From Shouchella rhizosphaerae (GTDB taxonomy: Bacteria > Bacillota > Bacilli > Bacillales > Bacillaceae_D), in contig NZ_FRBS01000002.1 in the NCBI RefSeq assembly GCF_900142675.1, positions 186,001 to 250,000 on the forward strand: a stretch of 64,000 nucleotides of DNA, read 5' to 3'. The position numbers and the translations under genes are program-made. The notes under the pieces are model-generated. The model was not told where the DNA came from, made no database searches, and worked only from the letters and a program-made list of their open reading frames with translations. Position 1 is the stretch's first letter. Each line of letters opens with the position of its first letter. Of this stretch, positions 1 through 64,000 are shown piece by piece.

Positions 1-878
1 TTGGCAAGAAACGGGTAAGCTTGGAAAAACGGAGCGACATCAACAATGCGGGCCATAAAGTATGGAATCGTCTCAGCTTTTGTTTTTGCGTCTGGCAGAA
101 AATACGACAAGCCTTCTGCTGCTGGCACCGTCAATTCAGCTGTGTCAGCCATGGAGTCGTGCTGGCCGATAAAGGCAAACAAAGCATTTAAGCCTTTTTG
201 GTCGCCAAAGATTAGTTCTTCTGTTGTGAATTTCCGTTTTTGAATTGTATAGATCATATAGGCGCTCGGCTCTCCCGCCGCGTCTATGTACAAAACGGCT
301 TTCTTTGCTTTATACGCTCCGTTTTGCAGATGGTCCCACCATTGTGGATCACGGACGAGCATCCCATGGCAGAGGCGCTTCTTGTAGACGGCACAGATTC
401 TCGGATCAGATGGGTCGACCCGCTCTAACTTGCCATCAGCAATTGGCAAGGGCTTTGGCAGTTGCTTGGCATTTAGTGTATAGGTAGTTTTCTCACAAAG
501 AATTTCCCAGCCGAATTTACGGTAAAAGCTCACCGAAAATGGCGCTAAATACGACAATAAGTGGCCTTCTGCGCGCATCGTTTGCAACGTGTGGCCAAGC
601 AGTTGGCGCACATGGCCTTTGCGTCGTTGTTCAGGGTAGGAAGCAACGCCAGCAAGGCCACCCATTGGCATCGTTTTTCCGTGGATGTGGACAGCCAAAG
701 GCAAAAGTGCTAGTTTTGAGAGGAGCTGGCCGTTCTCCGTGGCGCCGATGTTAATCGATCTGTCCCATGCTTTTTGGGCACGCTGGCGGTGGTCATCAGG
801 GTTCTCAACTTGAAAAGCATAGCAGCTAAGCTGAAAAGCTTGCTCGAAATCTTTGTCAGTTAGTCTATGAATCGTCAT
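1..878 (-). CDS. Eis-type GNAT N-acetyltransferase (3' end cut by window edge)
   Basis: Translating the minus strand from the ATG at 878 gives an open frame of about 292 codons that runs off the left edge, so the stop is not in the window. The first part has a GNAT fold, with an acetyl-CoA loop around EQRRKGHVRQLLG. The distal part contains MARIVDV, typical of the Eis/enhanced-intracellular-survival family, in which two GNAT domains precede a sterol-carrier-like domain. Family members are about 400 residues, so roughly 100 are missing. A GGGGGAT stretch precedes the start. Eis proteins acetylate amines, including aminoglycosides in mycobacteria; the substrate here is unknown. It is divergent from the dipeptidase gene. 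Confidence 0.85.
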   Translation of the reverse strand, partial: MTIHRLTDKDFEQAFQLSCYAFQVENPDDHRQRAQKAWDRSINIGATENGQLLSKLALLPLAVHIHGKTMPMGGLAGVASYPEQRRKGHVRQLLGHTLQTMRAEGHLLSYLAPFSVSFYRKFGWEILCEKTTYTLNAKQLPKPLPIADGKLERVDPSDPRICAVYKKRLCHGMLVRDPQWWDHLQNGAYKAKKAVLYIDAAGEPSAYMIYTIQKRKFTTEELIFGDQKGLNALFAFIGQHDSMADTAELTVPAAEGLSYFLPDAKTKAETIPYFMARIVDVAPFFQAYPFLA

Positions 879-1000
879 AGTAAGCATCCCCCTAGGTTTT
901 GCAGGCTATGTTAAGTTTAGCATGGCAGACGGAGAATGAAAGCGAAAAAATATGATACAATACGATGAAAAGAACTTAATCATAATGGGGTGTAGCGTGA

Positions 1001-2374
1001 ATGGCAAGTTCAGTGATAGAACGGCTGCGTCAAGACCGCGCCGCGCATTTAGAAGAATTGAGTGCATTTTTAAAAATTCCAAGCATTAGCTCCATTTCCG
1101 AGCATAAGGAAGACATCCGTGCTGCAGCAGAATGGTTGAAGCAAGCGTTTCTTCAGGCAAAAATGGAGAAAGTGGAAATCATTGAAACGAAAAAGCATCC
1201 TATCGTTTATGCAGAGTGGCTTGATGCAGGGCCAGAGGCAAAAACGATATTGATTTATGGCCATTACGATGTTCAGCCAGTTGACCCTTTGCATTTATGG
1301 GAAACGGAACCGTTTGAGCCGACTGTTCGCGATGGCAAGCTTTATGCCCGTGGGGCTAGTGATGACAAGGGTCAAGTGTTCATGCATTTGAAAGCGGTGC
1401 AAACGATGCTTGAAGTAGAAGGGACGTTGCCGTTTAACGTCAAATTTTTAATTGAGGGCGAAGAAGAGATTGGTTCGCCTAATCTTGATGAATTTGTAGC
1501 GAACGAGAAAGAGCGTTTAGCTGCCGACGTGTTGCTTATTTCCGATACGACGATGCTTGAAGCAGGCAAACCGGCTATCTGTTCGGGGCTGCGTGGCATT
1601 GCTGCGTTAGAAATCCGCGTAAAAGGGGCAAAAGGCGACTTGCACTCTGGCCTGTATGGAGGCGCTGTACAAAATGCCTTGCATGCCCTTGTTCAATTGC
1701 TCGCTTCGATGCGCGATGAGAACGGAAAAATCACGATTGACGGCTTTTATGAAGGGATTGAAATCCCTTCTGCAGAAGAAATGGAAAGCATCAAGGCGTT
1801 AGGAAGCGGAGAAGAGGCGCTAAAAGAGGAGCTTGGTGTCAATGAACTGTTCGGAGAGAAAGGGTATACAGCCCGAGAGCGCACGTGGATTCGGCCGACG
1901 CTTGAATTAAACGGCGTCTATGGCGGTTTCCAAGGGGAAGGTGTCAAAACGGTGATTCCAGCGGAAGCAACCGCGAAAATCACATGCCGCTTAGTGCCGG
2001 GACAAGACCCAATTGACATATTGGAAAAAATCGAAGCCCATATTCAAGCGCATACGCCGCCTGGAGTGACAGTGACAACAGAACGTCATGATACAGGCAA
2101 GCCTTTTGTCGCTCCAGTGACAGACCCTGTATTTGCTGCATGTGCCCGTGCTTACGAGGAAGTCTACCAGACAGAAGTGGCGTACACGAGGATGGGTGGG
2201 TCCATTCCAGTAGTGGAGACATTTGATTCGCAACTTCATATTCCGATTGTCCTTATGGGATTCGGTTTGCCGAGCGAGAATTTCCATGCTCCAAATGAAC
2301 ATTTTCATCTCGAAAATTTTGATAAAGGGATGGAAACCATTGTCGCTTTTTGGAACCAATATGCAAATAGGTAA
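1001..2374 (+). CDS. M20 family dipeptidase
   Basis: A 457-residue metallopeptidase of the M20 (carnosinase/CPG2/PepV-like) family, expected to hydrolyse dipeptides in the cytoplasm with two zinc ions. Visible ligands and motifs are GHYDVQP (His88, Asp90), ASDDKGQ (Asp121), the Glu run in EGEEEIGS (about 154-156) and a C-terminal HAPNEHF. The lid/dimerisation domain lies between roughly residues 200 and 340. Length is normal and there is no signal peptide. It stands alone between the divergent Eis-type gene and the HAD gene. The family is clear; which dipeptides it prefers is not. Confidence 0.87.
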   Translation: MASSVIERLRQDRAAHLEELSAFLKIPSISSISEHKEDIRAAAEWLKQAFLQAKMEKVEIIETKKHPIVYAEWLDAGPEAKTILIYGHYDVQPVDPLHLWETEPFEPTVRDGKLYARGASDDKGQVFMHLKAVQTMLEVEGTLPFNVKFLIEGEEEIGSPNLDEFVANEKERLAADVLLISDTTMLEAGKPAICSGLRGIAALEIRVKGAKGDLHSGLYGGAVQNALHALVQLLASMRDENGKITIDGFYEGIEIPSAEEMESIKALGSGEEALKEELGVNELFGEKGYTARERTWIRPTLELNGVYGGFQGEGVKTVIPAEATAKITCRLVPGQDPIDILEKIEAHIQAHTPPGVTVTTERHDTGKPFVAPVTDPVFAACARAYEEVYQTEVAYTRMGGSIPVVETFDSQLHIPIVLMGFGLPSENFHAPNEHFHLENFDKGMETIVAFWNQYANR

Positions 2375-2584
2375 AGGAAAACGGATCGCCCTGTTCGTCG
2401 CCGGCCTGTCGACTACGTTTTGGACGCGTAACCAAAACGGTCGGGAGGCCTTTTCCTTTTATTCATCCATAATGGTGTAAGTTTGTAAAGTCAGCTCTAA
2501 GATTCGTTTGCATAGGCATCAAGCACGATTTATTTATAGTACACTAGATATAGAAAGCACTGTGAATGGAGGAGACATATTCGT

Positions 2585-3382
2585 ATGGACCAACAAATAG
2601 GACCGCACATTCAGTTAATTGCCCTTGATATGGATGGGACACTGCTGGATGACAATCACGAAATTTCGGAAGGCAATCGTGAGGCGATTGCAGAAGCCCA
2701 GGAATTAGGTGTCCATGTTGTGTTGGCAACAGGCAGGACGTTAGCAAGTTGCGGGAAGTATGCCACATCGCTTGGGCTGAAGTCTTTCTTAGTGACCGCA
2801 AATGGCAGTGAAATTTATGACTGTGAAGGGAGTGTTTTTAATACGAGTTTGATGCCGCCAGAGGCGGTTGACCACATATACGAACTAACGGAGAAGCATG
2901 GCGTACATGTATGGGGCGCTTCAAGGAAATCGATATTCCGTGGCAAGTTGCCCGATGACAGGCATGGCCACGAGTGGCTAAAATTCGGGTTTGATACCGA
3001 AGATGATGAAGTGCGCAAAGCGATTATCGCTGAGCTCCAGCTGCGGGCCATCACAGAAATAACCAATTCAAGCCCAACCAATATCGAAATCAATGCCCTA
3101 GGCATTAACAAAGCGTTTGCGTTAAAGAAAGTATGCGACGACTTAGGCATTTCGTTGCAAAACGTCATGGCTGTTGGCGACAGTTTAAATGATATTGCTA
3201 TGATTACTGAGGCAGGACTTGGAATCGCCATGGGCAATGCCCAGGAGGCTGTAAAGCGAAAAGCTGATTGGATTACAGCCACAAACACCAATGATGGCGT
3301 TGCCGCTGCTATTCAGCGCTGGGTCGTACTGCCGCAACAGAAGGAAAAGCGGAAAGCAGAGGAGAAATCAAGTTCCCATTAA
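2585..3382 (+). CDS. Cof-type HAD-IIB family phosphatase
   Basis: A 265-residue haloacid dehalogenase hydrolase. Motif I is DMDGTLLDD (Asp15/Asp17), motif II the ATGR stretch near residue 45, and motif IV GDSLNDIAMI near residue 199, with a C2B cap between them, as in the Cof/YcsE/YkrA group of sugar-phosphate and flavin-precursor phosphatases. The ATG is preceded by GGAGGAGAC. The C-terminal 20 residues are a charged, low-complexity tail. The substrate cannot be read from sequence. Confidence 0.85.
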   Translation: MDQQIGPHIQLIALDMDGTLLDDNHEISEGNREAIAEAQELGVHVVLATGRTLASCGKYATSLGLKSFLVTANGSEIYDCEGSVFNTSLMPPEAVDHIYELTEKHGVHVWGASRKSIFRGKLPDDRHGHEWLKFGFDTEDDEVRKAIIAELQLRAITEITNSSPTNIEINALGINKAFALKKVCDDLGISLQNVMAVGDSLNDIAMITEAGLGIAMGNAQEAVKRKADWITATNTNDGVAAAIQRWVVLPQQKEKRKAEEKSSSH

Positions 3383-3810
3383 ACAACGATTGGGTGGCAC
3401 CGAAGATCTCGATGTGACATATAAATAGGTTTTTGTCAGAGATAAGGAAAGCAGCGACTGTCTCTTGTCAGAACCAGTTTTAACTGGGAAACGAGCGAGA
3501 TGTTCTTAAGAGGCGTTGTTCGTCCAGGTGCTGCAAAGCTTTTCGCATATTCGCTATGGCTTGGCATAGAGGAATTATTTATGGAGATAATGGATGGTTA
3601 TAGAGTTGTCTAAGGCATTTATGAGTGGCCTTAAGACGGCTCTTTTTTTATTTAAGATGTGCCAGACTTGTGTATGTTGCTGCAGAAACCGTGTGAACTC
3701 TTTTTACTGGCAGGTATGATAACGCTGTACGAGACGCACGCTATGCAGAAGAACAGAAAAAGACGTCGGTTAGCTTGTTGCTTGTTGTGAATATTTTTTG
3801 TCTATGAGTC
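3383..3810 (+). other. Gene-free stretch with hairpins ending in a terminator; possible small RNA
   Basis: No credible gene between the HAD phosphatase and the mnt promoter. Its first 265 bases hold several inverted repeats (for example CCAGTTTTAACTGG near 3471) and end at the intrinsic terminator at 3603-3648. The remainder to 3810 shows no structure I can name. The hairpins plus a terminator more than 200 bases from the stop codon fit either a long 3' UTR or an independent small RNA. I do not recognise an RNA family. Confidence 0.3.
3603..3648 (+). terminator. Rho-independent terminator
   Basis: A 13-14 bp stem with one bulge (GAGTTGTCTAAGGC against GCCTTAAGACGGCTC) is followed by TTTTTTTATTT. 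It ends whatever transcript covers 3383-3600. Confidence 0.8.
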
Positions 3811-3857
3811 TTGACAAAGTTGGCATTGGTTATTAAAGTTGCATTAGAGAAACTTTA
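3811..3857 (+). promoter_or_regulatory. mntA promoter with overlapping MntR-like operator
   Basis: TTGACA at 3811-3816 and TAAAGT at 3834-3839 are separated by 17 bp. The -10 overlaps an interrupted palindrome, TAAAGTT-N10-AACTTTA (3834-3857), whose core TTGCATTAGAGAAAC resembles the B. subtilis MntR box (TTGCCTTAAGGAAAC type). An operator over the -10 would let Mn-loaded MntR repress transcription. The palindrome is seen; the MntR assignment rests on similarity and on the operon downstream. Confidence 0.65.
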
Positions 3858-3933
3858 TTGTGGACAGGAAAGTGTCCTGTATTTATGCATAAAGTAATGA
3901 ATGGAGAATATATGGCTAAAGGGGGATATGTCA

Positions 3934-4890
3934 TTGAATAAGAACATATGGGGAATAAGTTCAATAAGTGCAGCTGTTGTCTTGCTTGCTGCAACGGGGT
4001 GTTCAGATGGGGCAGGAGGAGAAGTCGAGCCAAGTGAGGACGACCCCATTCAAGTCGTCGCTACGATCGCCCAAATTGGCGAGCCATTAGAACGAATTGG
4101 CGGCGATTTTGTGGAAGTAAAAACGATTATGGGTCCTGGGGTAGACCCCCATTTATATGAGGCGTCGCAAAGTGATTTGCAAACGATTAGCAACGCCGAT
4201 GTCATTTTTTATAATGGCCTTCATTTAGAAGCGCAAATGTCTGACGTATTTGCTAATGTGGATGTGCCGGCATTGGCGATTGGCGAAGAGGTGGCGGAAA
4301 GTGAATTGCTAGATGATGAAGAGGACGCTTCGGCGACAGACCCCCATATTTGGTTTGACGTAAACATGTGGCAACAGGCGATTGACGCGGCCGTTGAACA
4401 ATTAAAAGAAATAGCGCCAAGCGAAGCCGATTATTTTGAACAAAACAAGCAAGATTATTTTGCCGAGCTAGATGAGCTATACACATTTTCGGTTGAGAAG
4501 TTAGGCGAAATTCCTGAAGAGCAGCGGATTTTAGTAACAGCCCATGATGCGTTCCAATATTTTGGGCGTATGAATAACATAGAAGTGGTCGGCTTGCAAG
4601 GTTTAAGCACAGAAGACGAGGTTGGCATTTCTGACATTCAATCAACGATTGATACAATTGTCGAAAAACAAGTGCCCGCTGTATTTGTTGAAAGCAGTGT
4701 CAATGATTCTTCGATACAGGCTGTGATTGAAGGCGCCGGAGAAGCTGGCGTTGACATTGAATTAGGAGGCACACTTTATTCTGATGCAATGGGAGAAGCA
4801 GGGACAGAGGAAGGCACATATATTGGGATGTACCGACACAATGTCGAAACCATTTATGATGCGCTTATGAATGGAGGCGGCCAAGACTAA
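3934..4890 (+). CDS. mntA: Manganese ABC transporter substrate-binding lipoprotein
   Basis: A cluster A-I metal-binding lipoprotein, 318 residues from the chosen start. I use TTG at 3934 because GGGGG at 3921-3925 lies 8 nt upstream; upstream in-frame ATGs at 3901 and 3928 are badly placed. The N-terminus is a lipoprotein signal with Cys23 in LLAATGC. Metal-site motifs include GVDPHLYEAS, TDPHIWFD, VTAHDAFQYFG and the C-terminal LYSDAMGEAG. These match B. subtilis MntA closely, including GLQGLST and VFVESSV. It is the first gene of mntABCD and delivers Mn2+ to the MntCD permeases. Zinc as substrate is less likely: there is no His-rich loop, only a short acidic one (LLDDEEDAS). Confidence 0.87.
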   Translation: MNKNIWGISSISAAVVLLAATGCSDGAGGEVEPSEDDPIQVVATIAQIGEPLERIGGDFVEVKTIMGPGVDPHLYEASQSDLQTISNADVIFYNGLHLEAQMSDVFANVDVPALAIGEEVAESELLDDEEDASATDPHIWFDVNMWQQAIDAAVEQLKEIAPSEADYFEQNKQDYFAELDELYTFSVEKLGEIPEEQRILVTAHDAFQYFGRMNNIEVVGLQGLSTEDEVGISDIQSTIDTIVEKQVPAVFVESSVNDSSIQAVIEGAGEAGVDIELGGTLYSDAMGEAGTEEGTYIGMYRHNVETIYDALMNGGGQD

Positions 4891-4942
4891 TTAAATGATG
4901 GCGGATTAGTGGCGGAGCGCACCAACAGGAGATGAACAGAAC

Positions 4943-5698
4943 ATGAATGTAATTGATGTCCGGCAGCTTAGCGCTGCTTACCGAAAAAATACGGTGTTGC
5001 AAAATGTCTCATTTGAAATCGCCCCAGGTACATTGACGGGCATTGTGGGGCCAAACGGAGCAGGAAAGTCGACGTTAATCAAAACGGTGCTCCAATTGCA
5101 CCCTTACTTGTCAGGAGACGTAACTTTTTTCGGCGAACCCCTTAAAAAAGTAAAAACGCGGATTGGTTACGTTCCACAGCGAGGCTCAGTTGATTGGGAC
5201 TTTCCGACAAACGCTCTAGATGTTGTCCTGATGGGGCTGTATGGCCGGATTGGCTGGCTGAAATGGCCGCAAAAAAAACATCGGGAACAAGCAATGCAAG
5301 CACTTGAAAAAGTCGGGATGACTGAGTACGCGAATCGGCAAATTAGCCAGCTGTCTGGCGGGCAGCAGCAACGTGTGTTTTTAGCGCGTGCCCTCGTTCA
5401 AGAGGCTGATCTCTATTTTATGGATGAGCCGCTTGCTGGAGTCGATGCTGCTACAGAGCGAGCAATCATGGCGATATTAAAAGAGTTGCGTAAAGAAGGA
5501 AAAACGGTTCTTGTCGTTCACCATGATTTACAGACAGTCGCTGATTATTTTGACCACGTGCTTTTTCTAAACAAGACGGTTATTGCCCATGGGCCGACGG
5601 AAGAAGTGTATACCGCTGCTAATATTGAAAAAACATACGGCGGCGCGATCCACTTCATGAAAGGGGATGGGCGCAATGTCAGTGCTATCATCCATTAA
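4943..5698 (+). CDS. mntB: Manganese ABC transporter ATPase
   Basis: A 251-residue ATP-binding subunit. Walker A is GPNGAGKST, the signature is LSGGQQQRVFLARAL, Walker B is LYFMDEPLAGVD, and the H-loop is VVHHDL. Length and sequence fit the MntB/ZnuC group. It lies 52 nt after mntA and its end overlaps mntC by 23 nt, which suggests translational coupling. Confidence 0.88.
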   Translation: MNVIDVRQLSAAYRKNTVLQNVSFEIAPGTLTGIVGPNGAGKSTLIKTVLQLHPYLSGDVTFFGEPLKKVKTRIGYVPQRGSVDWDFPTNALDVVLMGLYGRIGWLKWPQKKHREQAMQALEKVGMTEYANRQISQLSGGQQQRVFLARALVQEADLYFMDEPLAGVDAATERAIMAILKELRKEGKTVLVVHHDLQTVADYFDHVLFLNKTVIAHGPTEEVYTAANIEKTYGGAIHFMKGDGRNVSAIIH

Positions 5699-6608
5699 CT
5701 TTCAATGGGTTCTCGTTAGTGCGGTTTTGCTCGGTGTTGCCTCAGGCATGTTCGGCACGCTAGCTTACTGGAAAAAACAAAGCTTAATGAGCGATGCATT
5801 GTCTCACGCAGCATTGCCAGGCGTTGTCATTGCCTTTATGATCATTCAGGAGAAACAATTGCTGTTTTTAATTGTCGGCGCCGCTTTAAGTGCCTTACTA
5901 GGCGCTTGGCTCATTTATGCGATCCGGTCTGCGACACGCATCAAGGAAGATGCGGCAATGGGCATTATTTTGTCCGTCTTTTTTGGCGGCGGGATTGTGT
6001 TGTTAACGATTGTTAACCGCACTGCTGGTGGCAACCAAAGCGGACTTGATACATTTATTTTTGGCCAGGCGGCGAGCATGGTGCGCCAAGATGTGTACAC
6101 CATGGCGGCGCTGGCGGCAGCGGTGATTTTGCTAATTGTGATTGCCTTTAAAGAGTGGAAGCTCTATTTGTTTGATGCTGATTTTGCCAAAGGGCTGGGG
6201 CTGCCCGTACCTGTTATGAATGGGCTCTACGTGTTTGGCCTCGTTACGACGATTGTAATCGGCATACAAGCCGTCGGAGTGATTTTAATGGCTGCTCTTT
6301 TAATCATCCCTGCTGTTAGCGCCCGTTATTGGACCCATTCTTTTAAAGGGATGATGGTTCTCTCTGCTGTTTTTGGCGGTTTTTCTGGCGCGTTTGGCAC
6401 GTTTATTAGCGCTCAAGGAGCGGGCTGGCCCACTGGCCCGTTCATTGTTCTTTCAGCAACAGCTTTTTTCCTCGTTTCCCTTGTATTTGGAAAAGAAAAA
6501 GGTTTGTTTACTGAACGAATCGAATTCAAAAAGCAGCAACGGGATGCACGGGCCCAACATGATGAGGAAGCAAAGCGGATTGCAGCAGAAGGGGGCGGGC
6601 AGCCATGA
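5676..6608 (+). CDS. mntC: Manganese ABC transporter permease
   Basis: A 310-residue ABC-3 family permease with about eight or nine membrane segments. ATG 5676 is chosen because AAGGGG at 5661-5666 gives 9 nt spacing; the in-frame ATG at 5667 would touch the ribosome binding site. SDALSHAALPGVV and the following core are typical of the family. The C-terminal 30 residues form a charged cytoplasmic tail. B. subtilis MntC is longer (about 435 residues), so this copy lacks that extension. It pairs with mntD. Confidence 0.83.
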   Translation: MSVLSSINFQWVLVSAVLLGVASGMFGTLAYWKKQSLMSDALSHAALPGVVIAFMIIQEKQLLFLIVGAALSALLGAWLIYAIRSATRIKEDAAMGIILSVFFGGGIVLLTIVNRTAGGNQSGLDTFIFGQAASMVRQDVYTMAALAAAVILLIVIAFKEWKLYLFDADFAKGLGLPVPVMNGLYVFGLVTTIVIGIQAVGVILMAALLIIPAVSARYWTHSFKGMMVLSAVFGGFSGAFGTFISAQGAGWPTGPFIVLSATAFFLVSLVFGKEKGLFTERIEFKKQQRDARAQHDEEAKRIAAEGGGQP

Positions 6609-7486
6609 TTTCTTATGAAGGGTGGATTCTCATAACTGGAGCCCTCGTTGGCATTACATGCGGCATCGTCGGCGCCTACTTAATTTTGCGGCGGATGGCG
6701 ATGATGGCCGACGCGATCAGCCATACCGTTTTGCTTGGCATTGTTATCGCGTTTCTCATTACCCAAAGCTTAGAAGGCGTTCATATGCTCATTGGCGCGA
6801 TTGGCGCAGGGATATTAACCACATTTCTCGTTCAATGGTTCCATTCCAAAGGGGTCGAACATGACGCTTCCATTGGCGTGGTGTTTACGTCGCTATTCGC
6901 TCTTGGCGTCATTTTAATATCAACGGCTGTAGGCAATGTCCACCTTGATATTAAGCATGCCTTAATGGGAGAAATCGCTTTTATTCCTTGGAATCGATTG
7001 ACGCTCTTTGGCTTTGAGATCCCTGTGGCTACGGCCACGTTGCTGCTTGTGTTGGCGATCGTTTTGTTTTTTGTGCTCGCTTTCTACAAAGAATGGAAAA
7101 TCACCTCTTTTGATCCAGCATTGGCCGTAAGCCTCGGTTTTCCTGTCATGTTGCTTCACTACCTATTTATGACGCTTGTCTCGATTACGACGGTCGCTTC
7201 GTTTGATGCCGTTGGGGCCATTATGGTTGTCGCTATGCTCATTACACCGGCTGCTTCTGCCTATTTATGGACCAACCGTTTATCGATTATGCTCGTTTTA
7301 AGTGCGGGCTTTGGTGCGTTGTCGGCTATTCTTGGCTATTATGTCGCCCTATGGCTAGATAGTTCGATTTCAGGGTCGATGGCGTTAATGACCGGTGCTG
7401 TGTTTCTTGTTAGTTTTATTTGTTCCCCATCGCATGGACTTGTCTCAAGATGGGTCCGGCCTGAGGAGACAACGAAAGCACAATAA
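6605..7486 (+). CDS. mntD: Manganese ABC transporter permease (second subunit)
   Basis: A 293-residue ABC-3 permease whose ATG overlaps the mntC stop (ATGA), with AGGGGGCGGG upstream. It has the same fold as MntC (ADAISHTVLLGIV motif) and about eight membrane segments. Two dissimilar permeases after one binding protein and one ATPase is the B. subtilis mntABCD layout and argues against a ZnuABC system, which has one permease. Confidence 0.85.
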   Translation: MISYEGWILITGALVGITCGIVGAYLILRRMAMMADAISHTVLLGIVIAFLITQSLEGVHMLIGAIGAGILTTFLVQWFHSKGVEHDASIGVVFTSLFALGVILISTAVGNVHLDIKHALMGEIAFIPWNRLTLFGFEIPVATATLLLVLAIVLFFVLAFYKEWKITSFDPALAVSLGFPVMLLHYLFMTLVSITTVASFDAVGAIMVVAMLITPAASAYLWTNRLSIMLVLSAGFGALSAILGYYVALWLDSSISGSMALMTGAVFLVSFICSPSHGLVSRWVRPEETTKAQ

Positions 7487-7494
7487 TAGAAGGA

Positions 7495-7536
7495 AGCCCA
7501 AGCCTTTTTGGACAATGAGGTCTGGGCTTTTTTGTG
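7495..7536 (+). terminator. Terminator of mntABCD
   Basis: AGCCCA-AGCC pairs with GGTC-TGGGCT and is followed by TTTTTTGTGTTTTT, 8 nt after the mntD stop. Confidence 0.85.
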
Positions 7537-7555
7537 TTTTTAGGCGAAAAGCCTG

Positions 7556-8128
<573 letters not shown>

Positions 8129-8146
8129 TTATGGGTATGTTTATGT

Positions 8147-8180
8147 AAAAAACCGCCCTCCATGCAGAGGACGGCCTTTT
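8147..8180 (-). terminator. Terminator of the YflT-type stress gene
   Basis: Read on the minus strand, GGCCGTCCTC pairs with GGAGGGCGG and is followed by TTTTTT, directly after the stop at 8187. Confidence 0.8.
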
Positions 8181-8186
8181 AAGGGC

Positions 8187-8531
8187 TTAAAAAGTAAACT
8201 GGGCGTCTTGATTGGTCACAGCGACAATCACTTTGCCTTGATCAAGACGTTCTTCCAACTGTTCAGCTTCATCTGCAGTAAAGCCAATTTCTTCAAATTT
8301 GGCCCGAAGCTCATCGCCCTTACTCCGGAACGTGTTTTTAAGAGCAGTGCCTAACCCAGTCTCAGCTGCACTGATTTTGTTAGCGTCGGCATTATCGGCC
8401 ACACGCTCTGTCCGGTCGTCGTCGTGAGTGATGACATAAATGTCGTCTTCAGATACGTTCTTCGCTTTTAGGGCATTGACTGCTTGGACAACTTCTTCAT
8501 CATTGAAAAACTCTTTATAAACAGGTTTCAT
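8187..8531 (-). CDS. General stress protein, YflT/GS17M domain
   Basis: A 114-residue acidic protein with one YflT (heat induced stress protein) domain. ATG 8531 is preceded by AGGGAGG at good spacing, so the longer upstream reading (to 8594) is rejected. The start KPVYKEFFNDEEVVQAV and the block YVITHDDDRTERVAD are typical of GS17M-like proteins, whose biochemical role is unknown. A sigma-B-type promoter precedes the gene, which supports a general stress assignment. Confidence 0.85.
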   Translation of the reverse strand: MKPVYKEFFNDEEVVQAVNALKAKNVSEDDIYVITHDDDRTERVADNADANKISAAETGLGTALKNTFRSKGDELRAKFEEIGFTADEAEQLEERLDQGKVIVAVTNQDAQFTF

Positions 8532-8556
8532 ATTGTATCGCCTCCCTGTTTTTTGC

Positions 8557-8582
8557 TTACCCCGCTCTTGAAATCTTAAAAC
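8557..8582 (-). promoter_or_regulatory. Sigma-B-type promoter of the YflT stress gene
   Basis: On the minus strand GTTTTA (8582-8577), a 14-bp spacer and GGGTAA (8562-8557) match the sigma-B consensus GTTTAA-N12-14-GGGTAT at 10 of 12 positions, 25 bp upstream of the start codon. Confidence 0.7.
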
Positions 8583-8598
8583 GTAGGAAAGCAAAAAT

Positions 8599-8883
8599 CT
8601 ATAAAGCTGGAGGACGCTGTTGTTTTAAAATGCGGCTATCAAACACAAACGGACCGAATGGAATCACGGAGGCGATGCTTGCCAACAGCGCGGTTTTAAA
8701 AGACCAAGCGCGGCTGAAAAAATAGGAAGCCACAAACAGCATATAAACAATAAACAAAACGCCATGTGCCATTCCGACAATGCTTACCGCTTCAGGAATA
8801 TCAGCAAAATATTTAAGGGGCATTGCCACAAACAGCAATAGCAGCAACGAAATGCCTTCTATATAACTAATCCATTTGAACAT
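8599..8883 (-). CDS. DUF3817 small membrane protein
   Basis: A 94-residue integral membrane protein with three predicted membrane segments. ATG 8883 is chosen because AAGGAGGG lies just upstream. FKWISYIEGISLLLLLF and the GMAHGVLF motif are characteristic of DUF3817 (YdzA-like) proteins. Function is unknown. It is separated by 67 nt from the stress gene, which has its own promoter. Confidence 0.8.
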   Translation of the reverse strand: MFKWISYIEGISLLLLLFVAMPLKYFADIPEAVSIVGMAHGVLFIVYMLFVASYFFSRAWSFKTALLASIASVIPFGPFVFDSRILKQQRPPAL

Positions 8884-9153
8884 ACGTGCCCTCCTTACTC
8901 TTTCCTTTAGTATAACAGCAAGCTGGGCAGTGATGTAGCGTAGAACGAGAAAACATGCCATTTTTTGAAAAATGGTCAATTTTTAAGAGGAGGCGTTGTT
9001 CCGTTAGCAAGATTAGTGTCCGCCGAAAGGAAGAGCGCTTCCTTCCATTGACCGGCCTTAACGGAAGTCGACAAAACCAATCAGACAGAAGCCTTCCCTC
9101 TCAAACAGCTTATCGATTTTGTCTATGGTATACTACTTAAAAGAGGTGAGCAA

Positions 9154-10356
9154 ATGAAAGCCTACGAGCAAACCGTTACGGTTAGTGATAAAGTAGCTGT
9201 TCGATTAAAAAAGGGACACCCCCTTTTCCATAAAGATGATTTTCACTTGCCTGCTGACGTCCGCGAGGGGACGATTCTTCGCGTTACAGATAGTGGCGGC
9301 CGTTTTTTGGCCCGTGGCTATTACGGAAAACAGAATGTCGGCCAAGGCTGGGTGCTTTCCACTAACAAAGGTGAGTCCATTGACGCCCGCTTTTTTAAGG
9401 GGAAAATTGAAACAGCTTTAAACAAACGGGCTGGGCTTTTTGTCAATGAAGAGACAACCGCATTCCGTGTTTTAAATGGGGAAGGAGACGGAGTCGGCGG
9501 ACTTACAATTGACTATTATGAAGGGTTTTTTTTGGTAACGTGGTACAGCAAAGGCATGTATTCATTTCGCAGCCAAGTTCTTGAGGCGCTTACTGCGTGT
9601 ACGGCCTACAAAGGCATCTATGAGAAGAAACGTTTTGCTAGTGAAGGCCAATATGTCGAAGATGACGATTTCGTTTGTGGAGAGCGCGGTCAGTTCCCAT
9701 TGCTTGTTAAAGAAAATGGCATGTATTTCGCTGTTTATTTAAATGACGGACCGATGACGGGTATTTTTCTCGATCAACGCCACGTAAGAAAACAGATTCG
9801 TGACCAATACGCGCCTGGAGCGCGAATGTTAAACCTTTTTTCCTATACGGGTGCTTTTTCTGTTGCCGCTGCGCTTGGCGGGGCAGCTAACACAACAAGC
9901 GTTGATCTTGCCAACAGGAGCCGTTCGAAAACAGAAGAACAATTTTTAATTAATGGCATTGCTGTTGAAGACCAGCACATTGTTGTTATGGACGCATTTC
10001 GCTATCTATCCTATGCTGAAAAAAATCGGCTTGAGTTTGATCTGGTAGTCCTTGATCCGCCTAGCTTTGCCCGTTCGAAAAAACGGACATTCAGCGCGGC
10101 AAAAGACTACACGCTTTTGTTGGAGAAGGCGCTATCGGTAACAGCGCCAAACGGTATTATTGTGGCCTCGACCAATGCCGCCAACGTTGAACGGAGGCGT
10201 TTTAAACAATTTGTAGACCAGGCATGCACAGCCAAAAACTGCAGCTATGAACTGCTTGAAGAACATCGGCTTCCAGAGGATTTTGCCACTTCGCCGGCCT
10301 ATCCTCAAGGACAATACTTAAAAGTGCTCATCATCAGAATAACGGGCAAGGAGTGA
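9154..10356 (+). CDS. Class I SAM-dependent rRNA methyltransferase (RlmI/YwbD-like)
   Basis: A 400-residue protein with an N-terminal PUA RNA-binding domain (about 1-80), a middle EEHUD-like domain and a C-terminal Rossmann methyltransferase. SAM motif I is LNLFSYTGAFSVAAALGG and motif IV is LDPPSFARSKK. This matches the RlmI/YwbD family of 23S rRNA m5C methyltransferases. The ATG follows AAGAGGTGAGCAA. It ends 4 nt before topB, so the two are co-transcribed. The exact target base is inferred from the family only. Confidence 0.85.
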   Translation: MKAYEQTVTVSDKVAVRLKKGHPLFHKDDFHLPADVREGTILRVTDSGGRFLARGYYGKQNVGQGWVLSTNKGESIDARFFKGKIETALNKRAGLFVNEETTAFRVLNGEGDGVGGLTIDYYEGFFLVTWYSKGMYSFRSQVLEALTACTAYKGIYEKKRFASEGQYVEDDDFVCGERGQFPLLVKENGMYFAVYLNDGPMTGIFLDQRHVRKQIRDQYAPGARMLNLFSYTGAFSVAAALGGAANTTSVDLANRSRSKTEEQFLINGIAVEDQHIVVMDAFRYLSYAEKNRLEFDLVVLDPPSFARSKKRTFSAAKDYTLLLEKALSVTAPNGIIVASTNAANVERRRFKQFVDQACTAKNCSYELLEEHRLPEDFATSPAYPQGQYLKVLIIRITGKE

Positions 10357-10360
10357 TTGA

Positions 10361-12550
10361 ATGAAGAAAAAAGCAGTATTAGCCGAAAAGCCGTCTGTAG
10401 CCCGGGACATTGCCAGGGTTCTTGGATGCAATCAAAAAGGAAACGGTTATTTGGAAGGAAACGGCTATATTATCACATGGGCGCTTGGCCATTTAGTAAC
10501 ACACGCAGATCCTGAGCATTACGGCAAGCAGTATAAAACTTGGAAACTAGAAGAACTGCCGATGTTGCCAAAACGCCTTGAGCTTGTCGTGATCAAACAA
10601 ACAGCGAAACAGTTCCATGCTGTTAAGCACGTATTAAACCGCCAAGATGTAGGAGAAGTTGTAATAGCAACTGATGCTGGACGCGAAGGGGAGCTCGTCG
10701 CCCGCTGGATTTTGGAGAAAGCCCATGTCAAAAAACCTGTAAAACGATTATGGATTTCGTCCGTTACGGATAAAGCCATTAAAGATGGATTTAAACAACT
10801 GAAAGACGGCAAACGCTACGAAACGTTATATGCCGCAGCAGCAGCAAGAGCCGAGGCAGATTGGTACGTCGGAATTAACGGAACAAGAGCATTGACGACG
10901 AAGCATAACGCCCAGCTGTCCTGCGGCCGTGTGCAGACGCCTACACTTGCCATTCTTGCCGACCGGGAGGAAGCAATCCGCAAGTTTGTGCCAAAACCGT
11001 ACCACACCATTTCGGTCGAAACGAAAGACGGTGTTACATTCCGTTGGGCGGACAGGCGCTCAAAAGAGGAACGGATTTTTGACGACAAGCGGGCAAAAAC
11101 GCTGCAAGAAAAGCTGCAGCAGTCTGCCATTGTCATTGATTCTGTCAACGCAAAAACGAAGCGGACGCCTCCACCGCCTCTTTACGACTTAACGGAATTG
11201 CAGCGCGAGGCAAACAAGCGCTTTGGCTATTCGGCTAAAGAAACGCTTGCTGCTTTGCAACGTTTGTATGAACAACATAAAGCGGTTACGTATCCGCGCA
11301 CAGATTCACGCTATCTTTCTTCTGATCTTGTCGAAACGTTGAAAGAACGTCTCCACGCTGTTGATGTCCAGCCTTTCCGCAAAATGGTAGCTAACGCCAA
11401 AAAACAAGGGCTTGCCAATGCAAAACGGCAAATGGTCAACGATGCAAAAGTGTCAGACCACCATGCGCTCATTCCAACGGAACAACCTCAGAGCGCAAGC
11501 GCCATGAGCGACAAGGAAGCAAAGCTGTATCACTTGATTGTGCGCCGTTTTCTGGCAAACTTTTTCCCGCCAAGTGAGTCAGAGTTAACGTCAGTAGAAG
11601 CGACGGCAAACGGAGAGCTGCTTCGGGCCAAAGGCGAACGCCTTGTGTCTGCTGGCTGGCGTGGGCAGGAAACAGGTGAAGAAGACGAAGCGTTGGCCCG
11701 TTTGTTGCCAGCTATGAGCAAAGGCGATAAAAAGGCTGTTAAATGGGTAGGCATGACACAAGGCAAAACTAGCCCACCGCCACGTTTTAATGAGGGTACG
11801 TTATTAGCGGCAATGGAAAAACCTGCCCAGCATATGGAAGCGAAAGACGAGACAATTAAAAAGACGCTTGCACAAGCTGGGGGAATTGGGACAGTAGCGA
11901 CGCGGGCCGATATTATTGAAAAGCTTTTCTCTAGCTTCTACATTGAAAAGAAAGGCAAAGATTTATATATCACTTCAAAAGGCAAACAGCTGCTTGAGCT
12001 TGTTCCGGCTGAATTGAAATCGCCAGCACTTACGGCAGAATGGGAGCAACGGCTCGAAAAGATCGTCCAAGGCAAAGAACAAAAACAAATGTTTATTGCA
12101 GAAATGAAAGAATACGCCAAAGCCGTTGTCGCCCAAGTAAAAGCCGACACCGCCACTTTCCGCCACGACAACAAAACAGGTGAAAAATGCCCTGAATGCG
12201 GCAAATTTCTCCTTGAAGTAAACGGCAAAAAAGGAAAAATGCGCGTATGCCAAGACCGGGAATGCGGTTATCGGAAAAACATTGCAATGACCACAAATGC
12301 ACGCTGTCCAAAATGCAAAAAGAAACTAGAACTTCGCGGTGAAGGCGAAGGCCAAGTGTTTGCGTGTGTTTGCGGCCATCGCGAGAAAAAGGCGCAATTT
12401 GAACAACGACGTAAACAAAACAAACATAAAAACGTATCAAAACGAGAAGTGCAGAGCTATATGAAGAAGCAAAACAAGCAAGACCAGTTTGCGAATTCAG
12501 CGCTTGCCGACCAGCTTGCTAAGCTAGGCCTTAAAGGCGACGACTCGTGA
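10361..12550 (+). CDS. topB: DNA topoisomerase III
   Basis: A 729-residue type IA topoisomerase. It begins with a TOPRIM domain (VLAEKPSVARDIARVLG; DAGREGELVARWI) and has its catalytic Tyr at about 311 in AVTYPRTDSRYLS. The C-terminal region carries two Cys-rich zinc-binding repeats (CPECGKFLLEVNG and CPKCKKKLELRG). B. subtilis TopB is a similar length. It relaxes and decatenates DNA during replication and recombination. A charged tail follows the second zinc motif. Confidence 0.93.
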   Translation: MKKKAVLAEKPSVARDIARVLGCNQKGNGYLEGNGYIITWALGHLVTHADPEHYGKQYKTWKLEELPMLPKRLELVVIKQTAKQFHAVKHVLNRQDVGEVVIATDAGREGELVARWILEKAHVKKPVKRLWISSVTDKAIKDGFKQLKDGKRYETLYAAAAARAEADWYVGINGTRALTTKHNAQLSCGRVQTPTLAILADREEAIRKFVPKPYHTISVETKDGVTFRWADRRSKEERIFDDKRAKTLQEKLQQSAIVIDSVNAKTKRTPPPPLYDLTELQREANKRFGYSAKETLAALQRLYEQHKAVTYPRTDSRYLSSDLVETLKERLHAVDVQPFRKMVANAKKQGLANAKRQMVNDAKVSDHHALIPTEQPQSASAMSDKEAKLYHLIVRRFLANFFPPSESELTSVEATANGELLRAKGERLVSAGWRGQETGEEDEALARLLPAMSKGDKKAVKWVGMTQGKTSPPPRFNEGTLLAAMEKPAQHMEAKDETIKKTLAQAGGIGTVATRADIIEKLFSSFYIEKKGKDLYITSKGKQLLELVPAELKSPALTAEWEQRLEKIVQGKEQKQMFIAEMKEYAKAVVAQVKADTATFRHDNKTGEKCPECGKFLLEVNGKKGKMRVCQDRECGYRKNIAMTTNARCPKCKKKLELRGEGEGQVFACVCGHREKKAQFEQRRKQNKHKNVSKREVQSYMKKQNKQDQFANSALADQLAKLGLKGDDS

Positions 12551-12564
12551 TTTGATAGGGCAAT

Positions 12565-12603
12565 AAACCCGCATGCAGCCGAGAAAAGCATGTGGGTTTT
12601 GTT
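12565..12603 (+). terminator. Terminator after topB
   Basis: AAACCCGCATGC pairs with GCATGTGGGTTT, followed by TGTTG; 15 nt after the topB stop. Confidence 0.75.
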
Positions 12604-12656
12604 GTACTTCTATTTTTACATAGTTGAACCACTGCCTCGCCTCTCTTTAGCCAATC

Positions 12657-12709
12657 TTTACGAATGTTAACGGTTTATTTGCGGTTGCTTTACATCGGCC
12701 CTTTATACT
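12657..12709 (+). promoter_or_regulatory. Pho box and -10 of the alkaline phosphatase gene
   Basis: Four TTWACA-like hexamers (TTTACG, TTAACG, TTTGCG, TTTACA at 12657, 12667, 12678, 12689) have spacers of 4, 5 and 5 bp, the periodicity of PhoP direct repeats. TATACT follows at 12704-12709 and there is no -35 in place. This is the layout of PhoP-activated promoters in Bacillus, where PhoP dimers occupy about -60 to -20. Confidence 0.75.
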
Positions 12710-12751
12710 TACAAATGGAGATCATTTTTACCCTAATGGGAGGCGAAAAGC

Positions 12752-14092
12752 ATGAAACGTTCAAAGAAATTGGCAGTGGCAGGGCTGGTTGGGATCGTGT
12801 GTCTTGGAGCGACCTACACGGCGGCATTTGCATCAGACAGTGGGGAAGTAGGAGAAGAAGGCAATCAGCCTAGCAGTGGACAAGCCAAAAATGTCATCTT
12901 TTTAATTCCTGATGGCTTTTCGCAAGGCTATACAAACAATTACCGTTTATACAAGGAAGATGGCGAGCCTATTTGGGACGAACGCAACATGCTGCGCGCC
13001 TTCGTGCAAACGCACTCGGCAAATGCAGAAGTGACCGATTCCGCTGCAGCAGGCACAGCTTTAGCAACCGGGGAAAAAACGAATAATGGCATGATCGGCG
13101 TAACTCCTGCTGGACAAACATTGCCGACAATTCTCGACTCAGCGAAAGAAAACGGCAAGCGCACAGGACTTGTGGCTACATCAACGATTACACACGCGAC
13201 GCCTGCCGCTTTTGCTGTTAGCGTAGAGTCACGGAACAGTTATACAGAAATCGCCTCACAAATGGTCGCAAACGATCATATCGATTTAATGCTTGGTGGT
13301 GGCCGGACAGAGTTTGTGCCTGAAGACCAAGGCGGTATTCGCGAAGATGGCGTCGATTTAATAAGCGAAGCAGAAGAAAAAGGGTTTGCATTTGTAGAGA
13401 CAGCGCGGCAATTAGCGAACTGGAATGGTGAAGAAGACCGCTTGCTTGGCTTGTTTGCTGAAGAAGCACTGTCGCCGGCAGCTAATAAACGGACGGACGA
13501 GCCTAGTTTAGGGGAGATGACTGAAAAAGCAATTGAATTCTTGTCAAAAGAGGACAATGGGTTTTTCTTAATGGTAGAAGGCAGCCAAATTGACTGGGCT
13601 GGACACGCCAATGACGCCTATTACGCCATGACAGATACGGCCGCTTTTGAAGAAGCAGTCGAAGCAGCGGTCGATTTTGCCGATGAGAATGGCGAGACGC
13701 TTGTCGTCATGGTCGGCGATCATGATACAGGGGGGATGGCCGTTCACGCATCAGAAGAAGGGGATCCGTCTAAGCTTCATGGTGTCTCTGCTCTAGGGAG
13801 CGACATGGCTGCAGAAGTCGAACGGAATTATAGCAACTTAAAAGAAGTGCTTGAAACGTACACCAATTTTGAATGGACAGAAGAAGAATTGGATCAACTG
13901 AAAGAAAGCGACTCACTGGAATTAGCGATCAATACGGCCATCAGCGAAAAAGCAGGCGTAGCCTGGTCATCGTTAGATCATACAGGCATTGACGTGCCAC
14001 TGTACGCTTACGGCGCCGGGGCAGAACGGTTTACCGGCACGATCGACAACACTGAAGTCCCGAAAATCATGAAAGCAGCGCTGGGGATTTAA
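12752..14092 (+). CDS. Secreted alkaline phosphatase (PhoA superfamily)
   Basis: A 446-residue precursor with a Sec signal peptide of about 28 residues (KRSKK then a hydrophobic core ending TAAFA). Metal and catalytic motifs are IPDGFSQG, TDSAAAGTA with the nucleophile Ser97, EGSQIDWAGHAND and VGDHDTGGM. GGGAGGCG precedes the ATG. It releases phosphate from organic monoesters outside the cell. It resembles B. subtilis PhoA/PhoB, but I cannot say which is the orthologue. The Pho box upstream implies induction by phosphate starvation. It stands alone. Confidence 0.9.
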   Translation: MKRSKKLAVAGLVGIVCLGATYTAAFASDSGEVGEEGNQPSSGQAKNVIFLIPDGFSQGYTNNYRLYKEDGEPIWDERNMLRAFVQTHSANAEVTDSAAAGTALATGEKTNNGMIGVTPAGQTLPTILDSAKENGKRTGLVATSTITHATPAAFAVSVESRNSYTEIASQMVANDHIDLMLGGGRTEFVPEDQGGIREDGVDLISEAEEKGFAFVETARQLANWNGEEDRLLGLFAEEALSPAANKRTDEPSLGEMTEKAIEFLSKEDNGFFLMVEGSQIDWAGHANDAYYAMTDTAAFEEAVEAAVDFADENGETLVVMVGDHDTGGMAVHASEEGDPSKLHGVSALGSDMAAEVERNYSNLKEVLETYTNFEWTEEELDQLKESDSLELAINTAISEKAGVAWSSLDHTGIDVPLYAYGAGAERFTGTIDNTEVPKIMKAALGI

Positions 14093-14477
14093 ACCAGTTG
14101 ATTTTCAAGCCGGGAAAGAACGTCCTATAGTATAGAAAAAGGATTTAAGGAAGAAGGGGCCTTGTAGCTGCTTCTTCCTACAATGATTGTCTCTTCGTTG
14201 TTCATAAAAAAACCTAAAATGTTCTGGGGTTTATTTCTATCTCATGTTTATACATCGTGTTAAAAATAGATATAACTATCTTTCTCTGATCAAAATTCCC
14301 TCTCAAGTTTCGCCTCCTCGCTGGATCCATTTTCTCTTTCCTAAGTACACCGGTTCGTATAAATCGGGAGTACTGCCACTCTTACTGTAACGGATCCTTA
14401 TGGCTTAGTTAAATAAGAGATTGTATAAAGGTACATCGTTCTTCTATAATCAGTAGAATGTATTGGAGGGATGATGG
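14093..14477 (+). promoter_or_regulatory. Gene-free stretch containing the DUF4937 gene promoter
   Basis: AT-rich, no coding signal. TTGTAT (14421-14426) and TATAAT (14445-14450) with 18-bp spacing form a credible sigma-A promoter for the next gene. A weak inverted repeat AAACC/GGGTTT near 14212-14233 may terminate the phosphatase transcript. Nothing else was seen. Confidence 0.6.
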
Positions 14478-15104
14478 GTGTTTATTAAACACATTACATG
14501 TAAAGTGAAAAAAGAAAAGAAAGACGTTTTTTCTAATGGTCAAGCTAAATGGGGTTATCTAAAAGGATTGGAAGGCTTTGTAGGTCAAATTGGAGGGTGG
14601 AGTGATAAACAAGAAAATACTGTCTATATCTTTTCTTTATGGCAAGACAAGAAAGATTATCTACACTTTATGAAGAACGAACATGACAAGGTTGCGTTCC
14701 TTACTGGCCAGGAAGGAAGTATTTCTTCTATACATATAGAATTATTTGAGGAGAAATTTGGTATATGTGAAGGCAATATCAATGATTTTATTAATGGAAA
14801 TTATATTCGTTTTGCCAACTGTGATGTTAGGGAAAATAGAATGGCTCACTTTGAAGAGATGCAAATAAAAGTTTGGAATAAAAACATGGCTCAAGAAGAA
14901 GGAATGCTAGGTGGTTATTTTGCTAAAAATACATTAAGTAAAAGATACCTCGTGTTAACAGGGTGGATTGATAAAAAGGCCCATACGAAGTATTTACAAA
15001 ACACGTTTAATAGATTGATAAACGAAAGTGACGTAAATGCTGATGTATCGACTATGTATGGCGATCAATTTTTAGTAGAAAAATCTTGGCTGTTTATGAA
15101 ATAG
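14478..15104 (+). CDS. DUF4937 domain protein (YdbC-like)
   Basis: A 208-residue protein starting at GTG 14478 with GGAGGG 7 nt upstream. The first 90 residues match DUF4937 (IKHITCKVKKEKKDVFS; GFVGQIGGW), a ferredoxin-like alpha/beta fold related to antibiotic biosynthesis monooxygenases. The second half repeats the fold in diverged form (GYFAKNTL followed by WIDKKAHTKYL), so the protein looks like a fused two-repeat dimer. The coding sequence is clearly AT-richer than its neighbours, suggesting transfer. Function is unknown. Confidence 0.75.
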   Translation: MFIKHITCKVKKEKKDVFSNGQAKWGYLKGLEGFVGQIGGWSDKQENTVYIFSLWQDKKDYLHFMKNEHDKVAFLTGQEGSISSIHIELFEEKFGICEGNINDFINGNYIRFANCDVRENRMAHFEEMQIKVWNKNMAQEEGMLGGYFAKNTLSKRYLVLTGWIDKKAHTKYLQNTFNRLINESDVNADVSTMYGDQFLVEKSWLFMK

Positions 15105-15264
15105 TTAAATATTCATATAGCAGCACCGCTGCAGCCAGTGTCTTGTTGCGATTGCTTTACGCCAGCCAAGGACCGATAAATACACTCTCAGAGGGACACA
15201 AGGCTTCTTTTCGAGTATACTGGAAGTAAATTTGAGTTGAAAGACAGATACTGGAGGTTAAAAC

Positions 15265-16008
15265 GTGTCCATCGAATCAGAACACGATCTCATCGCTTTA
15301 CAGAAGATTGGCCGTATCGTGGCAATGGCCCGTGAAGAGATGCTATCCTCTGTCCAGGCTGGAATTACAACGGCAGAGCTTGACGGCATCGGCAAAAGGG
15401 TGTTGGATGAGCATGGAGCTGTCTCCGCGCCTTATATTACCTACGGTTTTCCGGGAACAACGTGTATCTCTGTAAATGAGGTAGCTGCCCATGGCATCCC
15501 AGGCCCTCGGGTGCTGAAGGAAGGGGACGTCGTTAATATTGATGTGTCGGCGGAGCTGGGCGGGTATTATGCTGACACCGGGGCAACGACAGTGGTAGGA
15601 TCTCGCTCGCCGCACAAGGAAAAGCTATGTCAGAGCTCGCTTCGTGCGCTGCACCAAGGGCTTAAGAAGGCTAAGGCGGGTGCGAGGATCAGCGGCATCG
15701 GACGGGCGATTCACAACGAAGCCCGCAAAGGTGGCTTCACCGTGATCCGTAATTTGGCCGGGCACGGCATTGGCCGCAAGTTGCATGAGATGCCAGACAG
15801 CATTTTGAATTATTATGATCCACGAGACAGCAGGTTGCTCACGAACGGGCTCGTGCTCGCAGTGGAAACTTTTGTATCGGATGGGGCGGAATTTGTAGAC
15901 GAGGGCGCTGACGGTTGGGGGCTGCTGCTGCCAGAGCATCATTATGCTGCACAGTTTGAGCACACGATTGTCATTACCAAAGATAAGCCGCTTATTTTAA
16001 CAGCGTAA
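15265..16008 (+). CDS. map: Type I methionine aminopeptidase
   Basis: A 247-residue M24A peptidase that removes the initiator Met. Metal ligands are seen in NIDVSAELGGYYADTG, in AGHGIGRKLHEMP, and in the two Glu of AVETFVSDG and FEHTIVIT. GTG 15265 follows GGAGGT. It is a stand-alone gene, not the copy in the ribosomal protein cluster, so it corresponds to the second Bacillus enzyme (YflG-like), which is usually non-essential. Confidence 0.88.
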   Translation: MSIESEHDLIALQKIGRIVAMAREEMLSSVQAGITTAELDGIGKRVLDEHGAVSAPYITYGFPGTTCISVNEVAAHGIPGPRVLKEGDVVNIDVSAELGGYYADTGATTVVGSRSPHKEKLCQSSLRALHQGLKKAKAGARISGIGRAIHNEARKGGFTVIRNLAGHGIGRKLHEMPDSILNYYDPRDSRLLTNGLVLAVETFVSDGAEFVDEGADGWGLLLPEHHYAAQFEHTIVITKDKPLILTA

Positions 16009-16035
16009 CGTTATTTTCGAGCTTAATCATTTGGA

Positions 16036-16072
16036 AAAACGGTTGTCCTTAAGAAAGGGCGGCTGTTTTTTT
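16036..16072 (+). terminator. Terminator after map
   Basis: AACGGTTGTCC pairs with GGGCGGCTGTT, followed by TTTTT. Confidence 0.8.
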
Positions 16073-16102
16073 ACGAAAAGGCCAATAAATTCTCATCACT
16101 AA

Positions 16103-16136
16103 AAAGCTTGCCGGGCATCTCGCGTCGGCAAGCTTT
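16103..16136 (-). terminator. Hairpin downstream of floT
   Basis: A perfect AAAGCTTGCCG/CGGCAAGCTTT stem. Read on the minus strand it is followed by TTAGTGATG, so the U-run is weak. It probably ends or protects the yuaF-floT mRNA. Confidence 0.55.
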
Positions 16137-16195
16137 CGTGGTTGCTTTTTATGGTGCGTAAATCCCTAAAGCATTTAAACCAATGGAAGGAGTGT

Positions 16196-17653
16196 TTATT
16201 TCTTCGATAAATTTTCAACTAGCTCTTTTACGTCAATTCCGCTAGACGCTTTTAAGGACTCTTGCAAGCCAGCCATTAAGTCGGTCGCGTAGCCAGTTAC
16301 TTTGTTAGCGCCGCTCCCTTGGCCGCCTGCGCCGGTATCGACAACGGTAATCTTATCGATGTTCGCGAGCGGTGCTGCTACTTCGCGAGCATAATCAGGG
16401 AGCATTTCGATTAACATGCTAAGTTTAGCGGCTTCTCCGTATTTTTCAAACGCTTCGGCAATTTTTTCTTTTGCTTCCGCTTCTGCCAGCCCTTTAAGAC
16501 GAATGACTTCAGCTTCAGCTTCCCCACGTGCTCGTTCGGCTTCCGCTTCTGCCAGCCCGTCAACACGGACCCGCTCCGCTTCCGCTTTCGCCATTGCTTC
16601 AACACGGTATTTGTCTGCATCTGCTTCGGCAAGTTGTTTGCTTTTTTGCGCGGCAGCCGCTTGCTCGACGGAATAACGGTCGGCGTCTGCTTTTTTCTTG
16701 ACTTCAGCGTCATACTGCCGTTCGCGGCGGGCAATTTCTCTTTCTTCAAGCTCGATTTGCTTTTGCCGCTCAATGATTTGAATTTGCATTTGCTGTTCCG
16801 TTACTTCCTGCTTTGAACGGGCTTCTTGCAAATGGTAGGCTTGGTCCGCTTGCGCTTTTGCCTGTTCTTGCTCGCTGCGGTACGCAGCTACTTTCAATTG
16901 GTTGTTCTTTTCCGCCTCAGCAATTTCAGTGGCACGTTCAATCTCGGAACGCTGCGCCTCCATATTGGCATTTGCCTGGCGAATGCGTGTTTCTTTATCG
17001 GCTTCAGCCGTGGCGATGTCTGCATCACGCTTCACTTGGGCGATGCGCGGTTTCCCGAGTGATTCTAAGTAGCCGTTGGTATCACGTAAATCTTTGATTG
17101 TAAATGATACAATGACAAGTCCCATTTTGGCCAGGTCTTGAGAAGCAACTTTTTGCACTTCTTGTGAAAACCGTTCGCGGTTTTTATAAATTTCTTCGAC
17201 AGTCATCGAACCTAGAATGGAGCGAAGATGCCCTTCTAGTACTTCTTTTGCTTCTTGTTCCCGGTCATCCCGAGTTTTGCCGAGGAACTGTTCTGCCGCA
17301 GTCGCAATTTCGCCAATGGAGCCGCCAATTTTAATGATGGCGGTACCGTCGGCAATGACAGGCACGCCTTGTTCGGTATAAACTTCTGGTGTTTGTACGT
17401 CGAGTTTGCTCGACAAGAGTGAAAGTGGTTTTGCTTGCTGGAATACAGGCATGACAAAGGTTCCGCCGCCTCTGACAATTTTAATGCGGTTCCCAGCCTC
17501 ATCCATGTTCACATTTTTGCCGCCAAGGTAGCTGCCTGTGACAATCAATGCTTCATCTGGGCCTGCTGTTCTGTAGCGAGTTACGAACACGCCGACAAGC
17601 ACAGCAAGAATAACAAGGACAATTCCAATAATAATCATGATTTCTACTGCCAT
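16196..17653 (-). CDS. floT: Flotillin
   Basis: A 485-residue membrane scaffold protein. ATG 17653 is chosen because GGAGG lies 6-7 nt upstream; an in-frame ATG at 17674 has no such site. An N-terminal hydrophobic hairpin (about 1-25) anchors it, an SPFH/PHB domain follows (VPVIADGTAIIKIGGS region), and a long Ala/Glu-rich coiled coil with EAEAER repeats covers about 210-400. This is the FloT (YuaG) architecture. FloT organises functional membrane microdomains. It is preceded by yuaF in one operon. The strong coiled-coil repeat produces spurious antisense open frames, which I ignored. Confidence 0.93.
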   Translation of the reverse strand: MAVEIMIIIGIVLVILAVLVGVFVTRYRTAGPDEALIVTGSYLGGKNVNMDEAGNRIKIVRGGGTFVMPVFQQAKPLSLLSSKLDVQTPEVYTEQGVPVIADGTAIIKIGGSIGEIATAAEQFLGKTRDDREQEAKEVLEGHLRSILGSMTVEEIYKNRERFSQEVQKVASQDLAKMGLVIVSFTIKDLRDTNGYLESLGKPRIAQVKRDADIATAEADKETRIRQANANMEAQRSEIERATEIAEAEKNNQLKVAAYRSEQEQAKAQADQAYHLQEARSKQEVTEQQMQIQIIERQKQIELEEREIARRERQYDAEVKKKADADRYSVEQAAAAQKSKQLAEADADKYRVEAMAKAEAERVRVDGLAEAEAERARGEAEAEVIRLKGLAEAEAKEKIAEAFEKYGEAAKLSMLIEMLPDYAREVAAPLANIDKITVVDTGAGGQGSGANKVTGYATDLMAGLQESLKASSGIDVKELVENLSKK

Positions 17654-17666
17654 TATATACCTCCAA

Positions 17667-18185
17667 TTAATCAAGTAATGGATCTGTCAATTCGGAGACG
17701 TAAGCGATATTGTTTTCGATTTTCATAATGACCGCCGTCGCCCCAGCGGAAATCGGTTTCCCGTCCATGCTTGTGGCCGTTTTGGCAATGGTGCCGCTGT
17801 CGAGGCGAACGACGATTTCGCCGAAGCCTTCCGCAGGGATCGAGAGAATGATTTCGCCGTATTCCCCTTCTAGATCTTCCTCGCTGTATGCCGTCGATTC
17901 CTCCGTATGCTGTAGCGGAGTTAAAATAAATAAGTTAAATAAAATGGCAAGCATAGAGGCGACGACTAGACTAATGCCTGCGCTAACCACGCTGGATAAG
18001 GGCGAAAACTTTTCCAGTAAGTACGCACTTGCACTAAAAAAACTGATGGCAGATAGCACAAATGCTGGTGAAAGCCAACTGTCAAAAATGGCAATACTAT
18101 CAAAAACATCTGAAAGCAAGACATAAATGATCGTTACACCTCCGCTTACAAGCAAAACCGTCAGATACAGCGTATCTAGCTCCAT
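17667..18185 (-). CDS. yuaF: NfeD-like membrane protein YuaF
   Basis: A 172-residue protein with three or four N-terminal membrane segments and a C-terminal soluble OB-fold NfeD domain (about 110-172, GEYGEIILSIPAEGFGEI). This length and its place 13 nt before floT match B. subtilis YuaF, the flotillin partner. The third B. subtilis operon member, the acetyltransferase yuaI, is absent here. A sigma-W-type promoter lies upstream. Confidence 0.88.
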   Translation of the reverse strand: MELDTLYLTVLLVSGGVTIIYVLLSDVFDSIAIFDSWLSPAFVLSAISFFSASAYLLEKFSPLSSVVSAGISLVVASMLAILFNLFILTPLQHTEESTAYSEEDLEGEYGEIILSIPAEGFGEIVVRLDSGTIAKTATSMDGKPISAGATAVIMKIENNIAYVSELTDPLLD

Positions 18186-18222
18186 GAGCTGCCCTCCTTT
18201 CTATTCTTTATTTATCATGATA

Positions 18223-18249
18223 TACGAAGTTCTTTTGGAAAAGGTTTCA
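18223..18249 (-). promoter_or_regulatory. Sigma-W-type promoter of yuaF-floT
   Basis: On the minus strand TGAAAC (18249-18244), 17 bp, then CGTA (18226-18223) matches the sigma-W consensus exactly in both elements. The B. subtilis yuaFGI operon is a known sigma-W target, so the regulation appears conserved. Confidence 0.8.
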
Positions 18250-18357
18250 GTTTTAAATCAGTGAACCGCTCTCTAATAAAGCATAGTTCCTATACCTTGT
18301 TCATATACTGAAATGTATGTTTTCGGATTTATTCCCATGCGGGCAGGTGAGGGAACG

Positions 18358-18726
18358 ATGCCAGAAATGGATGAGAAAGCAAGAGAAGAGGAAGCAAGGC
18401 GTTCAGAAGAAATGATCCAATTTGCTGAAGATCTGATTTACTACGCTGCGATTATCGGCGGAATTGCGACGGCGATGGACCTTGTTGGTTTAACAATAGC
18501 ACGAGAGGAAGCACGAAGAGCAGAGGCCGCAGCTGAGGAGGAAGTCGATACGGCGTTTCCGCAACAGCCACCAGTCGGTTTTACTGAGTCTGGAAATCGG
18601 AGAGACGGCCAAAACGGCGGAGGAAACCCTTCTAGTATGCAAAAGAAAGTTGAAAATATGGAGCGTGAAATGAAACAATTGCAGTGGCAAATGAAGCGGA
18701 TCGAAAGCATGCTCCATCGCCGCTAA
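18358..18726 (+). CDS. Hypothetical protein with central hydrophobic segment and C-terminal coiled coil
   Basis: A 122-residue protein starting at ATG 18358 (AGGTGAGGG just upstream; the earlier ATG at 18313 has none). I do not recognise the family. Residues about 1-20 are a charged Glu/Arg helix, 25-45 a mildly hydrophobic stretch (YYAAIIGGIATAMDLVGLTI), 65-90 a flexible Gly/Asn/Pro linker, and 90-122 a coiled coil (VENMEREMKQLQWQMKRI). It is divergent from yuaF-floT, with about 170 bp between. Confidence 0.6.
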   Translation: MPEMDEKAREEEARRSEEMIQFAEDLIYYAAIIGGIATAMDLVGLTIAREEARRAEAAAEEEVDTAFPQQPPVGFTESGNRRDGQNGGGNPSSMQKKVENMEREMKQLQWQMKRIESMLHRR

Positions 18727-18744
18727 AGGATGAAGAACGTAAAA

Positions 18745-18786
18745 AAGCCATTTAAGGGAGGACTCCCTTAAATGGCTTCTATTCTT
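18745..18786 (+). terminator. Bidirectional terminator
   Basis: AAGCCATTTAAGGGAG pairs perfectly with CTCCCTTAAATGGCTT. Pyrimidine/U runs follow on both strands (CTATTCTTTTTTT on plus, TTTTTTACG on minus). It separates convergent genes. Confidence 0.9.
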
Positions 18787-20296
18787 TTTTTCCAAGCGGT
18801 TTTTTGGCTGGGCCTTCAATGACATCGCCTGTATAAGAAAAACGTGAGCCATGGCATGGACAATCCCACGTATTGTCTGCGTGATTCCAATTTACTTCAC
18901 AGCCCATGTGGGTACAGGTTGTATCGACGAGGTGGAGTGTCCCGTCTTTATCGCGATAGGCGCCTACTCGCTCGCCGTCTTTGTCAATTACGGCTCCCTC
19001 TCCAGCTTCAAGCTCCTCAACATGTTCAATATCCTGATGTAGTTTTCCGCGAAGCAAATGTTTGGCCACGTCTGCATTCTCTTTTAAAAAGAAACGAATG
19101 CTTGGGTCGGCATGGAACCGAGAGGGCTTGAATAATTGGCTGTATAAGCTGTTGCCATCCACAATTAAATCGCACAAAACATGTGCGGCCACAGCTGAAT
19201 TGGTCATGCCCCATTTCCTGAACCCAGTGGCAACAAGTACGTCCGGTTGGAGGGCGGACAATTGGCCAATATAAGGGAGCTTGTCAAGTGTAATCAAGTC
19301 TTGTGTCGCCCATTGATCTTCTTGTGTAAACCCTTCTAATGTCTCGGTGGCGAATTGTTTAACTGCCTCGTAATGTTTGAGCGCATTCATTCCTTGTCCT
19401 GCTTTATGCCCCTCTCCGCCAACCAAAATCATTTCTTCGCCGTTTATCGTAGCGCTGCGGAGAGAACGGCTTGTTTGGTCTACACTTAAATACATGCCGC
19501 CAGGCCAAGGTTTTGCGTATGTGCCAGCAACGACATAGGATCGGTCTGCCCGCAAGCGTGTCATGTACAAGCCGCCGCCATCTGCAAAGGGGAAGTGTGT
19601 TGCCGCGACCACTTTTTTAGCTGTTGCTTTCGCGCCGCCCCTCGTTTGAATGGCCGGGCGTTTATCATTGCCTTGAACAACTTTTTCACAAACGGTATTT
19701 TCGTAAATCAGTCCGCCTTTTTCGGCTATTTTTTGGCATAAGTAAGCCAAATATTGGAGCGGATGAAATCGTGCTTGACCTTTTAATCTCAGAGCTGCGC
19801 GGATTTCCAAATCAATAGGCAGCGACGTGAGCCACTCTCCTGGAATGCCGAGTTGTTTATAGGCTTCTAGTTCCCGCTTGAGTTTATGTTCTCCATGGTG
19901 GGTTGTTGCATAAAGGTAGTGGTCTTCATCTTGAAAATCACACTCGATGTTTTGGTTGGTGACGAGATTGCGCATCCAGCTTATCGCTTCGTCTTGCGCT
20001 TTGTAATAAAGCTTTGTTTGTTCTTCGCCGATATGGCTCAAAAATTCGTGGTAAATCACATCATGTTGGGCTGTGATCTTTGCGGTTGTGTGCCCAGTCG
20101 TGCCACCGCCAATTTTAGTTGCATCAAGTACAGCGACCTTTTTGCCTGCTTCTGTTAGTAAATAAGCGGTCGTAATGCCAGTCAAACCGCCACCAGCAAT
20201 GGCGACATCCACTTCGATGTCCTCTTGTAAAGCGGGGAAGTTAGGAAAATCTACTTTTTGCCAAACAGACCCTAAATTTAATTGTTGTTCACTCAT
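18779..20296 (-). CDS. FAD-dependent oxidoreductase with C-terminal Rieske [2Fe-2S] domain
   Basis: A 505-residue two-domain protein. ATG 20296 follows TGGAGGA; a longer frame to 20338 lacks a site. The N-terminal DAO-type flavin domain has the dinucleotide motif AIAGGGLTGITTAYLL (about 30-45). The C-terminal Rieske domain (about 420-505) has CTHMGC and CPCHGSRF, the full 2Fe-2S ligand set. This is the B. subtilis YhfW architecture. The fusion suggests electrons pass from substrate-reduced FAD to the Rieske cluster, but neither substrate nor acceptor is known. Confidence 0.87.
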   Translation of the reverse strand: MSEQQLNLGSVWQKVDFPNFPALQEDIEVDVAIAGGGLTGITTAYLLTEAGKKVAVLDATKIGGGTTGHTTAKITAQHDVIYHEFLSHIGEEQTKLYYKAQDEAISWMRNLVTNQNIECDFQDEDHYLYATTHHGEHKLKRELEAYKQLGIPGEWLTSLPIDLEIRAALRLKGQARFHPLQYLAYLCQKIAEKGGLIYENTVCEKVVQGNDKRPAIQTRGGAKATAKKVVAATHFPFADGGGLYMTRLRADRSYVVAGTYAKPWPGGMYLSVDQTSRSLRSATINGEEMILVGGEGHKAGQGMNALKHYEAVKQFATETLEGFTQEDQWATQDLITLDKLPYIGQLSALQPDVLVATGFRKWGMTNSAVAAHVLCDLIVDGNSLYSQLFKPSRFHADPSIRFFLKENADVAKHLLRGKLHQDIEHVEELEAGEGAVIDKDGERVGAYRDKDGTLHLVDTTCTHMGCEVNWNHADNTWDCPCHGSRFSYTGDVIEGPAKKPLGKKE

Positions 20297-20465
20297 CTTT
20301 TCGTCCTCCATTTTCTTGTCTGTTATCACTATGGTCATGTTTCCCAGATTTTATGAGGAAAAAGGGCTATTTTTAGTTTTGCGAAATTCGCCATTTGCAA
20401 CCTGGGCCTGTCTGAGCTACTCTTTAAGAAAAGAAATAGAAAGTGAGTTTGAGAAAGGAGACACT

Positions 20466-20879
20466 GTGAAAAAACAAGTTGAGAACGGGCTTTTATTTGC
20501 ATGGGTGACAGCTTTAGTTGCAACGCTTGGCTCATTGTATTTCTCAGAAATTCGCCAGTTTGAACCTTGTGCTCTTTGCTGGTATCAACGAATTTTGATG
20601 TACCCGCTAGTTGTCCTTTTGGCGATTGGCATCATTCGCAAAGATTCAACTGCAGCGATTTATTCAGCTGTTCTTGCCTGCATTGGCTTCTGCATATCCG
20701 CTTATCATTATTCAATTCAGAAACTTCCCGTGCAAGAAGGCAATGTGTTAGGGTGCGGGGCTGTCCCTTGTACAGGAGAATATATTAATTGGCTTGGCTT
20801 TATAACGATTCCTTTTCTTGCTGGAATTGCATTCTTAATGATTTTTTTAACAAGTATGTATATCATTCGAAACCGCTAG
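20466..20879 (+). CDS. bdbC: DsbB-family thiol-disulfide oxidoreductase
   Basis: A 137-residue membrane protein with four helices. GTG 20466 is chosen because AAAGGAGA precedes it; the frame is open far upstream but has no site. Cys pairs Cys35/Cys38 (EPCALCWYQR) and Cys97/Cys102 (GCGAVPC) are the two redox pairs of BdbC/DsbB, which reoxidise an extracytoplasmic thiol oxidase using quinone. The thioredoxin-like gene 15 nt downstream is the probable partner, replacing BdbD. Confidence 0.9.
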   Translation: MKKQVENGLLFAWVTALVATLGSLYFSEIRQFEPCALCWYQRILMYPLVVLLAIGIIRKDSTAAIYSAVLACIGFCISAYHYSIQKLPVQEGNVLGCGAVPCTGEYINWLGFITIPFLAGIAFLMIFLTSMYIIRNR

Positions 20880-20894
20880 GAGTGAGACAGACGT

Positions 20895-21362
20895 ATGAAG
20901 AAGTTACTGATTATTGGCGCAGGCGTACTAGCGCTGTTCATTGTTCTTATCATTATTCAAACTGTTAATAACAACAACCGTTTAGCAAATAACGACCTTT
21001 ACGATAAAGATGACTTAAATGCGGCCACAATTGACCAGCTGAACGATGAAAATTACCAAAACATTATTATGCCTGATGCGTTGGCAGAAAAACTTGAAGC
21101 GGGAGAAGACGCAGTTGTTTACTTTTTCTCTCCTACTTGCCAGTATTGCAAGAAAGCGACGCCAAAACTAATGGATGTGGCAGGAGAAGAAGACATCTAT
21201 ATTGACCAATTCAATGTGCTAGAGTACGATGATTCTGCTTATGGCATTGAATACACGCCGACGCTTATTTATTTTGAAGACGGCAAAGAAGTTGACCGGA
21301 TTGTCGGCGACCATACGAAAGACGAGTTCCGTACTTTTCTCGAAACGACAAAAGCGCAGTAG
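20895..21362 (+). CDS. Membrane-anchored thioredoxin-like protein (CQYC)
   Basis: A 155-residue protein with an N-terminal signal anchor (about 4-22) and a thioredoxin domain from about 55. The active site is Cys82-Gln-Tyr-Cys85 and the cis-Pro region is YTPTLIYF. In the bdbC operon it likely oxidises or isomerises secreted protein thiols outside the membrane. It is smaller than BdbD (about 220 residues) and closer to TrxA-like folds. Confidence 0.83.
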   Translation: MKKLLIIGAGVLALFIVLIIIQTVNNNNRLANNDLYDKDDLNAATIDQLNDENYQNIIMPDALAEKLEAGEDAVVYFFSPTCQYCKKATPKLMDVAGEEDIYIDQFNVLEYDDSAYGIEYTPTLIYFEDGKEVDRIVGDHTKDEFRTFLETTKAQ

Positions 21363-21432
21363 CATGTGATCAAATCGATCTTTTTGGGGGGCAATCGATC
21401 AAGCCGCCCTTCTTGTTGTCTTTTATTCGCTC

Positions 21433-21650
21433 TTGCATCCATATTCTGTTTATGGTATGATATTTCTTTGAGAACAACGGAGCGCCTTTTGTGCGGTATG
21501 CGCTTAGCGATAGTGCGTCTATGTAAGAAAGCAATTGATCATAAGGCTGTCTCGATGTTGAAAGCGAGCCTAGCGACTGGCTTTTTGCATCCAGGCAGCC
21601 TTTTCTAAGTACGAAAGGCGTTCAATCTATATATAGGGAGTTTTTATCAC
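21433..21650 (+). promoter_or_regulatory. cshA promoter and long structured leader
   Basis: TTGCAT (21433-21438) and TATGAT (21456-21461) with a 17-bp spacer form a good sigma-A promoter, leaving a leader of about 180 nt. Inside it, AAGGCTG near 21545 can pair with CAGCCTT near 21597. Within that loop AGCC-N8-GGCT followed by TTTTT resembles a small terminator. The bases from 21363 to 21432 show only the GATCAAATCGATC repeat. Confidence 0.6.
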
Positions 21651-23132
21651 TTGGCAAATTTTGAACAATTTGGCTTGGATGCTTCTGTCGTCCAAGCAGT
21701 AACGAATATCGGCTTTACGGAAGCCACGCCAATCCAACAAGAGACGATTGAGCTCGTACTCGCAGGCAAAGATGTGATTGGCCAAGCCCAGACAGGCACT
21801 GGCAAAACAGGTGCGTTTGGCATTCCATTAGTCAATCGCATTGACCCAAGCAATCCTCTTGTCCAAGGTCTTGTATTGGCGCCAACGAGGGAGCTAGCCA
21901 ACCAAGTTGAGCAGGCATTGCGTCAATTTGGACGTGTCAAAGGAGTACGCACAACCGTTGTATACGGCGGTGAAGACTTTGGCAAACAAATCCGCTCCTT
22001 GAAACAGCGCCCGCACATTATTGTTGCTACGCCAGGGCGTTTGCTTGACCATATGCGTCGTAAAACAATCCGCCTTGAGTCGATTGAAACGGTCGTATTG
22101 GATGAAGCGGACGAAATGTTGAACATGGGTTTTATTGAGGACATTGAAACGATTTTGGCAGAGACACCTCAAGAAACACGGCAAACATTGCTTTTTTCAG
22201 CAACAATGCCAAAGCGGATGGAGTCACTAGCCAGCAAGTTTATGAAAAACCCAACACGGATAGCTGTGAAAGCAAAAGAAGTGACAATGGAAAACATTGC
22301 CCAGCAGTTTATTGAAGTCCATGAACGGGAAAAATTTGATGTGCTCTGCCGCCTAATTGATCTAGAGACGCCTGATCTTTCCATTGTGTTCGGACGGACT
22401 AAACGGCGCGTCGATGAGCTAGCGGAAGCTCTTATTAAACGAGGTTACCGGGCTGAAGGCTTGCATGGCGATTTAAACCAAGCGAAACGTAACAGCGTCT
22501 TGCGCAAATTTAAAGAAGGTTTAATCGATGTCCTCGTTGCTACCGACGTTGCAGCACGTGGCCTTGATATTAGCGGCGTTACACACGTCTTTAACTTTGA
22601 TTTGCCTCAAGATCCAGAAAGCTACGTCCATCGTATCGGTCGTACTGGACGAGCGGGCCGTTCTGGCATTGCGATTACGCTTGCAACAAAACCAGAACGT
22701 GAGCACGTCAAATTGATTGAAAGTGTCTCGAAAAGACGGATGACTCAGCGGCCGAAGCCGACATATGAGGAAGCGCTTGAAGGTCAAAAACAGTCAACTT
22801 TAAACGAACTTCGTGAATTGGCTGCAAAGGGCGAGCAAGACAGCTACCGAGTAGCAGCCAAAGAACTGCTCCAAGAAACAGATGCAGTCACGGCCTTGGC
22901 GGCGGCGTTGAAATTGCTGACAAAAGAGCCAGACCAAACGCCTGTGAAACTCACAAGCGAAGCGCCACTGCGTACGAAAAAGCGCCACGGAAATGGGGGC
23001 CGTGATGGCCGCCGTCATAATGATCGCGATCGTCGCCCTTGGGGGCAAAAACGGGGCCGCGACGGACGGCGAGGCGGTCATCAACGGAAGTGGGCTTCAT
23101 CGAACGGCAAGGCAGGCAAGCGTTTATCGTAA
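21651..23132 (+). CDS. cshA: DEAD-box RNA helicase
   Basis: A 493-residue ATP-dependent RNA helicase starting at TTG 21651 (GGGAG upstream). Q motif FTEATPIQQ, motif I AQTGTGKT, motif [11 protein letters not shown], motif III SAT and motif [13 protein letters not shown] are all present. A basic Arg/Gly-rich tail (about 440-493) gives extra RNA binding. The length agrees with B. subtilis CshA, part of the RNA degradosome-like network and cold adaptation. Confidence 0.9.
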
Positions 23133-23150
23133 GTGCATAAACGTCTATGA

Positions 23151-23196
23151 AAAGGTCAATCACGATGCATGCATTGTTGATTGGCCTTTCCTTTTG
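23151..23196 (+). terminator. Terminator after cshA
   Basis: AAAGGTCAATCA pairs with TGATTGGCCTTT; TCCTTTTG follows. Confidence 0.75.
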
Positions 23197-23222
23197 TTTA
23201 GGCAAATTGTCTATTCACACAA

Positions 23223-23699
23223 TTAGCAAAACGAAAGGGGCCGTGCCCATTGCTCTTCGGTCCGTTCTTTATTTGACAACAGCCGGACTCTTGTTTCTGT
23301 TCGCTCAAATCCATTTCGCTGATAGAGCTTTCGTGCCGCTGTGAGTTCGCTATTTGTCCACAGAATCACGGTCTCATAACCTGCTTCTTTGCAAAAATCA
23401 ATTGCTGTTTCCAGCAACTTCTGTCCGTAGCCACACCCTCTTGTAGAAGGGTCAAGGAGAAACAAACCGAGCTGTGCCGTGTCATCGTCCGCCTCTTTTA
23501 TACTAATGGAGCCTTTTTGTTTGCCGTTGATCTCTAAAATCCAGATGTTTTCTCGTGGATTGGACCTGTCCATAAACCCCGTTACACTGTCAGCAATAAA
23601 ATCACGAAACGATAAGTCATATTGAAATTCGTTGTGATACAACTTGTAATGTGATTGAATGATGTAATCTTTGTCCGCTGGTTTAAACGTCCGTATCAT
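23223..23699 (-). CDS. GNAT family N-acetyltransferase
   Basis: A 158-residue single-domain acetyltransferase. ATG 23699 is preceded by GAGGGG. The acetyl-CoA loop is DPSTRGCGYGQKLL and the C-terminal strand contains ILWTNSELTAARKLYQRNGF. The shape resembles the GNAT domain found fused to MarR regulators. The substrate is unknown. Confidence 0.83.
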   Translation of the reverse strand: MIRTFKPADKDYIIQSHYKLYHNEFQYDLSFRDFIADSVTGFMDRSNPRENIWILEINGKQKGSISIKEADDDTAQLGLFLLDPSTRGCGYGQKLLETAIDFCKEAGYETVILWTNSELTAARKLYQRNGFERTETRVRLLSNKERTEEQWARPLSFC

Positions 23700-23899
23700 C
23701 GTACCCCTCTTTCTGTGAAAGTTCTTTACTGTTAACATAGCACTAAAAATAGAACGAGACAAAAGGTTTCCCGTTGCTTCTTTCCAGATGGTCGATTATT
23801 ATATTTTTGGCAAGGAACATGGTACGATAAGGATGAAACGAATAGACGAGGACATACGTAATACATATGTAATTAACTAAACATGAAAGGGTGTCAAAC

Positions 23900-24373
23900 A
23901 TGGTGAAACGAACTGGGGAACGTGTTCTTGGCATTATCGGCATAGTGTTGTTTATGCTCGGAACATTGTTTTTAGGAGGAGCTATGGCGCTCCAAGGCCA
24001 AGGCTTCTATGAAGACTTTTTTATGGAAATGGCCAATGAAGATAGTGAGCTGTGGGAAGGAGAGGAAAACCCGCCTATAGTCAGCCAAGAAGATGCTGCT
24101 GCGACTTCTGCGTTTTTTGAAGAACTCAATTTTGGAATGTACACACTTGCTTCCTTTATAGCGGGAGTTGCTGGGATTGTTGCGGTGGTCCTCGTTGGCA
24201 AAAAGCCCGTGGTTGCAAGCATATTGTTTTTAGGGTCTACACTTCTTTATGCGATTATGGCCCCTTTTACGCTCGCATTCATCATCCCATTCCTGCCAAT
24301 GCTGTTGTATATTATTGCTGGAATTATGGCGCTTGTGCGCAAACCAAAACAGCCAGAGTTGACCGGACAGTAA
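23900..24373 (+). CDS. DUF4064 membrane protein
   Basis: A 157-residue protein; ATG 23900 has AAAGGG 8 nt upstream, better than GTG 23891. VKRTGERVLGIIGIVLF is the DUF4064 hallmark. One N-terminal membrane segment, an acidic extracytoplasmic loop (about 30-70) and two or three C-terminal segments follow. The function of the family is unknown. Confidence 0.82.
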   Translation: MVKRTGERVLGIIGIVLFMLGTLFLGGAMALQGQGFYEDFFMEMANEDSELWEGEENPPIVSQEDAAATSAFFEELNFGMYTLASFIAGVAGIVAVVLVGKKPVVASILFLGSTLLYAIMAPFTLAFIIPFLPMLLYIIAGIMALVRKPKQPELTGQ

Positions 24374-24396
24374 AACCATCCAATTGGATGGTTTTG
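24372..24396 (+). terminator. Terminator of the DUF4064 gene
   Basis: AAAACCATCC-AATT-GGATGGTTTT, a perfect 10-bp stem that starts in the stop codon. Confidence 0.8.
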
Positions 24397-24419
24397 CCAT
24401 TATTATCTGAATATTAGTG

Positions 24420-24471
24420 TGTCAGATAATCTGACAAATCGATTGCATAAAGGGGAGTGTCGTCATAAAGT
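24420..24471 (+). promoter_or_regulatory. glnA promoter with perfect TnrA/GlnR box
   Basis: TGTCAGATAATCTGACA at 24420-24436 is a perfect 17-bp palindrome and fits TGTNA-N7-TNACA at every fixed position. TTGCAT (24443-24448) and TAAAGT (24466-24471), 17 bp apart, follow. With a start near 24478 the box centre lies at about -50, the place from which TnrA activates nrgAB-type promoters, rather than over the -35 as expected for GlnR repression. Confidence 0.85.
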
Positions 24472-24522
24472 AGAAAACAAGAAAAAGATGAACTGTTCAT
24501 CTACTTTAGGGGAGTGTTAGAG

Positions 24523-25881
24523 ATGACGACACAAGCGCCAACTCGTGAAAGCTTAATTGAGACGATCCGGGAAACGATTGAAAAGAAAAATGTCGAGCTG
24601 CTTCATATGCAGTTTGTTGATCTTGAAGGCATGCTCAAACATGTGACGATTACGGCAGAGCAATTGGATCAAGCTGTGAACGGCAAAACCATGTTTGACG
24701 GTTCTTCGATTACAGGTTTTACACCAATTAACCAATCAGACTTGTACTTGTCCCCCGACTTGACTACGTTTGCCGTTCTTCCTTGGACGGAAGAAGAAGG
24801 CTACTCAGAAGCACGTTTTTTATGCAGCGTGAAAAATCCTGATGGCTCTGATTTTGAGGGCGATCCACGGAACATTTTAAAAAAAACGGTTAAGCGTGCA
24901 GCCGACAAAGGCTACTCGATTAGCGTAGGCCCAGAGCTTGAGTTTTTCCTTTTCGACACGGATGAACATGGCGAACCGACGATGCGTACGCAAGACGCTG
25001 GTGGCTATTTTGAACCTTCTCCAAAAGACGACGGTGAAAAAGTGCGCCTCGCGATTTACAAAGCACTGCGGATGATGGGCTTCACGATTGAAGCTTCTCA
25101 CCATGAAGTGGCAGTCGGCCAGCATGAAATTAATTTTAAATATTCGGATGCGTTAGGGTCTGCCGATGCAGCAACAACGTATAAATGGGTTGTAAAAACA
25201 GTTGCGAAACAATTTGGCCTCCACGCTACGTTCATGCCAAAACCACTTGGTGGAGCAAACGGAAACGGCATGCACGTCAATATGTCGTTGTTCGATATCG
25301 AAAAGCAAGAAAACAGTTTCTACAATGAAGACGATAAAAATGCGCTTTCCAAGACGGCCTATCACTTTATCGCGGGCTTGCTTGACAACGTCAAAGACTT
25401 TGTGGCAATAACGAATCCACTCGTTAACTCATACAAACGCCTCGTTCCAGGCTACGAAGCACCTTGTTACATCGCTTGGTCTGCTTCCAACCGTTCGGCG
25501 CTTGTCCGCATCCCGGCTACGCGGGGCCCTGGCACTCGTGTGGAAATCCGTTGTCCAGACCCATCCGCCAACCCTTATCTTGCTTTTGCGGTTATCGCCT
25601 CTGCTGGATTGGACGGCGTTGAGAACGAAATCGAATGCCCTGCGTCTGTAGATGCTGATATTTTCAGCATGTCTTCCGCAGAAATTAAGGAGCGGGCGAT
25701 TGAGAACTTGCCAACAAGCCTTGAAGATGCGATTAATCGTTTTGAAACAGGTACTATTGGCCGCAAAACTCTTGGCGATCACGCGTTTGAAGAATACATT
25801 GAATTAAAACGCAGCGAATGGGATGACTTCCGTACGAGTGTGCATCCTTGGGAAGTTGCCTCTTACCAAAGCAAGTTTTAA
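24523..25881 (+). CDS. glnA: Type I glutamine synthetase
   Basis: A 452-residue glutamine synthetase making glutamine from glutamate, ammonia and ATP. ATG 24523 lies 8 nt after AGGGGA; GTG 24514 would overlap the site. Conserved motifs are MFDGSSITGF, GPELEFFLF, ASHHEVAVGQHEINFK, FMPKPLGGANGNGMH, the Glu-flap NSYKRLVPGYEAPCY and RIPATRGPGTRVE. No adenylylation motif (NLYDLP type) is seen, as in the GSI-alpha group. It is more diverged from B. subtilis GlnA than a standard glnRA copy would be, there is no glnR next to it, and the residue matching B. subtilis Arg62 is Pro68. It may be a second, special-purpose enzyme. Confidence 0.92.
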   Translation: MTTQAPTRESLIETIRETIEKKNVELLHMQFVDLEGMLKHVTITAEQLDQAVNGKTMFDGSSITGFTPINQSDLYLSPDLTTFAVLPWTEEEGYSEARFLCSVKNPDGSDFEGDPRNILKKTVKRAADKGYSISVGPELEFFLFDTDEHGEPTMRTQDAGGYFEPSPKDDGEKVRLAIYKALRMMGFTIEASHHEVAVGQHEINFKYSDALGSADAATTYKWVVKTVAKQFGLHATFMPKPLGGANGNGMHVNMSLFDIEKQENSFYNEDDKNALSKTAYHFIAGLLDNVKDFVAITNPLVNSYKRLVPGYEAPCYIAWSASNRSALVRIPATRGPGTRVEIRCPDPSANPYLAFAVIASAGLDGVENEIECPASVDADIFSMSSAEIKERAIENLPTSLEDAINRFETGTIGRKTLGDHAFEEYIELKRSEWDDFRTSVHPWEVASYQSKF

Positions 25882-25918
25882 TTCGCCAATAGGGGAGCAA
25901 TGGGCTCATTCCAAAACA

Positions 25919-25949
25919 ATCCCGCACCACGCAAGCAGTGGTGCGGGAT
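25919..25949 (+). terminator. Hairpin between convergent glnA and desaturase gene
   Basis: ATCCCGCACCAC pairs perfectly with GTGGTGCGGGAT; GTTTGTGT follows on plus and TGTTTTGG on minus. Probably acts for both genes. Confidence 0.8.
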
Positions 25950-26056
25950 GTTTGTGTCCGCCATAACACCTTTTTCGTATGTCTATTGTCTGCTTGTCCA
26001 GCAAGGCTGTTAACGCGTAGGCGACCTGAGCCACTAACGTCCAATTCTCAGTACGC

Positions 26057-27043
26057 TTATTCTGCTTTTTTAGTTGGCCGATTTTCTCGGAAACGTAATC
26101 CGCAAATATCTTGAATGACACTATAAAAACCTGGTAAAAATGATTTGAAGAAACCGGTACAATGATGCGCTTCTCTATAGCTCTCATTCTCCATTAAGAT
26201 CGTGTGCGCTTTTTTTAAACGATAATGGGGAACGGCTGGAAAGAGATGATGAACCAAATGATAATTATCGTGATGAGGATGGAGAAAGAAACGTTGTATT
26301 GGGTTCCCGAACGTATTTCTGCTTGAATAAAGCTCATGCGTGTTTTTTAAACCTGAATGTTCAGCCATCTCCGCCCAGTAGCGTATAATTTGAAACGTGG
26401 TCAATAAAGGAATAAACCAAAATAGGAAAAGCTCTAACCAAAAATCAAACACCACACTTAATAGCACGATAACTGGCCAAAATAAAGACTTCGCGACTTT
26501 TTCAGAGATTGGTTCTTCTTTGGTCAAAATATTAACTTTAATGGTCCCGTAAATGTATTTAGGAACGTGGGTTAACGTTAACGGTTTTAAAACATGTCTG
26601 AGGATGAATGAGCGAATGTCATCTTGTGGTTTATCTAACCCCATTAACGCATATCGTTTCGTATCTGGATCTTTTTGCTCATGCCATAAATGCCGATGAT
26701 GCAAATAATGGGATTGACAGTAGGCAGTAAACGAAGTAAACACCGGAAAAGCTACAAAAAAACAGGCAATCCATTTATTCAGTATCTTATTCTTAAATAA
26801 TTGAAAATGGCTCGCCTCATGCATAAGGTTGTCAAATGCCCTCATTCTACTTCCTATGATGGCTATAGATATTAAATACACCCACCACATAGGAAATGTT
26901 TGAACTAACGCAATCGCTCCAATAATGACAAGCCAGTCAAAAGCAATCGTGAACAAATTCCGCCAGTTATCTCGTTCCTGGAGGGCTCTCACTCGATTTT
27001 TAATATCTTTTGAAAAAGTAGCTTTTTCCAATTTGTGTTCCAT
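26057..27043 (-). CDS. Fatty-acid-desaturase-like membrane di-iron enzyme
   Basis: A 328-residue membrane protein with the three His boxes of the desaturase/hydroxylase superfamily: HEASH (near 75), HYLHHRHLWHE (near 112) and HHLFP (near 267), plus HPHHDNYH just before the last. Four to six membrane helices flank them. ATG 27043 follows GAGGAGG. It is the last gene of the B3/B4-PLP-desaturase operon, 49 nt after the PLP gene. Its genomic partners all concern amino acids, so the substrate may not be a bulk membrane lipid; that is inference. Confidence 0.82.
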   Translation of the reverse strand: MEHKLEKATFSKDIKNRVRALQERDNWRNLFTIAFDWLVIIGAIALVQTFPMWWVYLISIAIIGSRMRAFDNLMHEASHFQLFKNKILNKWIACFFVAFPVFTSFTAYCQSHYLHHRHLWHEQKDPDTKRYALMGLDKPQDDIRSFILRHVLKPLTLTHVPKYIYGTIKVNILTKEEPISEKVAKSLFWPVIVLLSVVFDFWLELFLFWFIPLLTTFQIIRYWAEMAEHSGLKNTHELYSSRNTFGNPIQRFFLHPHHDNYHLVHHLFPAVPHYRLKKAHTILMENESYREAHHCTGFFKSFLPGFYSVIQDICGLRFRENRPTKKAE

Positions 27044-27092
27044 TCATTTTCCTCCTCTCACTGCCAATTTTCACATGCGTGACGCCAATGCC

Positions 27093-28301
27093 TTATATTT
27101 TATCAAGCGCTTGGGATAAGTCGTCTCTTATATCCTCATATTCTTCAATTCCGACAGAAAACCTTATCATGCCATCTGTAATGCCGCCTTTTTCACGTTC
27201 TTCTCTCGGCAATAAATTATGTGTCATCGATGCTGGATGGGTAATGGTGCTTGCATACCCGCCTAAACTGACAGCCATCTTGTTTAATTTAACGTTTGAA
27301 ATTAAGCCAAGCCCGCCATCCATACCATCTTTAAGTTCAAAACAAATCATGCCACCGCCGCCAGTCATTTGGTTAGTAGCTAGTTTGTATTGAGGATGGC
27401 TTTCAGAAAATGGATAAAACACTTGTCTAATTTTCGGGTGTGTCTCTAGAAATTGAGCTAATTTCAACGCGTTTTCGTTATGCTTTTCCATCCTTAGCCC
27501 AAGAGTTCGAATACCTCTACATAGCAGCCACGCTCCGAAAGGGTCTAGGTGCGGACCATGGAAAGAATATTTATGGCGAACTTTATCGATCAACTCCGTT
27601 GAACCAGCACATACACCTGCTACAACATCAGAATGCCCACCTAAATATTTTGTGGCAGAATGGACAACGATATCCGCGCCGTGCTTCAGCGGTTTTTGAT
27701 TATAAGGTGTAGCAAATGTTGAATCGACTACAAAGACCGCATCGCTTTGTTCATGAACGAGCGTAGCTACTTTAGAAATATCTACTAAACTTAAAGTTGG
27801 GTTGGCGGGGGTTTCAGCAAAAACTAACTTCGTATTCGGTTGAATCGCCTGTTTATAGTGATGGATGTCACTAGAATCAATAAACGTGACATCAACAGAT
27901 AACTGCTCTGCTAGAGACTCATGTAATATTTTCGTTTCTGAGTAACAGTTATGAACAGCGATAAAATGGTCTCCTGGATTTAAAAATGCATGTGTAATCA
28001 TGGAGATAGCACCTAATCCAGAAGAAGCACAAAGCGCATCGTCCGCTTCTTCGAGGGCAGCAATCAAAGCTTCTAACTCACGTTCATTCCTGCTCCCCCA
28101 CCTGCCATAAAATTCATCGGCCTTAATGTCTGCTGCCCGAACGGCGCCTTCGGAAGTAGTCGGGAATTCGAAAGCAGTGGACTGGCAAATAGGAGGACTT
28201 AAATGGCCTGATTTATTCCAATGATCCCCTCCATGTGTACAGGCTGTTTGAAATCCTAAACGATTTTTGCTTGTTTCGATTCCAGTAGCGATTGGTTTCA
28301 T
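27093..28301 (-). CDS. Cys/Met-metabolism PLP enzyme (cystathionine gamma-lyase/synthase or methionine gamma-lyase type)
   Basis: A 402-residue fold-type I PLP enzyme. The N-terminal block TACTHGGDHWNKSGHLSPP and the Tyr of YGRWGSRNERELE are typical. The PLP Lys lies in VHSATKYLGGHSD (near residue 218) and Asp in VVDSTFATP binds the ring nitrogen. The C-terminus has SLGGYASTITHPASMTH. ATG 28301 follows AAGGAG. It may catalyse gamma- or beta-elimination on a sulfur or other substituted amino acid. It sits between the B3/B4 gene and the desaturase gene, not in a transsulfuration operon. Confidence 0.85.
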   Translation of the reverse strand: MKPIATGIETSKNRLGFQTACTHGGDHWNKSGHLSPPICQSTAFEFPTTSEGAVRAADIKADEFYGRWGSRNERELEALIAALEEADDALCASSGLGAISMITHAFLNPGDHFIAVHNCYSETKILHESLAEQLSVDVTFIDSSDIHHYKQAIQPNTKLVFAETPANPTLSLVDISKVATLVHEQSDAVFVVDSTFATPYNQKPLKHGADIVVHSATKYLGGHSDVVAGVCAGSTELIDKVRHKYSFHGPHLDPFGAWLLCRGIRTLGLRMEKHNENALKLAQFLETHPKIRQVFYPFSESHPQYKLATNQMTGGGGMICFELKDGMDGGLGLISNVKLNKMAVSLGGYASTITHPASMTHNLLPREEREKGGITDGMIRFSVGIEEYEDIRDDLSQALDKI

Positions 28302-28360
28302 GATCTTTGCTCCTTTTCAACTTTGGGATAGTGTACATCACACAGGCCTAATAAACATTG

Positions 28361-29068
28361 TCATAGTTGGTACAGCGGCTTTTGTTTATCCAAACTGAAA
28401 AAGTCGATTGCAACGTCATTTTTTGAGAAACGGCTTATTAATTTAGACAGATCGGTTAACGCCAATTCTGCTCTGTTATCGCCCCCTTGTATTTGGTCAA
28501 CAAAAAAGACAACATTTTTGGTCTTGTTCGTAGTTTGAGTATGGTCCGCATCACGGTGGTTCCAATAGACACATAAGATTGATGTTGCATCTGAATAGGC
28601 AACTACTTTTTCATCTATTTGTATAGGTTTATCACCGCCTATAGGAAGCATTTCTTCGCCTTTTCTCCCATACCTTAAAGAAATGCTCCCGGTAATGTTG
28701 TCTAGATCATATCCTCCCATACACAAACAATGCCTTAAAGATACAGCATTGTAGGCATCGACCAACTTATTAATACCGAATACCTTTTTTCCTTTAGACA
28801 CTCTTTTATATAAACTTTCAAATGAACACAATACTTTGCTTGGTTTTACTCCCATATCACTGTAAACCGATCTCCAGCTTTGGATTTCGCGCTTTGCTAA
28901 TGGACTGTCTGTGTTTTCATGCTCATCTATGGTACGATTCAGATAACGTTCAAGCTCTTCCGATTGGTCTGCTGTTCTATCAATCCCTTTTACTACCAAT
29001 CCGGAAATAGTCAAGCCAGGGTAGCTTGTGAGCACTTTATCGGAAATAGCAATCTCTAAGTTAGCCAA
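28361..29068 (-). CDS. B3/B4 domain (PheRS beta-like) protein
   Basis: A 235-residue free-standing B3/B4 domain, the fold that edits mis-charged tRNA in the beta subunit of phenylalanyl-tRNA synthetase. QSWRSVYSDMGVKPSKVLCS, NKLVDAYNAVSLRHCLCMGGYDLD and RYGRKGEE are characteristic. I place the start at TTG 29068, because GGAGG (29081-29077) gives 8 nt spacing; ATG 29083 has no site. It is the first gene of the operon, downstream of two TATAACAGT operators. Stand-alone B3/B4 proteins may act as trans-editing factors or amino acid binders; function unproven. Confidence 0.8.
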   Translation of the reverse strand: MANLEIAISDKVLTSYPGLTISGLVVKGIDRTADQSEELERYLNRTIDEHENTDSPLAKREIQSWRSVYSDMGVKPSKVLCSFESLYKRVSKGKKVFGINKLVDAYNAVSLRHCLCMGGYDLDNITGSISLRYGRKGEEMLPIGGDKPIQIDEKVVAYSDATSILCVYWNHRDADHTQTTNKTKNVVFFVDQIQGGDNRAELALTDLSKLISRFSKNDVAIDFFSLDKQKPLYQL

Positions 29069-29175
29069 CGCTTTGTCCTCCATTTTCAGTTAATTTATTT
29101 TAGCTCAGGTAGACTATTACTAATTTATTAAAATGTCACATAGTTCTATCTTCTATTATTCTAGTATTTGTTGGG

Positions 29176-29204
29176 TATAACAGTATAGTTTGACATATAA
29201 CAGT
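29176..29204 (-). promoter_or_regulatory. Direct-repeat operator of the B3/B4 operon
   Basis: Two identical TATAACAGT copies start at 29176 and 29196, exactly 20 bp apart, upstream of the B3/B4 gene. The same 9-mer, in inverse orientation and again at 20-bp spacing with a near copy, occurs between mocR and azlC. Direct repeats two helical turns apart suit a MocR dimer. Confidence 0.65.
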
Positions 29205-29242
29205 TAAACGTTCCTTTTTTGCTACTGGATACCCAGCAAAAA

Positions 29243-29278
29243 AAGCCATTCAGTGACTGAAAGTCTACAGAATGACTT
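29243..29278 (-). terminator. Terminator of the mocR-type gene
   Basis: On the minus strand AAGTCATTC pairs with GAATGGCTT and is followed by TTTTTTTGC, starting 3 nt after the stop. Confidence 0.8.
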
Positions 29279-29280
29279 GG

Positions 29281-30756
29281 TTAAACAAGAGGCATGTTTG
29301 ATTCTTCATTTCGTTCTTCAATAAAGGCCGTAAAAATTTTACAAAGTGTCTTGATGCCCGTTTCTAATAATTGATCATCTACAGCAGCAAAACACAGCCG
29401 CAGATGATTCATGGCAGGTTCTTTAGGGTAGCAAGCAGATCCAGGGAGAAAGGAGATACCAAATTTCTTTGCTTCAAACAGCATTTGATTGGTATCGACC
29501 CAAGGGGGCAGCGATATCCAAATATTGACTCCTCCTTTTGGGAGAATCCACGTTACTTCCTTCGGGGCATATACAGTGAGAAGATCGATAACGCGATCCC
29601 TTCTTAATTTTAAAGCGATCCGCAGCTTTTTTATATGCTCTTTCATTCGATTCGAACGTAAAAAAGACAGCACCGCCTTTTGGTTTAATAGAGGAGTGCC
29701 TAAATCGGTAATAGTTTTGGCGGCTATGATTCTGTTCAAATTCGTACCAGAAGTAGCCATCACCCCAATTCGACACCCTGGAGACAGCGTTTTGCTTAAT
29801 CCTTTCAAATAAATCACATGACCATACTCATCTAAGCTTTTTATTGGCAGCGGGGGTTTACTGTCAAAATAAATTTCACTCCAAGAATCGTCTTCGATTA
29901 TAATAATCTCGTTCGATTGCGCAAAATCAAGCAGTAGTTGCCGTCGCTTTTTACTGAGCAATGTTCCAGTTGGATTTTGAAAAGAGGGGATTGTATAAAT
30001 CACCTTTGGTTTATTTTTCAATGATGGCAGTAAATCCACTCTCATTCCGTTCTCGTCAACTGGAATCGATACAATCGATGCTCCTCTGCCTCTGAATACG
30101 TCAATTGCCGCCGAGTAAGTAGGAGTCTCGGTAACCACAACGTCTCCTGGACCAACAAAACTACGGGCAACAATATCAATGCCTTGTTGAACCCCATTTG
30201 TAATGACAATATCGTCTGGTTCAATTGCTATCTTTAAATGTTTTAAATAAGCGGACATTTCTTTTCTTAGCGTAATGTCTCCTCGTCCTTCTCCATAAGT
30301 AGAAAGTATATATGGTTCCTCCGAAAGGATCTGTATTGTTTCTTTTATGAGGTAACGGTTCGGAAGTAAGTTGGGCCATATCTTAGAGGAGGAAAACTGG
30401 ATTTTTTCTTTCCCTGTATTAAATTGCATGTACTGAGCACGTGGCAAGTAATCAGTAACCGTTAATTGCCAATCATAAGATAGCAGCTTTTTTTCGTTTT
30501 CCGTTTTGCTTGTCCTGCTATTTTTTCGGACATAAGTCCCTAATCCTTGGACTTTTTCAATCAACCCTTGTTTCTCTAAATGGTTATAAGCTTTATTTGC
30601 AGTCATAAGACTTACTCCAGTTTGTTCTGCTAGTTTACGGACAGATGGTAACTTGCTTCCTTCTTCGAGCAAGTTGGAGCGAATCCGGTCAGCGATGTTC
30701 TCTTGAATTTGTTGGGCAATCGGTATGTCAGAATGCCGATTTATTTCTATTTTCAA
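29281..30756 (-). CDS. MocR/GabR-type transcription regulator
   Basis: A 491-residue regulator with an N-terminal GntR winged helix (about 1-75; PSVRKLAEQTGVSLMTANKAY) and a C-terminal aminotransferase-like fold. The PLP-binding Lys is in LKGLSKTLSPGCRIG, with Asp/Tyr partners in IYTIPSFQNPTGT and IIEDDSWSEI. MocR proteins sense an amino compound through PLP chemistry and bind direct repeats. It is divergent from azlC, with TATAACAGT operators between them. The SKTLSPG context shows the Lys is retained. Confidence 0.87.
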   Translation of the reverse strand: MKIEINRHSDIPIAQQIQENIADRIRSNLLEEGSKLPSVRKLAEQTGVSLMTANKAYNHLEKQGLIEKVQGLGTYVRKNSRTSKTENEKKLLSYDWQLTVTDYLPRAQYMQFNTGKEKIQFSSSKIWPNLLPNRYLIKETIQILSEEPYILSTYGEGRGDITLRKEMSAYLKHLKIAIEPDDIVITNGVQQGIDIVARSFVGPGDVVVTETPTYSAAIDVFRGRGASIVSIPVDENGMRVDLLPSLKNKPKVIYTIPSFQNPTGTLLSKKRRQLLLDFAQSNEIIIIEDDSWSEIYFDSKPPLPIKSLDEYGHVIYLKGLSKTLSPGCRIGVMATSGTNLNRIIAAKTITDLGTPLLNQKAVLSFLRSNRMKEHIKKLRIALKLRRDRVIDLLTVYAPKEVTWILPKGGVNIWISLPPWVDTNQMLFEAKKFGISFLPGSACYPKEPAMNHLRLCFAAVDDQLLETGIKTLCKIFTAFIEERNEESNMPLV

Positions 30757-30769
30757 AAAAACACCTCCA

Positions 30770-30798
30770 TCTGTTATGTGTGTTTATTTACTGTTATA
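30770..30798 (+). promoter_or_regulatory. Direct-repeat operator between mocR and azlC
   Basis: ACTGTTATA at 30790-30798 is the exact reverse complement of TATAACAGT. TCTGTTATG at 30770-30778 matches it at 7 of 9 positions and starts 20 bp earlier. A further partial copy, TATAACAAT, is at 30837-30845. The region is shared by the divergent mocR and azlCD promoters. Confidence 0.65.
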
Positions 30799-30874
30799 CA
30801 GTCTTATTCTAAAATTAGTTTAAATGAATTGTAACATATAACAATTGACAGGTGGAGGAAGTGGAGAACAAAAA

Positions 30875-31606
30875 ATGAAGGCGGAAACAAAAGAAAATCC
30901 TTGGCAGTCTACAGAAAAAAAAGCAGCATTTATGGATGGCGTCTATGCGTGTGTACCTACATTGTTAGGTTATTTAAGCATTGGTTTTGCTGCGGGTGTC
31001 GTTGCAAAAACGGCAGGTTTAAGTGTACTTGAAATTACATTAATGTCGTTATTTCTCTATGCTGGTTCTGCACAATTTATTGCTGCAAGCATGATCGGGG
31101 CTTCCTTTTCAGTCATTGCCATTGCGATTACGATTTTCTTTATAAACATTCGCCATTTGTTAATGACTGCTGCTTTAGCACCTTATTTAAAGAATCTTTC
31201 TATCGGGAAGAATATATTGATTGGTGCACAAGTAACAGACGAAACATTTGGCGTAGCAGCAAACCGTTTACCAAGTATGAACGGAAACCGGTTTTATTGG
31301 ATGCTCGGGCTAAATATAACAGCTTACATCAATTGGGTATTAGCAAATGTGCTAGGAGGCCTATTTGGTGAACTGGTCACGGATATAAGCGCATTAGGAA
31401 TCAATTTTGCTTTGCCTGCCATGTTCGCGGGTTTGTTAGTATTGCAAATGATCAGTCGTTCGAAATATGCCATTGATTTAACCGTTGCCTTGCTTGCCAT
31501 TGTGTTGGTGATTGGTGTTCATTACTTGATCCCAGGAAGCTGGTCGGTCATTATTGCTACGTTAATTGCGACGACTATCGGGATGGTGATAAAACAATGG
31601 AAATAA
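30875..31606 (+). CDS. azlC: AzlC-type branched-chain amino acid exporter, large subunit
   Basis: A 243-residue membrane protein. ATG 30875 has TGGAG 8 nt upstream; the frame is open from TTG 30845, which has no site. PTLLGYLSIGFAAGVVAK and the SAQFIAASMI and NIRHLLM motifs identify AzlC, which with AzlD exports branched-chain amino acids and analogues (4-azaleucine resistance in B. subtilis). Overlaps azlD by 10 nt. Probably controlled by the divergent MocR. Confidence 0.88.
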   Translation: MKAETKENPWQSTEKKAAFMDGVYACVPTLLGYLSIGFAAGVVAKTAGLSVLEITLMSLFLYAGSAQFIAASMIGASFSVIAIAITIFFINIRHLLMTAALAPYLKNLSIGKNILIGAQVTDETFGVAANRLPSMNGNRFYWMLGLNITAYINWVLANVLGGLFGELVTDISALGINFALPAMFAGLLVLQMISRSKYAIDLTVALLAIVLVIGVHYLIPGSWSVIIATLIATTIGMVIKQWK

Positions 31607-31926
31607 ATTCGTATATTTTATTGGTCATTATAGCCACAGCACTTGTTACCTTTATCCCACGAGTCCTGCCATTAGTTGTACTGACTAGAATGGAGTTACC
31701 AGCGTGGTTATTAAAATGGCTTGATTACGTGCCTATAGCGATTATCGCTGCATTACTAGGTCAAGAAATCTTCATTAATCAAGAGGGGAATATTTCCTTT
31801 TCGTTGTATAATTTAAATATTTACGCCATTATACCGACTTTTTTAGTAGCGATCATTTCCCGTAGCTTATTAGCCACTGTTTTATCGGGGGTGTTCACCA
31901 TGATGATCTTGCAATATCTTTTTTAG
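31597..31926 (+). CDS. azlD: AzlD-type branched-chain amino acid exporter, small subunit
   Basis: A 109-residue, four-helix membrane protein overlapping the azlC stop. FIPRVLPLVVL and WLDYVPIAIIAALLGQEI are the AzlD signatures. It forms the export complex with AzlC. Confidence 0.88.
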   Translation: MEINSYILLVIIATALVTFIPRVLPLVVLTRMELPAWLLKWLDYVPIAIIAALLGQEIFINQEGNISFSLYNLNIYAIIPTFLVAIISRSLLATVLSGVFTMMILQYLF

Positions 31927-31983
31927 TCTGTCGACTTATGGTGAGGCTTTCAGTTACCATCCAAAGCACGCTATTTTCTACCA

Positions 31984-32012
31984 TTGACAATTGGACCATG
32001 TAAGCATAAACT
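31984..32012 (+). promoter_or_regulatory. hutH promoter with a near-consensus cre site
   Basis: TTGACA (31984-31989) and TAAACT (32007-32012) are 17 bp apart. ATGTAAGCATAAACT (31998-32012) fits the CcpA site WTGNAANCGNWNNCW with one mismatch and overlaps the -10, a repressing position. Carbon catabolite repression of hut is known in B. subtilis. Confidence 0.6.
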
Positions 32013-32047
32013 GTATCCTAATAGTCGGAACTTTTGGAGAGGATCTT

Positions 32048-32173
32048 ATGGCGATGCCACAGAGGCTCAATTCCATACATCGCCTAGCCTGTCATGTAGG
32101 GCACAGAGGCTGCCGCTTTTTGAAATCACCGGATTTCAAAGCGGCAGCCTCTTTTTTGTGGCCTTTAGTCTAA
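32048..32173 (+). CDS. Possible translated leader peptide before hutH
   Basis: A 41-codon frame starting ATG 32048 with GGAGAGG 5 nt upstream. It begins MAMPQRLNSIHRLACHVGHR and holds three His codons (11, 16, 19) within nine, the last at 32102-32104 touching the 5' arm of the terminator at 32105. GGCGATG at 32050-32056 can pair with CATCGCC at 32078-32084. No homologue is recognised. Translation is inferred only from the site and position. Confidence 0.4.
   Translation: MAMPQRLNSIHRLACHVGHRGCRFLKSPDFKAAASFLWPLV
32105..32157 (+). terminator. Strong intrinsic terminator in the hutH leader (attenuator candidate)
   Basis: A stem of about 15 bp (AGAGGCTGCCGCTTT with AAAGCGGCAGCCTCT), extended by GAAATC/GATTTC, is followed by TTTTTT. 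It lies between the promoter at 31984 and hutH, so hutH expression requires read-through unless a hidden promoter follows. CACAGAGGCT occurs twice (32058 and 32102), so the first copy could compete for the 3' arm. Confidence 0.8.
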
Positions 32174-32188
32174 TAGAGGGGTGAAGAT

Positions 32189-33691
32189 ATGGTTATTTTA
32201 ACAGGGCGTTCGTTGACGCTGGATGACATGGAAGCGATTTTGTACAAAGGGGTGAAGGTAGGCTTAAGCCAATCGTGCATTAACGAGATTGAAGCAAGCC
32301 GTCGGGCTGTTGAAAAGATCGTCCAAGACGGACGAACCGTATATGGCATCAATACGGGGTTTGGAAAGTTCAGTGACGTTCAAATTGCCGCTGCCGATAC
32401 GGAGGAGCTTCAACGAAACTTAATTTTATCCCATGCATGTGGGGTAGGCAGTTATTTTTCCGATGAAATTTCCCAGGCAATGATGGTGCTGCGGGCTAAT
32501 GCACTCGCAAAAGGGTTCTCCGGTGTCCGATTAGAAGTTGTGGAAATGCTGCTCGAGTTGATCAATAAAGATATTTATCCGTGTATTCCTTCACAAGGGT
32601 CGCTCGGGGCGAGCGGCGACTTGGCGCCATTATCCCATCTAGCCCTTGTGTTAATCGGAGAGGGAGAAGTCCGTTATCGCGGCGAGTGTATGAGTACTGC
32701 ATCGTGCTTTGCTAAACTCGGTATTCAACCTCTTACGCTGCAAGCGAAAGAAGGGTTAGCCCTCATAAACGGCACACAAGCGATGACAGCCGTCGGGGTT
32801 GTCGCTTACTTAGAAGCAGAAAAATTGGCGTATCAAGGGGAGCAGATTGCTGCGGTGACGATGGAAGGGCTTCAGGGCATTATCGATGCTTTCGATCAAG
32901 CCGTTCATGTTGCTAGAGGCTACCAAGAACAAATAGACGTTGCTGCACGGATGCGGCATCTTTTGCAAGGGAGTAAATTAACGACCAAACAAGGGGAGAA
33001 ACGGGTCCAAGATGCCTATTCCCTTCGCTGCATTCCCCAAGTTCACGGCGCCGTTTGGCAAGCGCTCGGCTATGTAAAGGATAAGTTGCTTATTGAAATG
33101 AATGCCGCGACAGACAATCCTCTTTTGTTTGATGAAGGGGAGAAAGTGATTTCTGGCGGTAACTTTCATGGCGAGCCGATTGCGTTTGCGATGGACTTTC
33201 TTTGCATTGCGATGGCGGAGCTTGGCAATATTGCAGAGCGGCGCGTCGAACGACTCGTCAATCCACAGCTGAATGATTTGCCGCCATTTTTAAGCCCGGC
33301 TCCTGGGCTCCAGTCAGGGGCGATGATCATGCAGTATGTTGCAGCCTCCCTTGTCTCAGAAAATAAAACGTTGGCGCATCCAGCAAGCGTTGACTCCATT
33401 CCATCCTCGGCCAATCAAGAAGACCATGTCAGCATGGGGACCATTGCCGCCCGCCATGCTTTGCAGATTGTCGAAAATGTACGCCGCATATGCGCAATTG
33501 AAGCGATTTGCGGGCTGCAAGCTGTTGAATATCGGGGCATAGCGGCGATGGCTCCAGCCACAAAAGCCTTTTTTGTAGAGGCGCGCCGAGTTGTACCAAC
33601 GATTACGGCTGACCGAGTATTTGCCAAAGATATTGAAGCGATGGCACAGTGGCTTCGCAATGGGGGAAAAGCAGCAGCAGTGCTTAGTTAA
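32189..33691 (+). CDS. hutH: Histidine ammonia-lyase
   Basis: A 500-residue enzyme converting histidine to urocanate and ammonia, first step of histidine use. The MIO cofactor forms from Ala141-Ser142-Gly143 in [12 protein letters not shown]. Other family motifs are [16 protein letters not shown] and [20 protein letters not shown] precedes the ATG. The other hut genes (hutU, I, G) and hutP are not in the window; the pathway is presumably completed elsewhere. Confidence 0.95.
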
Positions 33692-33908
33692 GAGGTGAAA
33701 AAAAGAAGCAGGGATGGAGCCCTGCTTCCAGACTGTAGCCAAACGCTCGCGTACGTCGTCGTTTGCCTCACTCATATGCTTGAAACTGTCGTATCATGCG
33801 CAAGAAAACCGCTGCTCATGAACCCACGTTCTATTTGCATCTTTCCTCGGCTGCACTCCTCGTCTGACAAGCGCTTTCTATCAGTCTGAATGATTTTGTT
33901 GAGACTGG

Positions 33909-34721
33909 TTAGTTTTGTTTTTCGTGGCGGTAGGCGCCGTGGGCAACGGAACCGACGTATTCGTTGAGTCTGCTGCCGTGCTTGATCGCGGCAGTGACAA
34001 AGTCTTTCGCTGTGTGGATCGCTTCCTCAACCGATTTGCCTTTTGCAAGCATAGCAGTGATGGCTGCGGCAAACGTGCAGCCTGCTCCGTGCGTGTAGGT
34101 CGTATCGATTTCTGGATTTTCAAGCAATGTGAAAGACTGGCCATCATACCAAACATCAACTGCTTGCGGGTGGTTAAGCTTGCTTCCTCCCTTAATGACA
34201 ACATGGTCTGCGCCTAGTTGGTGAATCGTTTGCGCTGCACGTTTGACATCGTCGAGTGTCTCAATACGTTGCCCAGAAAGCTGCGTGGCTTCAAACAAGT
34301 TTGGCGTAACGACAAATGCTTTTGGTACGAGGACATCGCGCAGGCATGCATCCGTTTCTGGATTGAGCGCTTCATCTGCGCCTTTGCAAACCATCACTGG
34401 ATCGACAACAACCTTGTTAACGCCATACTCTTCAATTTTGTTGGCAACAAGTTCAATGATTTCAATCGATCCAAGCATTCCTGTTTTAACCGCATCAGCG
34501 CCAATGCCTTTTAACACTGTGTCTATTTGTTTGCCGACGAGTTTGGCATCTTGGGGGAATACTTCATGGGCCCAGTTTTCAAACGGATTTTGCGCAACAA
34601 TAGTCGTCAAGGCATTCATGCCATAAACGCCAAGTTCTTGAAATGTCTTCAAGTCCGCTTGGATGCCGGCACCACCGCTTGTATCTGAGCCAGCAATTGT
34701 TAATGCTTTATAACGTTCCAT
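33909..34721 (-). CDS. pdxK: Pyridoxal/hydroxymethylpyrimidine kinase
   Basis: A 270-residue ribokinase-fold kinase. ATG 34721 follows GGAGAG; the frame to 34754 lacks a site. Motifs AGSDTSGGAGIQADLKTF, DPVMVCKG and the catalytic DTTYTHGAGCTF agree with B. subtilis PdxK (YwdB), which phosphorylates pyridoxal despite its ThiD-like sequence. Position near ung and ywdI fits the B. subtilis order. ThiD activity is an alternative. Confidence 0.87.
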   Translation of the reverse strand: MERYKALTIAGSDTSGGAGIQADLKTFQELGVYGMNALTTIVAQNPFENWAHEVFPQDAKLVGKQIDTVLKGIGADAVKTGMLGSIEIIELVANKIEEYGVNKVVVDPVMVCKGADEALNPETDACLRDVLVPKAFVVTPNLFEATQLSGQRIETLDDVKRAAQTIHQLGADHVVIKGGSKLNHPQAVDVWYDGQSFTLLENPEIDTTYTHGAGCTFAAAITAMLAKGKSVEEAIHTAKDFVTAAIKHGSRLNEYVGSVAHGAYRHEKQN

Positions 34722-34913
34722 TTTTCTCTCTCCTTCCTTGTCCGTGCTTTCCATTATACTAAAGCATGGGCGTCCTTAAAAGCAGTGGCGCTTTTGGAAA
34801 TGATTTCCCTTTACTGAGATAGACCTCCTGTAAAAAATGTAATAGCCTGGAGAGGGATAGTTGTGTATAATGATTCATGTTATCTTATTCTTATCCATTT
34901 CGGAGGTCCTTTT

Positions 34914-36269
34914 ATGGGAACGAAAGTAAATGTAAAAAATACACTGCTGTTTGTACTGCCATCTCTGATTGGCATTGTGTTGTTTATGACTCCTTTTACG
35001 GTGGTCGAAGAAGGCGAAACGAGTGTCAAGCTGCCCGTAGCCCTTGCCGCTGATTGGCTAATGGCGCTTCTTACGGTAGACACGATTATTTTAATCACGG
35101 TCATAGCGATGGTCATTTCTGCGTTGTTATCGGTTGTTTTTTCCGTGAAAAAGAGAGGCAGCGAGATTAACACACTTTGGGAAGGCGTTTTTGCAACCAC
35201 TCCTGGGTGGATCGTCATTCGTGTTGTCGGAGCTATTTTAGGAGTGATGGTGTACGTCCAAATCGGGCCCCAGTTCCTGATTTCCGGCGACACCGGCCAA
35301 GTATTGTTGAACGATCTATTGCCATTTTTGTTTACCATCTTTTTATTTGCTGGCATGCTGTTGCCGCTTTTGCTTAACTTCGGTTTGATGGAGTTTGTCG
35401 GCTCGTTGTTGAAAAACTTAATGCGCCCGTTATTCCGCTTGCCTGGGCGTGCCTCGATAGACTGTATTGCTTCTTGGATTGGCGATGGAACAGTAGGCGT
35501 CATGCTCTCGAACCAACAGTACGAGTCTGGGAAGTATACACAAAGGGAAGCAGCAATTGTCGCTTCGGCATTCTCTGTTGTTTCGATTACCTTTAGCATT
35601 TATATTTTATCGCAACTAGGCATTAGCCATTTGTTTTGGCAGTTTTTCTTTACTTTGTTTGTTGCTGGTTTTCTTGCAGCAATTATCACACCGCGAATTC
35701 CGCCGCTTTCTCGGAAAAAAGACACGTATATTGATGGCTCTCCAGGAAAACGGGAGCCAAAAGTGAAAGGCGTCTGGAAGCACGGTTTTTATGAAGCGAT
35801 CAGCAGGGCTGAAACGAGCGCCAAAAGTGGTGATAACGCAAAAAACGGTTTCAAAAATGTGTTGGACCTCTGGTTTGGTGTCTTGCCTGTCGTCATGACG
35901 ATTGGAACGCTCGCAGCTGCAGTAGCAACCTACACGCCACTGTTTGAATGGCTGGCTGTGCCTTTTATTCCAGTCCTTGAATGGATGAACGTGCCCCAGG
36001 CTGCCGAGGCAAGCAAAACGATTTTAGTTGGCTTTGCAGATATGCTGTTGCCGACAGTCCTTGCAGAACCGTTTGGCATCACCAATGAATTTACACTGTT
36101 TGTGATCGGCACACTGTCTGTCTCGCAGCTCATTTATATGTCGGAAACAGGGGGCGTCTTAATCGCTTCCAAAATTCCTGTCAGCTTTTTCGATTGTGTG
36201 TTGCTCTTTTTAGTTCGCACGATCATTACATTGCCGATTATTGTGCTCATGGCTCATCTTTTGCTTTAA
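34914..36269 (+). CDS. YjiH family membrane transporter (nucleoside recognition/Gate domain)
   Basis: A 451-residue protein with about ten membrane segments. ATG 34914 follows GGAGGT. The Gate-domain motifs ASWIGDGTVGVML and LVGFADMLLPTVLAEPFGI place it in the YjiH family. YjiH genes often lie near hutH, and a role in histidine or urocanate transport has been suggested by context. Here pdxK on the opposite strand separates the two, so the link is only positional. Confidence 0.75.
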   Translation: MGTKVNVKNTLLFVLPSLIGIVLFMTPFTVVEEGETSVKLPVALAADWLMALLTVDTIILITVIAMVISALLSVVFSVKKRGSEINTLWEGVFATTPGWIVIRVVGAILGVMVYVQIGPQFLISGDTGQVLLNDLLPFLFTIFLFAGMLLPLLLNFGLMEFVGSLLKNLMRPLFRLPGRASIDCIASWIGDGTVGVMLSNQQYESGKYTQREAAIVASAFSVVSITFSIYILSQLGISHLFWQFFFTLFVAGFLAAIITPRIPPLSRKKDTYIDGSPGKREPKVKGVWKHGFYEAISRAETSAKSGDNAKNGFKNVLDLWFGVLPVVMTIGTLAAAVATYTPLFEWLAVPFIPVLEWMNVPQAAEASKTILVGFADMLLPTVLAEPFGITNEFTLFVIGTLSVSQLIYMSETGGVLIASKIPVSFFDCVLLFLVRTIITLPIIVLMAHLLL

Positions 36270-36292
36270 AACCACTCAAACGGCTCGTATGG

Positions 36293-36318
36293 CCAGCGGA
36301 ACTTCTCCGCTGGTTTTT
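36293..36318 (+). terminator. Terminator of yjiH
   Basis: CCAGCGGA-N5-TCCGCTGG followed by TTTTT. Confidence 0.85.
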
Positions 36319-36390
36319 GCTGTTTGGCAACATTGGCCATTAACGTTATGATAGATACAGAGACAACTAGATGAAGAGGAGGAACTGAAC

Positions 36391-37089
36391 ATGCCTATTC
36401 TTCGTAACGATTGGAACGATGTGATTGGCGGCGAATTTCAAAAAACGTATTACTTAGAGCTGCGTGAATTCTTGAAACGAGAGTACAAAGAGCAGACGGT
36501 CTACCCCCATATGAATGATTTGTTTAATGCTTTCCACTATACGCCGTTTGAACAAGTGAAAGTCGTTATTCTTGGGCAAGACCCTTATCATGGCCCAAAC
36601 CAAGCCCATGGATTAAGTTTTTCTGTTAAACCGGAAGTGGCTGTCCCGCCATCGCTCAAAAATATGTATAAAGAATTACAAGACGATTTGGGCGTTACGC
36701 CTGTAGACCATGGCTATTTACAGCCGTGGGCCGATCAAGGCGTGCTGTTGTTAAACACTGTGCTCAGCGTTCGTAAAAGGCAGCCAGGCTCCCATAAAGG
36801 CAAAGGCTGGGAACTGTTTACGAACGAAGTCATTCACGCTTTAAATAAACGGGAAGAACCAGTTGCATTTGTGCTGTGGGGAAGGCATGCCCAAGCGAAA
36901 AAAGAGGCGATTGATGCAACACGCCATTTGATTATCGAGTCGGCCCACCCGAGCCCTTTTTCTGCAAATCGAGGTTTCTTTGGCAGCCGCCCGTTCTCAA
37001 AAATCAACCATTGGCTGCAGGAACAGGGAAAAGCTCCGGTCGATTGGCAGCTGCCTATGAAAGCAGAGCTCTATTCTTATGGGAAGTAA
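36391..37089 (+). CDS. ung: Uracil-DNA glycosylase
   Basis: A 232-residue family-1 glycosylase that removes uracil from DNA. The catalytic Asp64 is in [26 protein letters not shown] and the DNA-intercalating loop [13 protein letters not shown] are present. GAGGAGG precedes the ATG. Its stop overlaps the next gene by 11 nt. Confidence 0.95.
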
Positions 37090-38119
37090 ACTCGTTTTTC
37101 TTGCTGTATCTTTTGCCGTTGGCTGGGTGGTGCAAATGCTTGGCATGCCGGCAGGTTGGTTGCTTGGCGCTTTAGCAACGGGCATATTTTGGTCTTTTTT
37201 TGTCCAAAAGCTCATCTTTAAAAGCGAACTGTTCACTGTTTCACTTGCGTTAGTCGGCATTTCTATTGGGTTTATGGTCATTCCCGAGGAGCTATGGGCA
37301 TACAGAATGTTGCTGCCCGCTTTTTTACTGACGTTGGCATTGACTCTTGCAGGGGGGATCTTACTTGGAAAAGGCTTTGAGAAGTGGGCGCATACGACAG
37401 GGAATACAGCATTCTTTTGCTGCCTGCCAGGGGGTGCCTCAGAAGTCATTGCTTTAAGCGAGCGTTACCACGCAGACCAGCGCATTGTGGCGGCATTCCA
37501 TACAACTAGAATTACGTTGTTTGTGCTCGTCGTTCCCCTTCTAGTCGGCCTCGCTACAGGAGGAGGCGTGTCGCTGCCAGCTGCAGTGACACAGCCATTT
37601 GCAGCAGATGCCTGGCTTGTTTTTCTCGCGTTGCTTGGTGCAGTGGTCATCTTTTGCTTAGCACGCTTTGTCACGTTTCCAGGAGCGCCGATGTTTTTAG
37701 CAATTGCCCTTGGCTTTGCCATCCACCAGCTGCTTGTGCCTGAATATAGCATGCCTAATATTGTTCTTGGTAGTGCTCAAGTGCTGATCGGCTCGTTGAT
37801 TGGCATGCGCTTTGACCGGAAAACACTTAAGGAACTTAGCCGTATCGGTGCAGCAAGTGCAGCGGCGTTGGCGCTTTATGTTGTAATGAGCGTTGGGCTA
37901 GCGCTGATTTTTTTCGTGCTTACGCCGCTGCCGTTTTTTACAAGTTTGCTAGCGATTGTGCCAGCTGGGGCTGCGGAAATGGCTTCGACAGCAGCTCAGC
38001 TAGAACTAGACGCGACCGCAGTAGCAACACTGCAAATGCTGCGCGTGCTTGCCTTATTCATCGCTTTGCCGTTTCTGATCAAATTATTTGCTAAGAAGGA
38101 AAATCAACACGCTTCTTAA
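37079..38119 (+). CDS. AbrB-family (PF05145) integral membrane protein
   Basis: A 346-residue protein of about ten membrane segments with two similar halves, each with a [11 protein letters not shown]-type motif (second half: [12 protein letters not shown]). This is the AbrB-duplication family (unrelated to the DNA-binding AbrB), suggested to regulate or transport small molecules. It overlaps ung and lacks a clear site of its own, so it is probably translated by coupling. Confidence 0.78.
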
Positions 38120-38124
38120 CAAAG

Positions 38125-38160
38125 GAAAACCTCCGGAAACATACGTTCTCGGAGGTTTTC
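38125..38160 (+). terminator. Terminator of ung-abrB
   Basis: GAAAACCTCCG pairs with CGGAGGTTTTC just after the stop. Confidence 0.8.
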
Positions 38161-38263
38161 AGCCTTAACGATCATTTCCAGCCCATTCGTCTTTACGCCT
38201 CAGTGAAGCTTTGTTTTATAGGTCTTCCGTAGCAGGAAATAATCCTATCTCCTACAAAAACAA

Positions 38264-38314
38264 TGTTAGATATCCTGACATACTTATAGAACAATTCTGA
38301 CATCAGATTATAAT
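38264..38314 (+). promoter_or_regulatory. amtB promoter with TnrA box
   Basis: TGTTAGATATCCTGACA (38264-38280) fits TGTNA-N7-TNACA at all fixed positions. TATAAT lies at 38309-38314 without a good -35 (ATAGAA at the proper place), as expected for an activated promoter. With a start near 38321 the box centre is at about -49, the geometry of B. subtilis nrgA (amtB). Confidence 0.85.
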
Positions 38315-38347
38315 GACGATATAAAACAAGGGCTGGGGGGAGACGAA

Positions 38348-39613
38348 TTGGAAACTGTACTTATGGATAATTTATGGCTAACCATTTCCGCAATATTAGT
38401 TCTTCTTATGCAAGGCGGTTTTATTTTGCTTGAGGCAGGCTCAACTCGGATGAAAAATGCCGGTCATATCGCAGGTAAAACGATTTTTACGGTCGGTATC
38501 GCTTCACTTGTCTTTTGGGCCGTTGGTTATGGCTTTATATATGGGGACGGCAATCCTTTTATTGGCATGGCTGATTTCTTTTTTGGCAACTATGCAGATG
38601 GTGTTGGTTCGGTTGACTTCTTCTTCCAACTTACGTTTGCTGCAATTGCGTTAACGATTGCCTTTGGTGGTTTTGCTGAACGGGGGAAGCTTGCCGCATA
38701 CGCGATTTTCGCTGTATTGTTCTCTGCCTTTGTTTACCCGCTCGTCGCACACTGGATTTGGTCAGACCAAGGCTGGCTGGCTAATTTAGGAAAGCAAGAT
38801 TTTGCCGGTTCCACAGTCGTTCACTTGACGGGTGCAATGGCCGCTTTAGCAGCTACATTGATTTTAAAGCCACGTCTTGGCAAGTATGACAAAAATGGCA
38901 AAGTCAATGACTTGTTTGGCCATAACCAAGTGTATACCGCCCTTGGCGTGTTGATTTTGTGGGTAGGTTGGTTTGGGTTTAATGCCGGTTCGACTGGCGG
39001 CGTCGCTGATGCGTTCTTTGGTTATGTAGCACTAAATACACAGCTTGCGGCTGGAGCCGGTACCATTGCAGCACTGTTTCTTGTTTGGGCACTTAATGGA
39101 AAGGCCGACGTGCCGACGACATTAAACGGAACGCTTGCAGGCCTCGTTGCCATCACTGCTTCTTGTGCATTCGTTGCGCCGTGGGCTGCAGTCCTTATTG
39201 GCGTCATTGGCGGATTGATTGTCGTCGTCAGCATGAATATGTTTGATAAACTTAAAATTGACGATCCTATTTTTGCCTTAAGCGTTCACGGTGTTGCTGG
39301 TGTATGGGGGACTCTATCAAACGGACTGTTTGCCACGCCTGAATTAGCAGAAATGAATGGCGGCCTGCCTGGATTGTTCTATGGCGGTGGTTTCGAACAG
39401 CTTGGCGTCCAACTATTAAGCGTCGTTGTTTGCGGTGTGTTTGCTTTTGTCGCTTCTTACGTATTGTTGTTCATAACAAAAGGGCTTCTCGGCGGAAACT
39501 TGCGCGTTACAGAGGAAGAAGAAATTCTAGGGCTCGATATGAGTGAGCACGGTTCTTACGGGTATCCTGAAACTGTCCAGTCTGAAAAAACGTCTACGCA
39601 AACAGGTTCTTAA
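38348..39613 (+). CDS. amtB: Ammonium transporter
   Basis: A 421-residue Amt family channel with eleven membrane helices, starting at TTG 38348 after GGGGGGAGA. The twin-His pore motifs are HLTGAMAAL and SVHGVAGVWGT, and GWFGFNAGST is diagnostic. In B. subtilis amtB (nrgA) is followed by the PII gene glnK; here no PII gene follows. Instead a GlnD-like nucleotidyltransferase starts 2 nt after the stop. Confidence 0.93.
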   Translation: METVLMDNLWLTISAILVLLMQGGFILLEAGSTRMKNAGHIAGKTIFTVGIASLVFWAVGYGFIYGDGNPFIGMADFFFGNYADGVGSVDFFFQLTFAAIALTIAFGGFAERGKLAAYAIFAVLFSAFVYPLVAHWIWSDQGWLANLGKQDFAGSTVVHLTGAMAALAATLILKPRLGKYDKNGKVNDLFGHNQVYTALGVLILWVGWFGFNAGSTGGVADAFFGYVALNTQLAAGAGTIAALFLVWALNGKADVPTTLNGTLAGLVAITASCAFVAPWAAVLIGVIGGLIVVVSMNMFDKLKIDDPIFALSVHGVAGVWGTLSNGLFATPELAEMNGGLPGLFYGGGFEQLGVQLLSVVVCGVFAFVASYVLLFITKGLLGGNLRVTEEEEILGLDMSEHGSYGYPETVQSEKTSTQTGS

Positions 39614-39614
39614 C

Positions 39615-40529
39615 ATGAGCAAACCATTTGCCTATGCAAAAGAACTGCAGGCTTACCATGAACAAAAATTACATGCTGCTGTTTCGGCTGCAGGAGAAGA
39701 AATAAAAAAGGAGCTGGGAGAATTCCCTGCTCCCTTTGCCTTTTTTGTTATGGGCAGCGCGGGGCGCAAGGAGCAAATTTATGACAGTGACCAAGACCAC
39801 GGCATTGTTTTCAAAGGAGAAGATGATCGCCATTTGTCCTATTTTTTAACCTTTGGCGAAAGGATTGTGACACAGCTTGAAGCTGCCGGCTATGAACGTT
39901 GTGTTGGCGGCGTGATGGCCTCATGTGAACGGTGGTGCGGTTCAGCCGAAAAATGGTCTCAACAGCTGCAACATTGGCTCACAAAAGATACGTTTGAACA
40001 TGTGCGCTATGTACTCACATTTTTCGATGCCCGGACAATTCTAGGAGAACATGCCTTTGTTTTAGGCTTGAAAAAACAATTGTTTGCCCAAATGGAACGC
40101 TCTCCCCACTTAATGAAACGGTTTGCTGACAATACCGGAAGAATGCCGCAAGTCCGCAATTTATTTGGGCAGCTCCTTGTTGAACAGCGCGGTGAACACC
40201 AAGGGGCCTTAAATGTGAAAGAGCAAATTCTGTTTCCGTATGTCAACGGCATGCGCTTGCTCGCTCTTCAGCAGCGCATGATGGCTACGTCAACTTTAGA
40301 ACGATTCGCGGCTCTTCCGCCGGGAAGCGGTTTTGAGGAAGCTGAACGCTCTTTTGCCTCCTTATTTGAACAGCGGGCTTACTGGATTAAGCAGTTTTCT
40401 TCTTATAAATACATTATCCCTAGCCAATTGACAAAAGAAGAACGCAATGACTTGAAAACATGGGCAAAAGAAGGGCGCCGCCTTTATGAAACAATCCAGA
40501 AAATCGTTGAGGCAGGCGGAAGCAAATGA
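39615..40529 (+). CDS. DUF294 nucleotidyltransferase-like protein
   Basis: A 304-residue cytoplasmic protein; ATG 39615 directly follows the amtB stop. The active-site signature GSAGRKEQIYDSDQDHGI (near residue 43) has the Gly-Ser and Asp-x-Asp of the GlnD/DNA-pol-beta superfamily, followed by an all-helical DUF294 C-terminal domain. In proteobacteria DUF294 proteins carry N-terminal CBS domains and sit beside an exonuclease and a solute symporter; here the CBS domains are missing. The target of nucleotidylation, if any, is unknown. Confidence 0.78.
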   Translation: MSKPFAYAKELQAYHEQKLHAAVSAAGEEIKKELGEFPAPFAFFVMGSAGRKEQIYDSDQDHGIVFKGEDDRHLSYFLTFGERIVTQLEAAGYERCVGGVMASCERWCGSAEKWSQQLQHWLTKDTFEHVRYVLTFFDARTILGEHAFVLGLKKQLFAQMERSPHLMKRFADNTGRMPQVRNLFGQLLVEQRGEHQGALNVKEQILFPYVNGMRLLALQQRMMATSTLERFAALPPGSGFEEAERSFASLFEQRAYWIKQFSSYKYIIPSQLTKEERNDLKTWAKEGRRLYETIQKIVEAGGSK

Positions 40530-41245
40530 TGAATAACATGATGCAATTTATGCGGCAATTATCAAATCGCTTCGGGTTCGCCATGTCGGCAGCAGAAACG
40601 GGGAATGCCGCCCAAATGGCGCGTTTCCGCCGTTTTCAAAAGGAAGCCCAGCTCGATGTCCTCCACATTCCTTTTGCACAGCTCCCGATCGTTGTATTTG
40701 ATTTAGAAACAAGCGGATTCCATCCAGACCAAGGCGATGGCATTCTATCGATAGGGGCCGTGAAAGTAACTGGAAATGAAGTTCACAACGATCATTTTTA
40801 TGAGACGATTAAACCAAAACAGCCTCCATGTGAGGAGGTGCTGCGCCTGACCGGTTTGTCTTTGCAGGAGCTAGACCATTCTCCGCCAATTAATGACGTG
40901 TTGCTACGATTCTATGACTTTGCTGGCGCAGCCACACTTGTTGCACACCATGCCGCCCATGAGCGCAAGTTTATGCGCCATGCGACATGGCAAGAGCTAG
41001 GCCGTACGTTTACACATCGGCTCATCGATACAACGTTTTTAACAAATATAACCGCCGCCCACCAGCAGTTTCAAACACTTGATGAATGGTGCGATGCTTA
41101 TGGGATAGCGATTAGCCAACGCCACCATGCTTTAGCGGATGCACGTATGACGGCCAAGCTTTGGGCGAAACATATTACACTGGCAGAACACGCGGGCTAT
41201 TATTGCCTCGGGGATATTTATAAAGAGCTTGCTCTAAGAAAATAA
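40526..41245 (+). CDS. DEDD-family 3'-5' exonuclease (DnaQ-like)
   Basis: A 239-residue protein overlapping the DUF294 gene by 4 nt (ATGATG). Exo I is VVFDLETSGFHP, Exo II is LVAHHAAHERKF and Exo III is RHHALADARMTAKL, a DEDDh set. The length is normal for stand-alone DnaQ-like enzymes. The tight coupling with DUF294 repeats a pairing common in proteobacteria. Not the replicative epsilon subunit, which in Bacillus is part of PolC. Confidence 0.85.
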   Translation: MMNNMMQFMRQLSNRFGFAMSAAETGNAAQMARFRRFQKEAQLDVLHIPFAQLPIVVFDLETSGFHPDQGDGILSIGAVKVTGNEVHNDHFYETIKPKQPPCEEVLRLTGLSLQELDHSPPINDVLLRFYDFAGAATLVAHHAAHERKFMRHATWQELGRTFTHRLIDTTFLTNITAAHQQFQTLDEWCDAYGIAISQRHHALADARMTAKLWAKHITLAEHAGYYCLGDIYKELALRK

Positions 41246-41263
41246 AGGGAGCAAGCTCTTTTT
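41223..41263 (+). terminator. Terminator of amtB-DUF294-exonuclease
   Basis: AAGAGCTTGCTC pairs with GAGCAAGCTCTT; TTTTT follows. The 5' arm lies inside the last codons of the exonuclease. Confidence 0.85.
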
Positions 41264-41505
41264 GGAGAATAAAAGAAGAAGAATGAGAATCGTTGCTGTT
41301 TCTAGCGAATTAGAGAGGTGACCTAGCATAACCTGGAGAAATGAAAACGAACTCGTTTTTCGCCGTGAAAACACGATTTTCTTTAAGGCAATGCACCATG
41401 CTATGATGAATAAGTTGATTTCATCATGAGCGAACGTGGCGGTCTTTCCTTTTACAAGCCCCACGTTGCCGCATTCGTTTTTCCATGATGAGAAAGGAGG
41501 CGTTT

Positions 41506-41802
41506 ATGCATATACACGCAGAAGATGTGCTGTTGCAAATGGAACGGCAGATGGGGAGAATCGCGAAAGCCGTTAAAGACAATGACGGGGATGAATTAAA
41601 AGAAGCGGCTGCTGTGTTGGAGAGCTATTGCCAGTTGTTAAAAGGGCATCCTCTTGAGTCTAGGTTACAGCAAGAGAAAACAAAGCCGATTTCGTATCCA
41701 TTGCCTGTTCAAAAGCGAGTTCCGGAAACGAAGGAACTTGGTTCTCCTTTGGCCGAAACGGAAGGTGAACAAGAGGAAAAGCGAAATTTACTTGATTTTT
41801 GA
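41506..41802 (+). CDS. ywdI: YwdI family protein (DUF5327)
   Basis: A 98-residue soluble protein; ATG 41506 is preceded by AAAGGAGG. The N-terminal helices (AEDVLLQMERQMGRIAKAV; LKEAAAVLESYCQLL) match YwdI of B. subtilis, and the position between ung and ywdK is syntenic. The second half is disordered and charged. Function unknown. Confidence 0.75.
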   Translation: MHIHAEDVLLQMERQMGRIAKAVKDNDGDELKEAAAVLESYCQLLKGHPLESRLQQEKTKPISYPLPVQKRVPETKELGSPLAETEGEQEEKRNLLDF

Positions 41803-41850
41803 TAAAGTCGCCCTCTTAAAAGAGGCTGCCTTTTAGTAGAAAGGATGTAG

Positions 41851-43353
41851 ATGCTCATTCGTTATGAAATTATTGTTTCCGTTATAATTTATTTGCTGAT
41901 TATGCTAGTGATTGGCTACTATGGCTATAAAAAAACAGTAAGCCATTCCGATTATACGCTCGGTGGCAGAGGTCTTTCGCCAACAGTTGCGGCGTTGAGC
42001 GCAGGCGCTTCTGATATGAGTGGTTGGTTAATGTTGGCTTTGCCTGGTTCGATGTATTTGACAGGCATTGGCGCCGGCTGGCTGGCATTTGGCTTAATTT
42101 TAGGCGCTTATTTAAACTGGGTTTTTCTTGCTCCAAGGTTGCGCACTTATACAGAAACGGCGAATGATTCGATTACCATTCCAGCCTTTCTAGAAAACCG
42201 ATTTAATGACACATCCAAACTATTGCGCATGCTGTCAAGTTTGATCATCATTGGCTTTTTTACGCTCTATGTTTCGTCAGGCATGGTATCCGGTGGTGTC
42301 GTATTTGAGTCGGTGCTTGGAATAGAGTACCGGACAGGGCTTATGATTGTGGCAGGAGTGACGATTGCGTACACGCTGTTTGGCGGTTTTTTAGCAGTGA
42401 GCTGGACAGACGTTGTCCAAGGCGGCGTCATGATGTTGGCGTTATTGCTTGTGCCAGCTTTCGCACTGGCTGAGGTTGGCGGGGTTTCAAGCACCTTTGT
42501 GCAAATCCGCGACATCGATCCGCTTTTAATGGATATCTTCCGTGGCGTGTCGGTTATTGGCATTATAGGGTCTCTTGCTTGGGGGCTTGGTTATTTCGGG
42601 CAGCCCCATATCATTGTCCGGTTTATGGCGCTAAGGACGGCGAAAGAGGCAAAACCGGCGCGGCGCATTGGCATGACTTGGATGGTATTGTCTATTGTTG
42701 GCGCCATGTTTACTGGCCTTGTCGGCAGAGCTTATTTAACAGGGGAAGGGGTTTTCTTAGAGACAGCAGAAGCCTCGGAAACGGTCTTTGTTGTTATGGG
42801 CGATATGTTGTTTCACCCATATGTGATCGGCTTTATTTTTAGCGCCATTCTTGCTGCCGTAATGAGTACGATTTCCTCGCAATTGCTCGTCACATCCAGT
42901 TCACTGACCGAAGATATTTATAAGACGTTTTTAAAACGAAAACCGAGCGATCGTGAAATGGTCATGCTTGGACGCGGCGCGGTTTTAGTCGTTTCATTGG
43001 TCGCTTTAGCTTTATCTTGGCAACAAAACAGTACCATTCTAGAGCTTGTCAGTTATGCCTGGGCTGGATTTGGCGCTGCTTTTGGACCTGTGATGTTGAT
43101 TGCTCTTTACTGGAAAGGGATGACGAAATGGGGAGCGCTGGCAGGTATGGGTGCTGGGGCGCTTGTCGTTGTCATTTGGGCCAATACGAACCTTTATGCA
43201 TTTCTTGGCATGGATGAACGAGTTTATGAGTTGTTGCCTGGCTTTATTGTCGCTGCCCTTGTGATTTATGTTGTCAGCAAGCTGACAACCAATCCAAAAC
43301 AAGTCCAAGAAGGGTTTGATGTGTTTAAGCAGCGGCTCGATGAAACCAAGTAA
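41851..43353 (+). CDS. putP: Sodium/proline symporter
   Basis: A 500-residue sodium:solute symporter with about thirteen membrane segments. GASDMSGWLMLALPGSMY and the LRTYTETANDSITIPAFLENRF block are specific to PutP. AAAGGAT precedes the ATG. It takes up proline as nutrient or osmolyte. No proline oxidation genes adjoin it. Confidence 0.88.
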   Translation: MLIRYEIIVSVIIYLLIMLVIGYYGYKKTVSHSDYTLGGRGLSPTVAALSAGASDMSGWLMLALPGSMYLTGIGAGWLAFGLILGAYLNWVFLAPRLRTYTETANDSITIPAFLENRFNDTSKLLRMLSSLIIIGFFTLYVSSGMVSGGVVFESVLGIEYRTGLMIVAGVTIAYTLFGGFLAVSWTDVVQGGVMMLALLLVPAFALAEVGGVSSTFVQIRDIDPLLMDIFRGVSVIGIIGSLAWGLGYFGQPHIIVRFMALRTAKEAKPARRIGMTWMVLSIVGAMFTGLVGRAYLTGEGVFLETAEASETVFVVMGDMLFHPYVIGFIFSAILAAVMSTISSQLLVTSSSLTEDIYKTFLKRKPSDREMVMLGRGAVLVVSLVALALSWQQNSTILELVSYAWAGFGAAFGPVMLIALYWKGMTKWGALAGMGAGALVVVIWANTNLYAFLGMDERVYELLPGFIVAALVIYVVSKLTTNPKQVQEGFDVFKQRLDETK

Positions 43354-43401
43354 TAGGACCGAGGCAAACGACGAATTATGCGATTGTTTGTCTACCGTCT
43401 G

Positions 43402-43427
43402 AGCCCCGCCGATGTTTAGGCGGGGCT
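43402..43427. terminator. GC-rich hairpin between convergent putP and GNAT genes
   Basis: AGCCCCGCC-N8-GGCGGGGCT, perfect 9-bp stem, with no long U-run on either side. Confidence 0.5.
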
Positions 43428-43434
43428 TAAACGT

Positions 43435-44052
43435 TTAACGGCCAGGAGGGCGCCACTCCACAAAAACGCCATAGTTCAACGATTCTGCGTCTTCTACATA
43501 ACCGTTAAGCACATGGGTAGGAGTGAGCCCTTGCTTTATCATAAACGAAAGGACTTGGTCGCTGCGCTTGCCGTTTTTTACTTCGGAAACGTATTGTTCC
43601 GGTCCAATTTCTGTTGAAACGGCATGATAGCCAGGAATGCGGCAGACAGCGGCAAACCGTGTTAAACCGAGTTGGAGAACCGTCTGCTTGCGCGCTTCAT
43701 AGAGTGCTGCGGCAACCCCTTTGCCACGGTAACGAGGACGGACACATAAGTCAATGCCATACAGTGTGTCTCCGTCAGGTTGGTGGGAAGCGCGGATGAG
43801 GCCGTTGTCGCTTATTTCTTCCCATGTATGAGAGCGGTCGGCGTTACGGACAAGAAGGGAAGTGGCCGAACCAGCGACTTCGCCATTGACTTCAGCAAGC
43901 AAAGCGCCTGCTGGGAAAACAGTTGCGTGTGCTTCGACTTGTTCTACGGTCCACCATAACTCTGAAGGAAACGGCGGCGGAAACGCTTCTTTTTGGATTT
44001 GCAGCAACGCTTCATAATCGGCTGCGCTATAGCGCCTAATCGCAATCACCAA
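43435..44052 (-). CDS. GNAT family N-acetyltransferase
   Basis: A 205-residue acetyltransferase starting at TTG 44052 (AAAGGAT upstream) or GTG 44049. The acetyl-CoA motif is VRPRYRGKGVAAALYEAR. EAFPPPFPSELWW near residue 23 is a distinctive substrate-side loop. It resembles the B. subtilis YkwB-like group; substrate unknown. Confidence 0.8.
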   Translation of the reverse strand: MVIAIRRYSAADYEALLQIQKEAFPPPFPSELWWTVEQVEAHATVFPAGALLAEVNGEVAGSATSLLVRNADRSHTWEEISDNGLIRASHQPDGDTLYGIDLCVRPRYRGKGVAAALYEARKQTVLQLGLTRFAAVCRIPGYHAVSTEIGPEQYVSEVKNGKRSDQVLSFMIKQGLTPTHVLNGYVEDAESLNYGVFVEWRPPGR

Positions 44053-44175
44053 TCGTTCATCCTTTCTTCACGTTTCATTCAATTATACCATTTTCTGCAT
44101 TGCGCATGGCGTGTTGCTAGTAAGGAACTATGCTATAGTGAAAGCATAAACGAAACAAGTGGAGGTGATGATAGC

Positions 44176-44550
44176 GTGGCAAAACTTTTTTTGCTGTTGG
44201 GCGCACTGGCGATGGCACTTGGTGTAGCGATTGGCGCATTCGGCGCCCATGGACTTGACGGAAAAATAAGTGAGCGGATGATGAGCAACTATCAGACTGG
44301 TGTTCACTACCACATGGTGCACGGGCTTGGCTTAATTGCAGCCGGCTTATTTGCTCTTAAACTAGGCAGCTCTGGGCTTGTGAATGGAGCAGGCTGGGCG
44401 TTTTTAGCCGGGATCGTCCTATTTTCAGGCAGCCTCTATGTCATGGCATTAACGGGAATCACAAAGCTAGGGGCGATTACGCCAATTGGCGGCGTTGCAT
44501 TTATCGTCGGCTGGGTATTGCTAGGGTTGGCAGCAATGCGGCATTTATAA
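44176..44550 (+). CDS. ywdK: DUF423 membrane protein
   Basis: A 124-residue protein with four membrane helices, starting at GTG 44176 after GGAGGTGAT. GALAMALGVAIGAFGAHGLDG is the DUF423 signature, and its position next to gerQ matches B. subtilis ywdK-ywdL. Function unknown. Confidence 0.87.
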   Translation: MAKLFLLLGALAMALGVAIGAFGAHGLDGKISERMMSNYQTGVHYHMVHGLGLIAAGLFALKLGSSGLVNGAGWAFLAGIVLFSGSLYVMALTGITKLGAITPIGGVAFIVGWVLLGLAAMRHL

Positions 44551-44554
44551 CTAA

Positions 44555-44583
44555 GAACGGCTGAGCAACGCTCAGCCGTTCAT
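44555..44583. terminator. Bidirectional terminator between ywdK and gerQ
   Basis: GAACGGCTGAGC-AAC-GCTCAGCCGTTC, a perfect 12-bp stem just after ywdK and 4 nt after the gerQ stop. Confidence 0.75.
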
Positions 44584-44586
44584 TCT

Positions 44587-45048
44587 TTAACGAGGCGGGT
44601 ATTGAGACAAGCCTGGTTCATATCCATACTGGTATGTATAGGCGATTGGCTCATCAAATGTAACGAAGTCGAGGTTGACCATTAACAGCAAGTAATGCTC
44701 GCCTGTCTCGGGGTTTCCAAGTACAATGTGGTCGCGCCCTGCCTCTTCAATCCTGCCGCGAAAGACTCGCGCATTCCATTCGCTATTGCCCTCAAATGTT
44801 TGATGGACGGTTACAAATTTGCCCCGGTTTAAACGCAAAATGTTTTCAATGAACGATTGTTCTAACGGCAACATGCCTCCTTGCCCAGCAGGCGGAGTTT
44901 GTTGTTGCTGCACAAAACCAGGCACTTGGTACCCTTGTGCTGAAAATTGCGGTTGTTGCACCATTTGTTGTTGCCCTTGCCCTTGGCCTCCATATTGGCC
45001 GTATCCTTGTTGCTGGCGATTGGCTTCATTCTCATCGTATGAATACAT
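44587..45048 (-). CDS. gerQ: Spore coat/germination protein GerQ
   Basis: A 153-residue protein; ATG 45048 has AAAGGG 8 nt upstream. The N-terminal 60 residues are extremely Gln/Gly-rich. The C-terminal domain (LPLEQSFIENILRLNRGKFV; FRGRIEEAGRDHIVL) is the conserved GerQ core needed for CwlJ function. It lies 20 nt after cwlJ in one operon. B. subtilis GerQ is cross-linked by transglutaminase through N-terminal lysines; here the N-terminal region has none, and the only Lys is in the core. Confidence 0.9.
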   Translation of the reverse strand: MYSYDENEANRQQQGYGQYGGQGQGQQQMVQQPQFSAQGYQVPGFVQQQQTPPAGQGGMLPLEQSFIENILRLNRGKFVTVHQTFEGNSEWNARVFRGRIEEAGRDHIVLGNPETGEHYLLLMVNLDFVTFDEPIAYTYQYGYEPGLSQYPPR

Positions 45049-45068
45049 GTTTGCCACCCTTTCTATCC

Positions 45069-45500
45069 TTAAAATGTGCTAAACACTTCGGCGCACTCTG
45101 CTTCGAGCGGCTGGTAAAAACAGTGGTTTTTGAAACGCCCGGCATTCCATTGCCCCCACCATTGCGCCGGACAGGCGCCTTCAGGCCGGAAAAACCAGAG
45201 CGAAAAGCTGGCTGGGTGGGTTCTTTCCCCGTTTACGAGCCGCCGCGCCAAGCGCCGTTCCCGTTCTCGTGCCCTTTGATAAAAATAGCTTTTCTGAACC
45301 GCCTCAAATCCACCAGGGGATTGGAACGCCATTTGCGGAATTGTTCTTACATTTGAGAAATCAAGACAGTCGACGCGGACACGGTTGACCATCACATTTC
45401 CTGCCATCAGCATGCCTTCTTCGCCTTCACCTTCTGCCTCTGCTCTTATTAGACGGGCCAGCATATCAATATCATTGGTTGATGCTTGAATAACAGCCAA
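45069..45500 (-). CDS. cwlJ: Spore cortex-lytic enzyme CwlJ
   Basis: A 143-residue SleB/CwlJ-family hydrolase. TTG 45500 is chosen for the GGAGG 7 nt upstream; the long frame to 45707 has no site. LARLIRAEAEGEGEEGML holds the catalytic Glu, and GNVMVNRV, FQSPGGFEAV and HPASFSLWFF are family motifs. No signal peptide, as expected for a coat-deposited protein. It degrades cortex during germination and needs GerQ. Confidence 0.9.
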   Translation of the reverse strand: MAVIQASTNDIDMLARLIRAEAEGEGEEGMLMAGNVMVNRVRVDCLDFSNVRTIPQMAFQSPGGFEAVQKSYFYQRARERERRLARRLVNGERTHPASFSLWFFRPEGACPAQWWGQWNAGRFKNHCFYQPLEAECAEVFSTF

Positions 45501-45933
45501 TTTGACACCTCCACTTATGAATGCACGCAAGTTGGTGAACGGATCGATCTGCCAACAATAAGAAAAGCTTAAAAAACGGGGTTTATGCTTAAATCGAGTC
45601 GTTTTTAAAGATATGATCGGGCAATTAAGAATATGCCCTAAACGAGAGATCGAGGCTTGTGTGGATTTTTTACGTTCCCTTAGGATGGAACGTTTGCAAA
45701 GGGCCATTTATATTATCGCAACAAGCTGCCTTATTTTTTTACGACCAGAAATGCGGTCTCTTTTAACTTCTGCTTGATGGATCTACTACAATGAAGCTAC
45801 CCCTTAAGATTCTTAGTGTTCTGCCGAAGAGTTAACCAAAATGAGTTATCGTTCCAATAAGGGTACGATCTAAATATGGTAAGATAGTGTCGATAGCTCA
45901 TGTTGCCGTTTTTTAAATGAAAGAAGGAAAAAT
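45501..45933 (+). other. Gene-free stretch between cwlJ and the ABC exporter
   Basis: No credible gene. It must hold the cwlJ promoter (minus strand, probably mother-cell specific; no clear sigma-E or sigma-K site was identified) and the exporter promoter (plus; TATGGTAAGAT near 45877 is the best -10 region). Short inverted repeats occur near 45670-45700 but lack a U-run. Confidence 0.4.
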
Positions 45934-47685
45934 ATGTTCAACAAAAAAATGTTAGAAATTATAAAGTATACGTTACCAATTAAAAGCAGAATTGCTCTTT
46001 CAATAGCGTTTATTCTTTCAATTTTAAGTGCAGCAATTGGTTTGTTTTCTCCACTAGTTGTAAAAGATTTTGTAGATCAATTTTCTAATCAAGTGATAGA
46101 TTGGAAATTAGTTATTCTTGTAGGTGGCTTACTAATTATTGATAGTGTGTCTTCTACAGTGGCTTCTTCTATAATAAGATTTACTGAAGAAAAGGTAGTA
46201 TATCTATTAAGGGAAATCTTATGGAGTAAAATTTTAAAATTACCGGTTTCTTATTTCCAAAAAAATAAGTCTGAGTCTCTGGTCAGCCGCTTAACCGACG
46301 ACGCAACATTAATCTCGTCCATTTTGACAAAAGATTTGATAGACTTTGTTATGGCTTCTATAGCAGTTATCGGTTCAATAGTAGTTTTAATCTCCATTGA
46401 CTTCTGGTTAACTATACTAGTCTTAGTCCTTGTACCATTTACTTTTATCTTAGTAATTCCACTTTTTAAAAGGATAGAGTTTATTAATTATAGTAGGCAA
46501 GAAAAATTGGCAGAGGTTACTGTGTTTTCTTCGCAAATATTAAGAAATTTTAAGATTGTCAAAGCTTACGGTAGAGAATTGGATGAACAAGCTCGAGGAA
46601 AGAATTTCTTTTCTAAAATGTATCAGTTGAGTATAAGAGAGGCAATTATTGATTCTGTAGTTTATCCAATATTAAGTGTGATTGGTTTTGTAATAATTGC
46701 CATAGTAGTTGGATTTGGCTTCTGGCGTTTAGGATCTGGGGATCTATCAATGGGTGCATTAGTAGCTTTTGTATTATATTTATTCCAGGTCATTGTACAT
46801 GTTGCTGGCATTGGAATGAATATTAGCTCTTATCATGAAGCTAAAGGTTCCTTGAAAAAGTTGTTTGAGATTCTAATGGAAGACGAAGAGAGTAAAACAG
46901 AGGTTAATGAGGAAGTGAGTCTTCCCTTTAATAATGTCCAACTTAAAAATATTAATTTCTCATATAATAAAAAGGATAACATCATCAGGAATCTGTCCCT
47001 AGATATTCATCGCGGTGAAGTGCTTGCGCTAATTGGGGAGAGTGGTGCAGGGAAATCAACAATAATTAATCTACTGGAAAGATTTTGTGAACCGGACTCG
47101 GGCGATATGTTGATTGATACTATTTCATATAAGAATATTTCTCCAAAAACGTGGAGAAGAGGATTTAGTTTAGTTTCGCAAGATCCTTCATTGTTTGATG
47201 GAACAATTAAAGAAAACATTCAATATGCAAATCCAGAGGCAACTGATGAAGAAGTTATTTTTGCTGCAAAACAAGCTAGTGCTCATGATTTTATTATGAA
47301 ATTGGATGATGGCTATGATTCAGATATCGGAGAATACGGAAACTTTTTATCTGGGGGGCAAAAGCAAAGAATAGCAATTGCTCGAGCTTTTTTAAGGAAA
47401 AGTTCGTTTGTCTTACTAGATGAGTATACCTCCAATGTTGACAGTGATACTGAACAAGAGTTGATTAAAGCAGTTTCGCAATTAAGAGGAGAAATGGGTT
47501 TTGTCATCATTGCTCATAGACTTTCAACTGTAGAGGGTGCAGATAAAATCGCAGTAATTAAAAATGGAGAGTTAGAAGATATTGGAACTCATGAAGAATT
47601 AATGAAGCGGAACGATTACTATGTAAGGGTAATAAAAGAACAAACCAACAAAGGCAACGATAATCTAGATGAGATGCAACGTTGA
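45934..47685 (+). CDS. ABC exporter, fused membrane and ATPase domains (MDR type)
   Basis: A 583-residue half-transporter. Six membrane helices span about 15-310. The ATPase has Walker A GESGAGKST, signature LSGGQKQRIAIARAF, Walker B SFVLLDEYTSNVD and H-loop IIAHRLST. The Walker B region reads DEYTSNVD instead of the usual DEATSALD. The gene is much AT-richer than its neighbours and stands alone, suggesting acquisition. A lipid, drug or peptide exporter role is likely; no precursor peptide is seen. Confidence 0.85.
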   Translation: MFNKKMLEIIKYTLPIKSRIALSIAFILSILSAAIGLFSPLVVKDFVDQFSNQVIDWKLVILVGGLLIIDSVSSTVASSIIRFTEEKVVYLLREILWSKILKLPVSYFQKNKSESLVSRLTDDATLISSILTKDLIDFVMASIAVIGSIVVLISIDFWLTILVLVLVPFTFILVIPLFKRIEFINYSRQEKLAEVTVFSSQILRNFKIVKAYGRELDEQARGKNFFSKMYQLSIREAIIDSVVYPILSVIGFVIIAIVVGFGFWRLGSGDLSMGALVAFVLYLFQVIVHVAGIGMNISSYHEAKGSLKKLFEILMEDEESKTEVNEEVSLPFNNVQLKNINFSYNKKDNIIRNLSLDIHRGEVLALIGESGAGKSTIINLLERFCEPDSGDMLIDTISYKNISPKTWRRGFSLVSQDPSLFDGTIKENIQYANPEATDEEVIFAAKQASAHDFIMKLDDGYDSDIGEYGNFLSGGQKQRIAIARAFLRKSSFVLLDEYTSNVDSDTEQELIKAVSQLRGEMGFVIIAHRLSTVEGADKIAVIKNGELEDIGTHEELMKRNDYYVRVIKEQTNKGNDNLDEMQR

Positions 47686-47710
47686 ACATAATCAATTTTA
47701 TTATTTCGAG

Positions 47711-47751
47711 AGGCAACTACACATTTAATTGAATGGAGTAGTTGTCTTTTT
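47711..47751 (+). terminator. Terminator of the ABC exporter
   Basis: GGCAACTAC...GTAGTTGTC followed by TTTTT. Confidence 0.8.
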
Positions 47752-47993
47752 CAATTCCTGTGTTGGGATTTAAATATATATGAAATGAGCTAACTTAGAT
47801 TACGAAACGAAATCACTTGTTTAGAAATTGTTAGAATTGAGCCCTATTGCCGAGGAGCACTGAATCGAAGGGTAACTGAAGCTTACTTGTCTCCACCGAA
47901 ACGCGATTCATTTTTTACTTGCACAGAAAGAAAAGGTGTGTAATACTGTGTATGTAGATATAAACAGATGAACATTGAAAAGGACTGTTGCAT
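47752..47993 (+). promoter_or_regulatory. Promoter region of the GntR/ABC operon
   Basis: TTGCAC (47919-47924), 16 bp, TAATAC (47941-47946). The following GTGTATGTAGATATAAAC may hold the autoregulatory site of the GntR protein encoded in the operon. The bases from 47752 to 47918 show nothing definite. Confidence 0.5.
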
Positions 47994-48725
47994 ATGGCGA
48001 ATGCCTTCAAACTGCTGCTAGTCGAGTTCCGGAAAATGGGAATTGGCCGTTGGATCGGGATTGTGGCAACGGCTTTGCTATGGGGCGTCTTGTATAGCAT
48101 GCTTGTTGTTGACATTGGGCCACGGATTGAAAATGGGATTATTGCCCCAGGCTTAGGCGTCGTATTGTTCGTGGTGTGGTTTTTCTTCCCCGTTTTTTTT
48201 GTGCGCGGGGAAGCTTATCGGATACGGGATCCATACGGCAAAGTGGCCGTGCCTGATATTTACGTGCTTTTGAAAATGATGCCGCTCAAAAATAGTGAAA
48301 AGGCGCTAAACCGGATGTTAAGCATGTCGGCTTTTATTTTAGTGGCTAACGCCTTTCTCAATGTATCGATTTTTGCCAGTGCTTTTTTAATCGGACATTC
48401 GCCCTTTTGGGGCGTAAAGGCGGCATTAGCTTGGCTACTCCTAACGTGGGTGAGCGGGCTTATATGGGTGGCATGTGAGCCTTACGCGCGGACATACCGC
48501 CATCGGGATTGGTTAGAATTTTTTGCTTGGATGGCCCCTGTCGTTATTGTTTTATCATTGGTTGGATGGCTCAGTGATTTATGGTTCTTCGGCATTGTTA
48601 TTTATTTTTTACACCATACGCCGCAGGTGACGTTGGCAGTGCTGTTTGTGTTGCTTGTTATCCAGTTTTTCGTAACGTTCAAAGTGGTCTCATCCGCTTT
48701 TGAAAAGGTGGATTACTATGTCTGA
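47994..48725 (+). CDS. Uncharacterised membrane protein of the GntR/ABC operon
   Basis: A 243-residue membrane protein with about six helices; ATG 47994 has AAAGGA 9 nt upstream. I do not recognise the family. It resembles ABC-2 permeases in general shape, with no soluble domain. It is first in the operon and overlaps the regulator gene by 8 nt, so it may be the membrane subunit for the YtrB-like ATPase two genes downstream. Confidence 0.6.
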   Translation: MANAFKLLLVEFRKMGIGRWIGIVATALLWGVLYSMLVVDIGPRIENGIIAPGLGVVLFVVWFFFPVFFVRGEAYRIRDPYGKVAVPDIYVLLKMMPLKNSEKALNRMLSMSAFILVANAFLNVSIFASAFLIGHSPFWGVKAALAWLLLTWVSGLIWVACEPYARTYRHRDWLEFFAWMAPVVIVLSLVGWLSDLWFFGIVIYFLHHTPQVTLAVLFVLLVIQFFVTFKVVSSAFEKVDYYV

Positions 48726-49113
48726 TCGGTTGCCGATTCAACTAGATGAGTCAAGCCGCACCCCCATTTACGATCAAATCGAAGCACAGCTGAAATCGTT
48801 GATTGTGAGCGGCCAACTTCCAGCTGGGACGGCATTGCCATCGATTCGGAAACTAGCCGCGTCACTGTCTTGCAGTGTGATTACGACGAGGCGGTCCTAT
48901 CAAAACCTTGAGCAGAAAGGCTACATTAAAACGATCCAAGGGAAAGGAACGTTTGTGAGCGAAATGAGCATGCAAGACCAGTCGGAACAAAAACAAGAAG
49001 CCGTGCAAAAAGCGTTAGAGCAAGCTGCCGCAGTAGGGCGCAGCTATGGTTATAGCAAGGAAGAGCTGTCCAATTGGTTTGCTGCCGTTTTAGAAGGGGG
49101 GGAAGAAAGATGA
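48718..49113 (+). CDS. GntR family regulator, YtrA subfamily
   Basis: A 131-residue regulator; ATG 48718 follows AAAAGGTGG. The winged helix spans about 10-80 (LPAGTALPSIRKLAASLSCS; TIQGKGTFV), followed by only a short two-helix dimerisation tail, as in YtrA. Such proteins repress ABC operons and respond to cell-wall-active antibiotics in B. subtilis. It lies inside the operon it probably controls. Confidence 0.85.
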   Translation: MSDRLPIQLDESSRTPIYDQIEAQLKSLIVSGQLPAGTALPSIRKLAASLSCSVITTRRSYQNLEQKGYIKTIQGKGTFVSEMSMQDQSEQKQEAVQKALEQAAAVGRSYGYSKEELSNWFAAVLEGGEER

Positions 49114-49988
49114 TCGTATGTACGGAGATCGAAAAGCGGGTGGACGCTCGTTTTTCAACGGGTCCGATTTCCTTTCAGATTGAACGAGGAACCGTTACGG
49201 CTCTCGTAGGGAAAAATGGCTCAGGAAAAAGCACGATTTTACGGATGATATCTGGCATGGTACATCCCGATGCAGGGACAATCGAACGGTTTGGCCAACA
49301 AGTGGGAGAGAGGGAGTGGAAAAATCAGCTCGCCTTTATTCCACAAACAAGCAAATCGTTTGAAAAGTACACGCTTTCTCATTTAGCCGCCATATACCGG
49401 ATTGGCTTTCAAACTTGGAACGAACAGCGGTTTTTGCAGCTTGTGGAGCAGTACCGTCTGCCGCTCAATAAACAAATAAGCCAATTTTCCGGGGGAATGC
49501 AGAGAGTCGCACTTGCCGTTTTAGCACTTTCCAGAAACGCTAAAGTGCTCATTATGGATGAACCTTTTGCAGGCGTCGATATTGAATCACAAGAATGGCT
49601 CCGTAACGAATGGCTTCAGTACTTGGAAGAAGACCCAGAAAGGGCGATAGTCTTTTCGAGTCACGTGCCTGACGAAATTAAAGATTTAGCCGATTTTATT
49701 ATTTGCGTGCAAGACGGCAAACAGACAGGCTACTATGAAAAAGACACGTTGCTGAGCAGTTGGGCTCGCTTTTGGGCGGTTGCCGATTTAAATGTTGTGC
49801 GAAACATGGCCGGGGTGCACTCCGTAATACAGAGAGGACCACAAATCGAAATCATTTCAAGTGACAATGGGCAAACAGAAGCAGCGATGCTTGCCGCCGG
49901 TTTCGAAATTACTATGAAGCAGCCGCTTAAAATGGCAGAGATCTTACGGTTGCTTATCCAAGAAAGGGAGATGGAAGATGACGCTTGA
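49110..49988 (+). CDS. ABC transporter ATPase (YtrB-like)
   Basis: A 292-residue ATPase overlapping the gntR stop (ATGA). Walker A GKNGSGKST, a signature in the FSGGMQRVALAVLA form and Walker B VLIMDEPFAGVD are present. The last 80 residues are a variable extension. It is a bacitracin/YtrB-type subunit and probably pairs with the first membrane protein. Confidence 0.83.
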   Translation: MIVCTEIEKRVDARFSTGPISFQIERGTVTALVGKNGSGKSTILRMISGMVHPDAGTIERFGQQVGEREWKNQLAFIPQTSKSFEKYTLSHLAAIYRIGFQTWNEQRFLQLVEQYRLPLNKQISQFSGGMQRVALAVLALSRNAKVLIMDEPFAGVDIESQEWLRNEWLQYLEEDPERAIVFSSHVPDEIKDLADFIICVQDGKQTGYYEKDTLLSSWARFWAVADLNVVRNMAGVHSVIQRGPQIEIISSDNGQTEAAMLAAGFEITMKQPLKMAEILRLLIQEREMEDDA

Positions 49989-50880
49989 AATTAAGCAAGT
50001 GCGCAAACGGTTCAACCAACATGTTGCCGTCGACGGGATTTCCGTTAGCGTTGAAAAAGGCAATATGTTCGGGATGCTTGGCGCGAATGGAGCTGGAAAA
50101 ACAACGACATTTCGAATGATTTTAGGATTGCTCGAGCCAACGGAAGGGTCGATTACTTGGGAAAATAAGCAACTTTCTTATAAAAATACCCATTTGATTG
50201 GCTACTTGCCTGAAGAACGGGGGCTGTACCCAAAACTTACTGTCCGCGATCAACTTACGTACTTAGGGAAATTAAAAGGAATGAAAGTGCAAGAAATCCA
50301 CAAAGAGATCAAGCATTGGCTTGAACGGTTCCAAGTGGAAGAATATGAAACAAAGAAAGTGGAAGAACTGTCGAAAGGGAATCAACAAAAAATCCAATTT
50401 ATTGCAGCAGTGCTCCATAAGCCAGAGCTGTTAATTTTAGATGAACCGTTTAGCGGCCTTGATCCAGTAAACTCCGACATGCTGAAAAATGCGGTCCGTT
50501 ATTTACAGGAACTTGGCACGACAATTGTGTTTTCAAGCCATCAAATGCGCAATGTCGAGGAAATGTGTGAAGACATTATCATGCTAAAGCGTGGGAAAGC
50601 GGTACTGCAAGGCAGCCTGACTGATATTAAACGGGGCTACGGCATAAAAAGTGTCTCCATTCACGCTGATTATGATTTGTCGTTTTTAGCTTCTGATCCT
50701 CATGTAACTAATTTGACACCAATTAAAAACGGCGTCATCGCTCGGGTCGAAAATGAAGAAGCGGCAAAAGCTGTGTTCGCCCGCGTAGCCGAAAAAGGCT
50801 TTGTCCGCAAATTTGAAGTAGAAGAACCGAGCTTGCATGATATTTTCATTGACCAAGTGGGAGGCGGGGCGAATGAATAA
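49978..50880 (+). CDS. ABC transporter ATPase (NatA/YhaQ-like)
   Basis: A 300-residue ATPase with Walker A GANGAGKTT, signature LSKGNQQKIQFIAA and Walker B LLILDEPFSGLDP. The LSKGNQQK form and the DUF4162 C-terminal domain are typical of YhaQ/NatA, the sodium or drug extrusion group. It overlaps the previous gene by 11 nt and the permease by 8 nt. Confidence 0.87.
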   Translation: MTLEIKQVRKRFNQHVAVDGISVSVEKGNMFGMLGANGAGKTTTFRMILGLLEPTEGSITWENKQLSYKNTHLIGYLPEERGLYPKLTVRDQLTYLGKLKGMKVQEIHKEIKHWLERFQVEEYETKKVEELSKGNQQKIQFIAAVLHKPELLILDEPFSGLDPVNSDMLKNAVRYLQELGTTIVFSSHQMRNVEEMCEDIIMLKRGKAVLQGSLTDIKRGYGIKSVSIHADYDLSFLASDPHVTNLTPIKNGVIARVENEEAAKAVFARVAEKGFVRKFEVEEPSLHDIFIDQVGGGANE

Positions 50881-52129
50881 TTTTTGGACGATAGTCGGCC
50901 ATACTGCGGGAAGCAGGTTAAAGGCAAAATCGTTTATCATTTCTACAGTGGTCATCATGGCGATTGTCATTATTGCCACAAACATTTCATCAATCATCTC
51001 TGCCTTTTCAGGCGATGAGGAAAATGAAGTCCAGCAAGTCGCCATTATCGATGAAACCGAAAACGCAGGGGACGTGGCAACGATACTTGCAACATCTCCT
51101 GAGGAATCGTTGTATTCATTTGCAGTCGTAGAAGATGCATCATTGAAAGCAACTCTCGAAAGCGCCCGAGACGGCGACTATGATTATGTCCTTCATTTAA
51201 GCGGATCGCAAAGTGAATTAGACGCCACACTCTATGGCGGGGGCGATGATTACGAAGCGGTAGCTGCGATTGAGCAGGAAGTGCAGCGCGTCAAAGAAGC
51301 CGTATTAACGAGTGCGCTTAATTTAAGCGAGTCTGACCTTGCCGCTATTTTTGAACCAATCTCCTTTGCACAGGAACCTTTGGAAGAAGGGGCTGCGATA
51401 GAGACGGAAGAATCGCAAATGCAAGCGTCCTTTACTGTCTTAGGCGTGACCTATGTGTTGTTTTTTATCATTGTTTCTTTTGGTGTGATGATAGCCACAG
51501 AGGTAGCCGTCGAAAAGTCCTCTCGTGTGATGGAACTGATTGTTTCTAGCGTCAATCCGGTCGTGCAAATGTTCGGCAAGCTAGTCGGCATTGGCCTTGT
51601 CGGCGTCGTCAATATGGTTGCGATTGTCGCTGCTTTAGCAATTGGCATGTTGATTGGCGGGAATGAGATTGGCAATCTTTTAAGCGGCGATTTGATTGAC
51701 ATGAGCTTGCTCGGTTACGCGTTTTTCTTAACGATTCTTGGCTATTTCTTGTTTGGCGGCATTGCGGCTACATTGGGCGCCCTCGTCAGCCGAACGGAAG
51801 ACGTCAATTCATCGATACAGCCACTGACCTTTATCGCCATGGCTGGATTCTTTATCGTTTCATTTGGCTTAAGCACTCCAGATGCGCCATTTATTACGGT
51901 TGCCTCCTACATTCCATTTTTTACACCACAGCTTTTGACGATGCGTATTGGCATGGGCGTCATTGCTGGCTGGGAAATTGCGCTCTTATTTGCGCTTTTA
52001 ATAGCAAGTGTGGTCGCCGTCAATATTTTGGCTGCCCGTGTGTATAAAGGCGGGGTTTTGATGTATGGCAAAGTGTCGATGAAAGAAGGCATAAAGCAAG
52101 CGTTGGCGTTGTCGAAAAAGGAAAAGTAA
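50873..52129 (+). CDS. ABC-2 type permease (NatB/YhaP-like)
   Basis: A 418-residue permease; ATG 50873 follows GGGAGGCGGGG. One N-terminal helix, a large extracytoplasmic domain (about 45-185) and five or six C-terminal helices with TEVAVEKSSRVMELIVSSV, as in NatB/YhaP. It works with the ATPase directly upstream, probably exporting sodium or a toxic compound. Confidence 0.87.
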   Translation: MNNFWTIVGHTAGSRLKAKSFIISTVVIMAIVIIATNISSIISAFSGDEENEVQQVAIIDETENAGDVATILATSPEESLYSFAVVEDASLKATLESARDGDYDYVLHLSGSQSELDATLYGGGDDYEAVAAIEQEVQRVKEAVLTSALNLSESDLAAIFEPISFAQEPLEEGAAIETEESQMQASFTVLGVTYVLFFIIVSFGVMIATEVAVEKSSRVMELIVSSVNPVVQMFGKLVGIGLVGVVNMVAIVAALAIGMLIGGNEIGNLLSGDLIDMSLLGYAFFLTILGYFLFGGIAATLGALVSRTEDVNSSIQPLTFIAMAGFFIVSFGLSTPDAPFITVASYIPFFTPQLLTMRIGMGVIAGWEIALLFALLIASVVAVNILAARVYKGGVLMYGKVSMKEGIKQALALSKKEK

Positions 52130-52210
52130 GCGCGGCAAAGGTTTGTCCTGAAGATACGAGTATGGTAAGATGGAAATATTGTGAATCGAGGCAGAAAGGA
52201 GGCGGATGAT

Positions 52211-52492
52211 GTGATTGATCTTATAATGGAGTTGCCGATGTTATGGGTCAGCGTAGCCCCTGTCATGGTTGTGGTTGCGATGGTTGCCTATGAAAATTTT
52301 AAGCTCCGTCGCATGCACATGCGGATGAAGCGTACAGTCCATGACACGGATAAGACAGGCTGTGTGGACATGACTCCAGTCCGCCCCTTGGCGCTGTGGG
52401 CGCGGCCAAAAATTCCTTATTTCCGCGACAAAGGCTGCCAAGACGATGATGGTCCTTACCCTTGTTGCATGCACCAACAGATAGCTGCATAG
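52211..52492 (+). CDS. Membrane-anchored leader ORF before yidC2 (MifM-like arrest peptide candidate)
   Basis: A 93-codon frame. GTG 52211 has AAAGGAGG 8 nt upstream, a better site than many real genes here. Residues about 4-26 are one membrane segment, then a basic stretch (KLRRMHMRMKR), then a tail with Arg58, Trp63, WARPKIPYFRDKG, a three-Asp run (78-80) and CC. No database family is recognised. It ends 25 nt before yidC2 and its last codons pair with the yidC2 ribosome binding site. B. subtilis has the unrelated-looking but similarly built MifM (95 residues, N-terminal membrane segment, essential Arg/Trp, acidic run) ahead of yidC2. Translation is well supported; arrest is inference. Confidence 0.65.
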   Translation: MIDLIMELPMLWVSVAPVMVVVAMVAYENFKLRRMHMRMKRTVHDTDKTGCVDMTPVRPLALWARPKIPYFRDKGCQDDDGPYPCCMHQQIAA

Positions 52493-52506
52493 ACAACAAA
52501 GGGAGG
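52454..52506 (+). promoter_or_regulatory. Stem that buries the yidC2 ribosome binding site
   Basis: CCCTTGTTG (52459-52467) pairs with CAACAAAGGG (52494-52503) with one bulged A; CC (52454-52455) can add to GG (52505-52506). The 3' arm contains GGGAGG, the yidC2 site. The 5' arm covers codons 82-86 of the upstream ORF, just after its Asp run, so a ribosome paused there would free the site. Confidence 0.7.
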
Positions 52507-52517
52507 AAAAGAAAGAA

Positions 52518-53315
52518 ATGAATAAAAAGAAAGTTATGCTTACGCTTAGCGTAGTAATGGTTGCTTTCGTTTTAGCAGCCTGTAACACGAATGAACCGAT
52601 CACAGCTGAATCAACTGGTTTTTGGAACTCATTTTTCGTCTACCCGATGTCATTTTTGATTACCTTTTTTTCTGATTTGACAGGGGGACATTTTGGTTGG
52701 GGCATCATTATTGTGACGATTTTGATCCGTTTGCTGATTTTGCCCCTTGCATTAAAGTCGCAAAAGAGCACACGGGCGATGCAGGTGCTCCGTCCTGAAA
52801 TGCAAGAAATTCAGGAGAAAATGAAAAAAGCACAAGGCAATCCAGAAAAACAACGGGAAGTACAAGCCGAGATGTTGAGTCTTTATCAAAAACATGGGGT
52901 GAATCCTGCTGCTGGCTGTTTGCCTGCACTTGTGCAAATTCCAATCGTAATGGCACTTTATTTTGCGATTATGCGGACCGAAGAAATTGGCGTGGGCCCG
53001 GCTAGCGCGTTCCTATGGTTTAACTTAGGCAGCCCTGACTATATTTTGCCTGTCATTGCCGGCATTACGACGTTTGTCCAGTTTAAAATGTCTATGAGCC
53101 AAATGCCAGCGAACCCATTGGGCGAAGGCATGCCGAATCCAATGAACATCATGCTTTACATTATGCCAGTTATGATCGTGATTGCTGGAATTACATTGCC
53201 ATCTGCGCTTGCTCTTTATTGGGTAGTTGGTAACTTGTTTATGATTGTTCAAACGTACTTTATTATTGTCCGCCCTAATATGACAAAAGAAGAAGTGCAA
53301 AAAGACAAAGCGTAA
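52518..53315 (+). CDS. yidC2: Membrane protein insertase YidC2 (OxaA2)
   Basis: A 265-residue Oxa1/YidC-family insertase made as a lipoprotein (VLAAC, Cys22). Five membrane segments follow, with the hydrophilic-groove Arg in ILIRLLILPLALKSQKS (about 73-90) and the cytoplasmic coiled hairpin EMQEIQEKMKKAQGNPEKQR. GGGAGGAAAAG precedes the ATG. It is not next to rnpA/jag, so it is the second copy rather than spoIIIJ; in B. subtilis that copy (YqjG) is controlled by an upstream arrest peptide. Confidence 0.88.
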   Translation: MNKKKVMLTLSVVMVAFVLAACNTNEPITAESTGFWNSFFVYPMSFLITFFSDLTGGHFGWGIIIVTILIRLLILPLALKSQKSTRAMQVLRPEMQEIQEKMKKAQGNPEKQREVQAEMLSLYQKHGVNPAAGCLPALVQIPIVMALYFAIMRTEEIGVGPASAFLWFNLGSPDYILPVIAGITTFVQFKMSMSQMPANPLGEGMPNPMNIMLYIMPVMIVIAGITLPSALALYWVVGNLFMIVQTYFIIVRPNMTKEEVQKDKA

Positions 53316-53356
53316 GCAAACGGCTATGTAGGGAAAGCGTTTGTCTACAGTCTAAA

Positions 53357-53388
53357 AACAGCCTTGACGTGAGTCAAGGCTGTTTTTT
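53357..53388. terminator. Bidirectional terminator between yidC2 and hemQ
   Basis: AACAGCCTTGAC-GTGA-GTCAAGGCTGTT, perfect 12-bp stem, with TTTTTT on plus and TTTTTAGACTG on minus. Confidence 0.9.
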
Positions 53389-54136
53389 AAATATGGAAAT
53401 AAGCGGGAATCCGCTCTTTTTCAAGAATGTTGCCTACGTAAAAAGAGCCAAACTCGCCGTAACGGGCAGAAACTTCATCGAAACGCATTTCGTAAACAAG
53501 CTTCTTAAATTGCAGGACGTCGTCTGAAAAGAGGGTGACGCCCCATTCCCAATCGTCAAATCCGACAGAACCGGAAATGATTTGTTTCACAACGCCTGCG
53601 TAGCCGCGTCCGATCATGCCGTGACTGCGCATGAGGTTTTTACGCTCTTCCATCGGCAACATATACCAATTGTCGTTGCCTTCGCGGCGCTTATCCATCG
53701 GGTAGAAACAGACATGCTTCCACCGCGGCAATTCTGGATATAAGCGTGAGCGCACATATGGGTTTTCATACGGATCTTCATCTGAATCACCAGCTAAATA
53801 ATTGCTCAATTCTACAACGGAAACGTATGAATACGTTGGAATCATATAAGCGGCAAGTCCTGATTTGTTAAAGGCATTCTCAATCTCATTTAATTCTTCC
53901 ATTGTCGGGCGCAGCAGCATAATCATGATGTCTGCTTTTTGACCGACAATCGAATAGAGGGCATGGCTGCCTTTTCCGGCTTTTTCCGTCCCTTCCCATT
54001 TCGACACAAGTGCTTCAAATTCATTGAGCATTTGTTCCCGTTCTGAGGCAGAAACGGTTTTCCAGGAATTCCAGTCAATTTTGCGAAAATCATGCAAGAC
54101 GTACCAGCCGTCCAATGTTTTTGCAGCTTCATTCAT
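53387..54136 (-). CDS. hemQ: Coproheme decarboxylase
   Basis: A 249-residue chlorite-dismutase-fold enzyme that performs the last step of Gram-positive heme synthesis, turning coproheme into heme b with peroxide. The reactive Tyr145 is in CFYPMDKRR and the axial His172 in [14 protein letters not shown], at the positions known for Bacillaceae/Listeria enzymes. Upstream of pta and lipL as ywfI is in B. subtilis, here with an enoyl-CoA hydratase gene inserted. Confidence 0.93.
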
Positions 54137-54277
54137 TGTAGATGGACCTCCAGTATATTTATATTACCTCCACTATAACATAGATGGACGTTTTTTCACC
54201 CGCTGGAGCGAATCAAGCAAATCATCACCGGGCAAATGTGGCTGCAAGATGAAAGCTAAAAAAAGAAGTACATAAGG

Positions 54278-54311
54278 AACGATCCGCTGGCCAATAAGCC
54301 AGCGGATCGTT
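54278..54311 (-). terminator. Terminator of the enoyl-CoA hydratase gene
   Basis: AACGATCCGCTGG pairs perfectly with CCAGCGGATCGTT and overlaps the stop codon; downstream on minus is CCTTATGTACTTC, with no strong U-run. Confidence 0.6.
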
Positions 54312-55098
54312 ACCTTTTCGTGTCTTTCATGTTTAGGGCTTTTCCGTTTGCCGGTACTTTTAAGAAACGCTCAAGCGCCAAGCGGTGTTCACGAGAGGCT
54401 CCTGCTTCTCGCTGGGCCGTGACTTCCATTTCCAGTAGTTCCGCTAAGTGGTGGTCAAAACTTTCGCGGAAATTTTGTTTCATGAGCCGGTAAGCGGTAG
54501 AAGGCAATTGTTTACAGCGTTTAATATAAGGCGTGGCTTCGCCAATGCTATGGATAAGGCCCATTGCTTTTGCTTCATCGGCGTCGAACATTCCTTTAAT
54601 TGCTAGTTCCAAGCTTTGCGGGTAGCCAATCAAACGTGGCAAAAAGTAGGATGCACCGGCATCAGGCACAAGCCCTATCTCTAAAAAGCCTAGCGCAAAT
54701 CGTGCTTCTTTGCGGGCGACGCGAAAATCACAAGCAAGGGCAATACTCAAACCAGCGCCTACGGCAGTGCCATTTATATCGGCGATAAGCGGCTTGCCAA
54801 TGTGCACCATGAAAGCAATGAGGCGGTTATAGGTTTCCCGCAGCGCCTTTCCGTAATTAAAATGCTCTTGTTCTGCTAAATCAATTGACTTTAAATCAGC
54901 ACCTGAACAAAAAGCATCACCACTGCCTGTTAGGACAATCACGGTCACGTCTTCCCGTTCATTTGCTTCCGAAAGCAGGTTGTACAACTGTTCGTGGCAA
55001 GCGTCATTTAATGCATTTTTGACTTCTGGCCTGTTAATCGTAATTGTGGCGACTTTGTCCTCGACTTGGAGTGTTATAAGTGGTTGATCCATTGACAT
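54310..55098 (-). CDS. Enoyl-CoA hydratase/isomerase family protein
   Basis: A 262-residue crotonase. ATG 55098 follows AGGAGG. The oxyanion-hole motifs are SGADLKSIDL and DINGTAVGAGLSIALACD. Of the two catalytic Glu of classical hydratases, the first position is an Ala/Val (NGTAVGAG) and the second falls in GLVPDAGASYFL with Asp, as in PaaG/2-(cyclohexa-dienyl)-type isomerases. It is therefore probably an isomerase or other crotonase activity rather than a standard hydratase. It stands alone. Confidence 0.82.
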   Translation of the reverse strand: MSMDQPLITLQVEDKVATITINRPEVKNALNDACHEQLYNLLSEANEREDVTVIVLTGSGDAFCSGADLKSIDLAEQEHFNYGKALRETYNRLIAFMVHIGKPLIADINGTAVGAGLSIALACDFRVARKEARFALGFLEIGLVPDAGASYFLPRLIGYPQSLELAIKGMFDADEAKAMGLIHSIGEATPYIKRCKQLPSTAYRLMKQNFRESFDHHLAELLEMEVTAQREAGASREHRLALERFLKVPANGKALNMKDTKR

Positions 55099-55156
55099 TG
55101 CATCCTCCTTTATCCTTTTAGTATTCGACTGATAGGCTTGAAAACCCTTTCCTTAT

Positions 55157-55195
55157 ATGGAAGCGTAATCTAAATGAGGATTTTTAAAATTGACG
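55157..55195 (+). promoter_or_regulatory. cre site and -35 of pta
   Basis: ATGGAAGCGTAATCT (55157-55171) fits WTGNAANCGNWNNCW perfectly. TTGACG at 55190-55195 is a likely -35, although a good -10 is not evident. The cre centre would be near -61, the activating position reported for B. subtilis pta. Confidence 0.7.
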
Positions 55196-55280
55196 CTTCA
55201 GCAAAGGAGGTTTCCTTTTTAAATAAAGAGGGGTATCCTAAATATAGAAGGAAATGATGACTTTTTAAGGAGGTTAAATC

Positions 55281-56276
55281 GTGGGCGATTTATTTGCTGA
55301 CATTAAACGGCAAGTAGAGTCTCATAAGCCAAGTATCGTCTTGCCTGAAGGAACAGACGAACGGGTATTGCAAGCAGCGGCCAAACTTGCTGCCGATAAC
55401 GTTGTAAAACCGATTGTCATAGGGGATAACGATGCGATTTTAGCGCTTGCTGATAAATTAAAGATTACACTAGAAGGAATAACGATTTACAATCCAGAGA
55501 CATACCCTGGAATCGATGAAATGGTTGACGCCTTCGTTGCCCGGCGCAAAGGCAAAGAAACGGAGGAGTCTGCACGCAAGCTGTTACAAGATGTGAACTA
55601 TTTTGGGACAATGCTTGTCTACATGGAAAAAGCCGACGGCCTTGTTAGCGGTGCTGCCCATTCTACGGGAGATACGGTCCGCCCAGCTTTACAGATTATT
55701 AAAACACAACCTGGGATTAAGCGCACGTCTGGCGTTTTTGTCATGGTCAAAGAAGACAAAAAATTTGTCTTTGGTGATTGCGCGATCAACATATCGCCAA
55801 ATGAAGAAGAACTGGCGGAAATTGCTACTGCTACAGCGGATACCGCGAAGCTATTTGGTATTGAACCAAAAGTCGCGATGCTTAGTTTTTCAACGCTTGG
55901 TTCTGCTTCATCGCAAGAAACGAAAAAAGTGTCTGCTGCTACTAAAATTGCGCAAGAAAGCCGTCCTGACCTTATCATTGACGGTGAATTTCAATTTGAC
56001 GCTGCTTTTGTTCCTGCAGTTGCCCAAAAGAAAGCGCCAGATTCCCCTTTAAAAGGAGAAGCTAACGTATTTATTTTTCCAAGCCTCGAATCAGGAAACC
56101 TTGGCTACAAAATTGCGCAACGCCTTGGCGGGTATGATGCGATTGGCCCAATTTTGCAAGGGTTAAACAAGCCAGTTAACGATCTGTCCCGTGGTTGTAA
56201 TGTTGACGATGTATACAAACTAAGCTTAATAACAGGAATGCAAGCTATTACACAAAAAACAGGACAAGGAGTTTAA
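55281..56276 (+). CDS. pta: Phosphate acetyltransferase
   Basis: A 331-residue enzyme converting acetyl-CoA and phosphate to acetyl phosphate for overflow acetate metabolism. GTG 55281 follows AAGGAGG. Motifs include IVLPEGTDERVLQAA, GLVSGAAHSTGDTVRPALQ and DGEFQFDAAFVP. Length is close to the B. subtilis enzyme. A cre site upstream implies CcpA activation. Confidence 0.94.
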   Translation: MGDLFADIKRQVESHKPSIVLPEGTDERVLQAAAKLAADNVVKPIVIGDNDAILALADKLKITLEGITIYNPETYPGIDEMVDAFVARRKGKETEESARKLLQDVNYFGTMLVYMEKADGLVSGAAHSTGDTVRPALQIIKTQPGIKRTSGVFVMVKEDKKFVFGDCAINISPNEEELAEIATATADTAKLFGIEPKVAMLSFSTLGSASSQETKKVSAATKIAQESRPDLIIDGEFQFDAAFVPAVAQKKAPDSPLKGEANVFIFPSLESGNLGYKIAQRLGGYDAIGPILQGLNKPVNDLSRGCNVDDVYKLSLITGMQAITQKTGQGV

Positions 56277-56302
56277 ACGCTGCTTGGCCCTTTTGATGCA
56301 AA

Positions 56303-56337
56303 AAAAGCTTTGGAGTAAAACAATCCAAGGCCTTTTT
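56303..56337 (+). terminator. Terminator of pta
   Basis: AAAGCTTTGGA pairs with TCCAAGGCCTTT with one bulged base; TTTTTTCTCC follows. It also faces the convergent lipL. Confidence 0.7.
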
Positions 56338-56346
56338 TCTCCTTTT

Positions 56347-57171
56347 TTAGCGTAAACAACGATTGTGGCGGTCAATGACCCGTTCAAGCTGTGTTTCATA
56401 CAGCAGCTCTTCTTCAGGTGAAAGAACCGCTGACTCTAATTGCCCGCCGCTTTCAAGAATAGCTGTTTTCGCCCGTCCAATAATGGTTTCGATCGAATAA
56501 GGTACGTTTGTCAGTTCAGACAAAGACGCCATCACTTCAGGTTTAATGTCAGGATAGGAAAACGCTGGTTTACTCGTTTGCACAGCTTTATTGTAAACAG
56601 AGCGGATCAATGCAGCTCTAGCGCTGCCGCTTCCTTGTACACAAAGGTATATTTGTACAGCAATACCGCCTCGAATCCTTCGCTGGGAAATGCCTGCAAA
56701 TTTCTTGCCATCGATGCTCAAATCGTAACTTCCCGGACAGTAAGATCCAGCAATTTCTCCTGCTTCAATTTGTTCCTCTTTAAAAATCGCTTTAACAAGC
56801 GTTACCATTCGTTCGTAGCCTTCATCAATGGAAAAGGTTGCTTCCCCTGGAAACACAAGCGATAGATTTAATATGCCTGCATCTAAACAAACGGCTAATC
56901 CGCCGGAGTTGCGAACAACGGCACGATAGCCTTCTTGCTCAATAAATTCAATTGCTTCGCGGATAAAGGGAAGGCGTGTGTCTTGTGTACCGAGCACAAT
57001 CGTGTTTTCGTGAACCCAAAAACGGATAAACGATTGCCCCGTTTTTCCTGCAAGCGTGCATAGTGTATCGTCAAAAGCAAATGAACGAAGCGCGCTTTCT
57101 TTCAAATATGTTTTGCTATTGTCCACTACTTTCCAATCGGTCGGGGGTAGTGGTTTGTCTACAGTTGCCAT
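56347..57171 (-). CDS. lipL: Octanoyl-[GcvH]:protein N-octanoyltransferase
   Basis: A 274-residue LplA/LipB-fold amidotransferase that moves octanoyl from GcvH to E2 subunits in lipoate assembly. The catalytic Cys145 is in SYCPGSYDLS, and the Lys of GKKFAGISQRR (about 156) and RNSGGLAVC are present. GGAGGG precedes the ATG. Adjacent to pta as ywfL in B. subtilis; distinguished from LipM by context. Confidence 0.88.
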   Translation of the reverse strand: MATVDKPLPPTDWKVVDNSKTYLKESALRSFAFDDTLCTLAGKTGQSFIRFWVHENTIVLGTQDTRLPFIREAIEFIEQEGYRAVVRNSGGLAVCLDAGILNLSLVFPGEATFSIDEGYERMVTLVKAIFKEEQIEAGEIAGSYCPGSYDLSIDGKKFAGISQRRIRGGIAVQIYLCVQGSGSARAALIRSVYNKAVQTSKPAFSYPDIKPEVMASLSELTNVPYSIETIIGRAKTAILESGGQLESAVLSPEEELLYETQLERVIDRHNRCLR

Positions 57172-57236
57172 TTTCGAAATCCCTCCAACGTCTACTAGCC
57201 ATTATACCAGATTTCATATCCACTAAGAAAAGGAAG

Positions 57237-57482
57237 TTGCGAAATATGTCGGAAGAAGGTATACTGAAAAAAGTTTTTGCTCCAGTATGAAGCGGTTTTC
57301 AAGGGCCATCATTATGGCTATGTTCTGAAAAATCATAACCCAAAAGCGGATGATTTATTTTTTTCTTTCTCAGGGAGAAAGGCGATATTACCGGTCAAAA
57401 CCGACAATTTTTAATAAAATCGTTATTTTTTGTTCATGCTGGGGTACGTAAAGATTATAGTTGATGTGTTTGGGGGTATTTC
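57237..57482 (+). promoter_or_regulatory. Promoter and structured leader of the DAACS symporter gene
   Basis: TTGCGA (57237-57242) and TATACT (57260-57265), 17 bp apart, start a leader of about 210 nt. It contains AAATCAT-N13-ATGATTT (57330-57356) directly followed by ATTTTTTT, a terminator-like element, then CTTTCTC-AGG-GAGAAAG (57365-57381). Either a short RNA of about 90 nt ends here or the leader attenuates the gene. The stretch 57172-57236 is featureless. Confidence 0.45.
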
Positions 57483-58730
57483 ATGAATAATTTGACAAAA
57501 AAGATCTTAATTGCCCTGGGCATCGGGGTGATTGTTGGGTTGGTATTGCCTACGATCCATCAAGGCACCTTTGAATGGCTAAACCAGTATGTGTTTGATC
57601 CTGTAGGAAGCGTCTTTTTAAATATGATTATGATGGTCGTTGTGCCCCTTGTGTTTTTCTCGCTTGTTGTCGGGGTTTCCGATTTAGGCGACCCGAAGCA
57701 ACTTGGCCGTATGGGTGTCAAGACGATTATTTTCTTTATGGTCACTTCTGTTATTTCCTTAACGATTGCACTTGCTGCAGCTTCGGTTATCCAGCCAGGT
57801 GATCCTGGGTTGCTTGGGGAAGACATAGCTGAAGAGTACGAGCCATCTGAAGCAGTGCCGATTATGGACACACTCGTTAACATCATTCCGAGCAATCCAG
57901 TGGCTTCCATGTCAGAAATGGAGATGCTGCAAATTATCGCGTTTGCGATTTTTGTCGGGATTGCCATGGCTGTGCTAGGAGATAAAGTGAGCACAGTAAA
58001 ATCGTTTTTTAAGCAAGCAAACGACATTATGATGCAGATCGTTACGTTTGTAATGAAATTTGCTCCTTATGGAGCTTTTGCGTTAATTGCCTCCGCTCTC
58101 GGCGAGGCCGGATGGGCTGCTGTTGGATCATTGGCTTCTTATATGCTGACTGTTGCCGGTGTGCTGTTTTTCCATTTATTTGTTGTGTACGGGTTGATTG
58201 TTTATTTCCTAGGAAAAATGAGTCCGTTGAAGTTCTTTAAAGGTTTTATGCCCGCAATGACTATGGCGTTCAGTTTATCCAGTTCAAATGGCGTTCTGCC
58301 GCTGTCAATGAAATCCGCGCAAGAAAATTTAGGCGTCTCTAAACAAGTGTCTGGCTTTGTGCAGCCGCTTGGCGCCACCATCAACATGGATGGTACGGGG
58401 ATCATGCAGGCTGTTGCAACCGTTTTTATTGCCCAAGTGTATGTCGTCGACTTGTCGCTGACTGACATGCTTATTATCGTCTTGACAGCGACACTAGCAA
58501 GCATTGGCACAGCAGGGGTTCCTGGTGTTGGCATGATTATGCTTGCGATGGTGCTTACTTCCGTCGGTTTGCCTACTGACGGCATAGCGCTTATTATTGG
58601 CGTCGACCGTATTCTTGATATGCTGCGCACTTCCGTCAATATTACCGGTGATGCTGTACTTGCAGTCATTGTCGACCGCGGAGAAAAGAAACGCGGTGCT
58701 ATAGATGAGAATGTGACAGAAGTCTCCTAA
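57483..58730 (+). CDS. Dicarboxylate/amino acid:cation symporter (DAACS, GltT/DctP type)
   Basis: A 415-residue transporter with eight helices and two hairpin loops. The substrate-site motifs SLSSSNGVLPLSMKSAQ (hairpin 1), GATINMDGTGIMQ (helix 7) and GTAGVPGVGMIML (hairpin 2) are intact. Takes up glutamate, aspartate or a C4-dicarboxylate with Na+ or H+. The sequence does not decide which. Confidence 0.88.
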   Translation: MNNLTKKILIALGIGVIVGLVLPTIHQGTFEWLNQYVFDPVGSVFLNMIMMVVVPLVFFSLVVGVSDLGDPKQLGRMGVKTIIFFMVTSVISLTIALAAASVIQPGDPGLLGEDIAEEYEPSEAVPIMDTLVNIIPSNPVASMSEMEMLQIIAFAIFVGIAMAVLGDKVSTVKSFFKQANDIMMQIVTFVMKFAPYGAFALIASALGEAGWAAVGSLASYMLTVAGVLFFHLFVVYGLIVYFLGKMSPLKFFKGFMPAMTMAFSLSSSNGVLPLSMKSAQENLGVSKQVSGFVQPLGATINMDGTGIMQAVATVFIAQVYVVDLSLTDMLIIVLTATLASIGTAGVPGVGMIMLAMVLTSVGLPTDGIALIIGVDRILDMLRTSVNITGDAVLAVIVDRGEKKRGAIDENVTEVS

Positions 58731-58755
58731 AGATGCGATCACAATAATTAGTCTG

Positions 58756-58790
58756 AAAGAGCCAGCTAAAACTCGCTGGCTCTTTGTTTT
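58756..58790 (+). terminator. Terminator of the DAACS gene
   Basis: AAAGAGCCAGC-N8-GCTGGCTCTTT followed by GTTTTT. Confidence 0.87.
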
Positions 58791-58846
58791 TAAGAAAACG
58801 CCATTTATAATAAGGACAGGATAATCAATAGAAAGGGGGAGAAAGA

Positions 58847-60133
58847 ATGTTTACGACCCTTCATGAAGAAAAAGTCTTCAAAGATCCGGTCCATCGCTAT
58901 ATTCATGTACGGGATGGGTTGATTTGGGAGTTGATTGGCACAAAAGAGTTTCAGCGATTGAGGCGAATTAGGCAACTGGGGACGACGTCATTCACTTTTC
59001 ACGGCGCGGAGCATTCACGTTTCAACCACTCGCTTGGAGTGTATGAGATTACGCGGCGCATGACGGAGATTTTTTCTGGCAAGGCTGATTGGAATGAAGA
59101 TGATAGGCTTCTTGCGTTGGCGGTTGCCCTTCTGCATGATATTGGCCATGGGCCTTTTTCCCATTCGTTTGAGAAAGTGTTTCACACAGACCATGAGGAG
59201 TGGACTAGGCGAATCATTTTAGGCGATACAGAAGTCAATCGGATTTTACGGAAAATGGATCGTTGTTTTCCTCAAGCTGTTGCCGATATAATTGAAAAAA
59301 CGTCAACCAATAAATTAGTGTCTAGTATGATCTCAAGCCAAATTGATGCTGATCGGATGGATTATTTGTTGCGAGACGCCTATTACACAGGAGTCAGCTA
59401 CGGCCAGTTTGACTTGGAGCGAATCTTGCGTGTCATGCGACCAAAAAATGATGAAGTCGTGATTAAAGCAAGTGGCATGCATGCTGTTGAAGATTATATT
59501 ATGAGCCGATACCAAATGTATTGGCAAGTGTACTTCCACCCAGTGACGCGAAGCTCAGAAGTCATTCTTAGCAAAATTTTAATGCGCGTGAAAGATTTGC
59601 AAGAACTTGGCTATGACTTCAAGCAAAAACCGCTCCATTTTTTATCCTTGTTTGCAGGTGAGATTACGTTAGAGGATTATTTGCGTCTTGATGAATCGAT
59701 TGTCCATTATTATTTTCAAAGTTGGCAGGAAGAAGATGACCCCATCTTGAAAGATTTGTGCAATCGTTTTTTAAATCGGCGCTTATTCCAGTATATCGAA
59801 TTTCATCCGAACGAGCGGATGAAAGACTGGCCGAAACTTGAGGCTTTGTTTGCGAAAGCTGGGGTTGATCCAAGTTATTATCTTGTCATGGACTCGTCTT
59901 CTGATTTGCCTTACGATGTATATCGTCCAGGGGAGGAAGAGCGGTTGCCCATTCATTTATTAATGCCAGACGGTTCCCTAAAAGAGTTATCGACACACTC
60001 GGATGTTGTCGAAGCGATATCCGGGAAGAAACGAACCGATCATAAACTTTATTACCCAGCAGACGTATTAACGGATACACGTGTTGATCAGGAAATCCGG
60101 GACAGCATTCAATCATTACTTACGACTACATAA
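58847..60133 (+). CDS. ywfO: HD-domain phosphohydrolase YwfO
   Basis: A 428-residue HD-superfamily protein. Metal-binding motifs are RFNHSLGVYEITRRM, ALLHDIGHGPFSHSFE and SSQIDADRMDYLLRD. It resembles dGTPase/SAMHD-like enzymes; B. subtilis YwfO is the orthologue by sequence and by the downstream ywgA. AAAGGGGGAG precedes the ATG. Substrate not established from sequence. Confidence 0.87.
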   Translation: MFTTLHEEKVFKDPVHRYIHVRDGLIWELIGTKEFQRLRRIRQLGTTSFTFHGAEHSRFNHSLGVYEITRRMTEIFSGKADWNEDDRLLALAVALLHDIGHGPFSHSFEKVFHTDHEEWTRRIILGDTEVNRILRKMDRCFPQAVADIIEKTSTNKLVSSMISSQIDADRMDYLLRDAYYTGVSYGQFDLERILRVMRPKNDEVVIKASGMHAVEDYIMSRYQMYWQVYFHPVTRSSEVILSKILMRVKDLQELGYDFKQKPLHFLSLFAGEITLEDYLRLDESIVHYYFQSWQEEDDPILKDLCNRFLNRRLFQYIEFHPNERMKDWPKLEALFAKAGVDPSYYLVMDSSSDLPYDVYRPGEEERLPIHLLMPDGSLKELSTHSDVVEAISGKKRTDHKLYYPADVLTDTRVDQEIRDSIQSLLTTT

Positions 60134-60148
60134 AGGAGGAAGACTGCC

Positions 60149-60658
60149 GTGCTGCGTGACCATTTAAATGTTCTGACGCTGTTTGCGATGTCAGGTGAAA
60201 TTGTTGGCAGAAAGAAATTGCAAAAGATGGTCTACATCGCAAAACAAATGGGCTATCCATTTAATGAGCGTTACCACTTTCACCGGTATGGCCCTTATTC
60301 GGACGAGCTGACAGTGCGATTAGAAGAGTTATGCAACCTTGGTTTTTTAATCGAGAGCGAAGAAGACAAAGGCCATTATTCACAATATCGCTATACGCTT
60401 TCGCCACAAGGGCAAGCGTTTTTAGAAATGTACCATCCCCCTGTTGTCGGCTACAAGGACTTGTGCCAATCGTTGAACAGCCAATCAGCTCGTTTCTTAG
60501 AGCTATTGTCTACCATCCTTTATTTTAGCGATTTAGAAGAAGGGGCAAGGCGTGAGAAAATACGTCAGCTCAAAAAAAAGCAAAATTATAGCGATGATGA
60601 TTTTGATGAAGCCCATACATACTTGCAAAAACTGGCCCAAGTTGTAGCCAGTGCTTAA
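60149..60658 (+). CDS. ywgA: YwgA family protein
   Basis: A 169-residue protein starting at GTG 60149 after AAAGGAGG, 15 nt after ywfO. GRKKLQKMVYIAKQMGYPFNE and the YHFHRYGPYSDEL block match YwgA; the fold looks like a winged-helix (SocA/Panacea-like) domain. Function unknown; it is consistently paired with ywfO. Confidence 0.85.
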   Translation: MLRDHLNVLTLFAMSGEIVGRKKLQKMVYIAKQMGYPFNERYHFHRYGPYSDELTVRLEELCNLGFLIESEEDKGHYSQYRYTLSPQGQAFLEMYHPPVVGYKDLCQSLNSQSARFLELLSTILYFSDLEEGARREKIRQLKKKQNYSDDDFDEAHTYLQKLAQVVASA

Positions 60659-60763
60659 ATAGAATCGCTCATAGATTTTACATGTTGTTTGACAAGGATT
60701 TTGTAGATATGGCGCCGGCTTAGCGCTACACTAGAAAAGTGAAAGGAATTCAAGGAAAGAAGG

Positions 60764-60967
60764 GTGGAACCACTCGTGCTCAGCTTTATTCTCATGCTCC
60801 TTTTATTTGCGGCTGGGATTCCGTTGCTTCTCATTTTGATACTCCATTATCCGTTGATCGGCGCTTGTGTAATCGCCTTTATTTCTATAAATTGGTTCAT
60901 TGCCGCACGCCTCCACCGTAAACACGAGCGGATGCAGCATGCAGGCCATGACAAAAACGGACTGTAA
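60764..60967 (+). CDS. Small two-helix membrane protein
   Basis: A 67-residue protein starting at GTG 60764 (AAGGA 7 nt upstream). Two hydrophobic helices (about 4-26 and 28-48) precede a basic, His-rich tail (RLHRKHERMQHAGHDK). No family recognised. A terminator follows at 60988. Confidence 0.55.
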   Translation: MEPLVLSFILMLLLFAAGIPLLLILILHYPLIGACVIAFISINWFIAARLHRKHERMQHAGHDKNGL

Positions 60968-60987
60968 TCCGATTCTACAGCCCGTCG

Positions 60988-61016
60988 GCCATGCGTCTTG
61001 ATTGCATGGCTTTTTT
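60988..61016 (+). terminator. Terminator of the small membrane protein gene
   Basis: GCCATGC-N9-GCATGGC followed by TTTTTT. Confidence 0.85.
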
Positions 61017-61119
61017 CGTGATTTTTAACAAAGCGATGGCCTTCTCTCAAAAGTATATGAGACTGCGCTTGTCTTCAATTGGAGACAAGCGCCTCAATTG
61101 TAGGAAAAGGCGCCCATTC

Positions 61120-61314
61120 TTATTGTTTGTGTTGATCGCTTGGCCGTTTTCCAGCAACTCCGTAGTCGTTTGGTTTCATTTCGCTAATGATGATGGAAAC
61201 ACGTTCTTTTGGTGCGCCTGTTGTTTCACTAACGGCATCTGTTACTTTTTCAACTAATGCGCGTTTTTGTTCATCTGTACGGCCTTCAAGCAGTTGAACG
61301 GTTACAATTGGCAT
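61120..61314 (-). CDS. ywhB: 4-oxalocrotonate tautomerase family enzyme
   Basis: A 64-residue small tautomerase. ATG 61314 gives Met-Pro-Ile, so Pro1 after Met removal is the catalytic base; Arg12 and the C-terminal core match YwhB of B. subtilis (62 residues). Its ribosome binding site AAGGGG lies in the descending arm of the sortase terminator (61320-61368). Confidence 0.88.
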   Translation of the reverse strand: MPIVTVQLLEGRTDEQKRALVEKVTDAVSETTGAPKERVSIIISEMKPNDYGVAGKRPSDQHKQ

Positions 61315-61319
61315 AAAAA

Positions 61320-61368
61320 AGCCCCTTTCTTTTCGAGAATACATTCAGTATACCAAAAGAAAGGGGCT
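61320..61368 (-). terminator. Sortase operon terminator that also holds the ywhB ribosome binding site
   Basis: On the minus strand AGCCCCTTTCTTTT pairs with AAAAGAAAGGGGCT and is followed by TTTTT-ATG of ywhB. The 21-nt loop contains TATACT, a possible -10 for ywhB. Confidence 0.75.
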
Positions 61369-61375
61369 GTTTTGA

Positions 61376-62059
61376 TCATTTAGGAAAAAGAGCGAGTGTT
61401 TCATAAACGTCTTCATCGATTAAATCAGCGACAAGCACATAACGATCCGGGGCAGCGCCAATAAAATCGAATGGATAACAAGTGATCACCGTCAGCTGTG
61501 CTTCTTCCGTCGGAACAATGACGGTGCGGTCATCTTCATCGACGATCCGTACCGTATGCACCTTATACGTGTAGACGCCACTTCGTGTTTCGACAATGAG
61601 TTCATCCCCTTCGCCAACTTCTCCTAGTTTGCGGAACACGGTATCACGGTGTCCAGATAAAACGGAGTTGTCCTTTTCTCCAGGAAGAACACTGTCGGCA
61701 AAGTGGCCGACGCCTTTATCCAGTTCATCTTCATTTGTCCCGTGAATAATCGGAAGGGTCGCATCGATTTTTGGGATCGTTAATGTCCCCATCTCTTCGC
61801 CTATTTCTGGCTGCCAGCTGGCAACGTCCTGGAGATCGTTCTCGTAGGCCGGTATAGCTTCTGGTGCCTCCTCAACTGGGGCAGCGACCGTTTCCGTTTC
61901 GCTGTGCGCCCCAATTTTATAGAGAAAGTAACCGTACGCCAGCTTAAAGCCTGTCGTTGTTGTCAACCAAAGTCCGAAAGCAATAAAGGCGGCGGCGACG
62001 AAAAGCAGAGCTGTTTTTTTGAAACGGCCCTGCTTTCCATTTGATTTACGAAGAGCCAC
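61376..62059 (-). CDS. Class D sortase
   Basis: A 227-residue transpeptidase with an N-terminal membrane anchor (about 14-36), then a sortase barrel. The catalytic triad is His137 (LSGHRDT), Cys194 (TVITCYPF) and Arg206 (APDRYVLV). GTG 62059 begins 2 nt after the stop of its substrate gene, so translation is coupled. Class D enzymes in bacilli anchor proteins on mother cell or stationary-phase walls. Confidence 0.9.
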   Translation of the reverse strand: MALRKSNGKQGRFKKTALLFVAAAFIAFGLWLTTTTGFKLAYGYFLYKIGAHSETETVAAPVEEAPEAIPAYENDLQDVASWQPEIGEEMGTLTIPKIDATLPIIHGTNEDELDKGVGHFADSVLPGEKDNSVLSGHRDTVFRKLGEVGEGDELIVETRSGVYTYKVHTVRIVDEDDRTVIVPTEEAQLTVITCYPFDFIGAAPDRYVLVADLIDEDVYETLALFPK

Positions 62060-62061
62060 TT

Positions 62062-63195
62062 TTAAGCGACCTTCTTCTCACGAAGGAGGCGGCGGAAGAT
62101 AAGGACACCAGCAAGGGACATTCCGATGCCGATCAGCATATAAAGGGGATAGTTTGTCGCTGTTTTTGGCATTTTGGCACCATTTGCTGTTTTTGTCACT
62201 TTGCCGTTCTCATCACGTTCCGCTTTTTTGCCGCCGTCGTTATGATTGGCGTCGTTTCCAGCTTTTGCCGGAAGAGGAGCCTCATCTTTGCCAGGAAGCG
62301 CCGACTCCAATGATGGTTTTTTTGGCTTATCTTTTAGGCCTTTATCAATTTGAGTGACGTCATCAACGATTTTTTTGACAAAATGAGAATTGAACATTTC
62401 CGCGGTAATATAAAAATCGGCCAAGAATGATCCATCCGCATCGTATAGCTCGACCAATAAGTCGTACCCTTTAATCGCATTGCCGCTCATTAGCTCTTTA
62501 TAGCTAATTGGCTTTGGATCTTCGCCAACGCGGTCAAGGTAATACTTTGGATGAAGGTCAAGGACAGATATTGCTTTTTCGCCAATAGCGAACAGTTCAG
62601 CAACATCGGCAGCCGACAGTTCGCGGATTGATTCAAAGCCGTCAAATGCGTACGCACGTTGTTTCAAGTCATCGAGTTCGGCGGATAAGTTCGGATTGGT
62701 TTCCTGAATATACCAAAAATGCTCATAAAGCGCCCACTCTTCTTCATCACTTAAAGAAAACTCTGACAAAAATCCTGAGAAATCAGGGTAATATGGTTCG
62801 TTGCCCCATTCATCTTCTAATGTGATAATGACATGGACAACCATGTAAAACGTGTTGTAAAACAATAAGTCGCTTGGAGGCAGGCCGAGCCATTCTTCAA
62901 GAAGCTCGTCCAACTCTTGGCGAGTAAGGTCAAATTCAGCAGCGATCTCATTAATGCCTTCTTCTGTTAGCCGTGGGCCTAAAAATTCGGCAAGCTCACT
63001 TACATCGGTAAAATCATAAAAAGTCGTGCCTTCCCACCAATACATCAAGTGTTCAGCTAAGTCTTTTTCGCTTACGCCAACATCTTCTAAATAAGCCGTA
63101 AACTCCTCATTGTCAAATCCATGGGCAAGGCTGGCCGCTGGAGCGGAAAAAAGAAAGAGTAGAGTGAAAATTGCTGTAAATAACGACTTCTTCAT
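62062..63195 (-). CDS. Processed acidic surface protein with sortase signal
   Basis: A 377-residue secreted protein. ATG 63195 follows GGGAGG. The Sec signal peptide covers about 1-25 (ends ASLAHG). The mature part is strongly acidic with many Trp/Tyr/Phe and weak repeats of an LTxxELDELLEEW type. A Lys-rich linker precedes the sorting signal MPKTA (about 342-346), a hydrophobic helix and a basic tail RRLLREKK. This is the processed acidic surface protein family that travels with a class D sortase recognising LPxTA; the first signal residue is Met rather than Leu. Confidence 0.87.
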   Translation of the reverse strand: MKKSLFTAIFTLLFLFSAPAASLAHGFDNEEFTAYLEDVGVSEKDLAEHLMYWWEGTTFYDFTDVSELAEFLGPRLTEEGINEIAAEFDLTRQELDELLEEWLGLPPSDLLFYNTFYMVVHVIITLEDEWGNEPYYPDFSGFLSEFSLSDEEEWALYEHFWYIQETNPNLSAELDDLKQRAYAFDGFESIRELSAADVAELFAIGEKAISVLDLHPKYYLDRVGEDPKPISYKELMSGNAIKGYDLLVELYDADGSFLADFYITAEMFNSHFVKKIVDDVTQIDKGLKDKPKKPSLESALPGKDEAPLPAKAGNDANHNDGGKKAERDENGKVTKTANGAKMPKTATNYPLYMLIGIGMSLAGVLIFRRLLREKKVA

Positions 63196-63468
63196 TTTGT
63201 TCCTCCCATATTCAATTGTCATTTTTATCCGTGCATATGAATTATATAAACATGATCGCTTAATGTCACGACTTATTTTCATATTTTATAAAAATTTTAT
63301 AATAGAGGCTGCTTTTGCCAAAAAACGACGAAATTCGCTTGTCTTGTTGAAGAGGGCAACGGCGAGGAGGCCGCCACTTTTTCTCAAAGGCAGAGAGGAT
63401 GAATGGGCGTGGCGTTTTATGATACACTAGTGTTTAGCTAAAATGAAATTTGGGAGGGCCGATAAAAC

Positions 63469-64000
63469 GTGGATTTGCTCAATAATGATAACTTAAAGAA
63501 AGCGAAGAAAAAGTCTTCCAGTTTTACGATATTAAGCAATGATTCAACAGACGGACACGGTGGCTATGGCGCTGGGGTCATCAACCTCGACAATGTGACG
63601 CCGCTATTTATTGATATTGAAGAGAAAGAAGCGTTTGTGGATATGGGTGCCCTCCATGCCCGCTCGGCAGTTGAGAAGCGTGTGAAATTTATCGCTGACG
63701 AAGAGGCGGTGCCAAAAGAAGGGCTAAAACGGTACTGGCTTGTGTGGGTCACAATCGACACAAAGGATAAAAAGCCATACTATAGTGGAGTTGCAGCCTG
63801 TTACATGACAGTCAACAAGCAGGCGAAACGGGGATACAAGAGCATGCCGGAACATGTGAACCATATGGATAAATCGTTAAAAGGCAAATTGGTTGTCAGC
63901 CAAATGGATGATTCGTCACGCCAAGTGCTAAAGGCGTTTTTGAAAAACCATAATGAAGAAATGTGGAACCATTCTTCGCAGGAACTCCATGAGGCCCTTG
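63469..64000 (+). CDS. ywhD: YwhD family protein (3' end cut by window edge)
   Basis: From GTG 63469 (GGGAGGG upstream) 177 codons are open to the right edge. SFTILSNDSTDGHGGYGAG, DMGALHARSAVEKRVKF and GYKSMPEHVNHMDKS match B. subtilis YwhD (about 170 residues), so only a few codons are missing. Function unknown. Position next to ywhB/ywgA is syntenic. Confidence 0.88.
   Translation, partial: MDLLNNDNLKKAKKKSSSFTILSNDSTDGHGGYGAGVINLDNVTPLFIDIEEKEAFVDMGALHARSAVEKRVKFIADEEAVPKEGLKRYWLVWVTIDTKDKKPYYSGVAACYMTVNKQAKRGYKSMPEHVNHMDKSLKGKLVVSQMDDSSRQVLKAFLKNHNEEMWNHSSQELHEAL

Follow-up and report, generated by a model that had tools for sequence, protein, structure and literature searches.

Results

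An open reading frame and a predicted masked ribosome-binding site at yidC2

The window analyzed here is a 64,000-nucleotide stretch of the Shouchella rhizosphaerae genome (contig NZ_FRBS01000002.1), in which a short upstream ORF (uORF) stands before yidC2, one of two YidC genes in this genome. The uORF opens with a GTG at 52211 preceded by AAGGAGG, runs for 93 codons to a TAG at 52490-52492, and leaves 25 nt between its stop and the yidC2 ATG at 52518 (Table 1). The other YidC gene, proposed to be SpoIIIJ, adjoins frames that read as rnpA and jag, the usual place of SpoIIIJ. An earlier interpretation made from the DNA letters alone, referred to below as the sequence-only reading, had described this ORF with its binding site and spacing, an N-terminal membrane helix, an Asp run at residues 78-80, and a stem that joins late codons of the ORF to a 3' arm holding the yidC2 site GGGAGG. 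We recovered all of these: the start, stop, AAGGAGG and spacing agree, the helix appears as a hydrophobic segment by hydropathy, the Asp run is in place, and the stem folds better than dinucleotide-shuffled sequence.

Table 1. Features of the yidC2 locus, in window coordinates.
Feature	Position	Strand	Evidence
Upstream ORF, proposed YidC-monitoring arrest peptide	52211..52492	+	93 codons plus stop; family homologs; pN/pS
N-terminal hydrophobic segment, residues 8-26	52232..52288	+	Hydropathy and charges
Conserved core R65-P66-K67-I68-P69	52403..52417	+	Alignment of 37 proteins
Conserved Asp73, between core and acidic run	52427..52429	+	36/37 aligned proteins
Acidic run Asp78-Asp80, inferred arrest site	52442..52450	+	Last acidic residue at 80-84 in 37/37
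Stem 5' arm (CCCTTGTTG), within codons 83-86	52459..52467	+	Folding; silent change suppressed in relatives
Stem 3' arm (CAACAAAGGG)	52494..52503	+	Folding, arm re-pairing, pair types
yidC2 ribosome-binding site GGGAGG, masked by predicted stem	52501..52506	+	Predicted unpaired probability
yidC2, second membrane insertase gene	52518..53315	+	PF02096 match, E 3e-54

Pfam and NCBIfam gave no match to the window ORF, and 20 family members (set A2) searched against the same collections gave only single-member matches, at E 0.0031 or worse. The NCBIfam result says little, because one MifM homolog and three other uORFs are likewise without a fitting model there. Rfam returned nothing at E <= 1 across 52000-52700, and a promoter and terminator scan gave counts near those of shuffles. 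Profile matches to three sodium-channel chains in the PDB (E >= 0.5) were taken as chance.

Distribution of the uORF

Relatives of the ORF are present in 12 of 13 Shouchella genomes. The named species are S. clausii, S. tritolerans, S. xiaoxiensis, S. oshimensis, S. miscanthi, and S. shacheensis, and Bacillus sp. JCM 19041 is likewise among the named records with a match. Identity to the window ORF is 97-98% in S. clausii and S. tritolerans and 43-53% in genus genomes outside the S. clausii group. Across the taxonomic family, a profile search gave matches at E <= 1 in 40 of 41 genomes, and inspection placed the ORF directly before yidC2 in 38 of the 41 (12 from the genus, one of them frame-broken, and 26 others), the position expected of YidC/Sec-monitoring arrest peptides, whose ORFs stand directly upstream of a sec or yidC gene. 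Beyond the family, no hit of the genus profile among 199 order genomes was better than E 0.009. The alignment used below comprises 37 proteins from 11 genus and 26 family loci; the frame-broken draft, JCM 19041 (L013, L113), was left out. In that assembly the frame breaks just past the conserved core, likely through a sequencing error, since the ORF of its near relative L008 is intact. It is the sole frameshift encountered, frameshifts in the tails of relatives being what the sequence-only reading had held would speak against it.

Some genomes do without this uORF. In G004, a Shouchella genome of 2.6 Mb, yidC2 is kept and the upstream ORF and stem are lost together, so ORF-based control is dispensable. 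By eye, a different short inverted repeat was spotted before yidC2 in this genome (L128). The second-yidC uORFs of G028 and G034 score 20.5 and 22.3 bits with a MifM-like profile and 1.5 and 1.1 bits with the profile of the family described here, which suggests that the whole uORF-yidC2 unit was replaced or transferred; in G034 the assembly shows an interrupted frame for the second yidC. The MifM-like uORFs of both genomes (L129, L131) carry a KRKESPEDDGD tail.

In other families of the order, 36 of 40 second-yidC loci, hand-picked among the matches listed and judged by eye, have a uORF of 87-132 codons (counted from the first possible start) with a hydrophobic beginning and acidic residues near the end. 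Their cores are varied (RKIP, RKKP, RKEC, and WI-RK among L068-L107). Two of the four remaining loci are probably spoIIIJ, since the frames before them read as rnpA and yidD; the other two had no ORF that passed the filter. Regulation of second yidC genes by a uORF thus looks very common in the order.

A conserved C-terminal core and acidic run

The N-terminal localization signal, judged by hydropathy only, is found throughout the family: all 37 proteins have a hydrophobic 19-mer with a mean hydropathy of 1.75-2.51. Net charge in the window ORF is -2 before this segment and +5 in the 15 residues after it, which would fit an N-out/C-in topology. In 10 of the 37 relatives the residues that follow the segment carry no net positive charge, and there the N-out/C-in pattern is not clear.

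Toward the C terminus, the dipeptide P-K is invariant (37/37), followed by I in 34 proteins and a second P in 35, while residue 65 varies (R in 28, K in 5, H in 3, L in 1). The gap between Asp73 and the acidic run is four residues in 33 of the 37 (2-5 overall), and the Asp/Glu run begins with D at one shared column in 35. The consensus for the family, which we call RPKIP after its core, is accordingly [R/K/H]-P-K-I-P-x3-D, then usually four residues, then an Asp/Glu run. Synonymous codons vary within the core, the invariant prolines being encoded by up to four codons. The last acidic residue lies 49-62 residues from the hydrophobic segment (median 56), so the conserved C-terminal sequence stands more than 30 residues after the signal; for MifM, PMC10987492 gives a median signal-to-arrest-site distance of 54, by another measuring method. 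The tail conservation proposed as a check by the sequence-only reading is present, with the core kept at the protein level and silent sites near saturation. Arg58 and Trp63, which it had named in the tail, are not conserved: Trp63 occurs in 5 of the 37 proteins, four of them from the S. clausii group, and Arg58 in 17. It had further predicted a Pro/Cys-rich arrest sequence different from that of MifM. The difference from MifM stands (no detectable homology), but the Pro/Cys-rich end is not the conserved part; it follows Asp80 only in the S. clausii group, together with a change of frame.

Selection shifts from protein to RNA at the acidic run

We compared substitution rates in 13 pairs (26 of the 37 sequences), with region borders set by us. 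The pN/pS ratio was 0.25 for the membrane part, 0.45 for the spacer, 0.22 for the core, and 0.72 for the end beyond the acidic run, with pS at 0.69, 0.69, 0.61, and 0.40, respectively. Because silent sites are near saturation in the first three regions, the true ratios there are lower. Amino-acid change is suppressed up to the acidic run; past it, the suppressed changes are the silent ones, because the final codons double as an arm of the RNA stem that masks the yidC2 site. By these sequence comparisons, the acidic run is where protein-level constraint relaxes and RNA-level constraint starts. In MifM, ribosomes are described as stopping from D89, the last D of the DEED run, onward (PMC4423224).

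The reading frame across the stem arm points the same way. In 19 of 19 other loci with the exact TTGTTG arm, translation crosses it in the same frame, with ends such as LVV or FVV. The four S. clausii-group genomes use a different frame, which yields PCCMHQxIAA. There the RNA arm is kept and the peptide end changed, which argues that the residues past the acidic run would matter little for arrest and that the Pro/Cys-rich end is a by-product.

A predicted stem covers the yidC2 site

The stem folds at -19.3 kcal/mol; 200 dinucleotide shuffles average -10.2 (z -4.12), and none of them folds as well. Under a harder control, in which the binding site was kept and the rest shuffled, 2% of 200 sequences folded as well as the native sequence. 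Across 31 unique loci, the summed energy of the native arm pairings was -469.9, against a mean of -347.1 (sd 12.9) when arms were re-paired among loci, and none of 20,000 permutations was as low. Taken one by one, 10 of the 31 native pairs beat 95% of swaps and 21 do not, because most loci share the TTGTTG/CAACAA core. Up to five pair types occur per stem position in these loci; the registers for this count come from each sequence's own best duplex and lean towards pairing, so the re-pairing permutation is the actual test. A MAFFT alignment of 28 of the 31 stem regions misaligned some binding sites, and no counts were taken from it. Stem covariation, another check named in the sequence-only reading, is seen: the stem is kept with compensatory changes and, in the reduced genome G004, is lost together with the ORF.

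In the window, the GGAGG of the yidC2 site has a predicted unpaired probability of 0.10 in the free RNA versus 0.98-1.0 with a ribosome on the acidic run. For the 32 distinct regions that represent all 37 loci, the mean for the site is 0.14 when free and 0.63-0.68 with a ribosome on the acidic run, the rise appearing in 31 or 32 of the 32 depending on the footprint assumed. A ribosome placed 15 codons earlier gives a mean of only 0.19. We also folded shuffled leaders for 32 of the 37 sequences (five were missed by the start-codon spacing rule). Folding energy reached p <= 0.05 in 25 of 32, but site pairing did so in only 4, the window's own value being 0.065. A stem that masks the downstream site and is opened by a stalled ribosome is therefore present in silico, with a per-sequence masking test that is weak (4/32).

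Discussion

We consider it highly probable that the uORF encodes a YidC-monitoring arrest peptide that works in the manner of MifM. This reading builds on four observations: the peptide is conserved, it keeps its position, selection passes from the protein level to the RNA level at the acidic run, and the stem covaries. Stalling, release by insertion, and the sensing of SpoIIIJ are the parts that we infer, and the suggestion in the sequence-only reading of an insertase sensor belonging to this lineage gains support to that extent from conservation, position, and stem. In the proposed mechanism, SpoIIIJ/YidC would normally insert the N-terminal segment into the membrane during synthesis of the tail. 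The pull of insertion would free the ribosome, translation would terminate, the stem would close, and yidC2 would be off. Should insertion fail, the core [R/K/H]PKIPx3D in the tunnel and the Asp/Glu run at the peptidyl transferase center would hold the ribosome on the acidic codons, presumably with the last of them in the P site. The held ribosome would then cover the 5' arm, leaving the yidC2 site free and yidC2 on.

The arrangement closely resembles that of MifM-yidC2 (yqjG) in B. subtilis, which shares the uORF, the N-terminal membrane segment, the acidic run, C-terminal arrest (predicted here), and a stem masking the yidC2 site. The B. subtilis peptide is described as having 95 codons, an acidic run at residues 86-89, and such a stem (PMC6037786, PMC13183943, PMC4423224). 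The arrest determinants differ. MifM needs R69, I70, W73, I74, M80, and N81 plus DEED, where the RPKIP family has its own core, and the MifM arrest residues, RIxxWI (as given in PMC7897499) and M-N before the acidic run, occur in 0 of 37 RPKIP proteins; we checked the MifM tail letters against chain 3j9w_AZ. With the last acidic codon placed in the P site, P66-P69 would stand 11-14 residues from the peptidyl transferase center, between W73-I74 (15-16) and M80-N81 (8-9) of MifM, a matter of arithmetic and not of structure. In one Bacillus branch (L120-L124) the MifM tail itself is altered (WISKVIRMKRSSNDDED), a naturally occurring variation on the known arrest core.

Whether the family has been seen before is less clear. 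Using connected-component profile clustering and a filter for an acidic run within residues 70-100, Fujiwara and colleagues obtained a MifM cluster that comprises 572 proteins, drawn from 592 Firmicutes genomes (PMC10987492). The acidic run ends at residues 80-84 in all 37 RPKIP proteins, within that range by position and not by the published sliding-window charge score. The cluster may already include the RPKIP family, and its "undescribed" status in the sequence-only reading is uncertain. Within the open-licence PMC literature, we found no paper on an RPKIP motif, a clausii MifM, or a Shouchella YidC arrest peptide, and when alkaliphile names were joined with MifM, none of the matches listed (best 15 of 145) included MifM.

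By its features the RPKIP ORF would be placed as working like MifM, whereas by sequence it falls outside MifM, and this raises a question of ancestry that leaves the mechanism the same. The chances are about even that the ORF is MifM itself, inherited vertically from one shared ancestral peptide, with a tail that has drifted past recognition. Place, length, hydrophobic segment, spacing, and acidic end are all alike, and the uORFs at 36 of the 40 hand-picked second-yidC loci of other families include intermediate-looking tails (RKIP, RKKP, RKEC). A profile of the MifM-like RKC group also scores one of the 37 RPKIP proteins at 15.0 bits, against 14.4 for the best shuffle, a weak link. However, the RPKIP-family profile placed none of 10 Bacillus MifM homologs above the best of 200 block-shuffled sequences, the MifM profile placed none of the 37 RPKIP proteins above its best shuffle, and hhalign gave a probability of 1.3%. 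The same method connects the RPKIP profile with the RKIP group (6/6) and the RKC profile with MifM (10/10); these groups were chosen by eye from 35 of the 36 order uORFs, that of L100 being omitted as a near duplicate. In an unrooted YidC tree built without an outgroup, moreover, a 100/98 branch separates the YidC2 partners of MifM from those of the RPKIP family. Because the tree is unrooted, one ancient yidC duplication may explain it as well as two. We regard it as possible, without leaning towards it, that the RPKIP ORFs are a second, independently evolved YidC-monitoring family of the order Bacillales, which has an arrest code and a YidC2 branch of its own, converged on the MifM circuit, and lets the peptide and RNA switches abut at the inferred stall codon.

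The hosts of the RPKIP-type ORF include alkaliphiles, and an arrest peptide in such cells might sense some other membrane state, such as that of the Sec translocon or the sodium or proton gradient, in place of YidC activity. We think this unlikely, as the gene under control encodes a YidC paralog, and a spacer this short and narrow in range is like those of the YidC monitors described in PMC10987492. That the ORF is instead a small membrane protein acting as such, for example as a YidC2 partner, with the stem as mere translational coupling, is very improbable: its hydrophobic segment is indeed conserved, but conservation is strongest in a short C-terminal core whose place beside the stem is fixed, the spacer drifts, and the end past the acidic run is free to change frame.

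For the preferred reading, a YidC-monitoring arrest peptide, parallels extend beyond MifM. CliM (uC_KYxIW) of the Clostridia is likewise described as a uORF before a yidC gene, with a membrane segment, C-terminal arrest, and an mRNA structure restraining the downstream gene; its own traits are the motif KYxIW and a chain compacted in the tunnel (PMC13183943). The KYxIW motif is found in 0 of 37 RPKIP proteins. ApcA of the Actinobacteria is also an arrest peptide encoded before yidC (PMC13183943, PMC7897499), distinguished by an RAPG motif (PMC10987492) and a single stall site (PMC7897499). Unlike in ApcA, the inferred stall site follows the RPKIP core by 11-15 residues, and RAPP/RAPG-like C-terminal motifs, including the RAPP-like motif of RAPP/RAGP-type (RQH) arrest peptides, are found in none of the 37 proteins.

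By a 2026 count, three arrest peptides had been identified upstream of yidC, namely MifM, ApcA, and CliM (PMC13183943). A fourth arrest code in MifM's own order, available in 37 aligned natural variants, would help to show which tunnel contacts are needed. The frame change in the S. clausii group suggests, without mutagenesis, where the role of the peptide ends and that of the RNA begins. Such a code would also help to show how sensors of this kind replace one another, as G028 and G034 carry the MifM-like type instead.
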